From Pseudomonadota bacterium (GTDB taxonomy: Bacteria; Pseudomonadota; Gammaproteobacteria; Acidiferrobacterales; Acidiferrobacteraceae), in the NCBI GenBank assembly GCA_021816625.1, contig JAKAXM010000014.1, forward strand, positions 1 to 46,413: a stretch of 46,413 bases of DNA. The letters are read 5' to 3'. A program made the position numbers and the translations under genes. Under the pieces are notes generated by a model, which made no database searches, was not told the DNA's origin, and worked only from the letters and a program-made list of their open reading frames with translations. Every line of letters starts with the position of its first letter. Position 1 is the first letter of the stretch. Shown here in pieces: positions 1 through 46,413 of this stretch.

Positions 1-198
1 GACAACCTCGGGCGGCGCCCGGCCGCCATCTGCCGCGGTGGACCTCAACAGAGGGTTGTCGCTAATATACCGGTCGTAAGGGGCAGGAACAAGGGCACGG
101 TCATTGCAAGGGCCCGCAGCACGGACCACGACCAGTCAGGAGAGGTAAAAAAGCCTTACCGCGATACCCAGGGCCGGGCACCGCGGCCGCAGACCAAG

Positions 199-354
199 CT
201 ACTTGATCTTCGCCTCGCGATACGCAACATGCTTGCGCGCGACCGGGTCGAACTTTTTGATTTCGAACTTCTCGGTCATGGTCCGCTTGTTCTTTGTGGT
301 GGTATAAAAGTGGCCCGTGTCGGCACTCGATACAAGCTTGATCTTGTCGCGCAT
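199..354 (-). CDS. rpmG: 50S ribosomal protein L33
   Basis: Structural protein of the large ribosomal subunit. The minus strand reads a 51-residue protein beginning [20 protein letters not shown] and ending VAYREAKIK before TAG. This matches L33 in length and in the [12 protein letters not shown] core. It lacks the CxxC zinc pairs of the zinc-binding L33 form, so it is the C-minus type. It follows rpmB by 9 bases on the same strand, the usual rpmB-rpmG pair. The start ATG at 352-354 is preceded by AGAGGGAT, a workable ribosome binding site. Confidence 0.97.
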
Positions 355-363
355 ATCCCTCTC

Positions 364-600
364 CTAGACCGCTTCGCCGCGGGCCCGCATCTCGGCCAAC
401 ACGACGTCGATGCCGTTTTTATCGATCGTCCGCAGGGCATGGTGCGATAGACGCAGCCGCACCCAGCGCTTCTCGCTCTCCACCCACAACCGCCGATAAT
501 GCAGATTGGGTAAGAAACGTCGGCGCGTCTTGTTGTTGGCGTGCGACACGTTATTCCCGCTCATCGGCCGCTTGCCGGTGACCTGGCATACCTTAGACAT
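364..600 (-). CDS. rpmB: 50S ribosomal protein L28
   Basis: Large-subunit ribosomal protein of 78 residues, starting [20 protein letters not shown] and ending EMRARGEAV. The VCQVTGKRP start, the [10 protein letters not shown] stretch and the [17 protein letters not shown] core are the L28 signature. The frame stays open upstream for about 70 more codons, but the family start is the ATG at 598-600, which has a GGGGGTTACC sequence just upstream. It is the first gene of the rpmB-rpmG operon and is divergent from the formate-dehydrogenase-like gene. Confidence 0.97.
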
Positions 601-686
601 GGTAACCCCCGCTTGAATCGGGAAAGTATGCCACAGCATACCGCGCCCTGCCAATCCCCCAAGGCTTGGCGTTAGCCCAAAGCCGT

Positions 687-720
687 AATGTCCCCTCCGT
701 CCCTTTCTAAAATGTCCCCT
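687..720. repeat. Short direct repeat, 24-base period
   Basis: AATGTCCCCT occurs at 687-696 and 711-720 in the rpmB/fdhF intergenic region. Repeats of this kind occur at some insertion-sequence ends, but no transposase or inverted partner is present. It might also be a tandem regulator site for fdhF. Confidence 0.35.
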
Positions 721-853
721 TTTGCCGATGGGGGAGGCGGCAGCCGGCGGCTCGCACTTTGTGCCGATAACGGCGCGCCGAGGCTGTCCGTAAACTCGCC
801 ATGAGCCCACTCACACCGCACGCCCCTAGCCGGCGTGATCCGAAGGAGGCCTT

Positions 854-3829
854 GTGTCTGTCGATCCCAACCTGAGTCCTTGCGTCATTCGTGTAGACGA
901 TCAGGACATAGCCGCCGCGGTCGGAGAAAACCTTGTGGATGTCCTGGCCCGTGCCGACCGCTACATTCCCCACCTCTGTTACAACAAGGCGCTCGGGCCC
1001 CTGCAAACCTGCGACACCTGCTTTGTCAGCATCGGCGGCCTGCTCACGCGCGCCTGCAGCGTCCGCGCGGCCGACGGGCTCACCGTGCAGACCCGCGATG
1101 CGTCCTCCCAGGCCGCCCGCCGCGAGGGCATGGACCGCATCCTCGAAAAACACGAACTCTATTGCACGGTATGCGACAATAACAACGGGGATTGCGAGAT
1201 CCACGACGCCGTCGACCGCCTCGCGACGCGCCATCAGCGCTACACCTATCGATCCAAGCCCTATGCGGCGGATACTTCGAATCCCTTTTATACCTACGAC
1301 CCGCATCAGTGTATCCTCTGCGGCCGCTGCGTCGAGGCCTGCCAAAACATACAGGTCAATGAGACCCTGTCCATCGGCTGGGAGCTCGAATATCCCCGGG
1401 TCTTATGGGACGGGGGGCAACCGATCAACACGTCGAGTTGCGTCTCGTGCGGCCATTGCGTGACCGTTTGTCCCTGCAATGCCTTGATGGAAAACACGCT
1501 CCTCGGCGAAGCCGGCCCGTTTACTGGGTGGCCCGCGCCACTCAAGCGCGAGACGATCGACTTTGTGAAGGGCGTCGAGAAGGCCACCACCTTCATTCCG
1601 GTCACTGCCCTCTCGAAGATGGACCAGTGTCTGCGTCACAGCGAACAGAAGATCACCAAGACAGTCTGCACGTTTTGCGGGGTGGGCTGCTCCTTCGATG
1701 TCACCACCCGCGGCCGCCGTATCCTAAAGATCCAGCCCGAACACGGGCCTGCCAACGGCATATCGACCTGCGTCAAGGGCAAGTTCGCCTGGGACTTCGT
1801 AAACAGCCGCGATCGATTGGTAAAGCCCCTCATCCGCACGGGACAGAAGTTCCGGGAGGCCGAATGGGACGAGGCACTCGACCTTATCCACGCCCGCTTT
1901 AGCGCCATCCGCGCCGCCCATGGCCCTGATAGCCTCGGCTTCATTGCCACCAGCAAAGGCTCCAATGAAGAGGCCTACCTCACCCAGAAGTTTGCGCGCG
2001 CAATCATCGGCACCAACAATATCGACTGCACATCGCGCTACTGCCAAAGCCCGGCCACCCAGGGACTCACGCGGACCGTCGGCTACGCCGGCGATTCCGG
2101 GACCATGAACGATATCGACGAGGCCGGACTCGTATTGCTGGTCGGCACGAACACGGCCGACAGCCATCCGGTCCTGGCTACGCGCATCAAGCGCAGACAC
2201 AAGCGCGGCCAGGTCAAGATGATCGTAGTTGACCTTTTGCGTCATGAGATGGCCGAACGCGCCGATCTATTCTTGCGCCCCACGCCCGGTACCGATCTCG
2301 TGTGGATTTGTGCGGTGACCCGCTACCTACTCGACCACGGTCGCGAAGACCGGGAGTTCCTCGCCAACCGCGTGAACAACCTAGAGGCCCTGCGCCGCTC
2401 GCTCGCCCCATTCACACTGGAATTCGCGGAGGCCGAGACCGGAATAGCGAAAGCCGATCTCGTGCGCCTGGCCGACATGATCGGAGAGGCGCAGGGGGTG
2501 TGCGTCTTGTGGGCCATGGGCGTTACGCAGCGGACGACCGGCAGCGACACAAGCACGGCGATCTCGAACCTACTGCTGGTCACGGGTAATTACGGGAAAA
2601 AGGGCTCCGGTGCCTACCCCTTGCGCGGTCACAATAACGTCCAGGGGGCCGGCGACTTCGGGGCCATTTCCGAAGACCTACCCGGTTACCTCAAGGTCTC
2701 GGATCCCAAGGCTCGGGAGCACGTGGCCAGGGCCTGGGGGGTGCCGGTGCCGGCCAGACCGGGCCTGAATAACCACAACATGATCGACGCCGCCCACCGC
2801 GGCGACCTGCGCGCCATGTACATCATCGGCGAGGACACGGCTGTCGTGGACGCGCACACGACCCACACCCAGGAGGCACTCACGAAACTCGACTTCCTGG
2901 TCGTACAAGACGTCTTTCTGACCACGACCGCACAATTCGCCGACGTGGTCTTACCCGCCTGCCCGAGCCTCGAGAAGGAAGGTACCTTCGTGAATACCGA
3001 GCGGCGCATACAACGCTTCGAAGCGGCCATGCCGCCGCTTGGAGAATCGAAACCGGATTGGCTGATCCTGTGCGAACTGGCCCAGCGCTTCGGCCACCGC
3101 TGGGACTATGTCTCACCGCGGGAGATCATGTCGGAGGTGACCAAGGTGGCGCCCCTCTTTGCCGGGGCTAGCTATGACCGCCTGGAAGGGTATCAGTCGG
3201 TCGTGTGGCCCGTAGACGCCCAAGGTCACTCGGAGACACTGCTCTATACCAAGACCTTCCCTACCGAGGACGGCAAGGCCACGCTCTACCCCGTCTCCTG
3301 GCATCCCCCGGTGGAGCGTGCCGATGCGCAATTCGATCTAACACTCAATAATGGCCGGGTTCTGGAGCACTTCCAGGAGGGCAACCTCACGGCCCGCGTG
3401 CCCGGCATCCTCTCCAAGGTCAATGAGTTCTACGTCGAGATGTCGCACGAACTGGCGGCCGAGCTCGGCATCAAGACCGGGGCGCGGGTGCAGCTCACCT
3501 CCCGGCGCGGCAGCGTCGAGGCGGCTGTCTGGGTGAGTCCACGCGTTACGGGACGCGAATTATTCACAGTCGAGTTTTCGCTGCAGGAACCCATAAACCG
3601 CCTGACCGGAAACCACGCCGACCCAGCCACCTCGACCCCCGCCTTCAAGGAGCTTGCCGTGACACTCAAGGTCTTGACGAAAGAAGGTCCTTCCCCCATA
3701 CCGCGTTCAAACCCGCGCTTTGGCAAGCGCACCCCGCAAAGCGGGGTCGAGGTCGAACGGAAGTGGCGACGCGCCGATTATCGCCCAGTCCCGGACGTCA
3801 TCGCCGCGCGCGGCACGGGCCAGTCATGA
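854..3829 (+). CDS. fdhF: Formate-dehydrogenase-like molybdopterin oxidoreductase (FdhF/YjgC type, cysteine form)
   Basis: A 991-residue cytoplasmic molybdenum or tungsten bis-MGD enzyme, probably oxidising formate to CO2. Domains in order: an N-terminal 2Fe-2S domain (C42, C53, C56, C68); a His/Cys 4Fe-4S site (H100, C104, C107, C114); two ferredoxin-type 4Fe-4S clusters (C153-C163 and C196-C206); the 4Fe-4S motif of the catalytic domain (C272, C275, C279, C306); then the molybdopterin and dinucleotide-binding domains. The predicted metal ligand is C397, so no selenocysteine is needed. The residue after it is Gln where classical formate dehydrogenases have His, a point shared with the Bacillus YjgC/YrhE group as I recall it. 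GTG start with AAGGAGG at 843-849. The stop overlaps the DUF1641 gene by 4 bases, so the two are translationally coupled. No separate NAD- or quinone-reducing subunit is adjacent. Confidence 0.9.
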   Translation: MSVDPNLSPCVIRVDDQDIAAAVGENLVDVLARADRYIPHLCYNKALGPLQTCDTCFVSIGGLLTRACSVRAADGLTVQTRDASSQAARREGMDRILEKHELYCTVCDNNNGDCEIHDAVDRLATRHQRYTYRSKPYAADTSNPFYTYDPHQCILCGRCVEACQNIQVNETLSIGWELEYPRVLWDGGQPINTSSCVSCGHCVTVCPCNALMENTLLGEAGPFTGWPAPLKRETIDFVKGVEKATTFIPVTALSKMDQCLRHSEQKITKTVCTFCGVGCSFDVTTRGRRILKIQPEHGPANGISTCVKGKFAWDFVNSRDRLVKPLIRTGQKFREAEWDEALDLIHARFSAIRAAHGPDSLGFIATSKGSNEEAYLTQKFARAIIGTNNIDCTSRYCQSPATQGLTRTVGYAGDSGTMNDIDEAGLVLLVGTNTADSHPVLATRIKRRHKRGQVKMIVVDLLRHEMAERADLFLRPTPGTDLVWICAVTRYLLDHGREDREFLANRVNNLEALRRSLAPFTLEFAEAETGIAKADLVRLADMIGEAQGVCVLWAMGVTQRTTGSDTSTAISNLLLVTGNYGKKGSGAYPLRGHNNVQGAGDFGAISEDLPGYLKVSDPKAREHVARAWGVPVPARPGLNNHNMIDAAHRGDLRAMYIIGEDTAVVDAHTTHTQEALTKLDFLVVQDVFLTTTAQFADVVLPACPSLEKEGTFVNTERRIQRFEAAMPPLGESKPDWLILCELAQRFGHRWDYVSPREIMSEVTKVAPLFAGASYDRLEGYQSVVWPVDAQGHSETLLYTKTFPTEDGKATLYPVSWHPPVERADAQFDLTLNNGRVLEHFQEGNLTARVPGILSKVNEFYVEMSHELAAELGIKTGARVQLTSRRGSVEAAVWVSPRVTGRELFTVEFSLQEPINRLTGNHADPATSTPAFKELAVTLKVLTKEGPSPIPRSNPRFGKRTPQSGVEVERKWRRADYRPVPDVIAARGTGQS

Positions 3830-4308
3830 GCGCGCTCATCCGTCATCACCCGGTGCGCCCCGAAGAGGCGGTCGCCGACCAGGAGCTGGCCGCGCTCGTG
3901 CAGGCCCTGTCGGACCATGGCATTTTGCGCTTCGCCACGGCCTTCGTCCGCGCCCTCCCCCATACCAGCCTGATCGTCGCCCGCGGCCTCAACGCGGAGG
4001 CCTCTCGCACGGTTATCCAAAACGTCGTCGCCTTGCTCGCCGCCATGGGGCGCGTGCCGCCCGATGATTTTGCGCATTTCCTGGAGGCGGTGTCCCGGGC
4101 GACCCGCGATGTGGAACAGGAAGCGGCGAACGGCGGCGGCCCAAACGGGGAGCCCCCCGGCCTTCGGGGCGCCTACCACCTCCTGCAAGACGACGCGCTC
4201 TGGCATGCCCTCGGACCCCTGCTTGATGGTCTCAAGGCCTTCGGCGACGCCCTGGGGCACCGCGCGCATCCCCAGGCACCCGAACAACCGCCGGGGCCGC
4301 TCCTTTAG
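3826..4308 (+). CDS. DUF1641 protein, partner of the FdhF-like enzyme (YjgD/YrhD type)
   Basis: A 160-residue soluble protein starting MSALIRHHPVRPEEAVADQE. The central segment (LVQALSDHGILRFATAF, then SLIVARGLNAEASRTVIQNV) looks like the DUF1641 region of the small proteins encoded right after yjgC/yrhE-type formate dehydrogenases in Bacillus and others. Its molecular role is not established; a dedicated assembly or electron-transfer partner is a reasonable guess from the strict gene pairing. The ATG at 3826 overlaps the stop of the oxidoreductase gene (ATGA). The C-terminal 40 residues are rich in Pro, Gly and His and probably disordered. Confidence 0.75.
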   Translation: MSALIRHHPVRPEEAVADQELAALVQALSDHGILRFATAFVRALPHTSLIVARGLNAEASRTVIQNVVALLAAMGRVPPDDFAHFLEAVSRATRDVEQEAANGGGPNGEPPGLRGAYHLLQDDALWHALGPLLDGLKAFGDALGHRAHPQAPEQPPGPLL

Positions 4309-4321
4309 GGGTTGGCCGCTG

Positions 4322-4996
4322 TCATAGCCACCCGCGCTCCTTGAAGGAGACGACATGCCCGTCCCCTACGACCAGGTGGTCAACGACACGCACGCCGATG
4401 AGACCCAGGGCCTCCGCTAAGCGCATGGTGAGGTCACGGTCGGCTAGGCTCGGCTCCGCATGGCCCGAGGGATGGTTGTGGACAAAGATGGTGGCGGCGG
4501 CATTATGGAAGAGGGCGCGCTTGACGACCTCACGGGGATAAACGACGGCACCGTCGATGGTCCCCTCGAAGAGCACCTCCTCGACCAGCAAGCGGTGACG
4601 GATATCCAGGAACAAACAGGCAAAGGCCTCGCGTGGGCGATCCCGGAAGGCGGCCAGCAAATAGCGGCGTGTCACGAGCGACGAGGCGAGCACCGTCTCC
4701 CGGCGCAACGTCTCACCTAAGTGCCGCCGCCCCATCTCCAGAATGGCGCGCACCATGGCATACTTAGCAGGCCCCAAGCCCTGCGTCTCGCAAAAGACCT
4801 GTTGATCTGCGGTGAGCAGTCCGCGCAGCCCCCCGAGTCGCCCGAGCACGGCGCGCGCTACGTCGACCGCGGTCTTGCCGCTTACGCCGGTCCTTAGGAC
4901 GATAGCCAATAACTCGGCATCGGATAAGGCTTCGGGCCCGTATTGCAGCAAGCGCTCGCGCGGGCGTTCATCCACAGGCCAAGCGGAAATGGTCAT
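4322..4996 (-). CDS. radC: RadC family JAB/MPN-domain protein
   Basis: A 224-residue RadC/YeeS-family protein. The N-terminal half carries a helix-hairpin-helix-like region ([18 protein letters not shown] and [15 protein letters not shown]). The C-terminal half is a JAB1/MPN metal-binding domain with the motif [16 protein letters not shown]. That motif plus the upstream Glu in [10 protein letters not shown] gives a complete JAMM-type zinc site. The name comes from a mis-assigned radiation phenotype, and the biochemical activity is unresolved. It is divergent from coaBC and convergent with the DUF1641 gene, the common proteobacterial radC/coaBC arrangement. Confidence 0.93.
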
Positions 4997-5085
4997 AAGC
5001 GCTCCTTGCCGTTACCATAGCAGTAAGCAGGCGCGGGCGCCGTCCGGCAAATCGCCGGGCCTCCTCAGGACGCCGGGAGAACACC

Positions 5086-6285
5086 ATGGAAAACACGCGG
5101 CAGCTGGCGGGCCGGCACGTATTACTCGGGGTCACCGGAGGCATTGCCGCCTACAAGGTGCCGGAGCTCGTGCGCCGACTGCGGGAGCGCGGGGCTGACG
5201 TGCGCGTCGTGCTCTCGCACAGCGCCTCGCAATTCGTCGCGCCCGGGGCGCTCGCCGCGCTCGGGACGCCGCCGCTTGTCGAGACCGCCGAGGGCATGCT
5301 CCATATCGACCTGGCGCGCTGGGCGGACGTCATCGTCATTGCTCCGGCCACCGCCCATGTGCTGGCGCGTCTTGCCCACGGTCTGGCAGATGATCTGCTC
5401 ACTACGACCTGCCTCGCGAGCACGGCACCCATCTATCTCGCCCCGGCCATGAATCAGGCGATGTGGCAAAACGCCGCTACCCAGGACAATCGGGCCGCCC
5501 TGAGCGCCCGGGGATTGGCCTTCATCGGTCCGGCCGAGGGCGCACAGGCCTGTGGCGATACAGGGCCTGGGCGCATGGCCGAGGTGGCCGAGATCCTAGC
5601 CGCCCTCGAGGATCGTAGTCACGGCACGGCCCTACAGGGGGTGCGGGCGGTGGTGACCGCCGGACCGACCTATGAGCCCCTGGATGCGGCGCGTGGCGTG
5701 ACCAATCGCAGTTCGGGAAAGATGGGCTATGCGATCGCCGCCGCCCTGGCAGAGCAGGGCGCCTCCGTGACGCTGGTCTCGGGGCCCACGTCGCTCGCCA
5801 CACCCCACGGGGTCCGTAAGGTCCCGGTCCTGACCGCGCTCGATATGCACAGCGCGGTGTTGGCCCAGCGCGACCATATGCAGCTATTCGTGGGGGCAGC
5901 AGCAGTCGCCGACTACCGGCCGCAAACGGCTTTGCCGGCCAAGCTCAAAAAAAGCGGGGACACCCTGACTGTGACCTTCGTGCGCAATCCCGATATCCTG
6001 GCCGAGGTAGCCGCCCTTGCGCCCGCACCGTTTACCGTGGGGTTCGCCGCCGAGACCCACGATCTCGAGGCCTATGCGCGCGAAAAGCTCATGCGCAAAG
6101 GCCTAGACCTCATTGTCGCCAACCCGATCGATGAGCCAGGAACGGGCTTTGCAAGCGACCATAACCGCGTCACGCTCATCGACCGCGACGGCACATATCC
6201 CTGGGCATCGGCACCCAAAACCGAGATTGCCCGCCGTCTCGCGCTCGAGATCGGCCAACGCTTAGCGAGACGGAGTCACGCATGA
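5086..6285 (+). CDS. coaBC: Bifunctional phosphopantothenoylcysteine decarboxylase / phosphopantothenate-cysteine ligase
   Basis: Performs steps two and three of coenzyme A synthesis: CTP-dependent ligation of cysteine to 4'-phosphopantothenate, then FMN-dependent decarboxylation. The CoaC domain (about 1-190) has [10 protein letters not shown], the catalytic-His region HIDLARWAD, the PAMNQAMW motif and the [12 protein letters not shown] flap cysteine. The CoaB domain (about 190-399) has [20 protein letters not shown] and the KLKK lysines. The length of 399 residues is normal. It overlaps dut by 4 bases (ATGA), the standard coaBC-dut operon. Confidence 0.96.
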
Positions 6286-6743
6286 ACGAAGACACGGTGG
6301 ATTTGAAGATTCTGGACCCGCGCTACGGCCGGGATTTTCCACTGCCTACCTACGCCACCCCCGGGTCAGCCGCGCTCGATTTACGTGCCTGTCTTAGTGA
6401 ACCGCTCACACTTGTGCCGGACGCCTGCCAGATGATTCCCGCCGGGCTTGCCATACATCTGAAGAACCCGCGGCTCGCGGCTTTGATCCTGCCCCGCTCC
6501 GGCCTCGGCCATAAGGGCCTCATCCTCGGCAATTCGGTAGGCCTCATCGATTCCGACTATCAGGGCGAACTGCGCCTATCCTGCTGGAATCGCGGGACCG
6601 AGGATTTGACCATACACCCAGGTGACCGGATTGCGCAGCTGCTGATCGTGCCCATCGTGATCCCGCGTTTCGAGATCGTGGCCGAGTTCGCCGAAACGAC
6701 CATCCGGGGCCGTGAAGGTTTCGGCCACTCCGGTAAAAATTGA
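6282..6743 (+). CDS. dut: Deoxyuridine 5'-triphosphate nucleotidohydrolase (dUTPase)
   Basis: Hydrolyses dUTP to dUMP and pyrophosphate, keeping uracil out of DNA and supplying dUMP for thymidylate synthesis. The 153-residue protein shows all five trimeric-dUTPase motifs: [42 protein letters not shown] and the C-terminal GREGFGHSG lid. It is coupled to coaBC by an ATGA overlap. It functionally follows the intein-bearing dCTP deaminase encoded at 10.8-12.1 kb, which makes dUTP from dCTP. Confidence 0.97.
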
Positions 6744-6785
6744 ACAGAACGACCCGTCTTAGACTAGCCAGGAGACCAATAAGTC

Positions 6786-8210
6786 ATGGATGTCACCCCC
6801 TCTTCATCGCCACAACCCCCGTCCGGCCTGCCGCCGCGCGGGATCTTTAAATCCTACGATATCCGGGGAGTGGTCGATCAAGAACTAAACGCCGCCCACG
6901 TCCGCGCCATAGGACAGGCGATCGGCAGCGAAGCCCGGGACCGCAGCCAGTCTACGGTTGTAATCGCCCGCGACGGCCGCTTGTCCGGTCCCGCCCTGCT
7001 GGAGGCCCTGGGCCAAGGCTTGAACGAAAGCGGTTGCGAGGTCATCAATATCGGCCTGGTACCTACCCCACTTCTCTACTTCGCCACCACCGTGTTCGGG
7101 ACCGGTTCCGGGGTAATGCTCACCGGGAGCCACAACCCCCCGCAATACAATGGCCTAAAGATCTTACTCGACGGAGAGACCCTGTCCGGGCCGCAGATCA
7201 CAGGCCTTTATGAAAGACTGGTGGCCGGCCGGCTTGCCCGTGGCCATGGCGCCACGCGCGCCGCGGATGTGCGTGCGACCTATCTGGAGCGGGTCTTGAG
7301 CGACGTCCGCTTGGCGCGCCCCCTCAAAATCGTCATAGACTGCGGCAATGGTGCAACCGGGGAGATCGCGCCCACGCTCTTCAAGGCCTTGGGTTGTGAG
7401 GTCACGACGCTGTTTGGCGAGATCGACGGGCGTTTCCCCAACCATCACCCGGATCCAAGCCAGGTCGAGAATCTCAAAGATCTGCAGGAACGGGTCGTAC
7501 GCGACGGCGCCGATGTCGGCCTTGCCTTCGACGGCGATGGTGATCGGCTTGCCGTGGTCGCACCTGACGGCGCCATCATCTGGCCGGACCGTCAGCTCAT
7601 CCTGTTTGCTCGGGACGTTCTGTCCCGGCATCCGGGCGGCAAGATCCTCTATGACGTCAAATGCTCGCGAGCCTTGGATGCGGCCATCCGGGAGGCGGGT
7701 GGACAGCCTCTCATGTGGAAAACCGGCCATTCCTTCATCAAGGCGCGGCTGCGGCAAGGCGACATCCTGCTCGCAGGCGAGATGAGCGGGCACATATTCT
7801 TCAAGGAACGTTGGACAGGCTTCGATGACGGCCTCTATGCCGGCGCCCGCCTTCTTGAGTTGCTCACGAAAAACCCGCAACCGCCGGCCCAGATATTCGC
7901 TGCGCTGCCCAACACGGTGAACACCCCGGAGATCCAGATCCCGCTTAGCGAGAGCCCCCACGCCGTGGTGGATCTGCTCGTCAAGGCCGCCCGCTTCCCC
8001 GACGCCCAGGTGACGACCATAGACGGCCTGCGGGTGGACTTTCCTGACGGGTTCGGTCTCGTGCGGGCCTCCAACACGACACCGACCCTCGTGTTGCGCT
8101 TCGAAGGGACCAGCGCGACGGCCCTGACCCGTATCGAGAGCCGGTTCCGGGAGCTTGTGCGGGCGGTGCGGCCACAACTCGCGGATTGGACGACGCACAA
8201 AGACGTGTAA
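6786..8210 (+). CDS. algC: Phosphomannomutase/phosphoglucomutase (AlgC-like)
   Basis: Interconverts hexose-1- and hexose-6-phosphates for cell-envelope polysaccharide precursors. The 474-residue protein has the four domains of the alpha-D-phosphohexomutase family: the phosphoserine loop TGSHNPPQYNGLKI, the metal-binding loop DGDGDRLAVV, the sugar-binding loop EMSGHIFF and the phosphate-binding RASNTTPTLVLRFEG at the C terminus. It lies 42 bases after dut, the position algC takes in Pseudomonas-type genomes (coaBC-dut-algC), but argB does not follow. Whether mannose or glucose phosphates are preferred cannot be read from the sequence. Confidence 0.92.
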   Translation: MDVTPSSSPQPPSGLPPRGIFKSYDIRGVVDQELNAAHVRAIGQAIGSEARDRSQSTVVIARDGRLSGPALLEALGQGLNESGCEVINIGLVPTPLLYFATTVFGTGSGVMLTGSHNPPQYNGLKILLDGETLSGPQITGLYERLVAGRLARGHGATRAADVRATYLERVLSDVRLARPLKIVIDCGNGATGEIAPTLFKALGCEVTTLFGEIDGRFPNHHPDPSQVENLKDLQERVVRDGADVGLAFDGDGDRLAVVAPDGAIIWPDRQLILFARDVLSRHPGGKILYDVKCSRALDAAIREAGGQPLMWKTGHSFIKARLRQGDILLAGEMSGHIFFKERWTGFDDGLYAGARLLELLTKNPQPPAQIFAALPNTVNTPEIQIPLSESPHAVVDLLVKAARFPDAQVTTIDGLRVDFPDGFGLVRASNTTPTLVLRFEGTSATALTRIESRFRELVRAVRPQLADWTTHKDV

Positions 8211-8328
8211 TTATTCCCAGAGAATTTACGGGTCGGCGGGCGCCTGTGGGTTGTCATAGGAAGCGATTCGCGCGATCCTTTAGGGTCTATAAACATCAGT
8301 CCGACCTGACACGAGGAGATATAACACC

Positions 8329-8835
8329 ATGCGCCGATTCCTGATGGGGGCCGCCTTCGCCCTGGCTTCCGCTGGCCCCTGCTATGCGCACAACCCCTTG
8401 AACGCGATCCAGGGCCCGCGGATCGACCTTGATAAGACGGTAATCAAGGTCCCGCTCGCCAAGGGCGTCTCCCCCAAGGATGCGCTGCAGGCCATGAAGA
8501 TCGAGGCGGACACCGTCAACATGAAGTATGTAGGCGACCTCCCGCTCTCGAAGCAGCTGAAGAACATGGGGATCAAGTCCGGCCTCCTGACAGTCTACGA
8601 GTTCTGCAGCCCGCCGATCGCGCACCTCATGGTGGATGCCGACCCGGCCTTCGCCGCATACCTGCCCTGCCGGATCACGATGGTGGCGGCACACGGGCGT
8701 GTGTGGCTTGAGATGCTGAACCTAAACATGATCATCGACGGCTCCCACCTGAGCGGTAAACTACGTACCCAGGCCTTGCGCGTGCGCAACGACCTCGACT
8801 CGATCCTGTGGGCTGGCGCCAAGGGCAACTGGTAG
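8329..8835 (+). CDS. Secreted DUF302-domain protein
   Basis: A 168-residue protein with a clear signal peptide (MRRFLMGAAFALASAGPCYA, cleavage after CYA). The mature part resembles the DUF302 family (central GIKSGLLTVYEFCSPPIAHL, then LPCRITMVAAHGRVWLEMLN), here at the far end of the family's range. The function is unknown; periplasmic location is inferred from the signal peptide. Strong ribosome binding site ACGAGGAGAT. It overlaps the following DsrE-like gene by 28 bases, so the two are probably co-translated. Confidence 0.7.
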   Translation: MRRFLMGAAFALASAGPCYAHNPLNAIQGPRIDLDKTVIKVPLAKGVSPKDALQAMKIEADTVNMKYVGDLPLSKQLKNMGIKSGLLTVYEFCSPPIAHLMVDADPAFAAYLPCRITMVAAHGRVWLEMLNLNMIIDGSHLSGKLRTQALRVRNDLDSILWAGAKGNW

Positions 8836-9254
8836 CCGGCGCCCGAAGGACAGCGGGCGCCGCCGCGCTCGCAGTCCTTCTCGGGGCTTGGCCACACATC
8901 GGGCTTGCGCATTCGGCCGGCGTCGTCTTTCAAATAAGCGCACGCTCGCCCGTGACCTGGAAGGTTGCGGTTCACAACGTTCATAACCTCGAACAGGCCC
9001 TGAAACCCCATGAGCCGCACATCGAGATCGTCGTCTTTGGGCCGGCCATCCCCATGCTCGCACGACAATCCCCCGTCGCACCCGCCCTTAGGGCCCTGCA
9101 CCGGTCCGGCGTCACCATCGCAACCTGCGCGCGCGGCGCGCACCGGCGGGGATTTACGGCAGCCACGCTCTTGCCTTTCGTACACTTCATACCGTCCGGG
9201 ATCGCCGAAATCGTGCGCCTCGAGCGCGCCGGCTGGGCCTACGTGCGCCCCTGA
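8808..9254 (+). CDS. Secreted DsrE/DsrF-like protein
   Basis: A 148-residue protein from a GTG start inside the DUF302 gene; no later start leaves an intact export signal. Residues 1-34 form a signal peptide ending HIGLA. The mature part has the DsrE-like fold pattern VVFQISARSPVTWKVAVHNV, then IEIVVFGPAIPML, SGVTIATCARG and a C-terminal GWAYVRP. C107 occupies the position of the conserved cysteine in the intracellular sulfur-oxidation DsrE/F-like family. Cytoplasmic DsrE proteins carry sulfur; a periplasmic relative with one cysteine could do so outside, but this is inference. Confidence 0.75.
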   Translation: MGWRQGQLVAGARRTAGAAALAVLLGAWPHIGLAHSAGVVFQISARSPVTWKVAVHNVHNLEQALKPHEPHIEIVVFGPAIPMLARQSPVAPALRALHRSGVTIATCARGAHRRGFTAATLLPFVHFIPSGIAEIVRLERAGWAYVRP

Positions 9255-9262
9255 CTGAGATC

Positions 9263-10471
9263 TCAGGCGGCCGCCCGGGCACCTTCGAACCGTATGAGGA
9301 CCTTGGTGTAGCCATCGACCCGCTGATCAAACTTCTCGTAGGCCGCAGGGACCTCGTCGATTTTGATGCGATGGCTCACGATCTTGCTCGGTTTGACCCG
9401 CCCCATGATTATCAAATCGCGCAGATACTCATTATAAAGCTTGACCGGGCACTGGCCCATACCGACGGTAACGGACTTGTCGAACAGTTCGGCCATGGGC
9501 AATGCAAAAACTCCCTGCTTCGCCTGGTCGGTCCGCGCCCCCGGATCGGGCGCCAAATAGACACCCACAATACCCAGGTGCCCGGCAGGGTTCACAAGCC
9601 GCACCATATTGTCTAGTACCTGCGTCGGCTTCTCACGCGCATAATCCTTGTCATCCCGGGCCTGGTAGCCGACCGCATCTATGACGCATTCCACGCCCTT
9701 CAATTTTTCCTCACCGGGCCGCAACCGTTCGCGTAAGGCTGCATGTTTCGCCCGCCACGCGAAGATCTGCTGAACAGGATCGCCGTGGCTTGCGTTGATG
9801 GGCGTCGCACCAAGCTCCTTCGCCTTCTGGAGACGCTCGGCCACAAAATCGACCACATAGATCTCGGCGGCGCCCTTGATGAGTGAGCTTAAGGCCGCCA
9901 TGAGGCCGACGGGGCCTGCTCCAAAGATCGCAACGCTCTTGCCGGGCCCGACCTGGGCCAGTTCCGTCCCGTAGAAACCGGTGGGGAAGACGTCTGCGAG
10001 CAAGATGAAATCATCCTCCCACTCATCAAAAGGCTTGCCCGGTAACTTCAAGCAGTTGAAGTCGGCATTGGGCACAAGTACATATTCGGCCTGGCCGCCA
10101 CCGTAGGGTCCCATACCCGCATATCCATAGGCCGCATGGGGACCATGCTCGTTCATGGTAAGACACATATTGGTGAAGCCGCGGTGACAGTTGTAGCAAT
10201 AGCCGCACGCGATATTGAACGGAAGAACGACGCGATCCCCAGGCTTAATGCTCGTGACGGCAGCGCCCACCCGCTCGATTATGCCCATGATCTCGTGGCC
10301 CACGGTGTGCCCGGCCGGCAGGGCCGTACGTCCCTCGTACATATGCAGATCGCTGCCACAGATTGCCGATGTCGTCACACGCAGTACGGCATCCTTGGGT
10401 CCGGCCAGGCTCGGTTCTTTCTGATCTGCCACCCGCATCCGGTTTTCTCCTTCGTATATTACGGCCTTCAT
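9263..10471 (-). CDS. Zinc-dependent alcohol dehydrogenase, glutathione-independent formaldehyde dehydrogenase-like
   Basis: A 402-residue medium-chain dehydrogenase. It has the catalytic zinc site (C38 in ICGSDLHMYEGR, then GHTVGHEIMG), four structural-zinc cysteines (CGYCYNCHRGFTNMC) and a Rossmann motif (VAIFGAGPVGLMAA). The long insertion near residues 235-285 and the KPTQVLDNMVRLVNPAGHLG segment are typical of the glutathione-independent formaldehyde dehydrogenase branch, which uses tightly bound NAD. The substrate is not certain. It stands alone on the minus strand. Formaldehyde to formate here, then formate to CO2 by the FdhF-like enzyme, would be a sensible pair, though they are 5 kb apart and not co-transcribed. 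Confidence 0.85.
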   Translation of the reverse strand: MKAVIYEGENRMRVADQKEPSLAGPKDAVLRVTTSAICGSDLHMYEGRTALPAGHTVGHEIMGIIERVGAAVTSIKPGDRVVLPFNIACGYCYNCHRGFTNMCLTMNEHGPHAAYGYAGMGPYGGGQAEYVLVPNADFNCLKLPGKPFDEWEDDFILLADVFPTGFYGTELAQVGPGKSVAIFGAGPVGLMAALSSLIKGAAEIYVVDFVAERLQKAKELGATPINASHGDPVQQIFAWRAKHAALRERLRPGEEKLKGVECVIDAVGYQARDDKDYAREKPTQVLDNMVRLVNPAGHLGIVGVYLAPDPGARTDQAKQGVFALPMAELFDKSVTVGMGQCPVKLYNEYLRDLIIMGRVKPSKIVSHRIKIDEVPAAYEKFDQRVDGYTKVLIRFEGARAAA

Positions 10472-10780
10472 GAGCGCACCTCCGCACTGTTGGGGGACTT
10501 GCCGGGCTGCGGTCGCCCATTGGGCGGTCCTGCAGCACTTGCCCCTCCAGAGACCACCGGGTTTTCGTGAAGTTCGTGTCTATCCGACAGTGGCCGCAGG
10601 CCGGTCTGCACGCCGCACCGGTCGCGCACGGCTCGCACATGCGTCATTTTTTAGCGAGAATGGATGGGTCCGTGCGGACCCTGTGGTGCTGTGCCGGGGG
10701 ATGGGTATCGCTTTCTTGCCATGCTACGCTGTCGTTCACGCGCGTGGCGGCCGCAGGCCTTGCCGTACGCGCGATCTCGA
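10472..10780. other. 309-base interval without a supported gene
   Basis: Lies between the 5' end of the dehydrogenase gene and the 3' end of dcd. It holds a 6-bp GC hairpin at 10666-10681 (GGGTCC, GTGC loop, GGACCC) with no adjacent T run, so it is not a convincing terminator. A plus-strand frame of 77 codons crosses it, but its composition is unlike a protein gene and it has no ribosome binding site. The dehydrogenase promoter should be here, but I cannot single out a -35/-10 pair. Confidence 0.4.
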
Positions 10781-12085
10781 TCAGGTCTTCGGCAGTGTGA
10801 CGCCTTGTTGGCCCTGGTACTTGCCCCCGCGGTCTTTGTACGATACCTCGCAAGGCTCATCAGCCTCGAAGAAGATCACTTGCGCGACCCCCTCGTTCGC
10901 ATAGATCTTGGCGGGCAAGGGCGAGGTATTGGAGAACTCGAGCGTAACATGACCCTCCCACTCCGGTTCGAAGGGTGTCACGTTGACGATGATGCCGCAC
11001 CGGGCGTAGGTCGAATTGTGCACAACCAGACCATTGGCGAGAAAATTGTGCAAGCCTGGGACCTCGATGTCGTACACAGGGGCCGTGCCCGCGGCTGTAA
11101 TGGCGGCGATGCGATCCCAGACGATCGAACCGGTACCGTCAGGCCCGGTGTTCCCATTGACGCATAATGCGCCGCGACAGGCGTCCGCAGACGGCACTGC
11201 ATAAAGCCGCACCACGGTCGCCGCACCGGTCATCCGGCTCGCGTGGCCCAAGCGCATCGCCAAATGCCGAACGTCTTCGAGCAGCGCGCGCGGGCCCTGG
11301 ATCTCGCAAGCCTCTCCGAGAACCGCCGCCACGAAGCGTGCGACATCCGAGCGCACGGCCCGAAATACAGCGGGCGGAACCTCCGCGGCGCCCCCGCACA
11401 AGGCCTGATCGCGGACCCAGCGCCCCAGGCGCTCCGGCGCCCCTAGACGTTCCCGGCCAAAAAACGGGACTGCACCGGCGGCCGCCAGACGATCGCCCAC
11501 GGCCAGATCAGACAAGGCTACGTAGCCCTTGGGCGTCAAAAACGGGTGCTGGGCCGTCGCGGTAAGCGCCATGCCGGTCTCGGTTACGAGGCGCCAGACC
11601 GGTTTCACACCGTGGGCGGCAAGCGCCGACACCGACGCGCGCTGCCAACCGCCGGGTGCCAAAGCCGCGGTACGGCGCTTGGAGGTCCACGCCGCTATGG
11701 GTATGTAGGCACCGCTATCGGCATCGAGGACGCGCGTATCGCCCGTCACACATTTGCCGAGGCAAATCGTCAGTATGTTGCGTGGTATCCGGAAATATTC
11801 GACGGTCCGGGCAAGCGCGAAGGAATTGGGCGGGATGATGCAGACGTCACCGCGAAAATCCACGAAGCTATTGGCATCAAAGTTCTTGGGATCGACGATG
11901 GCCGAGTTGATGTTCGTAAATATCTTGAATTCATTCGAACAGCGAATGTCGTAGCCATAACTGGATGTCCCGAAGGACACGAGGCGTTCGCCGTTGCGTG
12001 ACTTGACCTGGCCGGGCTCAAACGGCTCAATCATGCCGTGATCCCGCGCCATGCGCCGAATCCACTTATCTGATTTTATGCTCAT
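10781..12085 (-). CDS. dcd: dCTP deaminase interrupted by an intein
   Basis: Precursor of 434 residues that should splice to a 188-residue dCTP deaminase, which converts dCTP to dUTP for dTMP synthesis. Residues 1-111 (ending NILTICLGK) and 358-434 (starting STYARCGIIVNVTP) together give the full Dcd sequence of Pseudomonas-type length, with nothing missing at the junction. By alignment to E. coli Dcd, S358, R362 and E383 correspond to the active-site residues S111, R115 and E138. The intein therefore sits directly before the catalytic serine, and that serine is also the +1 nucleophile for splicing. Unspliced protein should be inactive. The gene lies downstream of apbC/mrp on the same strand, 48 bases apart. 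Confidence 0.95.
   Translation of the reverse strand: MSIKSDKWIRRMARDHGMIEPFEPGQVKSRNGERLVSFGTSSYGYDIRCSNEFKIFTNINSAIVDPKNFDANSFVDFRGDVCIIPPNSFALARTVEYFRIPRNILTICLGKCVTGDTRVLDADSGAYIPIAAWTSKRRTAALAPGGWQRASVSALAAHGVKPVWRLVTETGMALTATAQHPFLTPKGYVALSDLAVGDRLAAAGAVPFFGRERLGAPERLGRWVRDQALCGGAAEVPPAVFRAVRSDVARFVAAVLGEACEIQGPRALLEDVRHLAMRLGHASRMTGAATVVRLYAVPSADACRGALCVNGNTGPDGTGSIVWDRIAAITAAGTAPVYDIEVPGLHNFLANGLVVHNSTYARCGIIVNVTPFEPEWEGHVTLEFSNTSPLPAKIYANEGVAQVIFFEADEPCEVSYKDRGGKYQGQQGVTLPKT
11015..11752 (-). mobile_element. Mini-intein in dcd (246 residues)
   Basis: Precursor residues 112-357. Block A begins with the nucleophile C112 (CVTGDTRVLD). Block B has T177-A-Q-H180 in ALTATAQHPFLT. Block F is VYDIEVPGLHNFLANG with H346. 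Block G is LVVHN with penultimate H356 and terminal N357, followed by Ser. All residues needed for class 1 splicing are present. The middle (about 205-300) keeps a faint resemblance to the homing-endonuclease region of DnaB-type inteins (VPPAVFRAVRSDVARF, then LLEDVRHLAMRLG) but has no recognisable LAGLIDADG acids. The element looks splicing-competent but no longer able to home. Confidence 0.92.
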
Positions 12086-12133
12086 GTCTGTCCCGGCGGG
12101 GCCGGTCTCCTCCCACGAAACCGCACGCCGGTG

Positions 12134-13225
12134 TCAGGTATTTTGGATGACGATGTTTGGGAAGCTCGCGCTGAAATCTTTCTTCATGAGCGAAAGCCGC
12201 GCCGCTACGCGCCGGGCGATTTCCCGATAGATCTGCGCGACCCGCCCTTCCGGGTCCGCTACCACGGTCGGCCGCCCGCCGTCGGCATCCTCGCGGATGC
12301 GCAGATCCAGGGGCAAGGCGCCCAGGAAATCGACATCGTACTGCTCTGACATCCTAAGACCGCCGCCCGCCCCAAAGATGTGCTCCTCGTGGCCGCACTG
12401 GCTACAGATATGGGTACTCATATTCTCGATGATGCCGATGACCGGAATCTCGACCTTCTCGAACATTTTAAGCCCTTTGCGGGCATCCAAAAGAGCAATA
12501 TCCTGCGGCGTGGTAACAATGACCGCGCCGGTCACGGGGACCTTCTGGGCCAGAGTCAGCTGGATGTCGCCGGTACCCGGGGGTAGATCGACGACGAGGT
12601 AATCGAGATCCTGCCAATTGGTATCGCGCAACAACTGCTCGAGCGCCTGGGTCACCATAGGTCCCCGCCATATCATCGGCGTTTCCTCGTCGACGAGATA
12701 ACCAATCGACATGGACTGGAGATGATAGCTGGACACGGGCTCCATGCGCCGCCCATCCTTAGATTCGGGCTTGGCATGGGTGCCCAGCATACGCGGCTGG
12801 CTCGGCCCATAGATATCGGCATCCAGGATCCCCACGCGCGCGCCCTCGACCGACAAGGCCAGGGCCAGGTTGACGGCCGTGGTCGATTTGCCCACGCCGC
12901 CCTTACCTGAGGCCACCGCTATGATGTTCTTTACACCGGCGATCGGTTTAACCCCCTTTTGCACGCCATGGGTTACGATGCGCGAGTCGACCGTCACGGT
13001 CGCTGTCGTCACGCCCTTGATCGCCAGCACCTTATCCCGCAGGCGCGCGGCCAAGGCATCCTTTACGCCCTGCGCCGGATAGCCTAGCACCACCTCGACG
13101 GATACCGCGCCTGCATGGATCTTGATGCCCTTCACGGCCTTTGCGGTGACGAGGTCCTGCTCCAAATACGGATCTATGACCTCCTTCAAGGCGGTTTCGA
13201 CCTGAAGCTGGGAGACTTCCGTCAT
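12134..13225 (-). CDS. apbC: Iron-sulfur cluster carrier protein, Mrp/ApbC (NBP35-like) ATPase
   Basis: A 363-residue P-loop ATPase that carries or delivers Fe-S clusters in the cytoplasm. The N-terminal DUF59/MIP18 domain spans about 1-90. The ATPase domain has the deviant Walker A GKGGVGKST, Walker B-like LDYLVVDLPPGTGD and a C-terminal CSQC motif that binds the bridging cluster in homologues. It is divergent from metG, a very common arrangement, and the window contains several Fe-S clients (FdhF-like, RsxB-like, Nth). Confidence 0.95.
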   Translation of the reverse strand: MTEVSQLQVETALKEVIDPYLEQDLVTAKAVKGIKIHAGAVSVEVVLGYPAQGVKDALAARLRDKVLAIKGVTTATVTVDSRIVTHGVQKGVKPIAGVKNIIAVASGKGGVGKSTTAVNLALALSVEGARVGILDADIYGPSQPRMLGTHAKPESKDGRRMEPVSSYHLQSMSIGYLVDEETPMIWRGPMVTQALEQLLRDTNWQDLDYLVVDLPPGTGDIQLTLAQKVPVTGAVIVTTPQDIALLDARKGLKMFEKVEIPVIGIIENMSTHICSQCGHEEHIFGAGGGLRMSEQYDVDFLGALPLDLRIREDADGGRPTVVADPEGRVAQIYREIARRVAARLSLMKKDFSASFPNIVIQNT

Positions 13226-13443
13226 ACGTTCTTTCTCCTCAAAAAAGCCTGAGCGAATCGCTTAGTTTATGGCCGATATCGTACACCGTGAGGCGTGAAA
13301 CCGGAACGGGGCCCGCGTAAGCGCTTGGAAAACCACGGGCCGAGCCCATGCACCTGGGGACACGCCGCCGCAAAGCCTGTCCCATCGCGCGCGACCGCCT
13401 GCAAGCCCAAGTGGTCGCCGGCCGGCCCCCGGCTGGCTTGGCC

Positions 13444-13460
13444 ACAGGTCGCCAACCTGT
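13444..13460. promoter_or_regulatory. Inverted repeat in the metG leader
   Basis: ACAGGT, a 5-base spacer CGCCA, then ACCTGT: a perfect 6-bp inverted repeat 28 bases upstream of the metG start codon. It could be an operator or a small RNA hairpin, or chance. No regulator is implicated. Confidence 0.25.
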
Positions 13461-13488
13461 TACCTTTCGCTTCTTCGAGGAAACCCGC

Positions 13489-15537
13489 ATGCCAAACGAC
13501 CGCAAGATCCTAGTGACGAGTGCGCTACCTTATGCCAATGGTCCCATCCATCTGGGTCACCTCGTCGAATACATTCAGACCGACATCTATGTACGTTATC
13601 AGCGCCTATGCGGTCGCGTCTGCTATTACCTGTGCGCCGATGACACGCATGGTACGCCGATCATGCTGAAGGCCCAGGCCGAGGGGATCACGCCCGAGGA
13701 GTTGATCGCGCGGGTGGGCACTGAACATCTGCGGGATTTCACCGATTTCGGAATATCCTTTGACCGCTTCGGCTCCACGCACAGCCCAGAGAACCGCCAA
13801 CTGGCCGAGCACTTCTACGAGCGACTCAAGGCCGGCGGCCACATCGCGGTACGCGCGATAGAACAGGCCTACGATCCGGTTAAAGAGATGTTCCTGCCGG
13901 ACCGGTTCATACGCGGCGAATGCCCGCGCTGCCACGCACAAGACCAGTACGGCGACTCGTGCGAGGCCTGCGGTGCGACCTATGCCCCAACCGAACTGAT
14001 TCACCCGGTCTCCGCCTTGAGCGGCGCCGCACCCGTCACCAAGAGCTCCGAGCACTACTTCGTCACCCTACGCCACTTCACGGACACGCTGAGGGCCTAT
14101 ACGCAAAGCGGCGCCCTGTCGGAGGAGGCAGGCCACAAGCTCGATGAATGGCTTACCGAAGGCCTAAGCGACTGGGATATAAGCCGCGACGCACCCTACT
14201 TTGGCTTTCCTATTCCCGGGGCCCATGAGAAGTACTTCTATGTGTGGCTGGACGCCCCGGTCGGCTACATAGCCACCTTCTGGCAGTTGCGCCAAACCCT
14301 GGCAAACCGGGCTCTCGATCTCGCCTCTTTGCGCCGCGAATGGGCGGAGTATGAGGTCCGGCACTTTATCGGTAAGGATATCCTGAACTTTCACGGGCTC
14401 TTTTGGCCCGCCATGTTGAAGGCTGCGGATTTTGCGCCCCCGCAGGGGATCCACGTGCACGGCTTCCTTACCATAAACGGCAAAAAGATGTCGAAGTCGC
14501 GGGGCACCTTCATCACCGCCCGACAATATCTCGACTGCCTGCCCGCGGAATATCTGCGCTATTATTTCGCCGCCAAGATCAATGGCAGCATAGAAGACAT
14601 CGATCTAAACCTCGCCGACTTTCGGGCGCGGATCAACTCAGACCTGGTCGGAAAGTTTGTCAATATCGCGAGCCGGACAGCCCAACTCCTCACGAAACAC
14701 CTCGGGTCGGAGCTCGCCCCCAGTCTGCCCGACGCCACGCTCTATACGGAGTTTCTGGCGGCCGGCGACACCATACGCGCCTGTTACGAGGCGCGCGACT
14801 TCGCGCGCGCGATCAAGACCACGATGGACCTCGCCGACCGCGCCAACCGCTACGTGGATGAGACCAAGCCCTGGGAGATTGCGCGCGCCGCCGGGCGCCA
14901 TAGCGAGCTCCAGATGGTCTGCACCCAGGCCCTGAACCTGTTCCGGGTGCTCACGGGCTACCTAAAGCCCGTACTGCCGGAAACGGCCGCCAAGGTCGAG
15001 GCCTTTTTGGGGGGGCCGGCGCTCAATTTCGAGAATATCAAGACCCCGTGGCTTGGCCACACCATACGGCCCTATACCCACCTCATGCGCCGTATCGAGG
15101 CCGCCGATCTGGCCGCCATCGCCGGTGAGAGTCTCGCGACCCCAGAAGCGCCTCCCGCGCCGGCCAAAGCCGTGCCGGATAAGCCCGGTAAGCCAGCCAC
15201 GGGCCCGGCGGAGGGGATCTCCGCCGAGGAGTTTGCCCGCGTCGATCTGCGCGCCGCCCGGGTCATTGCCGCCGACTACGTGGAGGGCGCCGATAAACTG
15301 TTGAAGCTCACACTCGATCTGAACGAGGGACGTACCCGCACCGTCTTCGCTGGGATCCGTCATGCCTACGCGCCGGCGGATCTGGTCGGGCGTCTGGTAG
15401 TCTGCGTGGCAAACCTAAAGCCGCGCACGATGCGCTTTGGCGTATCCGAGGGCATGGTGCTTGCCGCCTCGGACGATGCCGATCTGGTGCTGGTGCACCC
15501 GGGTGAAGGCGCCCGCCCGGGCATGAAAATCCGCTAA
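13489..15537 (+). CDS. metG: Methionyl-tRNA synthetase
   Basis: Charges tRNA-Met (elongator and initiator) in the cytoplasm. The 682-residue class I synthetase has the HIGH-type motif HLGH (21-24), a zinc knuckle with C145, C148, C158 and C161, and KMSKS at 333-337. The C-terminal EMAP/Trbp111-like tRNA-binding domain (from about 575; FARVDLRAARVIAADYVEGA) drives dimerisation in homologues. The frame is open further upstream, but homology starts at MPNDRKILVTSALPYANGPI, preceded by a GAGGAAA ribosome binding site. Confidence 0.97.
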   Translation: MPNDRKILVTSALPYANGPIHLGHLVEYIQTDIYVRYQRLCGRVCYYLCADDTHGTPIMLKAQAEGITPEELIARVGTEHLRDFTDFGISFDRFGSTHSPENRQLAEHFYERLKAGGHIAVRAIEQAYDPVKEMFLPDRFIRGECPRCHAQDQYGDSCEACGATYAPTELIHPVSALSGAAPVTKSSEHYFVTLRHFTDTLRAYTQSGALSEEAGHKLDEWLTEGLSDWDISRDAPYFGFPIPGAHEKYFYVWLDAPVGYIATFWQLRQTLANRALDLASLRREWAEYEVRHFIGKDILNFHGLFWPAMLKAADFAPPQGIHVHGFLTINGKKMSKSRGTFITARQYLDCLPAEYLRYYFAAKINGSIEDIDLNLADFRARINSDLVGKFVNIASRTAQLLTKHLGSELAPSLPDATLYTEFLAAGDTIRACYEARDFARAIKTTMDLADRANRYVDETKPWEIARAAGRHSELQMVCTQALNLFRVLTGYLKPVLPETAAKVEAFLGGPALNFENIKTPWLGHTIRPYTHLMRRIEAADLAAIAGESLATPEAPPAPAKAVPDKPGKPATGPAEGISAEEFARVDLRAARVIAADYVEGADKLLKLTLDLNEGRTRTVFAGIRHAYAPADLVGRLVVCVANLKPRTMRFGVSEGMVLAASDDADLVLVHPGEGARPGMKIR

Positions 15538-15585
15538 AGACGCGGCCCGCGCCGTGGCGGCGGACCGCCCGGTCCGAGAGGGTTC

Positions 15586-16170
15586 ATGGATCTCATCCTT
15601 TTAAGCGGCGGTATCGAGAGCACGACCTTACTCTATGAGCGCCGAGCCGCGGGGGCGGCACAGGCGCTGTTCGTCGATTATGGGCAGCGCGCGGCAGCGC
15701 GCGAGCGGGCGACCGTACAGGCGCTGTGCGCGAAAACGGGCACGGCCCTTACCATAGCCCCTCTGCAGCACCTGCGCGCGGCGCTTACAGACCGTAGCAC
15801 CTGGCAACCCCATATCCCGGCCCCGGCACGCAACCTCTTGATCATAAGCCTCGCCGCCAATTACGCCTTGGTGGCCGGGGGCACTCAGATCTTCCTCGGG
15901 GTGCAACGCGACGACCGCCGACACCGGGAAGCGGGCGGCGACTTTCTCGCGGCACTGGCCGCGACCCTGGCGACATTCGGACTGGGCCTCGCAACCCCTT
16001 ACCAGGATCTGAGCAAGACCGCCGTCATCGCGCGCGGCCTTGCGCTGGGCGTAGACTACGACGAGACCTACAGCTGCCTCCTGGGCCGGCCGCGGCCCTG
16101 CGGCCAGTGCCCTCAGTGTGCGGCCCGCAACGAAGCCCTCGCCGCGCTCGCCAGGCCACCACCCCCTTAA
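15586..16170 (+). CDS. queC: QueC-like 7-cyano-7-deazaguanine synthase family protein
   Basis: Family members convert 7-carboxy-7-deazaguanine to preQ0 with ATP and ammonia, for queuosine in tRNA or deazaguanine in DNA. The 194-residue protein has the PP-loop (LLSGGIESTTLL), VDYGQR, PARN, IFLGVQRDD and the zinc site CLLGRPRPCGQCPQC. It is shorter than typical QueC (about 220-235), and the PP-loop reads SGGIES instead of SGGLDS. No queD, queE or folE lies nearby, so it may be either the genome's QueC or a paralogue with another substrate. It lies 48 bases after metG. Confidence 0.75.
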   Translation: MDLILLSGGIESTTLLYERRAAGAAQALFVDYGQRAAARERATVQALCAKTGTALTIAPLQHLRAALTDRSTWQPHIPAPARNLLIISLAANYALVAGGTQIFLGVQRDDRRHREAGGDFLAALAATLATFGLGLATPYQDLSKTAVIARGLALGVDYDETYSCLLGRPRPCGQCPQCAARNEALAALARPPPP

Positions 16171-16253
16171 GGCCCCCGATCCCGGCACCACACATTCGCG
16201 CCGCCAGCGATGCGCTTGCGACAGCGCCGTAAGCGGGGCAGACTAAAAAGACC

Positions 16254-16889
16254 ATGTCTCAACACCCAAAACCTGGGCTTGCAGCCCTCATGGCCGTATT
16301 GCCCCAAACCCAATGCGGCCGCTGCGGCTTTGCCGGATGCCGCCCCTACGCGCGCGCGCTCCGAGAGGGGCAGGTTGCCTCCAACCGCTGCCCGCCCGGC
16401 GGCGACTACACGCGTCTCGCGCTGGCGCACCTGCTTGGGCATGCAGCGCTCGACCCAGACCGCGACCGGCCCCCCGAAGGCCGCCTGCGCGTGACGATCG
16501 ATCCGCACCGATGCATCGGTTGCGCCCGGTGCCTACCGGCCTGTCCGGTGGATGCCATCGTCGGCGCCCCCGGACAACTGCACGCGGTCATCGCGTCGGC
16601 ATGTACGGGCTGCGGGCTCTGTCTACCGCCCTGTCCCGCCGACTGTTTTGTCCTAAGCCCGGCCCCTACCGCGTCCGAGGGTCCCTGGCGCGAACGGACC
16701 CTTACGGAGGCCCGGGCAGCCCGCCAACGGACCGCCCGCAAGCAGCGTCGGCAGGCCGCCCCCCGCGGCGAACGGCCAGCCCTTGCCCGGGACCGCATGC
16801 GCCGTGAGATCCGCGAGGCCATACAGCGCGTGGCAGACAAGCGCGGGTGGCAAACGGCCGTGCGGCCCCGTAGAATAAGCGGTGACTAA
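16254..16889 (+). CDS. rsxB: RnfB/RsxB-like ferredoxin, soluble form
   Basis: A 211-residue iron-sulfur protein. The N-terminal CGRCGFAGCRPYARAL with a later Cys (NRCPPGGD) is the 4Fe-4S domain of RnfB/RsxB. Two ferredoxin clusters follow (CIGCARCLPACPVDAI and CTGCGLCLPPCPADCF). The N-terminal membrane anchor of true RnfB is absent, and no other rnf/rsx gene is in the window. It is probably a free-standing electron carrier; the RsxB-like gene upstream of nth is a recurring proteobacterial arrangement. The C-terminal 60 residues are strongly basic (Arg-rich) and predicted helical. Confidence 0.82.
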   Translation: MSQHPKPGLAALMAVLPQTQCGRCGFAGCRPYARALREGQVASNRCPPGGDYTRLALAHLLGHAALDPDRDRPPEGRLRVTIDPHRCIGCARCLPACPVDAIVGAPGQLHAVIASACTGCGLCLPPCPADCFVLSPAPTASEGPWRERTLTEARAARQRTARKQRRQAAPRGERPALARDRMRREIREAIQRVADKRGWQTAVRPRRISGD

Positions 16890-16916
16890 TAGAGTCATCG
16901 CCGTAACGAGGACCGC

Positions 16917-17333
16917 ATGTCAGGACATTATCCTTTTGGGGGCAGGGCCAACCGCGTCAGTGCGTTCGCCTTTTTCGAAAAAAACCAGCTTAGCCTGGAT
17001 CTCCAGGAACGTTACTACAAGTGGTGGTACGATCTCGCCAAGAGATTCGTCGAGCAAGACCCGGACCTGCGGGTGACCCGGGCCGTAGATTTCAAGCACT
17101 ACCCGTACGGTCAACACGCCGAGCGCAATTTTCATCTGCACGATTACAAGTGGGCTACGGCACTCGCCGATCTCGGCGCCTTCATAGCGAACGTGATTTT
17201 TCCAAAACTTAGCGAAGACGCCCGGCATACGATCGATCATGATCACGATCAGATGTTAAAGACGCTGCTCGCCGAACGTGCGCAGGCGCCGCGTGAGGCA
17301 CCCCCCGACGTTGGCCGCTACCGGCACGTCTAG
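16917..17333 (+). CDS. Protein of unknown function between rsxB-like and nth genes
   Basis: A 138-residue soluble protein that I do not recognise. It starts MSGHYPFGGRANRVSAFAFF and has an aromatic-rich N-terminal half (LDLQERYYKWWYDLAKRF), a middle rich in His and Tyr (FKHYPYGQHAERNFHLHDYK) and an acidic/His cluster (TIDHDHDQ, about 105-112). There is no signal peptide, membrane segment or cysteine. Codon use and spacing (27 bases after the rsxB-like stop) suggest a real gene in the same operon. The His-rich stretches could bind a metal, which is speculation. Confidence 0.65.
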   Translation: MSGHYPFGGRANRVSAFAFFEKNQLSLDLQERYYKWWYDLAKRFVEQDPDLRVTRAVDFKHYPYGQHAERNFHLHDYKWATALADLGAFIANVIFPKLSEDARHTIDHDHDQMLKTLLAERAQAPREAPPDVGRYRHV

Positions 17334-18078
17334 GAGGGCCCGACTCTCGGCGGCCGGCTGCGAGCAGGTCTTTGCGCGGCTGGCCGCCGGGAACCCGCAT
17401 CCCACGACGGAGTTGTGCTACGGCAACGCGTTTCAGTTACTGATCGCCGTGATCCTGTCGGCACAGTCGACCGACCGAGCCGTCAATAAAGCGACCCGCA
17501 CCCTGTTTGCCGTGGCGCCCGATGCGCAGGCCATGCTTGCGCTCGGCGAAGAGGTCCTGAAGGCACACATCAATACGATCGGGCTATACAACACCAAGGC
17601 CCGGCAGATCATGCAGACCTGCACGCTACTCCTACGCGATCACGGGGGCGCCGTTCCCGCTGACCGCGCCGCGCTCGAGAGTTTACCGGGGGTGGGACGC
17701 AAGACGGCGAACGTGGTCTTGAACACAGCCTTTGGTGTCCCCACAATCGCTGTGGACACGCATATCTTTCGCGTTGCCAACCGCTTGGGACTTGCCCCCG
17801 GGGGCACGGTAAGGGCCGTAGAAGAGGGACTGCTACGGCGTGTGCCGGAGCGCTTCCGGGCCAATGCCCATCACTGGCTGATCCTGCATGGCCGCTACGT
17901 GTGCAAGGCCCGCGCGCCGGCGTGCGACCGCTGCGTTCTCTTTGATTTATGCCCTTATCCAGATAAAGTAGGCGTATGGACAGCATCAGGGTCGCCACAG
18001 GGCTCGGGCGCGGCCCGCGCGCCCAACCAGAAATTGCCGCGACGGCGGTCGCCCGGGCGCTCGACCGGGCGGGGATAA
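17278..18078 (+). CDS. nth: Endonuclease III with an overprinted C-terminal tail
   Basis: DNA glycosylase/AP lyase that removes oxidised pyrimidines. The HhH motif LPGVGRKTANVVLN with the catalytic Lys, the catalytic Asp in VDTHIFR, and the 4Fe-4S motif C-X6-C-X2-C-X5-C (CKARAPACDRCVLFDLC) are all intact. The E. coli enzyme ends about 8 residues after the cluster; here about 40 continue, and the last 34 codons run out of frame across the FIST gene. The start is uncertain: GTG at 17278, GTG at 17293 or TTG at 17311 all precede the conserved NPHPTTEL. It overlaps the previous gene. Confidence 0.92.
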   Translation: MRRRRVRHPPTLAATGTSRRARLSAAGCEQVFARLAAGNPHPTTELCYGNAFQLLIAVILSAQSTDRAVNKATRTLFAVAPDAQAMLALGEEVLKAHINTIGLYNTKARQIMQTCTLLLRDHGGAVPADRAALESLPGVGRKTANVVLNTAFGVPTIAVDTHIFRVANRLGLAPGGTVRAVEEGLLRRVPERFRANAHHWLILHGRYVCKARAPACDRCVLFDLCPYPDKVGVWTASGSPQGSGAARAPNQKLPRRRSPGRSTGRG

Positions 18079-19088
18079 GCGGCGCACGCTCGGTCATACT
18101 CTTCCTAAGTCACCACTTCGCAGACGACCCCAAACCCGCCTTGCGTGCGGCCGCGCGGACCGCCGGTTGCACGCAGATCGCCGGCTGTACGGCCGCCGGA
18201 CTCCTCACCGAGGAGGAATGGATGCTCGATGTCCCGGCGGCTGCAGCCATGGTAGTGGGCGGCGACGGCTTCCTCGACTCCGTGGTCAGGAAAAATGACG
18301 AGGATGCGGTCATGAGCCTGACCGCCCCGGGGAATCTAGCGGCCGACTGGCTCGACGCCAACTATCGGCGGATCGGTCTCGTGGCCGGCGATGCCGTGGG
18401 CCGCGGGCCGTTTCGCGTATGGTCGGGCGGTCAGATCCGGCGCGAAGGCTACGCCGAGGTGGCGGTGCGCGGCGTGCAATCGAGCCTAGCGGCCTCTCAA
18501 GGGGTACGCGCCCTCACGTCCCCCATAGAGGTGGCCGAGGTCCACGATTACGACGTCCTGAAACTCGGCCACTACCCAGCCTTGAACGTCCTGGTCCAAG
18601 CGTTGCCCATCGGCGTGCGCGAGATGGACCGGATTCCGCTTCATCTGATCATGGGCGGGGTGACGTTCGGAGATCCCGCCACCGCGATCAAGGACGGGCG
18701 TTATCGGCTGAACCATATCGTGGCGGCCAATATGAGCGACCAGTCCATCACCTTTGCGCAGCGCCTAAGCCGCGGAGAGCGGCTGTTTTGGGCGATGCGC
18801 GATACCCTGGCCGCGGAACGCGACATGCGCGCCACGATCGATCGCGCGGCGCTCGCCCTGAAGGCCCCGCCGCACTTTGCCTTATTGTTCCCTTGTATTG
18901 GCCGCGGCCCCCATTTCTATGGCAACACCGACCGAGATCTCGATCTCCTAAAGCATCGCTTCCCGGGTCTCCCGATCCTGGGCGCCTACGGAAATGGGGA
19001 GATCGGTCCGCTAGACGAGGCCAATCATCTCTACCAGTACTCCGCCGTGCTGGGACTATTTCGCGGCACCGGCACCAGGGGGCGTTGA
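17976..19088 (+). CDS. FIST domain protein (FIST-N / FIST-C sensory protein)
   Basis: A 370-residue protein with an N-terminal FIST domain (about 30-210; VILFLSHHFAD, GCTAAGLLTEEEW) and a FIST-C domain (about 220-360; ALLFPCIGRGPHFYGNTDRD, then PILGAYGNGEIGP). FIST domains are proposed to sense small ligands, possibly amino acids, and are often fused to signalling modules; here there is none. The ATG at 17976 lies 103 bases inside the nth frame. Its stop overlaps the next ATG by one base (TGATG). Confidence 0.85.
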   Translation: MDSIRVATGLGRGPRAQPEIAATAVARALDRAGISGARSVILFLSHHFADDPKPALRAAARTAGCTQIAGCTAAGLLTEEEWMLDVPAAAAMVVGGDGFLDSVVRKNDEDAVMSLTAPGNLAADWLDANYRRIGLVAGDAVGRGPFRVWSGGQIRREGYAEVAVRGVQSSLAASQGVRALTSPIEVAEVHDYDVLKLGHYPALNVLVQALPIGVREMDRIPLHLIMGGVTFGDPATAIKDGRYRLNHIVAANMSDQSITFAQRLSRGERLFWAMRDTLAAERDMRATIDRAALALKAPPHFALLFPCIGRGPHFYGNTDRDLDLLKHRFPGLPILGAYGNGEIGPLDEANHLYQYSAVLGLFRGTGTRGR

Positions 19089-19561
19089 TGTGGTCCACCG
19101 ACCGGGCGACCCTGCGCCAGGTGTTCTATCGCGCCTGGCGTCATTTCCAGGAGCAGACGCCGCTCGACGGGGTCGAGGCGCTGATTGTCGAGGCTTTGGT
19201 GGCTCATCCGGAATACCAGCCCCTGTTTGAGCAAGAAGGTGGCAACGGAACGGCGGATCCCACCGCCACCCCGCACATGAATCCCTTTTTACATCTCGGC
19301 CTGCACATTGCACTGGCCGAGCAGATCGCCACGGATCGCCCAGCCGGGGTCGCCGCGCAATGGCACCGCCTGCAAGGTGCCGTCGGGGACACCCATGCCG
19401 CGCGCCATATGATGATGGAGTGCCTGGAAGAGACGCTTTGGGACGCCCAGGGCGCCGGCACCATGCCCGACGAAGCCTGCTATCTGGAGCGACTAAAGGC
19501 GCTACCCCGACCCACCCCAAACCGCGCCTCTAAATTAAACGAACCACCCCTTGCAAAGTGA
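19088..19561 (+). CDS. DUF1841 family protein
   Basis: A 157-residue protein starting MWSTDRATLRQVFYRAWRHF. The NPFLHLGLHIALAEQIATDR motif followed by HAARHMMMECLEETLWDAQ identifies the DUF1841 family, whose function is unknown. Several conserved His and Glu residues in these helices could form a metal site. The start is coupled to the FIST gene through a TGATG overlap. A longer reading in the same frame across the FIST gene is a shadow. Confidence 0.85.
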   Translation: MWSTDRATLRQVFYRAWRHFQEQTPLDGVEALIVEALVAHPEYQPLFEQEGGNGTADPTATPHMNPFLHLGLHIALAEQIATDRPAGVAAQWHRLQGAVGDTHAARHMMMECLEETLWDAQGAGTMPDEACYLERLKALPRPTPNRASKLNEPPLAK

Positions 19562-19579
19562 CGACGGCGCGTGTACATA
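19551..19579 (+). promoter_or_regulatory. Candidate sigma-70 promoter at the 3' end of the DUF1841 gene
   Basis: TTGCAA at 19551-19556, 17 bases, then TACATA at 19574-19579. Each hexamer matches the sigma-70 consensus in four or five positions and the spacing is optimal. Transcription would start near 19586, just after the DUF1841 stop codon. Confidence 0.4.
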
Positions 19580-19585
19580 AAGGGT

Positions 19586-19673
19586 ATGACAAGGGCCGTG
19601 AGTCGCTTGGACGACAACTGTAAACGACGCAGAATACGTAAAGAGCGCGCGGGGCTTGAAGCCCCGCTTTTTT
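19586..19673 (+). ncRNA. Candidate small RNA (or 40-codon micro-gene)
   Basis: A promoter-like sequence just upstream and a perfect intrinsic terminator at the end define a possible transcript of about 88 bases with no recognisable protein gene. A 40-codon frame also begins with ATG at 19586 (MTRAVSRLDDNCKRRRIRKE) and would read through the terminator hairpin to TAG at 19708, so a small basic protein is the alternative. The same terminator could also simply end the upstream nth-FIST-DUF1841 operon. Confidence 0.3.
19649..19673 (+). terminator. Rho-independent terminator
   Basis: GCGGGGC, loop TTGAA (with a possible eighth T-A pair), GCCCCGC, then six T. This is the clearest intrinsic terminator in the window. 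It closes the metG-to-DUF1841 plus-strand series and/or the candidate small RNA. Confidence 0.88.
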
Positions 19674-19717
19674 GTGCATGCAAAACGCCTTTGATAACTG
19701 ATCCATAGGAGCTATCC

Positions 19718-19807
19718 GTGACCCCAGAGATCGACAAGACCGATAACGAACCCCCCGAACGAAGCTTCCTCTCGCGCCTCGATGCGGCCTGGGGGGAAGC
19801 ATGCTGA
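19718..19807 (+). CDS. 29-residue ORF coupled to the DUF2156 gene
   Basis: A GTG start with TAGGAG seven bases upstream opens a 29-codon frame (MTPEIDKTDNEPPERSFLSR, ending AAWGEAC). Its TGA overlaps the first seven bases of the DUF2156 gene (ATGCTGA), a layout that would couple their translation. It has the best ribosome binding site in the interval; the DUF2156 ATG has only a weak GGGGGAAG. It could be a leader peptide, a small partner protein, or chance. I do not recognise the peptide; it ends in a single Cys. Confidence 0.4.
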   Translation: MTPEIDKTDNEPPERSFLSRLDAAWGEAC

Positions 19808-20886
19808 ACGCTGTCAATGCCGTTATGGACGCCCACTTCCTGACCCCCGCTCGGGCCCGTCAAGATATCGGCGATCTGGATAGCCGGCGCCGGATCGAGC
19901 CCCAGGGACGCTACCTCGTTTCAGGCAAATACCGTCTATTGCCCTTCGATAAGAGCGCCAAACCCTACTTCGATGACGCCGTGGCCCGCCTCGGTGTCGC
20001 CTTATCCGATTACAGCTTTGCCAACAACGTGATATGGCTGTATCAGGCGAGCGGCTTTTATCAGATCATCGAGGGGTGCTTCTGCCTCTTCGGTCTGTCG
20101 GGCAACGGTCTTACTATGCTGCTACCTCCTCTGGGCGAGCCACAACGCCAGAAGCGGGCGTTGAGGACCTGCCTGCGCATCATGGACCAGTACAATCCGT
20201 CGCCTTATCAGGCGCGCTTGGACTTCGTGTACAAGGAATTCCTTCAGGTCCTCGACCGCGGCGACGACGGCGCCCCGGTCATAGACGGCGAGCCTTGGCA
20301 CGTCGAAGTGACCAATCCGGACTACATCTACCGCACCTCGGATCTGATCGAATTGCGCGGAAATGCCTTCAAGACCAAGCGCAACGAGATCAACCAATTC
20401 CGGCGGGCCTACCCCAATCACACGCTGGTGCGGTTCTCCGCGGAGCATAGGGACGCGGCACGCAGTCTCGTGAACACCTGGACCGAGAACCGGATCCGGG
20501 CCTTGCCGGAAGGCTCGCTCGAGGACTTTCTGTATAATCTGGAACTGGAACGCAAGGCCATCAACCGTACCATTGCCCTATACGAGGAACTCGGACTGGA
20601 GGGGCTTTGCTTGTTCATCGATGGGACCCTCGAGGGCTTCACGTTCGGGGAACGACTCACGCCGGATGTGGCAAACGTCTTGATTGAAAAGACGAATTTT
20701 CATATCCAAGGGGCGGCGCAATACCTCTTCCGGGAATTCACTAAGGTCTTTGCCGAGTCCACCTACATTAACGTGGGCGATGACCTCGGGTTCGAAAACC
20801 TGCGCCGCGTCAAGATGAGCTACCGCCCAGCGATGTTCGGGGAGAAGGTCATTCTGCACCGGCGGGTACCGGCAGAGGGGCGTTGA
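19801..20886 (+). CDS. DUF2156 domain protein (phosphatidylglycerol lysyltransferase C-terminal-like)
   Basis: A 361-residue cytoplasmic protein of tandem GNAT-like folds. The C-terminal half carries the family marks: LRGNAFKTKRNEINQFRRAY, GLCLFIDGTLEGFTFGERL, FREFTKVFAESTYINVGDDL and LRRVKMSYRPA. Relatives include the aminoacyl-tRNA-dependent transfer domain of MprF, but stand-alone DUF2156 proteins have no settled substrate. No membrane segments are present. The stop overlaps the following acetyltransferase start (TTGA), and a 29-codon ORF is coupled upstream. Confidence 0.8.
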   Translation: MLNAVNAVMDAHFLTPARARQDIGDLDSRRRIEPQGRYLVSGKYRLLPFDKSAKPYFDDAVARLGVALSDYSFANNVIWLYQASGFYQIIEGCFCLFGLSGNGLTMLLPPLGEPQRQKRALRTCLRIMDQYNPSPYQARLDFVYKEFLQVLDRGDDGAPVIDGEPWHVEVTNPDYIYRTSDLIELRGNAFKTKRNEINQFRRAYPNHTLVRFSAEHRDAARSLVNTWTENRIRALPEGSLEDFLYNLELERKAINRTIALYEELGLEGLCLFIDGTLEGFTFGERLTPDVANVLIEKTNFHIQGAAQYLFREFTKVFAESTYINVGDDLGFENLRRVKMSYRPAMFGEKVILHRRVPAEGR

Positions 20887-21320
20887 GGCAAGCAAGCGTG
20901 GCCGACCTCGAGGGTCTGCTCGCCCTCGAGCGGCGCTGCTTTGCAGGCAACGAGGGACTCTTCAACCGCCGCCAGGTCCGCTACCTCCTCACGAGCCCCC
21001 GCGCCGCTTGGCTCGTAGCCGGCGACTTCGCGGGGGCCGCTTGTTGCTTACGTGCCGGCAACGGGCGCCAGCGGTGGGGGCGCTTGTATTCGCTGGCGGT
21101 CGATCCCGCCTGCCGCAAGCAGGGCATCGCCCGTGCGCTCCTGGATGCCTCCTTCTCCTGGTTTCGCGCCCAGGACATCGGACTCGTGCGAGCCGAGGTC
21201 AAGGCAGACAATACAGCCGCGCGAACCCTCTACGCGGCCATGGGCTTTAGCGAGGCCGGCCGGATCGTGGACTACTACGGGGCGGGGGAAACGGCGGTCA
21301 AGCTAATTCGCCGGCTCTAG
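20883..21320 (+). CDS. GNAT family N-acetyltransferase (RimI-like)
   Basis: A 145-residue acetyl-CoA-dependent acetyltransferase. The acetyl-CoA loop reads VDPACRKQGIARALLDAS (R/QxxGxG/A type), followed by ADNTAARTLYAAMGFSEAGR, as in RimI and related N-acetyltransferases. The substrate is unknown. The TTG at 20883 overlaps the DUF2156 stop; GTG at 20898 is an alternative. The pairing with a DUF2156 protein suggests both act on the same molecule, for example a peptide or amino acid. The 3' end overlaps the convergent histidine kinase by 4 bases. Confidence 0.85.
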   Translation: MRQASVADLEGLLALERRCFAGNEGLFNRRQVRYLLTSPRAAWLVAGDFAGAACCLRAGNGRQRWGRLYSLAVDPACRKQGIARALLDASFSWFRAQDIGLVRAEVKADNTAARTLYAAMGFSEAGRIVDYYGAGETAVKLIRRL

Positions 21321-23101
21321 GGTGCCGCATACAGCGGTAAGCGCAGGAAGAAGTGCGAGCCGCCTGCATCACGCGACTCATAACCGACCGAGCCACCGTG
21401 CTTTTCGGCAATCACGCGGGCCAGGTAGAGACCCCGGGGGGCCGTTATCCCGAAATCCGCAAGACGCGGCTCCGCATCAAAGAGCCCCCGGCGCGCCTCG
21501 GCCGGCAGGGCCGTGCCGCAATCCCTTACCGAAATGATCGCGTAGCCTGCCTCCGTAGCCACCGCGATCTCAACGGTCGTGTGCGCGGGCGCAAGGTGAA
21601 TGGCCGTGACGATGAGATGACTCAAGGCCCGCAACAAAAGCGGCCGGTCCCCCTGCGCGACGCAAGCGCTGGAGCAGGGATCGGCGGCAAGCCGTACCTC
21701 GCGGGCGGCTGCATACTCGGCATCGGCTGCGGCCGCGTCAGCGGCGAGTTGGGGTAAAAGGACAGGGAGCGGTGCCCACTTCGTCGTGGCAATCTCGTTA
21801 TTATCAACATCGAGCAAGTCGCGAACCGTGCGCGCCAAACGATCGAGGTTGCTCTTGGCCATGCGCAGGAGACGCGGGCCGTCACCCGTAAGGCGGTTTC
21901 CCGCAACCTCAGTCAAAAGGCCAAGCGACCCAAGCGCTGCCGTAAGCGGGGTCTTGAGCTCGTGGCTCAAAGCGGCCACGAGCTCGCTCTTGAGGCGGTC
22001 GCCGCGCTTGCGCGCGCTCACATCACGCGTTACCGCCACGAACTGCCGCTCCGCGCCCACGGTCATGGCGCTCAGTCCGAGTTCCATCGGGAACACGGTG
22101 CCATCGTGGCGCAGGCCGTTGACCTCGAGACCATGACCACTCAAGGTCCGGCTCGGCTGGCGCGCTTCATTCTCCAGGAAGCGTGTGTACTCGGAGCGCT
22201 CGGCCGGGGGGACGAGGTGGGAGAAATGACAACCGACGAGATCCTCCTCCCGATAACCAAAGATGCGCAACGCCTCGCGATTCAAGGAGCGCAGCGTGCC
22301 GCGCTCATCGAGCGTGACGATCCCCTCGTCAACATGTTCGAGCACGGCCCGAATATAGCTTTCGCGTTGCTGCAACTCCGCCGCCGTCTGGGATCGCACC
22401 GCAATCTCCCGCGTCAGGGCCGCATTCAAGCGGTGGATGGCGCCCTTCTCGCCCTCGAGACGCACGATCAAGTCCTGATTCTCAAAGCGCAGACGCAAAG
22501 ACGCGGCAATGGTGCCTTCGATACGCCGAGTGGTGAGCAACATCACGGCCATGAAAACGAGGGCCACGAACCCCATGGCGTGGTGGATAGCCCCGGGCAA
22601 CAGAAAAAGACGCAGGGCGAGCGGCCCTAGGATAGGGGCCACAAAGGCCAGGGCGACCGGAAAGAGTGCGGCAAAACTTACGACCGCGCCCACAGTCATG
22701 GTGGTCAGCATGAAGAACAAGAATATCTGGGGGAGCAGGCCCGCGGGAAACAGAATCAGTGCCGCCAAACCCCAGCCAATGCCTGCGAGGAGGGTCGCTA
22801 CCGTGTAGTAGCGGCCCCAGGCCCGATCATCGTGGGCCGCAGGGGCTGCGCGATAATGGGCCGTCAGCCGGTAGCGCCCGAGCGTAATGACGAGCATCGC
22901 CAATGCCCACACGCCGACCCATACCCGAGGCACGGCGTGCCACTCCATGGTGGCTAAAAGCGCGGCATTGATCGCCGTTACGGCCAAGCCCGGCGGCAGA
23001 TTCTCGTACAAGAGCCGCAGTTGCTCGTGATAGAGACCCGCCTCCTCTCCGGCACCCGGCGCTACCCTCGCCGCGGGGCCCGCTACCTCTTCCGCAATCA
23101 C
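21317..23101 (-). CDS. Membrane PAS sensor histidine kinase with a degenerate ATPase domain
   Basis: A 594-residue protein. Residues about 38-190 contain roughly six hydrophobic membrane segments; a coiled-coil stretch (205-245) leads to a PAS domain (about 248-365) and a HisKA dimerisation domain with phosphoacceptor H380 in ALSHELKTPL. The HATPase region (about 440-590) is poor: the N-box reads HLIVTAIHLAP, where kinases have two Asn (T499 replaces the Mg-binding one), and the D-box is VRDCGTAL. It may be a pseudokinase or a very diverged kinase. No response regulator is adjacent. It lies 60 bases after argG on the same strand. Confidence 0.85.
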   Translation of the reverse strand: MIAEEVAGPAARVAPGAGEEAGLYHEQLRLLYENLPPGLAVTAINAALLATMEWHAVPRVWVGVWALAMLVITLGRYRLTAHYRAAPAAHDDRAWGRYYTVATLLAGIGWGLAALILFPAGLLPQIFLFFMLTTMTVGAVVSFAALFPVALAFVAPILGPLALRLFLLPGAIHHAMGFVALVFMAVMLLTTRRIEGTIAASLRLRFENQDLIVRLEGEKGAIHRLNAALTREIAVRSQTAAELQQRESYIRAVLEHVDEGIVTLDERGTLRSLNREALRIFGYREEDLVGCHFSHLVPPAERSEYTRFLENEARQPSRTLSGHGLEVNGLRHDGTVFPMELGLSAMTVGAERQFVAVTRDVSARKRGDRLKSELVAALSHELKTPLTAALGSLGLLTEVAGNRLTGDGPRLLRMAKSNLDRLARTVRDLLDVDNNEIATTKWAPLPVLLPQLAADAAAADAEYAAAREVRLAADPCSSACVAQGDRPLLLRALSHLIVTAIHLAPAHTTVEIAVATEAGYAIISVRDCGTALPAEARRGLFDAEPRLADFGITAPRGLYLARVIAEKHGGSVGYESRDAGGSHFFLRLPLYAAP

Positions 23102-23161
23102 CCTTACCCCCTGCCGAATCCTTCTCCCGAGGAATTCTGCAAGGGGTGTGCCAAAATGGCC

Positions 23162-24382
23162 CTAGCTCCGCCGTTTCTGGAGGCGGGCCGCCGTCCGTAG
23201 TCGTAGGGCCGTCAAACGGATAAAACCGGTTGCGTCGGCCTGGTTGTAACGTCCCCCATCGTCTTCGAAGGTCGCGATACCGGGGTCGAATAGGGAATCG
23301 TGGGCCGAGTCGCGGCCCACCACCGTCACTTGTCCCTTGAAAAGTTTGACACGCACGCGCCCATTGACGGTTTCCTGCGAACTGTCGATGAGCTGCTGTA
23401 TGAGCTTACGTTCGGGACTCCACCAGTAACCGTTATAGATCAAGGCCGCGTAACGCGGCATCAGATCGTCCTTGAGGTGTGCGACCTCGCGATCCAGGGT
23501 CAGAGATTCGATGGCACGGTGGGCCTTGAGGAGTATCGTCCCCCCCGGCGTCTCGTAACAACCCCGCGACTTGATACCGACGTAGCGGTTTTCCACGAGA
23601 TCGAGGCGTCCGATGCCATGGCGTCCGCCCACCTCATTCAGTCGTCCCAAGACCTGGGCCGGCGTCAGGGGGGTGCCGTCGATCGCCGTCACATCACCGC
23701 GTGTATACGTCAGTTCCAGCCACTCCGGCTGATCGGGTGCGTCCTCGGGCGCCCGCGTCCAGCGCCACATCGAGGCTTCGGGCTCGCGTCCGGGGTCCTC
23801 AAGCGGCCCCCCCTCGTAGGAGATATGGAGCAAGTTCGCATCCATCGAGTAAGGAGAGGCGCCCTGGCGCTTGTGCTCGACGGCAATCCCATGGCTTGCT
23901 GCATAGGCGAGCAGCCGTTCGCGTGAGTTGAGATCCCATTCTCGCCACGGGGCAATCACCTGGATATCGGGGTTCAACGCGAAGTAACCAAGCTCGAAAC
24001 GCACCTGATCGTTGCCCTTGCCGGTGGCTCCATGAGCCACGGCATCCGCGCCCGTCTCGCGAGCGATCTCGATCTGGCGCTTGGCGATCAGGGGACGCGC
24101 GATCGATGTGCCGAGTAGGTACTCGCCTTCGTAGAGCGCGTTGGCGCGAAACATCGGGAACACGAAATCCCGCGCAAACTCCTCCCTCAAGTCGTCGATA
24201 TAGATCTCCCGGACGCCGGCCTTTTGGGCCTTAATGCGCGCCGGTTCGAGCTCTTCACCCTGACCAATGTCGGCGGTGAACGTCACGACTTCACAACCGT
24301 AGCGCTCGCCCAGCCACTTCAGAATAACCGAAGTGTCGAGGCCGCCCGAATACGCCAACACTACCTTCTTTATATCCGTCAC
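23162..24382 (-). CDS. argG: Argininosuccinate synthase
   Basis: Joins citrulline and aspartate using ATP in arginine synthesis. The 406-residue protein has the PP-loop [50 protein letters not shown] and the SKSRG-like [15 protein letters not shown] motif, at standard length. It begins 12 bases after the E2-E3 fusion gene, so it is probably transcribed with the pyruvate dehydrogenase operon. argD and argF are encoded at 31.1-33.2 kb on the other strand. Confidence 0.97.
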
Positions 24383-24394
24383 TGCTAAACCTCC

Positions 24395-27388
24395 CTATCC
24401 CGGGACGCGCGCGGTCCGGCGTAGCCGCGCCAAGAGGCGCCGCGCCAGATCCCCAAAAAGTTCGGTCTGGGTCGGGTGCGGATGTATGGCACCCCCGACC
24501 TGCTCCAGGGTGAGCTCGGCGCTTACCATCAGCACAGCCGCACCAATCAGGGTATCGGCATGATCGGCGAGAAAATGGACCCCGACTATACGATGACTGA
24601 CCTTGTCCGCCACCATCTTGATGAAACCGTCCGTCTCGCCCGTAATCATGGCCTTGGCATCTATCGAGAACGGCACCTTGATCTCGGCGGGATCATAGCC
24701 CTTGGCGCGGGCCTGGTCGGCAGACAATCCCACGAATGCCGCCTGCGGACGCGTGAAGATGACCCCGCAATCCTTGCTTTCCTCGTAGGCCGCCGGATGC
24801 CCCAAGAGCGTCTGTGCGGCCACCCGCCCCTGATGACCGGCGGTATGCGCAAGCATGTAGCCGCCGATGACATCACCCACGGCAAAGATATGAGGGACAT
24901 TGGTCCGGCATTGGGCATCCACCTTGATGGCACCGCGATCCGTAGCCACCCCGGCCCGGGCAAGCCCCAGGGAGCCAGTGACTGGGCGCTTGCCGGTGGC
25001 AACGAGCACGTAGTCGGCGGAGACGGCGTGCTCTTCGTTATCCTTGGCATAAGTGACCTTGACGGCGCCGACCGGCCCTTCTAGGCGTCGCACCGCAGCC
25101 GAGGTCACGATCGTAAGCCGCGCATCGCGGCTGAGCAAACTGCCAAGCTGCAGGGCCACCTCGGCCTCCACCTCCGGCAGCACCCGGTCGCGGGCCTCGA
25201 GGACCGTCACCTGCGAGCCGAAGTCGGCAAAGATCTGCGCCATCTCAAGGCCTATGGCCCCGGCGCCGACGATGACGAGCGCCGGTGGGGGCGCTGCCAG
25301 GTTCCAGACCGTATCCGACGTCAGGACACCAGGACCGTCGGCGCCCGGGATCGGCGGCACGAACGGCGGCGCGCCCGTGGCAATCACGGCCTGAGCGAAG
25401 GTCACACGCTGTCCAGTGGCCCCGAATTGCGGGGCCGCGCGGCGGACAAACGGGTCGGAGCCCTCGATCGGCACGATCACCGCGCTGTGATCCGAATCAA
25501 AATAGGCAAAGCCTGTACGCACATCGACACGCACACCTTTGTCGGTCTTCAAGGCCATCTCACCGCGCGTGCTCAAGACCCGGCGGCGCATACCATCGAG
25601 CCCTGCCCAGTCCAGACGCGGCTCGGCCGTATCGAGTACGCCCAGACCACGATCGTGATGACGGTCACGGATCCGGTCGGCTGCGGCCCGCCATGCCTTC
25701 GAGGGGATACAGCCGCGCCACAGGCACTCGCCCCCCGGAAAGGGTGCGTCGTTCACCATGATAACGCGCCGGCCATGATCGGCCAGCTCGCGCGCGCAAT
25801 CTTCGCCGCCGGGACCGCCGCCTATCACGAGCACGTCACAGTCATATGCCCCCGCATCGCGGGCCGCGACCGGTGCAGCGAGCGCCCCAGTGGTCGCAAT
25901 CCATGACGGATCTTCGACAAATCTCTTGAACGTGTTCAGAAACTTGGCCGCCTCCGCACCGTTTACGATACGGTGATCGGCGGTCACGGTGACCGGCATG
26001 CCGTGGGGCTGGGTACTTGCGATGGCAAAGATCGCCGACGTCCCTGGGACGGGAATGGCATCGAACTGGGCCACACCGAGCATACCCATGTTCGAGATCG
26101 TGAAGGTCGGATTGGAGTATTCTTCGGGCTTTAGGCGCTTTACGCGTGCGCGCGCGACCAAGTCCTTCCATTGCGCATTGAGGTCATCGATGGTCCGGGC
26201 CTGGACGTTCCGTAAGACCGGCACCACGAGCCCCATACCCTCGGTCTCCACGGCGAGCCCTACATCGACCTGACTGCGCTCAACGATGCGGTCTTCATGC
26301 TGATAAACGGAATTCACGCGCGGGTGCTCGCCGATCGCCCGGGCGGCGGCGGCGGCGAGCAACACGGTCAGTGAGACCTTCCGGTCCTTGGCGACCCGGC
26401 TCAAGCGCTCGGGGTTTATGTTCACAGTCACCCGGAAGAGCGGCATGGATAGCGAATATTCCATGTTTTGGCTGACCGCCTTCTCCATGCTATCCATGGG
26501 CCGCCCGGCCCCGGCTACCTGGAAGATGCGTTTGGCCTGTACGCGCGAGGCACCGCCGGCGCCAGCCACATCAGCACTGACGATGCAGCCCCCGGGGCCC
26601 GTGCCGACTAGGCTATTGAGGTCGATGCCATGCGCACCGGCGAGTTGCCGCGCATAGGGGCTCGCGGTCCCTTTGTGCGGACGCGGGGCCGGCGTTGCGC
26701 CGTGAGGCATGGCGGGTGCCCGGGTCTTGGGTTGGGCACTGCCCGCCGGGACGGGCGCTGGGGGCGCGGCGGCCTTGATAGGCGCGGGGGCAGGCGCGGG
26801 GGCCAGTGCCCCGCCTACGACAAGCCCCGTCTCGCTCACGAGATAGGCGATCGGCTGGCCGACCGGCACCGCCTGCCCGACTGCGGCTTGCGGACCGGAA
26901 AGATAACCTTCCCGGAAGATCTCGACATCCATGATGGCCTTGTCGGTTTCGACCGTCGCCACCACCGTGCCACGACTGATGAAGTCCCCTACCGCCTTCT
27001 CCCACGACACGAGCGTGCCTTCGCTCATAGTATCGGACAGCTGTGGCATCAGGATGGCCTGCCCCTTCGGGGCATCCGGGCGAGCCGCAGGCTCCGGGCT
27101 CACAGACGGCGCTGGCGGCTCTTCCCCGCGGCTCACCGCTGCGGATTCCGCCACCAGGGCGGCGATGGGCGCGCCGACCGCCACAGGGACACCGACCGGC
27201 GCCAGCGGACCCGACAGATAGCCTTCACGGAAGACCTCGACATCCATGATGGCTTTATCGGTCTCGACGGTCGCGACAATCGTGCCGCGCGTTATAAAAT
27301 CGCCCAGGGCCTTTTCCCACGACACGATAGTACCCTCCGACATGGTGTCGGAGAGCTGCGGCATCTTAATGAGAAACGGCTCCGCCAT
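24395..27388 (-). CDS. Single-chain pyruvate dehydrogenase E2-E3 (acyltransferase-dihydrolipoamide dehydrogenase fusion)
   Basis: A 997-residue fusion. Domains: two lipoyl domains (about 5-80 and 110-187; lipoyl lysines K45 and K150 in VETDKAIMDVE), an Ala/Pro linker, a peripheral subunit-binding domain (about 242-275), the E2 acyltransferase core (about 295-492) and a complete FAD-dependent E3 (about 515-990) with GGGPGG, the redox disulfide C555/C560 in ECLWRGCIPSK, a second Rossmann motif VGAGAIGLEMAQIF and the catalytic His-Glu in HPHPTQTE. The E2 catalytic motif is DHRIVNG, with N476 where DHRxxDG has Asp. The reading frame is continuous between the two enzymes. It lies 41 bases after the E1 beta gene. 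Confidence 0.95.
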   Translation of the reverse strand: MAEPFLIKMPQLSDTMSEGTIVSWEKALGDFITRGTIVATVETDKAIMDVEVFREGYLSGPLAPVGVPVAVGAPIAALVAESAAVSRGEEPPAPSVSPEPAARPDAPKGQAILMPQLSDTMSEGTLVSWEKAVGDFISRGTVVATVETDKAIMDVEIFREGYLSGPQAAVGQAVPVGQPIAYLVSETGLVVGGALAPAPAPAPIKAAAPPAPVPAGSAQPKTRAPAMPHGATPAPRPHKGTASPYARQLAGAHGIDLNSLVGTGPGGCIVSADVAGAGGASRVQAKRIFQVAGAGRPMDSMEKAVSQNMEYSLSMPLFRVTVNINPERLSRVAKDRKVSLTVLLAAAAARAIGEHPRVNSVYQHEDRIVERSQVDVGLAVETEGMGLVVPVLRNVQARTIDDLNAQWKDLVARARVKRLKPEEYSNPTFTISNMGMLGVAQFDAIPVPGTSAIFAIASTQPHGMPVTVTADHRIVNGAEAAKFLNTFKRFVEDPSWIATTGALAAPVAARDAGAYDCDVLVIGGGPGGEDCARELADHGRRVIMVNDAPFPGGECLWRGCIPSKAWRAAADRIRDRHHDRGLGVLDTAEPRLDWAGLDGMRRRVLSTRGEMALKTDKGVRVDVRTGFAYFDSDHSAVIVPIEGSDPFVRRAAPQFGATGQRVTFAQAVIATGAPPFVPPIPGADGPGVLTSDTVWNLAAPPPALVIVGAGAIGLEMAQIFADFGSQVTVLEARDRVLPEVEAEVALQLGSLLSRDARLTIVTSAAVRRLEGPVGAVKVTYAKDNEEHAVSADYVLVATGKRPVTGSLGLARAGVATDRGAIKVDAQCRTNVPHIFAVGDVIGGYMLAHTAGHQGRVAAQTLLGHPAAYEESKDCGVIFTRPQAAFVGLSADQARAKGYDPAEIKVPFSIDAKAMITGETDGFIKMVADKVSHRIVGVHFLADHADTLIGAAVLMVSAELTLEQVGGAIHPHPTQTELFGDLARRLLARLRRTARVPG

Positions 27389-27429
27389 GCTGGCTTCCTA
27401 TGCTATATGTGGGGATCGAGCCAAAACCG

Positions 27430-28410
27430 TCAGACGCGGCCCAAAACCTTGAGTGCGGCCGCCAGAACGTCGTCGGCATTCGGAATGGCAGCCTTTTCCA
27501 TTTGCCGATTGTAAGGGACCGGCACATCGGCGGCATGCACACGGACCGGCTGCGTGTCCAGGGCGAAGAAGCATTCTTCGATAATGATCGATATGATCTC
27601 CGAACCAACACCAACGGTCGCCTCGTCTTCCTCGGCGATCACGACCTTGTGCGTCTTCTCGACAGACCGCCGGATCGTATCCCGGTCGATGGGCCGCAGG
27701 GCGCGCAAATCGAGCACCTCGGCCGATACCCCCATCGCCGCAAGCTTTTCGGCGGCGGCCAGACAGAGATGGACGCTGTAATTGTACCCGATCAGGGTAA
27801 CGTCCGTGCCAACCCGTACGATCTCCGCCCCCTCGAGAGGCCTAAAGGTCTCTTGGTCAGGGACTTCCCCGCGCATGTTGTACATGCTTTCGTGTTCGAT
27901 GATGATGACGGGGTCGTTGCAGCGGACCGCTGACTTCAACATGCCGTAGGCATCCAGCGGCCCGCGCGGTGTCACAACCCGCAGACCCGGCGTACTCATG
28001 AACATGCGCGCAAGCCGCGCGGAATGCTGGGCGGCAAGCTGATGGGCGGTACCACCCGGCGTGCGCATGACGATAGGGCAACTCGCCCGCCCTCCCGACA
28101 TGTAACGGATCTTCGCAGCCGCATTGATCAAGGTGTCCAGCGCAAGCAGCGCGAAATTGATGGACATGATCTCGATGATTGGGCGCATGCCGGCCATAGA
28201 CGCGCCAATGCCGATACCCGTGTAGGAATTCTCGGATATCGGAGTATCGATGATGCGATCAGGGCCGTATTTCTGATACAGGCCTGAGGTCGCTTTGTAG
28301 GTACCACCTGCGACTCCGATGTCCTCGCCCATGGCGATCACCATGCGGTCGTTGGCCAGCTCCTCGTCATGGGCGCGGCGTATGGCCTCCCAGTAGGCAA
28401 TCTCAGCCAT
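27430..28410 (-). CDS. pdhB: Pyruvate dehydrogenase E1 component, beta subunit
   Basis: With E1 alpha it forms the thiamine-diphosphate enzyme that decarboxylates a 2-oxo acid and acylates the E2 lipoyl group. The 326-residue protein has MGEDIGVAGGTYKAT, the Glu that activates TPP in DTPISENSYTGIGIGASM, the potassium/TPP region and a transketolase C-terminal domain (GVSAEVLDLRALRPIDRDTI). It overlaps the E1 alpha stop by 8 bases. Pyruvate is the likely substrate, though branched-chain oxo acids cannot be excluded from sequence alone. Confidence 0.93.
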   Translation of the reverse strand: MAEIAYWEAIRRAHDEELANDRMVIAMGEDIGVAGGTYKATSGLYQKYGPDRIIDTPISENSYTGIGIGASMAGMRPIIEIMSINFALLALDTLINAAAKIRYMSGGRASCPIVMRTPGGTAHQLAAQHSARLARMFMSTPGLRVVTPRGPLDAYGMLKSAVRCNDPVIIIEHESMYNMRGEVPDQETFRPLEGAEIVRVGTDVTLIGYNYSVHLCLAAAEKLAAMGVSAEVLDLRALRPIDRDTIRRSVEKTHKVVIAEEDEATVGVGSEIISIIIEECFFALDTQPVRVHAADVPVPYNRQMEKAAIPNADDVLAAALKVLGRV

Positions 28411-29416
28411 TGTGATCCCCCTGACTTAGCGGACCGATCCAGCGCGGATCCGGGTGGTCGTCCAAGCAATACAGATTCAAGTCTTCCACACGCGGCTCCG
28501 GGCTTTCTTCGGCAAAACGCACGATCTCGTTTTCGATCTCATCGAGAACGGCCTTTTCCATAGCTGCGATATCGGCATCGGTCAGAACCTTGGCCTTTTT
28601 CAGGCGGTCCCCATAGATATTGATCGGGTCGCGCTCGAGCCACTTGCGTTCTTCTTCCTTAGAGCGGTAAGCATTCGAATCCGACATCGAATGCCCTCTC
28701 TGACGGTAGGTCATGAATTCGATGAAGTAGGGACCCTTGCCACCCCGCACATGGGCAATCGCATCGCGGGCCGCCGTCATCACCACATCGATGTCCTGCC
28801 CATCGTGCTGACTGCTCGGGATATTATAGGCGCCAACGCGTTTGTACTGATCGGTCACCGCCGACGAACGGTCGATGCGTGTACCGATCGCGTACAGGTT
28901 GTTTTCGCATACGAACAGGACCGGCAACTTCCAAAGCGAGGCCATATTGAGGGTCTCATGGAACGTGCCTTGATTATTGGCACCATCGCCGAGAAAGCAT
29001 ATGGCGATCTGGTCCGTGCCTTTGTGTTTGCATGCCAGGGCAAGACCCGCGGCAAGCGGGAAGGGTTGACCGACCAGGGCGTAACCCCCCATAAAGTTCA
29101 CGGTCGGATCGAAAATATGCATGGAACCGCCCCGCCCCCGGCTCGAACCCGTTACCTTTCCATAGAGTTCGGCCATAACCTCGCGCGCCGGGGCCCCCGC
29201 CTTCATGGCGTGCACATGATCGCGGTAGCCGGTAATGACGTAGTCGTGACCGCAGCGGGCCATCTCCAGGACCCCTGTTGCCACCGCCTCCTGTCCGGAA
29301 TACAGATGCAGGAAGCCGCCGATCTTGCGCTCCATGTAGGCCTCGAAGGAGCGCTCTTCGAATCGGCGATAAAAAATCATCTCGCGTAACAGACGCTTCT
29401 GGTCACTTACGTTCAT
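28403..29416 (-). CDS. pdhA: Pyruvate dehydrogenase E1 component, alpha subunit
   Basis: TPP-binding subunit of E1. The start is set at the ATG at 29414-29416 (MNVSDQKRLLREMIFYRRFE), 337 residues, rather than the TTG ten codons upstream, because homology begins here. The TPP motif is GDGANNQGTFHETLNMA, followed by NNLYAIGT; RGGSMHIFD and the phosphorylation-loop-like YRQRGHSMSDSN are also present. It is the first gene of the E1alpha-E1beta-E2E3-argG block and is divergent from the aminopeptidase gene. Confidence 0.94.
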   Translation of the reverse strand: MNVSDQKRLLREMIFYRRFEERSFEAYMERKIGGFLHLYSGQEAVATGVLEMARCGHDYVITGYRDHVHAMKAGAPAREVMAELYGKVTGSSRGRGGSMHIFDPTVNFMGGYALVGQPFPLAAGLALACKHKGTDQIAICFLGDGANNQGTFHETLNMASLWKLPVLFVCENNLYAIGTRIDRSSAVTDQYKRVGAYNIPSSQHDGQDIDVVMTAARDAIAHVRGGKGPYFIEFMTYRQRGHSMSDSNAYRSKEEERKWLERDPINIYGDRLKKAKVLTDADIAAMEKAVLDEIENEIVRFAEESPEPRVEDLNLYCLDDHPDPRWIGPLSQGDHNG

Positions 29417-29493
29417 CTTTGCTCTGACTCGAATAGTGGGGCCCAAAAGTCCAGGGCGCAGACGACCCGTGCGCCAGGCCCGAGCGCGGGGGT

Positions 29494-29522
29494 ATGATCG
29501 GGGTTTTATGACACGAGGTCAA
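29494..29522 (-). promoter_or_regulatory. Candidate sigma-70 promoter of the pyruvate dehydrogenase operon
   Basis: On the minus strand TTGACC (29517-29522), 17 bases, GATCAT (29494-29499). The -35 matches in five of six positions and the -10 in four. Transcription would start near 29487, about 70 bases before the E1 alpha ATG. The site lies close to the divergent aminopeptidase start. Confidence 0.4.
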
Positions 29523-29530
29523 GGTAAGCG

Positions 29531-30997
29531 ATGACGGTATTCAAGGTTCCGCGCGTACGTTATGTGAAAACCATACCCCCCGAGCCCGGATTCGCGGCCT
29601 ACCAGCACATCGTCATCGTGGCCGAAAAGGCGAGCGACCTCGCCCGGGCCCCATTTGGGCCCCTGCTGCTAAAACGCATGAAGGCGCAAGGGATCGTGGC
29701 CAAGCCTGGGGTTACGTTTCTGACCGAAGCCCCCGACGAGACCGGGACTGCGCTCGCAGTGGGCTTCATGGATGCCCAGCAATCGCCGTTTACCCGCGCA
29801 GAGCTCGGCCGCAAGCTCACCCGATTCCGGGCGGGAACCACGCGCGCGGCCATCCTAGTCCTAAGCCCCGGGGGACGCATCCAGAGGGAGGCGGTGAATG
29901 CCCTCGTGCGCTGCATCTACGCCCGCGCCCCCCTGCCGACCTTTCAGAGCGATCCGGCCGCCGCACCGGGGCCGGCCGTCATCGACGTCTACGGGCCGGG
30001 AGATGACGATAAACGCCTGCGCGCGGCCGCCCACGGTAACCATTTGGCCCGGGCCCTGTCCGTCCTGCCCGGCAACGAGCTCGGGCCTGCGCAATACGTA
30101 AAGCGCGTCAAGAAACTGGCGGCCGAACAGGGGTGGCGCTTTCGTTTTCTCGATGAAAAGCGCTTGACGGCACTCGGCGCAGGGGCCTTTCTGGCCGTAA
30201 GCCAGACACGCCCCGCGGGAGCCGGCATAGTCCACTTAAGCTACCGTCCGTCGCGCGCGAACCAGGCCGCATTAGCGCTGGTGGGCAAAGGGATCTGCTT
30301 TGACACAGGCGGGGTCAATGTAAAGCCGGCGCGACACATGTACGGCATGCACGAGGACATGGAGGGCAGCGCCGTGGCGCTCGGCACCCTCCTTGCACTC
30401 ACCGAATTAAAGGTCCCTTATGCCGTCGATTGCTACCTCGCCATCGCCGAAAACGCCATCGGGCCCCACAGTTACCGGCCCAATGACATCGTCTCCGCGA
30501 GCAATGGCACGACAATAGAGGTCGTGCATACCGACGCCGAAGGGCGCATGGTGCTGGCCGACACCCTGGCATTGGCTACACGCGACCGGCCGCGCCTCGT
30601 CATCGACTACGCGACCCTGACCGGGGCCTGCGTCTACGCCCTCGGCAGCCGTATGACCGGGGCCTTCACGAACCGACCGGCACTCATCCCCCAACTCATC
30701 GAGGCGGGGCGCCGCAGCGGGGAACGGGTCTGGCCCTTTCCGCTCGAGGAGGACTACGAGACAGACCTTAAAAGCGACATCGCCGACATCAAGCAGTGTA
30801 CGCTCGAAGGCGAGGCCGACCATATCTTGGCGGCCCTGTTCCTCAAACGGTTCATTGCTCACGAGCCCGCCTGGATCCACCTCGATCTGTCGGCCGGGCG
30901 CCACAAAGGGGGGCTCGGCGCCATCCCGACCGACACGACCGGCTTTGGGGTCGAGTTCACCTTGGCCCTCCTAACCGACCCCGACTTTCGCTGGTAG
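29531..30997 (+). CDS. M17 leucyl aminopeptidase family protein
   Basis: A 488-residue dizinc/dimanganese aminopeptidase that trims N-terminal residues from peptides. The M17 catalytic domain shows VGKGICFDTGG (metal-binding Lys and Asp), HEDMEGSAVALG (metal-binding Asp) and HTDAEGRMVLADTLALA (Asp, Glu and the catalytic Arg). The TDAEGR motif is preceded by His instead of the usual Asn. The N-terminal regulatory domain is diverged from E. coli PepA, so it may belong to a separate M17 subfamily. It is divergent from the pyruvate dehydrogenase operon. Confidence 0.9.
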   Translation: MTVFKVPRVRYVKTIPPEPGFAAYQHIVIVAEKASDLARAPFGPLLLKRMKAQGIVAKPGVTFLTEAPDETGTALAVGFMDAQQSPFTRAELGRKLTRFRAGTTRAAILVLSPGGRIQREAVNALVRCIYARAPLPTFQSDPAAAPGPAVIDVYGPGDDDKRLRAAAHGNHLARALSVLPGNELGPAQYVKRVKKLAAEQGWRFRFLDEKRLTALGAGAFLAVSQTRPAGAGIVHLSYRPSRANQAALALVGKGICFDTGGVNVKPARHMYGMHEDMEGSAVALGTLLALTELKVPYAVDCYLAIAENAIGPHSYRPNDIVSASNGTTIEVVHTDAEGRMVLADTLALATRDRPRLVIDYATLTGACVYALGSRMTGAFTNRPALIPQLIEAGRRSGERVWPFPLEEDYETDLKSDIADIKQCTLEGEADHILAALFLKRFIAHEPAWIHLDLSAGRHKGGLGAIPTDTTGFGVEFTLALLTDPDFRW

Positions 30998-31050
30998 CTT
31001 GGGGGCGGGGCCGGGCCAAAGCCACCGCACGGGCTAGATTTTAGCGGGCA

Positions 31051-31145
31051 GGGGCGGTAAGATGCGCCCCTTGATCGGACTGGCAGATGCCCTAAAGGCC
31101 TCCCGTCCTTGATCTTTGAGCGCCCCGCCCAGGGGCGCTTTATAT
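31051..31145 (+). promoter_or_regulatory. Attenuator-like leader upstream of argD
   Basis: Two hairpins. The first pairs GGGGCG (31051-31056) with CGCCCC (31065-31070). The second pairs AGCGCCCC (31119-31126) with GGGGCGCT (31132-31139) and is followed by TTATATTTT, resembling an intrinsic terminator only 20 bases before the argD ATG. Because the arms share sequence, GGGGCG (31051) can also pair with CGCCCC (31121), and CGCCCC (31065) with GGGGCG (31132), so exclusive alternative folds exist. It may equally be just the terminator of the aminopeptidase gene. Confidence 0.4.
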
Positions 31146-31158
31146 TTTGGGGGGCACG

Positions 31159-32340
31159 ATGCCAACCGAACACTATCTCATGACGACCTACGGGCGCTTG
31201 CCCGTGACCTTCACGCACGGGGAAGGGGCTTGGCTCTGGGATCAGAGTGGCCGCAAATACCTTGATGGCTTGGCCGGCGTCGCCGTAAACAGCCTTGGGC
31301 ACGCGCATCCCGACATCGTGGAAGCCGTTTGTTCGCAATCGCGGCGGCTGATCCATGTCTCCAACTGGTACGGAAATCGGGAACAGGAGGCCTTGGGGCG
31401 CCGGCTGTGCGAGGTCGCGCGCATGGACCGGGCCTTCTTCGCCAATTCCGGGGCCGAGGCCAACGAGGCGGCGCTTAAGCTCGCGCGCCTGCGCGGCCAT
31501 GCGCGGGGCATAGAAGCGCCGGCGGTCATCGTCATGGAGGGGAGTTTCCATGGCCGGACCCTAGGGACACTCAGCGCATCGGGCAGCCGCAAGGTGCAAG
31601 CCGGCTTTGAGCCTCTGGTACCGGGATTTCGGCGCGTGCCGTTCAATGATCTGAACGCGGTGCGTCAGGTCCGCGAGCGCGACCAAACGGTAGTTGCGGT
31701 GCTCGTGGAGCCCGTCCTCGGGGAAGGCGGCATCCAGGTGCCGGACGCGGGCTATCTAAAAGGTCTACGCAAGATATGCGACGAGGCGGGCTGGCTCCTC
31801 ATCCTCGATGAGATCCAGACGGGGATGTGCCGCAGTGGGGCATGGTTTGCGTGGCAGCTCGAAGACGCGCGGCCCGACATCATGACCGTCGCCAAGGCCT
31901 TGGGTAACGGCCTGCCGATCGGCGCCTGCCTCGCGCATGGCGAGGCCGCCGAACTTTTCCATCCGGGCCAACACGGTTCGACATTCGGTGGTAATCCGCT
32001 CGTGACCGCAGTCGGGCTCGCCGTCGTCACCGCCATGGACGGGATGCGCGCGTGGGAGCGGGCAGCGGTCCTCGGCAATCGCATCCTGCACGAGCTCAAG
32101 GCAGAATTACAGGATGTGGCCGGTGTAAAGGCCGTGCGCGGCCGCGGACTTTTGATCGGCATCGAGCTCGACCGGTCCGCTCACGCGGTCATGACGATGG
32201 CCCTAAATCAGGGCCTGCTCATAAACGTCACCGCCGACCGGGTCGTACGTCTCCTGCCGCCACTCATTTTGACTGATGACGAGGCCGCACAGCTCGCGCA
32301 AGGGACGGCGCGTGTGATACGGGAGTTTTTGGCGTCATGA
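31159..32340 (+). CDS. argD: Acetylornithine aminotransferase
   Basis: Class III PLP aminotransferase of arginine synthesis, moving an amino group from glutamate to N-acetylglutamate semialdehyde. The 393-residue protein has [45 protein letters not shown] (PLP-binding Asp) and the Schiff-base Lys in [13 protein letters not shown]. The ATG at 31159 is chosen on homology ([16 protein letters not shown]). The next gene, argF, overlaps its stop by 4 bases. The DEIQTGMCR segment has Met-Cys where most members have xGR. Confidence 0.95.
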
Positions 32341-33236
32341 CCCGCCACTTCCTGAGCCTCCTCGATTTCAGCCCGAAAGAATTGCGCACGCTCGTCGAGC
32401 GCGCCATGACGCTGAAGGCCATTTTGCGCCGGCGCGAGCCACACGAATACCTGCGTGGCCGCAGTCTGGCCCTCATCTTCGAGAAATCGTCAACCCGGAC
32501 GCGCGTGTCCTTCGAGGCCGGCATCACGCAGCTAGGCGGAAACAGCATGTTCCTGGCCCCCGCTGAACTCCAGCTCGGGCGGGGCGAACCGCTCGAGGAT
32601 ACGGCTCGGGTGATATCGCGTATGGTAGATGCGGTCGTGATCCGCACCCATGAGCACGCCAAGCTCGTGGCCTTCGCAAACCACTCGCAGGTTCCCGTCA
32701 TCAATGCGCTCACCGACCGCTTCCATCCCTGCCAACTATTGGCCGACATGCAGACCTACTTCGAGTATCGCGGGGATATCGCAGGCCGCACCGTGGCCTG
32801 GATAGGTGACGGCAACAACGTCTGTCATTCCTGGATCAACGCGGCGCGTCAATTCGGCTTTACGCTGCGCATCGCAACGCCCCCGGGCTACGGGCCGGAT
32901 CCCGATATCGTGGCCGCGGCAGGCCCTGCCGTAGCGCTCCAGACGACGCCCGAAGAGGCCGCCCGAAATGCTGACCTCCTCGTCACGGATACCTGGGCCA
33001 GCATGGGCCAGGAGTCCGAAAAAGAGGTGCGCGTTCGCGCCTTCGCCGGCTATTGCGTCAACGATAGACTCTTGGATATGGCGCATCCGGAGGCACTGTT
33101 CATGCACTGCCTACCGGCCTACCGAGGGGTCGAGGTCACGAGCGCGGTGATAGATGGCCCCCGCAGCGTGGTCTGGGATGAGGCCGAAAACCGCCTGCAC
33201 GCTCAAAAGGCGCTACTCGAGTTCCTGCTCGGCTAA
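32337..33236 (+). CDS. argF: Ornithine carbamoyltransferase
   Basis: Makes citrulline from ornithine and carbamoyl phosphate. The 299-residue protein has the carbamoyl-phosphate motif [12 protein letters not shown], the [11 protein letters not shown] motif, DGNNVCHSW and the ornithine-site [11 protein letters not shown]. Length is normal. ATGA overlap with argD makes argD-argF one translational unit; its product is the substrate of ArgG encoded at 23.2-24.4 kb. Confidence 0.96.
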
Positions 33237-33372
33237 GCGAACCCGCCAACCCGGGCCTCACCTACTACCCCCGGGGATGAGCGGCGCGGGGGCGCGCCGG
33301 GGGTCCCGATAGACCTCCGCCCTGACCGCCACAGCGCAGGCCGTGGCCGGATAAAGCAAAGGCCCGACCCGC

Positions 33373-34158
33373 TTAGTTGTGATAATTGAAGAGGCCGCTT
33401 GGGTAATAGGCGCAGCGCCGGCAGAGGGTGCTTACCCGCTGAAAGAAGATCCGCGTCTGACGCCACACCGCTTGGGCGATCGCGCTATCGTAATTCGGGC
33501 CTGACGGGTTGGCTGCCTGGGGGTTGATGTTGTAGTAGTGCGTGATGAGCGGCTTGCCATAGAGGCGCATGCGCGCCTCGAAGGCCTGCAGCTTCGCCAA
33601 GGGGGTGGTCTGATTGAAGGCGACGAGCAGGACCTCGGATTGGAGGCGGCGCAGGATCGCGGCCTTGGCCGACACGCCGCCATCATACAAAACCGTTCCC
33701 GAGACGTCATGGGGGTCGGCGGCACTGGCCTCGAGCGATTCCCGGGCACCCACATGCCCCCAGCCGAACGTGACCACCTTGCGCCCGGGAGCGCTCAGAA
33801 AACGAATGGCGGCCCGCTCCTTGCGGGCCCGGCGGCCATGCACCGATAGGCGCGCCCCGCCGCCTTTGGCATCATGGCTGGGATTTACGGCCACGACCCG
33901 GTAGCCCTGCGCCCCGATGCGGTCGGCCCATGCCAGCGTAGCGGCACTGAGACCGCCCTTGCCGGGCAGCAGCAATACGCCGATCCGGGCGGACGGGGGG
34001 CCTGTGCGATAGACCTCGAACGGATGGCCGCCCTTGGTCGCTATCTGCACGAAGGTCCCGGCGTAGGCCCGGCATGTAAGATCGCGGTGCCCCTTGTGGG
34101 CAAGCGCCGGCGCACTCGCCAAGACTAGACAAAAACCGGCAGTGATTCCACGCAACAT
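33373..34158 (-). CDS. Secreted dienelactone-hydrolase-like protein lacking the nucleophile
   Basis: A 261-residue protein with a signal peptide (MLRGITAGFCLVLASAPALA). The mature part follows an alpha/beta-hydrolase pattern: GVLLLPGKGGLSAATLAWAD, a strand ending VVAVNPSH, then VVTFGWGHVGARESLEAS where DLH enzymes have GxCxGG. The residue at the nucleophile position is G134, so it is probably not a classical hydrolase. LLVAFNQTTPL and KPLITHYYNINPQAAN would supply the acid and His regions. A C-terminal CRRC (246-249) could form a disulfide in the periplasm. Function unknown. Confidence 0.6.
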   Translation of the reverse strand: MLRGITAGFCLVLASAPALAHKGHRDLTCRAYAGTFVQIATKGGHPFEVYRTGPPSARIGVLLLPGKGGLSAATLAWADRIGAQGYRVVAVNPSHDAKGGGARLSVHGRRARKERAAIRFLSAPGRKVVTFGWGHVGARESLEASAADPHDVSGTVLYDGGVSAKAAILRRLQSEVLLVAFNQTTPLAKLQAFEARMRLYGKPLITHYYNINPQAANPSGPNYDSAIAQAVWRQTRIFFQRVSTLCRRCAYYPSGLFNYHN

Positions 34159-34367
34159 CCTAAATTAGCCCTCGGGTCCGCCTGACGACGGCGCGGCATC
34201 GCGCATTATGCGGACTTCGCGCACCGGCCTCAAGTAATTGCGCGCGATCGCGTGGGGCGCAAGCCTACCCGATTCCGGGGCGGTAGGAGGAGGCGGGGGC
34301 GATGAACGGGGCCCCTGACAAGCCGTTTGGGCGTCCGGCCCGGGAAGAAAGTGGCGCGCGGCGCGTG

Positions 34368-34373
34368 TATACT
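34368..34373 (+). promoter_or_regulatory. Candidate -10 element directly before ettA
   Basis: TATACT ends seven bases before the ettA ATG, and no good -35 is seen 16-18 bases upstream (AAGAAA region). If used, transcription would start at or next to the A of the ATG, giving a leaderless mRNA. The absence of any Shine-Dalgarno-like sequence before this ATG agrees with that. Confidence 0.35.
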
Positions 34374-34380
34374 TCTCGCC

Positions 34381-36054
34381 ATGACGATTCCCTACATTTT
34401 TACCATGCAACGCGTGACCAAGGTCGTCCCGCCGTCGCGCGAAATCCTGAAAAACATCTCGCTGTCCTTTTTCCCGGGCGCCAAGATCGGCGTGCTCGGC
34501 CTGAACGGAGCGGGTAAATCGACCCTGTTGCGGATCATGGCCGGCGTCGATCGGGACTTCGATGGTGAGGCCCTGCCCGCCCCGAAGATCCGTATTGGCT
34601 ATTTGCCCCAGGAACCGGTGCTGGATCCGACCAAGGACGTCCGGGGGAACATCGAAGAAGGGGTAGCGGCCACCAAGGCCCTGCTCGAGCGCTTCAACGC
34701 CATCAGTCTGCGGTTTGGCGATCCTTTGTCCGACGAAGAGATGAATGCCCTGATCGAAGAACAGGCGCAGGTGCAGAGCGAGATCGACGCCGCCGGGGCG
34801 TGGGATCTCGAACGCAAACTCGAGGTCGCAGCAGAGGCCTTGCGGCTACCGCCGTTCGACGCCGACGTCACGGTCCTGTCGGGCGGCGAGCGCCGTCGGG
34901 TAGCGCTCTGCCGGCTCTTGTTGTCCGAACCCGACATGCTGCTTTTGGATGAACCGACCAACCACTTGGACGCCGAGTCGGTAGCCTGGCTGGAGCGGTT
35001 CTTGAAGGAATACAAGGGCACGGTGGTGGCCGTGACACACGATCGCTACTTTCTCGATAATGTCGCAGGCTGGATACTCGAGCTCGACCGCGGTCAAGGC
35101 ATACCCTGGGAAGGCAATTACTCCTCCTGGCTTGAGCAGAAAGAAAAGCGGCTCGCCATCGAGGAAAAGCAGGAATCAGCCCGGCAGCGCACCATCAAGC
35201 GCGAGCTCGAATGGGTCCGCACGGCCCCCAAGGGGCGGCACGCCAAGAGCCGTGCCCGGCTGGCGGCCTACGAGTCCTTGATCGCCCAAGACGTCGAGCA
35301 GCGCAACGAGACCCAAGACCTCTTCATCCCGCCCGGACCACGCCTTGGCGACCTCGTGGTGGAGGCGACCGATCTCGGTAAGCGCTTTGGCGACCGGGTA
35401 TTGATGGAGCATGTCAATTTCAAATTGCCGCCCGGCGGGATCGTCGGCGTTATCGGGCCCAACGGGGCCGGCAAGACTACGCTCTTTCGGATGATCGTAG
35501 GCGAAGAACAGCCGGATAGCGGCACCCTGCGGGTGGGTCCGTCCGTGGTCCCGGCCTACGTAAGCCAGACTCGCGACACCTTGGACGGAAACAAAACGGT
35601 GTGGGCCGAGATATCGGGCGGATCCGATTTGATCATGCTCGGCAAGCGGGAGGTGTCGTCCCGGGCCTACGCCGGCCGCTTCAACTTCCGTGGCGCCGAC
35701 CAGCAAAAATTCGTGAAAGACCTGTCGGGCGGCGAACGCAACCGCGTCCACCTCGCCAAGCTCCTGCGCAGCGGAGGCAATTTGCTTTTGCTCGATGAGC
35801 CGACCAACGACCTAGATGTCGATACCTTGCGGGCGCTCGAGGAGGCCTTGCTCGAGTTTGGCGGCTGCGCGATCGTCATTTCGCACGACCGCTGGTTTCT
35901 CGACCGGATCGCCACCCACATCCTCGCCTTCGAGGGGGACAGTCAGGTGGTGTGGTTTGAAGGAAATTATGCCGATTACGAAGCGGATCGCAAACGCCGG
36001 CTCGGCGTCGATGCTGATCGCCCGACGCGCATAAAGTACAAACGGCTGGCCTAG
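34381..36054 (+). CDS. ettA: Energy-dependent translational throttle protein EttA (ABC-F ATPase)
   Basis: Binds the ribosomal E site and gates the first elongation step according to the ATP/ADP ratio. The 557-residue protein has two ABC domains without membrane segments: Walker [10 protein letters not shown] and GPNGAGKTT, signatures [11 protein letters not shown] and [11 protein letters not shown], Walker [15 protein letters not shown] and [14 protein letters not shown], joined by the basic linker with KELEWVR-like sequence ([20 protein letters not shown]). It is nearly colinear with E. coli EttA (555 residues), including the arm. Start ATG at 34381 from homology ([20 protein letters not shown]). 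Confidence 0.97.
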
Positions 36055-36059
36055 ACCGG

Positions 36060-37958
36060 GTGCGCGGCAGGTCCCGACCGGCATACCACGATGGGCGCCC
36101 CGCCGCCCCGCCGCCCCGCGGGACGCTGCTCAAGGTCATCAAGCGCCTAGCCCCCTACCTGTGGGAGTATCGGCTACGGGTAGCGCTCGCGATGGCCGCG
36201 CTCACCGTAGCCAAGGCGGCAAGCGTCGGGATCCCGCTCGTCCTTAAGGACATCGTCAATACGCTCAACACACGCAACGCCGCGCTCGTCGTCCCCATGG
36301 CGCTACTGGCCGCCTACGGCGGCCTGCGATTTGCCAACTCCTTATTTGGGGAATTGCGCGATGCGGTGTTTGCCCGAGTCAAGCAGCGCGCCGTACGGCG
36401 CGCGGCGGCCAGCGTCTTTCGCCACCTCCATGCGCTCCCGCTCAAATTCCACCTCGACCGTAAGACCGGCGCCGTAGCCCGCGATATCGAACGCGGCAGC
36501 CATGGCATCGCCCTCCTTTTAAACATCTTAGTCTTCAATATCATCCCCACGATCGTCGAGATCGCGCTCGTGGCCGGGATCCTGATCGCGAAATTCAGCC
36601 CCTGGTTTGCGGTGATCACCTTCGCGACGCTCTTTGCCTACGCCGGCTTTACCTTATTGGTCACCGAATGGCGAACGGTCTTCCGGCGGTCCATGAACGA
36701 CATGGATTCGCGCGCTAACAACCAGGCGGTCGACAGCCTTTTGAATTACGAGACCGTAAAATTCTTCACCAACGAGGACTACGAGACCTCCCGATACGAT
36801 GCCCAGCTGGCCCAGTGGGAAGACGCGGCGGTCCGCAACCAATACTCCCTAGGGCTCTTGAACGGGGGGCAAGCCGCCATTATCGCCGCCGGGGTCACGG
36901 CCCTCATGGTGCTCGCCGCACGCGGCGTCGCAGCCGGGACCATGAACATCGGCGATCTCGTACTCGTGAACGCCTTCCTGATCCAGCTGTTCGTGCCGTT
37001 GCACTTCCTAGGCTTCGTGTATCGCGAGGTCAAGCACTCGCTGGCCGACATGGAGCGGATGTTTGCGCTGCTTAACGCCCCGCTCGACATCGAGGATCGG
37101 CCCGCTGCGCCCCCGCTCGTCCTGTCCGAGGGCTGCGTGCGCTTCGAGGATGTCCGGTTCTCCTATGGCGGCCGGCCGCTCCTAGACACCATAAGCTTCA
37201 CCGTCGCACCCCGTTCGACCACCGCAGTAGTCGGGCCCAGCGGTTCCGGCAAATCGACACTCATGCGGCTTCTGACGCGACTCTACGACCCCGACGCCGG
37301 GACCATCTCCATAGACGGCCAAGATATTCGTAGCGTCCAACAAAAGAGTTTGCGAGAAGTCATCGGCGTGGTGCCGCAAGACCCGGTCCTATTTAACGAC
37401 ACGCTGTATGTCAATATCGCCTACGGCCGCCCCGGCGCCAGCCGCGCTGAGATCGAAGAGGCGGCCCGCCTTGCCCATCTTGACCGCTTCATCGCGGCCC
37501 TCCCGGAGGGCTATGACACGGTCGTGGGGGAACGGGGACTTAAGCTATCGGGCGGCGAAAAGCAGCGCGTAGCCATCGCGCGGGCGCTCCTCAAACGCCC
37601 GCACATCCTGCTCTTCGATGAGGCGACGTCGGCCCTCGACGCCGCGGCCGAACGGGCCGTTCAGGAGGGCCTCGCGCTACTGCGCCGGGAACGCACCACG
37701 CTCGTCATCGCCCATCGGCTCGCCACCATACAACATGCCGACCAGATCATCGTCATGCGGGACGGGCATATCATCGAGCGCGGCCGCCATCACGAGTTGA
37801 TCGCACAAGGCGGACTATATGCCGACCTCTGGGCGCTGCAACGCGAGACCCTCGGGCCCCAAGACAGCCCGGACAGGGACGGCGGCGCGGCCCTCACGGA
37901 CCTGCCGCCCACCACACATAGTCCTTTGCGCCGCAGCGCCGGAGGCGGGCACTCATAG
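36060..37958 (+). CDS. Atm1/HMT1-type ABC exporter (half transporter)
   Basis: A 632-residue inner-membrane half transporter, acting as a homodimer. The membrane domain (about 35-330) has the Atm1 markers MNDMDSRANNQAVDSLLNYE and TVKFFTNEDYE. The ATPase domain (about 355-600) has VGPSGSGKSTLMRL, the signature LSGGEKQRVAIARAL and LLFDEATSALD. Atm1-type proteins export glutathione-bound sulfur or iron-sulfur precursors, or glutathione-metal complexes; a bacterial role in metal detoxification is also known. GTG start five bases after ettA. It overlaps the convergent CopD-like gene by 6 bases. Confidence 0.92.
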   Translation: MRGRSRPAYHDGRPAAPPPRGTLLKVIKRLAPYLWEYRLRVALAMAALTVAKAASVGIPLVLKDIVNTLNTRNAALVVPMALLAAYGGLRFANSLFGELRDAVFARVKQRAVRRAAASVFRHLHALPLKFHLDRKTGAVARDIERGSHGIALLLNILVFNIIPTIVEIALVAGILIAKFSPWFAVITFATLFAYAGFTLLVTEWRTVFRRSMNDMDSRANNQAVDSLLNYETVKFFTNEDYETSRYDAQLAQWEDAAVRNQYSLGLLNGGQAAIIAAGVTALMVLAARGVAAGTMNIGDLVLVNAFLIQLFVPLHFLGFVYREVKHSLADMERMFALLNAPLDIEDRPAAPPLVLSEGCVRFEDVRFSYGGRPLLDTISFTVAPRSTTAVVGPSGSGKSTLMRLLTRLYDPDAGTISIDGQDIRSVQQKSLREVIGVVPQDPVLFNDTLYVNIAYGRPGASRAEIEEAARLAHLDRFIAALPEGYDTVVGERGLKLSGGEKQRVAIARALLKRPHILLFDEATSALDAAAERAVQEGLALLRRERTTLVIAHRLATIQHADQIIVMRDGHIIERGRHHELIAQGGLYADLWALQRETLGPQDSPDRDGGAALTDLPPTTHSPLRRSAGGGHS

Positions 37959-38414
37959 GCCCTGAGCCATCAGCAGGCCGGCCATGAAGATCGCCACCGA
38001 CAGCAGACCGATGACAGCGCCTATCGCGCGGGCCGCGCCCTTCGCCCCCGTGCGCTCGGCGCGCGGTCCGAGCACCCAGTCGTGCCATACGGTAAGGATC
38101 AGTACCGCCACGATCATGACGGCCTTGACCCCAAGCGTGGTCCCGAAGGCGCTCACCCAAAATCGGGCGTGTCCGAACGTCTCGAAATGAACCCCCTGTA
38201 CCCACAAGAGCAAGGGGCCCGTGGCCACGAGCGTAACGAGGGCGGTATAGGCGAGCGGACGGAAGGCGCGCCCCAGGGCCGTCGCGATGCCGGCGGCCGG
38301 CGCGGCGCGTGCCGCGGGTACCACCGCAAACAAGAAAAACAGGACACCGCCCACCCAAGCGGCAGCCGCCAGCATATGCAGCGCGATCAGCACCAGAAAG
38401 AGGTCTTCACGCAT
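37953..38414 (-). CDS. CopD-like four-helix membrane protein
   Basis: A 153-residue integral membrane protein with about four hydrophobic segments (near 5-30, 50-75, 90-115 and 128-150). HMLAAAAWVGGVLFFLFAVV with a His in helix 1 and HARFWVSAFGTTLGVKAVMI are typical of the CopD superfamily, associated with copper resistance or heme binding. Function unproven. It is the third gene of an overlapping minus-strand set (thioredoxin-like, DUF488, this gene), overlapping DUF488 by 8 bases. Confidence 0.75.
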   Translation of the reverse strand: MREDLFLVLIALHMLAAAAWVGGVLFFLFAVVPAARAAPAAGIATALGRAFRPLAYTALVTLVATGPLLLWVQGVHFETFGHARFWVSAFGTTLGVKAVMIVAVLILTVWHDWVLGPRAERTGAKGAARAIGAVIGLLSVAIFMAGLLMAQGL

Positions 38415-38781
38415 TCAGACGCGCCAAAAGGTAATCGCGGAGCACGACCGCGTTATTATGGACGGCATCGCGCGCGGCGTACACGAGAACGATGGGGCCC
38501 GCCCGGGCCGCAGCCAGTAAGGGGTCGGTATGTTCGGGATGGGCATGGAGTTGGGCTAGATAACGGCGGCGAAAATCCCCAAAACGTTCCGGCTCATGGC
38601 CAAACCAGCGCCGCAGGCCGGTGTCCGGGGCCGCCTCCTTGGCCCACCCGGCAAGGCCGGCCTGCGCCTTGCTCAGCCCGCGTGGCCAGATCCTGTCAAC
38701 GAGCCAGCACGGCCGATCCGGATCGGCCGGTGCCTCATAAACCCTCTGGATCGCGATCCGCTCGCGCCGGCTGCCGCTCAC
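38407..38781 (-). CDS. DUF488 family protein (YeaO-like)
   Basis: A 124-residue cytoplasmic protein. VYEAPADPDRPCWLVDRIWPRGLSK, LRRWFGHEPERFGDFRRRYL and VLVYAARDAVHNNAVVLRDY are the signature of the DUF488/YeaO family, whose function is unknown; some members were proposed to act on nucleic acids or heavy-metal stress, without proof. The GTG start overlaps the thioredoxin-like stop by 4 bases (GTGA). YeaO proteins usually show WVDRLWPRG, close to the present LVDRIWPRG. Confidence 0.88.
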   Translation of the reverse strand: MSGSRRERIAIQRVYEAPADPDRPCWLVDRIWPRGLSKAQAGLAGWAKEAAPDTGLRRWFGHEPERFGDFRRRYLAQLHAHPEHTDPLLAAARAGPIVLVYAARDAVHNNAVVLRDYLLARLNA

Positions 38782-39026
38782 GCGGCCTGCTGCGCGATCT
38801 TTAGGGCATCACCCAAGGACTGCACGCCCACCGCCGTGAGCTTGCCATCCACGACCAGTGCCGGCACGGTGCGCACGCGCAACTTCGCGACCAGGGCACG
38901 GCCGGCGGGCTCGGCAATATCCAAGGCTTGATAATCAATGGACTCGCGACCGGCCACCTCACGCCAAACCTCCTCGGCCTGCGGGCACACCGGACACCAC
39001 TTCGACACGAGCAACCGTATCTCCAT
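38778..39026 (-). CDS. Small thioredoxin/glutaredoxin-like protein
   Basis: An 82-residue thioredoxin-fold protein with active site C11-P-V-C14 (VSKWCPVCPQAEEVW) and the cis-Pro loop TVPALVVDGKL. This is the minimal glutaredoxin-like size, with no signal peptide, so it acts in the cytoplasm. Start ATG at 39024-39026 with GGAGG upstream; an upstream in-frame extension is not supported. It is the first gene of a three-gene overlapping operon, divergent from the first hemerythrin gene, with an FNR/Dnr-type palindrome midway between the two starts. Confidence 0.88.
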   Translation of the reverse strand: MEIRLLVSKWCPVCPQAEEVWREVAGRESIDYQALDIAEPAGRALVAKLRVRTVPALVVDGKLTAVGVQSLGDALKIAQQAA

Positions 39027-39089
39027 CGTCCACCTCCACGACATCGAAAAATATAGTGACACGCTAACAAAGGGCCTTTCGCCGGCTCC

Positions 39090-39103
39090 TTGACGTCCAT
39101 CAA
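39090..39103. promoter_or_regulatory. FNR/Dnr-type operator upstream of the hemerythrin gene
   Basis: TTGACGTCCATCAA, one base from the consensus TTGAT-N4-ATCAA. A GATAAT -10 lies at 39128-39133, so transcription would start near 39140 and the box would be centred at about -43, the class-II activator position for FNR/Dnr proteins. The box lies 63 bases before the hemerythrin ATG and 63 bases before the divergent thioredoxin-like start, so it may serve both. Confidence 0.65.
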
Positions 39104-39166
39104 GAGTGGCGGCCCCGGGGTCGCCGTGATAATGATAGCGTCTTTGGAGAGGACCCAGGAGTTGCC

Positions 39167-39598
39167 ATGAATGACGCGCTCGTAGACGGCTTCACCCATC
39201 ACCACCGGACCCTGGATGAAGGTTTCGAGAAGGCCAAGAAATGGGCCCAGGACGGGGAACTCCGGCAGGCTATCCAGGCCTTGCGGGATTTTCGTGAGGC
39301 GATCGAACGGCATATGGGCGCTGAGGAGCAGCGGCTGTTCCCGGCCTACGAGTCCCGTCACGGTCAAGACAATCCGCTCACCGCCATCCTACGCAAGGGC
39401 CACCGTGATCTGCGCGGCTTCTTCGACGAGATCGAGGAAACCCTGGAAGCCGGCGATCAGGACGAGGCCACCTCGCTCATGGGGACGGTCGAACAGATAC
39501 TCCACCACCACGACGAGAAGGAAGAACAGGAGTTTTACCCCGCCGTCGCACCGCTCATAGAGGATGCTCCGGCAGTCCTCAGCGCGCTGGGCGGCTGA
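39167..39598 (+). CDS. Hemerythrin-domain protein
   Basis: A 143-residue four-helix protein with a complete diiron ligand pattern: H11-H12-H13 at the N terminus, H49 and E53 (ERHMGAEEQRLFP), H79 (ILRKGHRDL) and H113-H115 with E119 (ILHHHDEKEEQEFYP). Such proteins bind O2 or NO, or handle iron and nitrosative stress. The gene has an FNR/Dnr-type box upstream at activating distance. The 3' end overlaps the convergent second hemerythrin gene by 20 bases. Confidence 0.92.
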   Translation: MNDALVDGFTHHHRTLDEGFEKAKKWAQDGELRQAIQALRDFREAIERHMGAEEQRLFPAYESRHGQDNPLTAILRKGHRDLRGFFDEIEETLEAGDQDEATSLMGTVEQILHHHDEKEEQEFYPAVAPLIEDAPAVLSALGG

Positions 39599-40079
39599 GG
39601 CGGCGGCGCGCGGCCATGGCTTCCCCGAGCGCCGTGATCGCGGAGGTCGGCAACAAGGTCGCGGCGCGCGGCAAGATCTCGCGGTTTTCAGCCGCCAGGT
39701 GCGCCTGCATGAGCCCGACATAGGGCTCGATGGGGAGTTCCGTCGGCGCCGGCGCGAGCGCGGATAAGGCCTGCGCGAGCGGGGCGTAGGCCTCGGCAAG
39801 CACGCGGTGTTCGGCCATGAGGCGCGCCATGGCGGCGCGCACCCCTGCGTCCCCGTAACGCTCGAGGAGCGGCGCCAGATCGCGCTCCTCGTCCTCGTGA
39901 TGCCAGCGGCCCGCCTCCGCGAAATAGTCATAGACTCGTCGGGCCGCGACCTGGGCCTCACGGTCGCCCCCGTGGACCCGGACATGGGCGGCCAGCCGCA
40001 CGAGGGTCACACAATGGCCTGCAATACGCTCATGGCAGGCCGCGAGCAGGCCGAGCGGGTCTTCGAAGCTCGGTGCCAT
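39579..40079 (-). CDS. Second hemerythrin-domain protein
   Basis: A 166-residue helical protein starting MAPSFEDPLGLLAACHERIA. Candidate diiron ligands: CHERIAGHC, WHHEDEERDLAPLL, LMAEHRVLAEAY and MQAHLAAENREILP, fitting the hemerythrin HHE domain. The ATG at 40079 follows GAGAAAGG; a GTG ten codons upstream (40109) after GGGGGTGAG is an alternative start. It faces the first hemerythrin gene and lies downstream of the LbpA-like gene on the same strand, so it may share that gene's FNR/Dnr-controlled transcript. Confidence 0.85.
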   Translation of the reverse strand: MAPSFEDPLGLLAACHERIAGHCVTLVRLAAHVRVHGGDREAQVAARRVYDYFAEAGRWHHEDEERDLAPLLERYGDAGVRAAMARLMAEHRVLAEAYAPLAQALSALAPAPTELPIEPYVGLMQAHLAAENREILPRAATLLPTSAITALGEAMAARRRLSRPAR

Positions 40080-40136
40080 GGGCGCGCCTTTCTCACGGAT
40101 ATGCACCACTCACCCCCATGTGCCGACACCCCAGCC

Positions 40137-40586
40137 TCAGGGCTGTGCACACCGCATACATTGGACATCGTAACGGTCGAGCCAGACCCGCAAGGCCTCC
40201 ATCGCCTTCGGCCCGGTCGCCAGGTCGACGAAGGCCTGGTCGGGGACCAGCGGCCGCACCTTGGCGAGCCACGCGTCCGTATAGGGCCCGATATTGACGA
40301 GGTGGGGCGTCTCTAGAACCGCCGCATTGACCTCCTCGACCACCCCCTCGAAGGGGCAAGGCACGCCGCCCGCCCATTTGCCGCTCTCGAGCGTAGCCAC
40401 GTGCCGCCCCTTATTGAGATGCGTACCGACCTTCTTGATGCGAATCTTTTGCACCCGGCCGGCCATGGTCTGGGCGGCATCCGTGATACCCAGCACGACC
40501 AGCCCCCCTTCCTCGGGTCGCGCCCAGACATAATCCAGGTCATAAAACAGGTCGTCTGGTAGTTCGCAGCCACGGTACTCAGTCAT
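40137..40586 (-). CDS. Lipoate-binding GcvH-like protein (LbpA type) with a C-terminal CxxC
   Basis: A 149-residue protein with the GcvH hybrid-motif fold (VVLGITDAAQTMAGRVQKI) and lipoylation site K70 in ATLESGKWAGGVPCPFEG. The ESGKW(V/A)G sequence is typical of LbpA, the lipoate-binding protein of the sHdr sulfur-oxidation pathway, not of glycine-cleavage GcvH (ESVKAASD). The C-terminal extension ends in CMRC (C143, C146), which could be redox active or bind a metal. No glycine cleavage or hdr genes are in the window. An FNR/Dnr-type box lies 48 bases upstream, and a lipoate ligase is encoded 0.8 kb away. Confidence 0.82.
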   Translation of the reverse strand: MTEYRGCELPDDLFYDLDYVWARPEEGGLVVLGITDAAQTMAGRVQKIRIKKVGTHLNKGRHVATLESGKWAGGVPCPFEGVVEEVNAAVLETPHLVNIGPYTDAWLAKVRPLVPDQAFVDLATGPKAMEALRVWLDRYDVQCMRCAQP

Positions 40587-40633
40587 GCTCCATCCTCTCC
40601 GGCCAGTCTAGGATGCGGATCTCCGGCCCTACA

Positions 40634-40647
40634 TTGACCGTGGTCAA
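40634..40647. promoter_or_regulatory. FNR/Dnr-type operator upstream of the LbpA-like gene
   Basis: TTGACCGTGGTCAA, with perfectly complementary TTGAC/GTCAA arms. On the minus strand a TAGACT -10 lies at 40605-40610, so transcription would start near 40598 and the box would be centred at about -42, class-II spacing. The site overlaps the stop codon of the Crp/Fnr regulator gene. A GGAGAGGATGGAG ribosome binding region follows. Confidence 0.6.
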
Positions 40648-41339
40648 GCACGGCCGCCGCCGGCCGTGTCGCGCCATCGGCGCAACCCCTCTCGATCGGC
40701 GACATGGATATCGGTCCCGGCAACCGATATGAGGCCCCGATCGCGTAAGCTCGCCAACACGCGGGAAAAGGTCTCGGCCTTGACGCCAAGACGGGAGGCC
40801 ATGACGTTCTTGTGGACCGGGATGTGGACGTCGCCGGAGTTACCCTCGGGCGGACATTGCTCGAGCAGGTAGCTCGCGACCCGTTGTCCCGCGGTCTCGA
40901 GCGTCAAGGCCTGAACATCGTTGATCAACTGGTGAAGCCGCATACTCAGTCCCGCCAACATACGCAGGGCCATGCCGCTATTATCCTTGAGGATCCGTGT
41001 AAAGTCGCGCAAGGGGATCTCGACGAGCCGGGCATCGGAGACCGCCGCCGCCGACACGGGATAGCGGCCGCCCAGAAAGACGGCCGCCTCGGCAAAGGTC
41101 TGGCCGGGCACGATGATCTCAATCACCTTCTCGTCGCCATCCCGCGACAAGCGATAGAGGCGCATGGCCCCTGCGAGCAGGAAGTAAAAAGCCTCCGCCT
41201 TGTCGCCCTCGGCGAACAGGGCCTCATGACCCTTGAGCGTCCGGACCGTGGCGTGACTCAAGAGCCGTTCGAGCTCGTCTGGGTAGAGTCCGGAAAAAAG
41301 CGCGGCTGCCGCCACCCCCTTCACATCCTCATGCATCAT
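40644..41339 (-). CDS. Crp/Fnr family regulator, Dnr-type
   Basis: A 231-residue transcription factor: cyclic-nucleotide-binding-like sensor domain (about 15-125), long dimerisation helix (125-150) and a winged helix-turn-helix (about 150-220). The recognition helix has E189-x-x-S192-R193 (AETFSRVLASLRDRG), the ExxSR combination with which FNR reads TTGA half-sites. The N-terminal cysteines of FNR are missing (only C162 is present), so it is not an Fe-S oxygen sensor; Dnr-like NO sensing through heme is a candidate. It lies upstream of the LbpA-like gene and is divergent from lplA. Confidence 0.92.
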   Translation of the reverse strand: MMHEDVKGVAAAALFSGLYPDELERLLSHATVRTLKGHEALFAEGDKAEAFYFLLAGAMRLYRLSRDGDEKVIEIIVPGQTFAEAAVFLGGRYPVSAAAVSDARLVEIPLRDFTRILKDNSGMALRMLAGLSMRLHQLINDVQALTLETAGQRVASYLLEQCPPEGNSGDVHIPVHKNVMASRLGVKAETFSRVLASLRDRGLISVAGTDIHVADREGLRRWRDTAGGGRA

Positions 41340-41377
41340 GGCCTCTGCTGTTAAGATGGTACCTTGTAAGCATCCCC

Positions 41378-42412
41378 ATGGACCTTAAGGGATCCCTCGT
41401 GCACTGTTTCACGCCGACAGACAACAGCGGCATCCTGCCGATCACCTACTTCCATGCCCTCGCGCGCCTGGGCGCCGAGGGGCTCGTGCTGATCGAGCCG
41501 GCCCAGCCCTTTGTGAGTCTAGGCCTCTTTGACGACACTGGCACCTGCCTCGACCTCGACTTTTGCCAGAGCCACGGACTGCCCGTCATGCGTCGGGAGA
41601 CCGGGGGCGGCATGGTGCTACTCGGCCCGGGGCAAGTCTTCTACACCCTCGTCATAAAGCGCGGCCATGGCCGTGTGCCCAGCAAGGTCGACGATGCCTA
41701 CCGCTATCTCTCGGCCGCCCCGATCGCCGTCTATCGCCAATTTGGGGTGCCTACGCGCCTGCGGCCCGTCAATGATATTGTCACGCAGGCCGGGCGTAAA
41801 ATCGCCGGGCAAGGTGCCGGGGACATCAACGGGCACTTCTGCTTCGTCGGCAGCATCCTCATAGACTTCGACACCGAACTCATGCATCGGATTGCCAAGG
41901 TCCCGGACCCGGCGCTACGCCCGCCCCTCAAAGAGGCCCTCGATGCCGGGATGACCTCCCTCTACCGGGAAACCGGGGTCCGGCCGAGCGGGGCGGCCAT
42001 AAAGGCGGCGCTCGCCGCGGCCTTTGCACCCCTCGTAGGAGAACTCTCGCCGCGCGCTACGCCCGCCTGCCTCACGGCGGCAGCTCGGCAGGTGGCGGAA
42101 GAATTGGCACACGTCGAGACGGTCATGCAGGAGGACACGCGCCCCCGCGCGCTTTTCAAGATCCGTGAAGGGCTCTACGCCCGGCAGCGCGATATACCCT
42201 ATCGGGGCCGGCGGCTTGCCGTCTCCCTCCTGATCCATGAGGGGCACGTGGAGCGCGTCCACGTGGCGGGCGATGGGCCGCTTGTCGACCTCTCGGCCTT
42301 GATCGGCGTCCGCTTCGACCGATCCGCCCTGCAGGCGGCCCTGGCCACCCGCCCGGACCCCGCGCTATCCGTGGATCAGGTGATTGCAGCCCTTATGGAT
42401 GGAGTCGACTAG
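41378..42412 (+). CDS. lplA: Lipoate-protein ligase A family protein
   Basis: Activates lipoate with ATP and attaches it to a lysine of an acceptor protein. The 344-residue protein has [20 protein letters not shown] (lipoate loop, RRxxGGG), [20 protein letters not shown] (with the lipoyl-AMP Lys) and a C-terminal accessory domain (about 260-344). Likely clients are the LbpA-like protein and the two lipoyl domains of the E2-E3 fusion. In sulfur oxidisers LbpA is served by specific ligases encoded beside it, which fits the position here. It is divergent from the Crp/Fnr gene (38-base gap) and its end overlaps purL by 4 bases. Confidence 0.88.
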
Positions 42413-45400
42413 GCCACAAAGCGGCGGGCGTTGCGGAATATCTCGAACCAGGGACCGTACTCACCCCAATCCGCCGGGTGCCAGGAGTTGGCCACGGTAC
42501 GGATGGCCCGCTCCGGGTGCGGCATCAGTACGCTAAACCGGCCATCCGGGGTGGTAAGGCCCGTGATCCCCGCCGTGGACCCGTTCGGGTTACGCGGATA
42601 GGTCTCGGTCACCCGGCCATAATGATCGATGTAGCGGGCCACGATCAGTTGCTCGCGCGCCAGGCCTGCGGCGTCGTGGGGGGCCAAGCTGACACGGCCC
42701 TCGCCATGGGCAACCGGCACGGGGAGCCGAGCACCGGCCATGCCCGCGAACAGTACCGACGGGTTCTCAGGGACCTCGACCAGCACCGTACGCGATTCGA
42801 ATTGTTCCGACCGGTTGCGCCCAAAGGCCGGCCAGGACTCGGCCCCCGGGATCAGGGACTTGAGATGGGACATCATCTGGCAACCATTGCATACACCGAG
42901 GGCAAAGGTCTCGGGGCGGGCAAAAAAGGTGGCAAACTGCTGGCGCAGGTCCGCATGGAAGAGAATGGACTTGGCCCAGCCGCCGCCGGCCCCTAGGACA
43001 TCCCCGAAGGAAAAGCCACCGCAGGCCGCAAATCCGGCGAAGGTGGCCAAGGTCTCGCGACCGGCCAATAAATCGCTCATCGTGACATCGATGGCTTCGA
43101 AGCCCGCGGCCATGAAGGCGGCCGCCATTTCGCGATGGCCATTGACGCCTTGCTCGCGCAGGATCGCGATCCGGGGCTTGTGTAGGGCCAAGGCCGGCGC
43201 CAAGGGGGCGCTGACGTCGAACGGGATATGGGCATGCAGGCCAGGATCCTTGGCGTCCCCCAACAGGGCATAGGATTCGGCAGCGCTCTGTGGTTCATCC
43301 CGCAAGGCCTGCATCCGGAACGAGGTCTCGGCCCACAGCCGTTCGTAGGCCATGCGGTCACCTTCCAGCAACACGCGCCCGCAATAGCGAATCACGATGT
43401 CCTGGCCGGGGCGCACCGTGCCGATGCGTTTGGTGTAGCGTAGCAGGCCCTTTTTCTTCAAGGCCCCCAAGATGCCGGCACGGGCCGTGGCCGGGACCTG
43501 CAAGACCGCCCCCAATTCCTCGTTGAACAAGGCCGCAATGGGATCGAGACCGAGCCCGGTCAGGTCGATATCGAGCCCGCATTTCCCGGCGAAGGCCATC
43601 TCGCACAGGGTGACGAATAGCCCGCCATCCGAGCGGTCATGATAGCTCAACAACAGGCCGAGCTCGTTTAAAGCCTGCACAACCCCGAAGAACAACTTCA
43701 AGAGACGGGGGTCATCGACATCCGGGGGACGTCCGCCTTCGATCCCATAGACCTGCGCCAGCGCCGAGCCGCCCAGTCGGTCCCTGCCATGACCGAAATC
43801 TATGAGCAGGAGATCGGTCTCAGACTCCGCCACGCACACCGGGGTCAAGGTCTTGCGCACGTCCATGACCGGCGCAAAGGCCGTGACCACCAAGGAGACC
43901 GGGGCATGGACATCGCGTTCCTCGCCGGCCTCGGACCATAAGGCGCGCATCGAAAGCGAGTCCTTGCCAACGGGAATCGCGATGCCAAGCGCGGGACAGA
44001 ACTGGAGGCCGACGGCCTCGACGGCGCGAAAGAGTGCGGCATCCTCACCCGCGCTCGCCGCACTCGCCATCCAATTGGCCGATAATTTCACATCGGGCAG
44101 GCAGCGGATACGGGCCGCGGCGAGATTCGTGATGGCCTCGCCTATGGCCATCCGGGCCGACGCCGGGGCATCGATGACAGCGATCGGCGCGCGTTCCCCG
44201 AGGGCCAGGGCCTCGCCCGTGATATCCCCATGACCGGTCGCGGTAACCCCCACATCGGCGACCGGTACCTGCCAGGGGCCCACGGTCTGATCGCGACATA
44301 CAAGACCCGTCACACTGCGGTCGCCGATCGTGATCAGGAATTCCTTGCTTGCCACCCCCGGTAAGGTGAGGACGCGGGCGATCGCCTCATGGATGTCCAG
44401 GCCCCGGGTCGCAAGGGTCCGCGCCGCCCGTCGCACCGAACGGGTCTCGCGGCGCATACGCGGCACGTCGCCGAGGAAGAGTGCGAGCGGCAGATCCACG
44501 GGATAAGGCTGCCCCCGAGCCGCCCCATGCTCATCATGGACCCGCAGCGTGGGCGCCTCCGTGACCTCCCCCACCACCGCCACCGGGCAACGCTCGCGCT
44601 CGCAAAAGGCTAGGAACTGCGCTAGCGCCGGGCGCCGGACGGCGAGCACATAACGTTCCTGCGCCTCGTTGCACCAGATCTGCATGGGTGACATTTGTGG
44701 CTGACCATTGGGGATGGCACGCAACGCAATGGCGGCCCCGCGGCCGGCACCGTGAACGATCTCCGGCAGGGCATTCGAAAGCCCACCCGCCCCGACGTCA
44801 TGAATCGACAGGATCGGTGTATCAGCCCCCAAGGCTAGGCACGATTCGATCACCTCCTGGGCGCGCCGCTGCATTTCGGCATTGGCGCGCTGCACGGAGG
44901 CGAAATCCAGCTCTTGATCGCCCCCGCCGCCCGTAGCACTGGAGGCCGCCCCACCGCCCAGCCCGATCAGCAAGGCCGGCCCTCCCAGGACCACAAGCGG
45001 GGTCCCGGGGGGCAGTTCGCGCTTGCCGACATGCATGGGACGCACCGTCCCGACCCCTCCGGCGAGCATGATGGGCTTGCGGTAGCCGTAGACGACATCC
45101 CCGGTATCGAGCTCGAAGGAGCGGAAATATCCGAGAATGACGGGCCGACCGAACTCGTTATTGAAGGCGGCGGCGCCGACCGGGCCCTCGAGCATGATGT
45201 CGAGCGCACTTGCGAGCCGCCGTGGGGCACCGCGGTCAACCTCCCACGGGCGCACGGCCCCGGGTAACCGTAGATCCGCCACCGAAAAACCGGATAGCCC
45301 CGCCTTCGGGTGACCCCCAAGGCCTGTCGCGCCCTCGTCGCGAATCTCGCCACCGGCGCCGGTGGCAGCCCCGGCATGCGGGGAAATCGCGGTCGGGTGG

Positions 45401-46302
45401 TTATGGGTCTCGACCTTGGCCAGGATCGGCACGGGCTCATACTGAGTCACATAGCGGCGCGTACCCTCCGCGACGAAGAGCCGGGTGCCGGAAGCGGCCC
45501 CCTCGACCACCGCGGCATTGTCCGCGTAGGCACTCAAAAGTCCTGTGGGGCTCGCCTGGGCGGTCGCGCGGATCATCCCAAAAAGCGAACGCTCCGCCGG
45601 GCGCCCATCCACCCAGAATTCGGCATTGAATATCTTATGGCGGCAGTGCTCCGAGTTCGCCTGAGCAAACATCATGAGTTCCGCATCGCTCGGATTGCGG
45701 CCAAGCCTCGTGAACGCGCCGACTAGGTAGCGGCGCTCCTCGGCCGACAACGACAAACCGAGAGCCCGGTCGGCGCGCAACAGCGCCTCCTCACCGTCCT
45801 GCAGGACATCCACGACCGCCCCTGGCGCCGGCTCGCCTACGGCCCACAGAAGCTCTGCCGACGCATCCTCTGCCATTACGGTCTCGGTCATGCGGTCGAC
45901 GAGGAGCGCGGCCGATCGATCGCACTCTTCGCCGCTCAGCCTGCGCGCGGTCACGAGCCGCCACACCACCCCGCGCTCGAGGCGGATGATGGCGGCAAGA
46001 CCGCAACGTTGGGCGATATCGGTGGCCTTGCTCGACCATTCCGAAATCGTGCCGAGGCGCGGCACGACCAGAAAGGTCGCGACCGGGGACGGGGCCGGAC
46101 CAGCCGGGGTCCCGTAATCGAGGAGCGCCTGCAAGACGTCCTGCTCGGACGCCGACAAAGGCCGCGCGGCCTGCACGAAGTGCCGGTACTGGGCGCTCAG
46201 CGCCGTCACCGGCGCCACCGAGGTCAGTCGGCGCAAGAGACGCTCGGCGCGAAATGGGGCAAGCGCCGACGGGCCGTCCAAGATCATAGTGTGATGCGTC
46301 AT
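42409..46302 (-). CDS. purL: Phosphoribosylformylglycinamidine synthase
   Basis: Fourth step of purine synthesis: FGAR, glutamine and ATP give FGAM. This is the long one-chain form of 1297 residues, as in gammaproteobacteria: N-terminal PurS-like domain, linker with [20 protein letters not shown], two AIRS-type ATP domains ([20 protein letters not shown] and later SANWMASAA), and a C-terminal glutaminase domain with the nucleophile in [15 protein letters not shown] and catalytic PHPERAIR. It ends convergent with lplA, overlapping by 4 bases. The upstream 111 bases to the window edge contain no other gene. Confidence 0.97.
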
Positions 46303-46413
46303 GTCCGCACCGAATCAGGGCCTGCGGCCCACCGCGCGCCGCAACCGGCCCGCACGTTCAAGGGGAAGACGAAGAATCGGCCGAACCGCCGCTAGCCGGG
46401 GCGCTGCTAGCCG

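Follow-up and report, generated by a model that had tools for sequence, protein, structure and literature searches.

A predicted DNR-type regulon joining hemerythrins, a small thioredoxin and an LbpA-like lipoate protein in acidophilic sulfur and iron oxidisers

Closest described systems

DNR regulators sense NO through a bound heme. To our knowledge, the Dnr regulons described so far include no lipoate protein, and in the open-licence literature, so far as its text is accessible, no paper was found linking lipoate or glycine-cleavage proteins with hemerythrin or NO. The DNR regulon described in Pseudomonas and beta-proteobacteria, according to the accessible parts of the source (PMC1274295), shares with the locus reported here the regulator family devoid of FNR cysteines, the FNR-like boxes with C/G flanks, as in the published motif CTTGATnnnnATCAAG, and NO reductase as a target, which is a predicted one here; it also comprises nnrS and a link of DUF2249 to nor genes, and the same text reports duplicated dnr genes beside hcp and cgb in Acidithiobacillus ferrooxidans. 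In comparison, the regulon predicted here is wider, taking in two hemerythrins as well as a lipoyl carrier and a small thioredoxin.

The LbpA proteins of sHdr systems, as presented in the accessible text of PMC10332631, share with the lipoate protein of this locus the GcvH-like family, the lysine of the ESGKW motif and an adjoining lipoate ligase gene, whereas here the immediate neighbours include no lipS1/lipS2-like gene. Among hemerythrin-type proteins, Mhr of P. aeruginosa is under oxygen control through Anr (PMC12403760), and a YtfE-like hemerythrin of Desulfovibrio desulfuricans is NO-induced (PMC5701242); the parts of both papers that could be consulted name no lipoate protein of the LbpA kind and, in the latter, glycine-cleavage genes including the H protein stand in the growth-conditions table and not in the NO table.

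The cluster analysed here lies in a stretch of 46,413 nucleotides (the window; contig JAKAXM010000014.1, assembly GCA_021816625.1) of a gammaproteobacterium of the Acidiferrobacteraceae. It probably represents a Dnr-type nitrosative-stress regulon, in which a DNR-like class II activator would control lbpA3-hhe2, trx(-DUF488), hhe1 and the distant norB, with binding, activation, NO signal and protein functions inferred. The regulon appears to belong to acid-loving sulfur and iron oxidisers, and the same partnership appears also on plasmids of a distantly related acidophile.

Regulator, boxes and promoters of the cluster

The regulator gene (40644–41339, minus strand; PF00027 and PF13545) has an orthologue in 14/14 genomes of the genus and is located between the gene of an LbpA-like protein, here labelled LbpA3 as the third paralogue (40137–40586, minus; PF01597), and the divergent lplA (41378–42412, plus; PF21948), a lipoate-protein ligase gene syntenic in 14/14, whose product matches the ligase of the sHdr-type locus at 32% identity over 179 residues. 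The hemerythrin-domain gene hhe2 (39579–40109, minus; PF01814; alternative ATG at 40082) lies downstream of lbpA and has the same orientation; the other hemerythrin-domain gene is hhe1 (39167–39598, plus; PF01814). Divergent from hhe1 are trx (38778–39038, minus; PF13192), encoding a Thioredoxin_3-type protein with a CPVC motif, and downstream of it a DUF488 gene (38407–38781, minus; PF22752 and PF04343) found in the same place in 14/14 genus genomes.

When a profile of 13 regulator orthologues is compared with solved structures only, DNR (3dkw) ranks first with 156.7 bits, ahead of 3h3z and 3fx3 (134.4), 4ev0 (79.6) and CRP (75.4), while FNR reaches at most 53.1 and FixK2 47.3 bits; the best NCBIfam model is FtrB, below its cut-off. 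The helix E189-T-F-S-R193 is invariant in the aligned orthologues (13/14 of the genus, the G003 regulator being omitted from the alignment; its TGA is a normal stop within the box), and no cysteine occurs among the invariant or nearly invariant columns of the 13. The N-terminal Fe-S cysteines by which a canonical FNR is recognised are absent from the window regulator. A preliminary description of this DNA had placed a Dnr-type regulator with an ExxSR helix and no Fe-S cysteines between the LbpA-like gene and lplA, and position, motif and family assignment all agree with these data.

The two palindromes on which that description was based are present: predicted operator box 1, TTGACGTCCATCAA (39090–39103), lies between the divergent trx and hhe1, and predicted operator box 2, TTGACCGTGGTCAA (40634–40647), between lbpA and the 3' end of the regulator gene, whose stop codon (40644–40646) it overlaps. 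Box 1 had been placed upstream of hhe1; its other face, directed to the trx ATG at 39038 on the minus strand, had been overlooked. In the window only these two palindromes fit TTGAC-N4-RTCAA exactly; with one mismatch the pattern is found 9 times on both strands against 1.95 expected, a number reached by 0/100 shuffled windows.

Conservation in relatives, proposed earlier as a check, is high: among 17 orthologous loci (14 genus genomes and three more distant; L131–L141, repeats of genomes already included, are excluded from all counts), a strict TTGAY-N4-RTCAA precedes the LbpA-like gene in 17/17 and occupies the trx/hhe1 gap in 16/17, box 1 being degenerate in G011. In the lbpA gap of the 14 genomes TTGA and GTCAA are invariant, in comparison with 5/46 of the other columns. 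The gap between the regulator gene and lplA, containing the regulator's own promoter, is without a strict box in all 17 loci.

Across the whole genome of the window TTGAY-N4-RTCAA occurs at 19 sites, against none for the reversed pattern, and in the 14 genus genomes at 226 against 6 (sums of forward columns). Not all of these sites are operators, since long reading frames enclose at least 4 of the 19; the enclosed sites, on contigs C28, C33, C10 and C50, were regarded as chance matches. The reading of regulon members covered four of the 14 genus genomes (G000, G001, G003 and G004). Further sites, on contigs C24, C31, C47 and C52, were kept out of the assignment, a box near a DsrC-family gene was found in 4/4 genomes examined, and boxes of bacteriohemerythrin genes (C5; L113) have an FNR-like look and were kept out of the Dnr claim.

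The boxes have the predicted geometry of class II operators, centred near -42.5. In pooled orthologues of the lbpA (n = 17), trx (n = 16), hhe1 (n = 16) and norB (n = 8) promoters, a -10-like hexamer is found 23 nt past the box, the best of 44 places in each of the four sets; the hexamer score was matched by 1.1%, 2.3%, 1.6% and 0.25%, respectively, of 2000 column shuffles, p-values that overstate the significance because the compared sequences are related. In the window itself the lbpA hexamer is TAGACT (4/6, spacer 23, box centre about -42.5), that of hhe1 GATAAT (5/6, spacer 24, about -43.5) and that of trx the weak TAGCGT (3/6, spacer 23, about -42.5). The original placement of the palindromes near -42 to -43 is upheld in the pooled orthologues.

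norB, the plasmid gene set and the lipoyl carrier

The NO reductase gene norB, located elsewhere in the genome, carries TTGAC-N4-GTCAA in all eight genomes in which it was found, 83–98 nt upstream of the matched start (two short norB fragments in G009 were unused). In 6/14 genus genomes, some of which are incomplete, norB was not found, and both cluster boxes are kept there.

Plasmid p1 of A. ferrooxidans YNTRS-40 carries together orthologues of the regulator (42% identical), LbpA3 (64%), trx (55%), and hhe1 and hhe2 (both 43%), and in their neighbourhood lie genes for globin, hcp, nnrS and DUF2249 (the last being presumably COG4309); in the window, in contrast, the set lies beside purL without globin and hcp. 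Only 3 of 72,556 plasmid records contain trx matches (E up to 1e-5), and these are plasmids of A. ferrooxidans on which LbpA3 is encoded too. Four strict boxes, with spacers A/T-richer than those of the window, occur in the 21 kb of p1 that were read, three of them before genes (globin, DUF2249 and hcp); none stands directly before the plasmid lbpA, which would have to be read from the globin-gene box four genes upstream. Plasmids may have carried the gene set between acidophiles.

With the two LbpAs encoded in the sHdr-type locus on contig C7, LbpA3 shares 42% and 40% identity, and with GcvH 38%. ESGKW and a C-terminal QCMRC are present in 17/17 orthologues, the latter motif not being found in the two sHdr-locus LbpAs. 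Location in a shdr cluster, by which an LbpA of the sHdr pathway is recognised, does not hold for LbpA3, which is encoded outside it. The protein had been called a lipoate protein of the sulfur-oxidation type; the family is right, but since it is a third paralogue and not an LbpA of the sHdr locus, this term names the family rather than a function. Speculatively, LbpA3 could be a lipoyl carrier reserved for nitrosative stress and made only when NO is present. With the small Trx and its own C-terminal CxxC it could form a dithiol relay for the reduction of S-nitrosothiols, or it could replace an NO-damaged sulfur-oxidation LbpA.

Signal and alternative readings

According to the proposed mechanism, the DNR-like regulator (40644–41339) would be a class II activator that binds CTTGAY-N4-RTCAAG at about -42.5 (box centre) and switches on lbpA3-hhe2; one shared box would serve the activation of both the divergent trx(-DUF488) and hhe1, and norB would also be activated. 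The signal would be NO, perceived via heme bound to the regulator. The hemerythrins, which are iron-based proteins that bind gases, and NorB could then bind or remove NO, and Trx and LbpA3 could act as a thiol and lipoyl carrier pair kept working under NO. The DNR-type reading is favoured because of the boxes, their spacing and conservation, the regulator family and the gene set in two lineages; against it speak the fifth base, which is T in the published DNR consensus and frequently C here, the FtrB model, the six genomes with both boxes in which norB was not found, the degenerate box 1 of G011, the weak trx hexamer of the window, the lack of a strict box in the regulator's own promoter gap and, on the plasmid, the A/T-richer spacers and the distance of lbpA from any box. 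In acidophiles nitrite readily yields NO, and a small regulon of this kind would connect the defence against NO with a lipoyl carrier from the sulfur-oxidation family, offering a guess at what a lipoate protein does when it belongs neither to central metabolism nor to sHdr.

The main competitor is a canonical FNR whose gene lies on contig C26 of the same genome. The preliminary description did not mention this FNR, which has the cysteine stretch CSSCSLREIC and an E-xx-SR helix like that of the DNR-like regulator. If it were the main reader of the boxes, the cluster would respond to low oxygen, with hemerythrins storing or delivering oxygen in the manner of the Anr-controlled Mhr of Pseudomonas, and with the Dnr-like gene acting elsewhere or in parallel; such oxygen control is on the whole unlikely, even though Anr controls a hemerythrin in the accessible account of P. 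aeruginosa (PMC12403760). The cysteine stretch is present in the homologue of 13/14 genus genomes (the G011 homologue, L056, is without it, and a second G011 match was unread), and the probable FNR targets hemN, nrdD, a ubiT/UbiD-type gene (named by eye) and fnr itself carry TTGAY-N4-RTCAA. FNR probably reads a similar motif, which keeps oxygen control as a rival. Nevertheless, at the level of base composition the FNR boxes are a partly different, overlapping subclass: the lbpA, trx/hhe1 and norB boxes have C/G at 76/82 flanking places and G+C at 142/164 spacer places, in comparison with 26/54 and 32/108 in the fnr and hemN boxes (left out were L077 for trx/hhe1, with one degenerate half-site, and for fnr, n = 13/14, G011, whose L056 has neither box nor FNR cysteines, and the Crp paralogues L065 and L066). 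This partial difference from the boxes of the separate FNR makes NO a more likely signal than oxygen. Moreover, the spacer-23 hexamer is not common to the hemN promoters, and the plasmid copies of the cluster genes are accompanied by a Dnr-like gene, hcp and nnrS.

It is considerably less probable that the regulator, though Dnr-shaped, responds to something else, for instance sulfane sulfur or the redox state, and that the cluster serves sulfur oxidation. An LbpA-family gene, a lipoate ligase gene and trx do adjoin in an organism whose sHdr-type locus has two LbpAs, and sulfur regulators of Hyphomicrobium also affect denitrification genes in the part of PMC12423496 consulted; yet norB boxes occur in 8/8 genomes, the plasmid partners are NO genes, and the sHdr-type operon has no convincing box. 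This operon starts, as read, with dsrE2, and 15 nt upstream of that gene stands a perfect palindrome (L019:14892), in a short gap after a gene resembling tusA by eye. It at first suggested that sulfur oxidation is controlled directly, but it is likely an intercistronic hairpin and was left uncounted. Eighteen copies were taken, 17 of them readable, and strict TTGA-N6-TCAA is present in 12/17; the variants are one with both arms changed together (TTGGC...GCCAA), one with a 3-nt loop, one with a single arm changed and two decayed, one of these being the second G009 copy. Folding of three versions gave a stable stem for two (z -4.1 and -3.7), whereas the third, with z -0.9, is unremarkable.

That the palindrome before lbpA is itself an RNA hairpin between co-transcribed genes, and no operator, is hardly credible: it overlaps the stop codon of the regulator gene, and its arms could pair once transcribed, pairing being kept by G at position 10 in 17/17 with C or T at position 5 (lbpA orientation), but its 4-nt spacer is kept in 17/17, a -10-like hexamer lies at a fixed distance, the same motif and spacing recur before norB and between the divergent trx and hhe1, and the hairpin-like dsrE2 case behaves differently.

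As for more distant regulators, relatives below 40% identity (L145–L155) have no other cluster gene in the available stretch, and a Thiodictyon relative (43.5%) has no NO genes in the stretch read. In L147 a DNR-like pair adjoins genes resembling norE and norC by eye and in Azospirillum another adjoins nir genes, both in agreement with a link to NO.

Gene organization and conservation of the boxes

The cluster includes a minus-strand run (41339 to 39579) composed of the genes for the Crp/Fnr regulator, the LbpA-like protein of the GcvH family (lbpA, encoding LbpA3) and a hemerythrin (hhe2). A second hemerythrin gene (hhe1, 39167–39598, plus strand) is convergent with hhe2, a thioredoxin-like gene (trx) and a DUF488 gene on the minus strand point away from hhe1, and the lipoate-protein ligase gene lplA (41378–42412) is divergent from the regulator gene. 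Box 1 (39090–39103) is located in the trx/hhe1 gap and box 2 (40634–40647) in the regulator/lbpA gap.

All 14 genomes of the genus preserve the order of genes between purL and DUF488, and three further loci, where the regulator is 58–59% identical, preserve it between purL and trx. A strict TTGAY-N4-RTCAA palindrome precedes lbpA in all 17 loci (14 genus genomes and the three further ones) and occurs in the trx/hhe1 gap of 16; only L077 departs from this, retaining one half-site. Among the 14 genomes, invariant columns of the lbpA gap number 9/14 in the box versus 5/46 elsewhere, the latter including letters of a -10-like TAGACT, and those of the trx/hhe1 gap 7/14 in the box versus 9/114 elsewhere.

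The regulator and its putative operators

Two proteins of the window's genome exceed the HTH_Crp_2 cut-off: the window regulator and, encoded on contig C26, a canonical FNR that carries CSSCSLREIC. An orthologue of the former plus a second homologue occur in all 14 genus genomes; 13 of these genomes show the FNR cysteine stretch, which is missing from the one G011 homologue read, of more than one hit there. A profile of 13 regulator orthologues compared with solved structures ranked DNR first (3dkw, 156.7 bits), followed by 3h3z and 3fx3 (134.4 bits, named only as cyclic nucleotide-binding protein) and, lower, by 4ev0 (79.6), CRP (75.4), FNR (at most 53.1) and FixK2 (47.3 bits). In the aligned orthologues ETFSR is invariant and no alignment column holds a conserved cysteine. 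Relatives of the regulator are present in 1038 plasmid records, with three Acidithiobacillus ferrooxidans plasmids ranked first (42.4%) and a Thiodictyon plasmid next (43.5% over a shorter stretch).

The boxes form two overlapping subclasses, as judged from counts that come from related orthologues and are hence not independent: TTGAC half-sites make up 16/16 in norB (NO reductase), 25/34 in lbpA, 18/32 in trx/hhe1, 10/28 in hemN and 4/26 in fnr, spacer G+C is 142/164 in the first three sets pooled versus 32/108 in hemN and fnr, and C/G flanks are 76/82 versus 26/54. The DNR motif published in PMC1274295, CTTGATnnnnATCAAG, is matched by the norB, lbpA and trx/hhe1 boxes in its flanks but not in its fifth base, where C is common in these boxes; the same paper gives TTGACnnnnGTCAA for the HcpR sites upstream of norB and hcp in two cyanobacteria. 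Cross-talk by FNR at the boxes is likely enough to be kept as a rival to regulation by the Dnr-type protein.

When a TATAAT match was scored at 44 positions downstream of the box in each orthologue set, the top-scoring -10 position was 23 nt after the box in lbpA (17 loci), trx (16), hhe1 (16) and norB (8). Column shuffles (2000 trials) equalled the observed maxima in 1.1, 2.3, 1.6 and 0.25% of trials, respectively, and placed the maximum at position 23 in 2 to 3%; the hexamer at this position is not common to the 14 hemN promoters scored. Provided that the hexamer starts at -12, this spacing sets the box centre near -42.5, in agreement with the preliminary description, and box 1 appears able to act in both directions. 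In gene orientation 0/68 boxes (norB 8, fnr 13, hemN 14, lbpA 17, trx 16) have the form TTGAC-N4-ATCAA; read towards hhe1, 8/16 have it. Box 1 thus has the orientation of a trx operator, and hhe1 lies on its reverse side.

FNR-like boxes occur at four places in an oxygen-independent biosynthesis cluster of C26 (L016:7711–17563), an arrangement also present in the relatives read; the cluster's genes, named by eye, encode HemN, UbiT- and UbiD-like proteins, a U32 pair and a class III ribonucleotide reductase. A further box lies near a DsrC-family gene in all four genomes examined (L018:8538, L094:1499, L101:1538 and L125:1554), the candidate clients being this gene or the one divergent from it.

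The lipoate protein LbpA3

Four GcvH-family proteins exceed the cut-off in the window's genome: GcvH (C37), two LbpAs of the sHdr-type sulfur-oxidation locus (C7) and LbpA3, whose identity is 42% and 40% with the two C7 proteins and 38% with GcvH. The ESGKW and QCMRC motifs are present in 17/17 LbpA3 orthologues and in the LbpA-like protein of A. ferrooxidans plasmid p1; the latter shares 64–69% identity with seven LbpA3s and 37–43% with GcvH and the C7 pair. In a small unrooted tree it is placed between these two groups. The window LplA shares 32% identity over 179 residues with the C7-locus ligase. On these identities, motifs and ligase comparison, LbpA3 is, by sequence, of the LbpA kind but separate from the sHdr-type operon.

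The palindrome heading that operon, in the gap before dsrE2 (L019:14892, C7), varies like an RNA hairpin, one copy being changed on both arms. Inside the anaerobic cluster of C26, a 555-residue protein (L016:12462–14126) has a lipoate-ligase-like part, 30% identical to the C7 ligase, and a C-terminal part that is presumably DUF116-like.

A probable link with nitric oxide

The recognition of both boxes and of a Dnr-type regulator in the preliminary description proves right, and stronger than could be known at that point. The boxes, their spacing and conservation, the regulator's family and the gene set can be read directly from the sequences; the window regulator would bind the boxes, NO would be its signal and the cluster proteins may defend against NO. 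The proposed induction by NO or low oxygen of hemerythrins together with a sulfur-oxidation-type lipoate protein stands in amended form: NO is preferred over oxygen, the thioredoxin is added and the lipoate protein is a separate paralogue.

norB was found in 8/14 genus genomes, in all eight with a symmetric TTGAC-N4-GTCAA box 83–98 nt upstream of the matched start. In C26 (L017:1104–2941), a TTGAT-N4-ATCAA box separates fnr from hemerythrin and nnrS genes, which run divergently from it. Among the open-licence papers searched on lipoate or glycine cleavage together with hemerythrin, NO or FNR, no lipoate protein was seen in an NO regulon in the passages covered; for Desulfovibrio desulfuricans, PMC5701242 lists a YtfE-like hemerythrin in the NO table and glycine-cleavage genes in a table of the growth-conditions section (further sources: PMC12423496, PMC10332631, PMC12403760, PMC9774590, PMC10086054).

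On plasmid p1 the genes run in the order globin, FAD reductase, thioredoxin, hemerythrin and LbpA-like protein, followed by DUF2249 and another hemerythrin; a DNR-like regulator gene lies farther along and is transcribed away from hcp, FAD reductase and nnrS. Its tblastn identities to the window proteins are 55% (trx), 43% (hhe1), 64% (LbpA), 43% (hhe2) and 42% (regulator). The trx-like protein has matches in only three of 72,556 plasmid records, all of them A. ferrooxidans plasmids, which also give the best matches of LbpA3 and hhe1. The same odd gene set is thus kept by two lineages, once beside well-known NO-defence genes. Of four strict boxes in 21 kb of p1, three precede the globin, DUF2249 and hcp genes and one is within nnrS; the plasmid lbpA would be transcribed from the globin-gene box. 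The p1 module also has a heterodisulfide-reductase-like gene (L250:7365–8705) and a DUF488 gene (L250:8854–9450), the latter resembling the window cluster by family.
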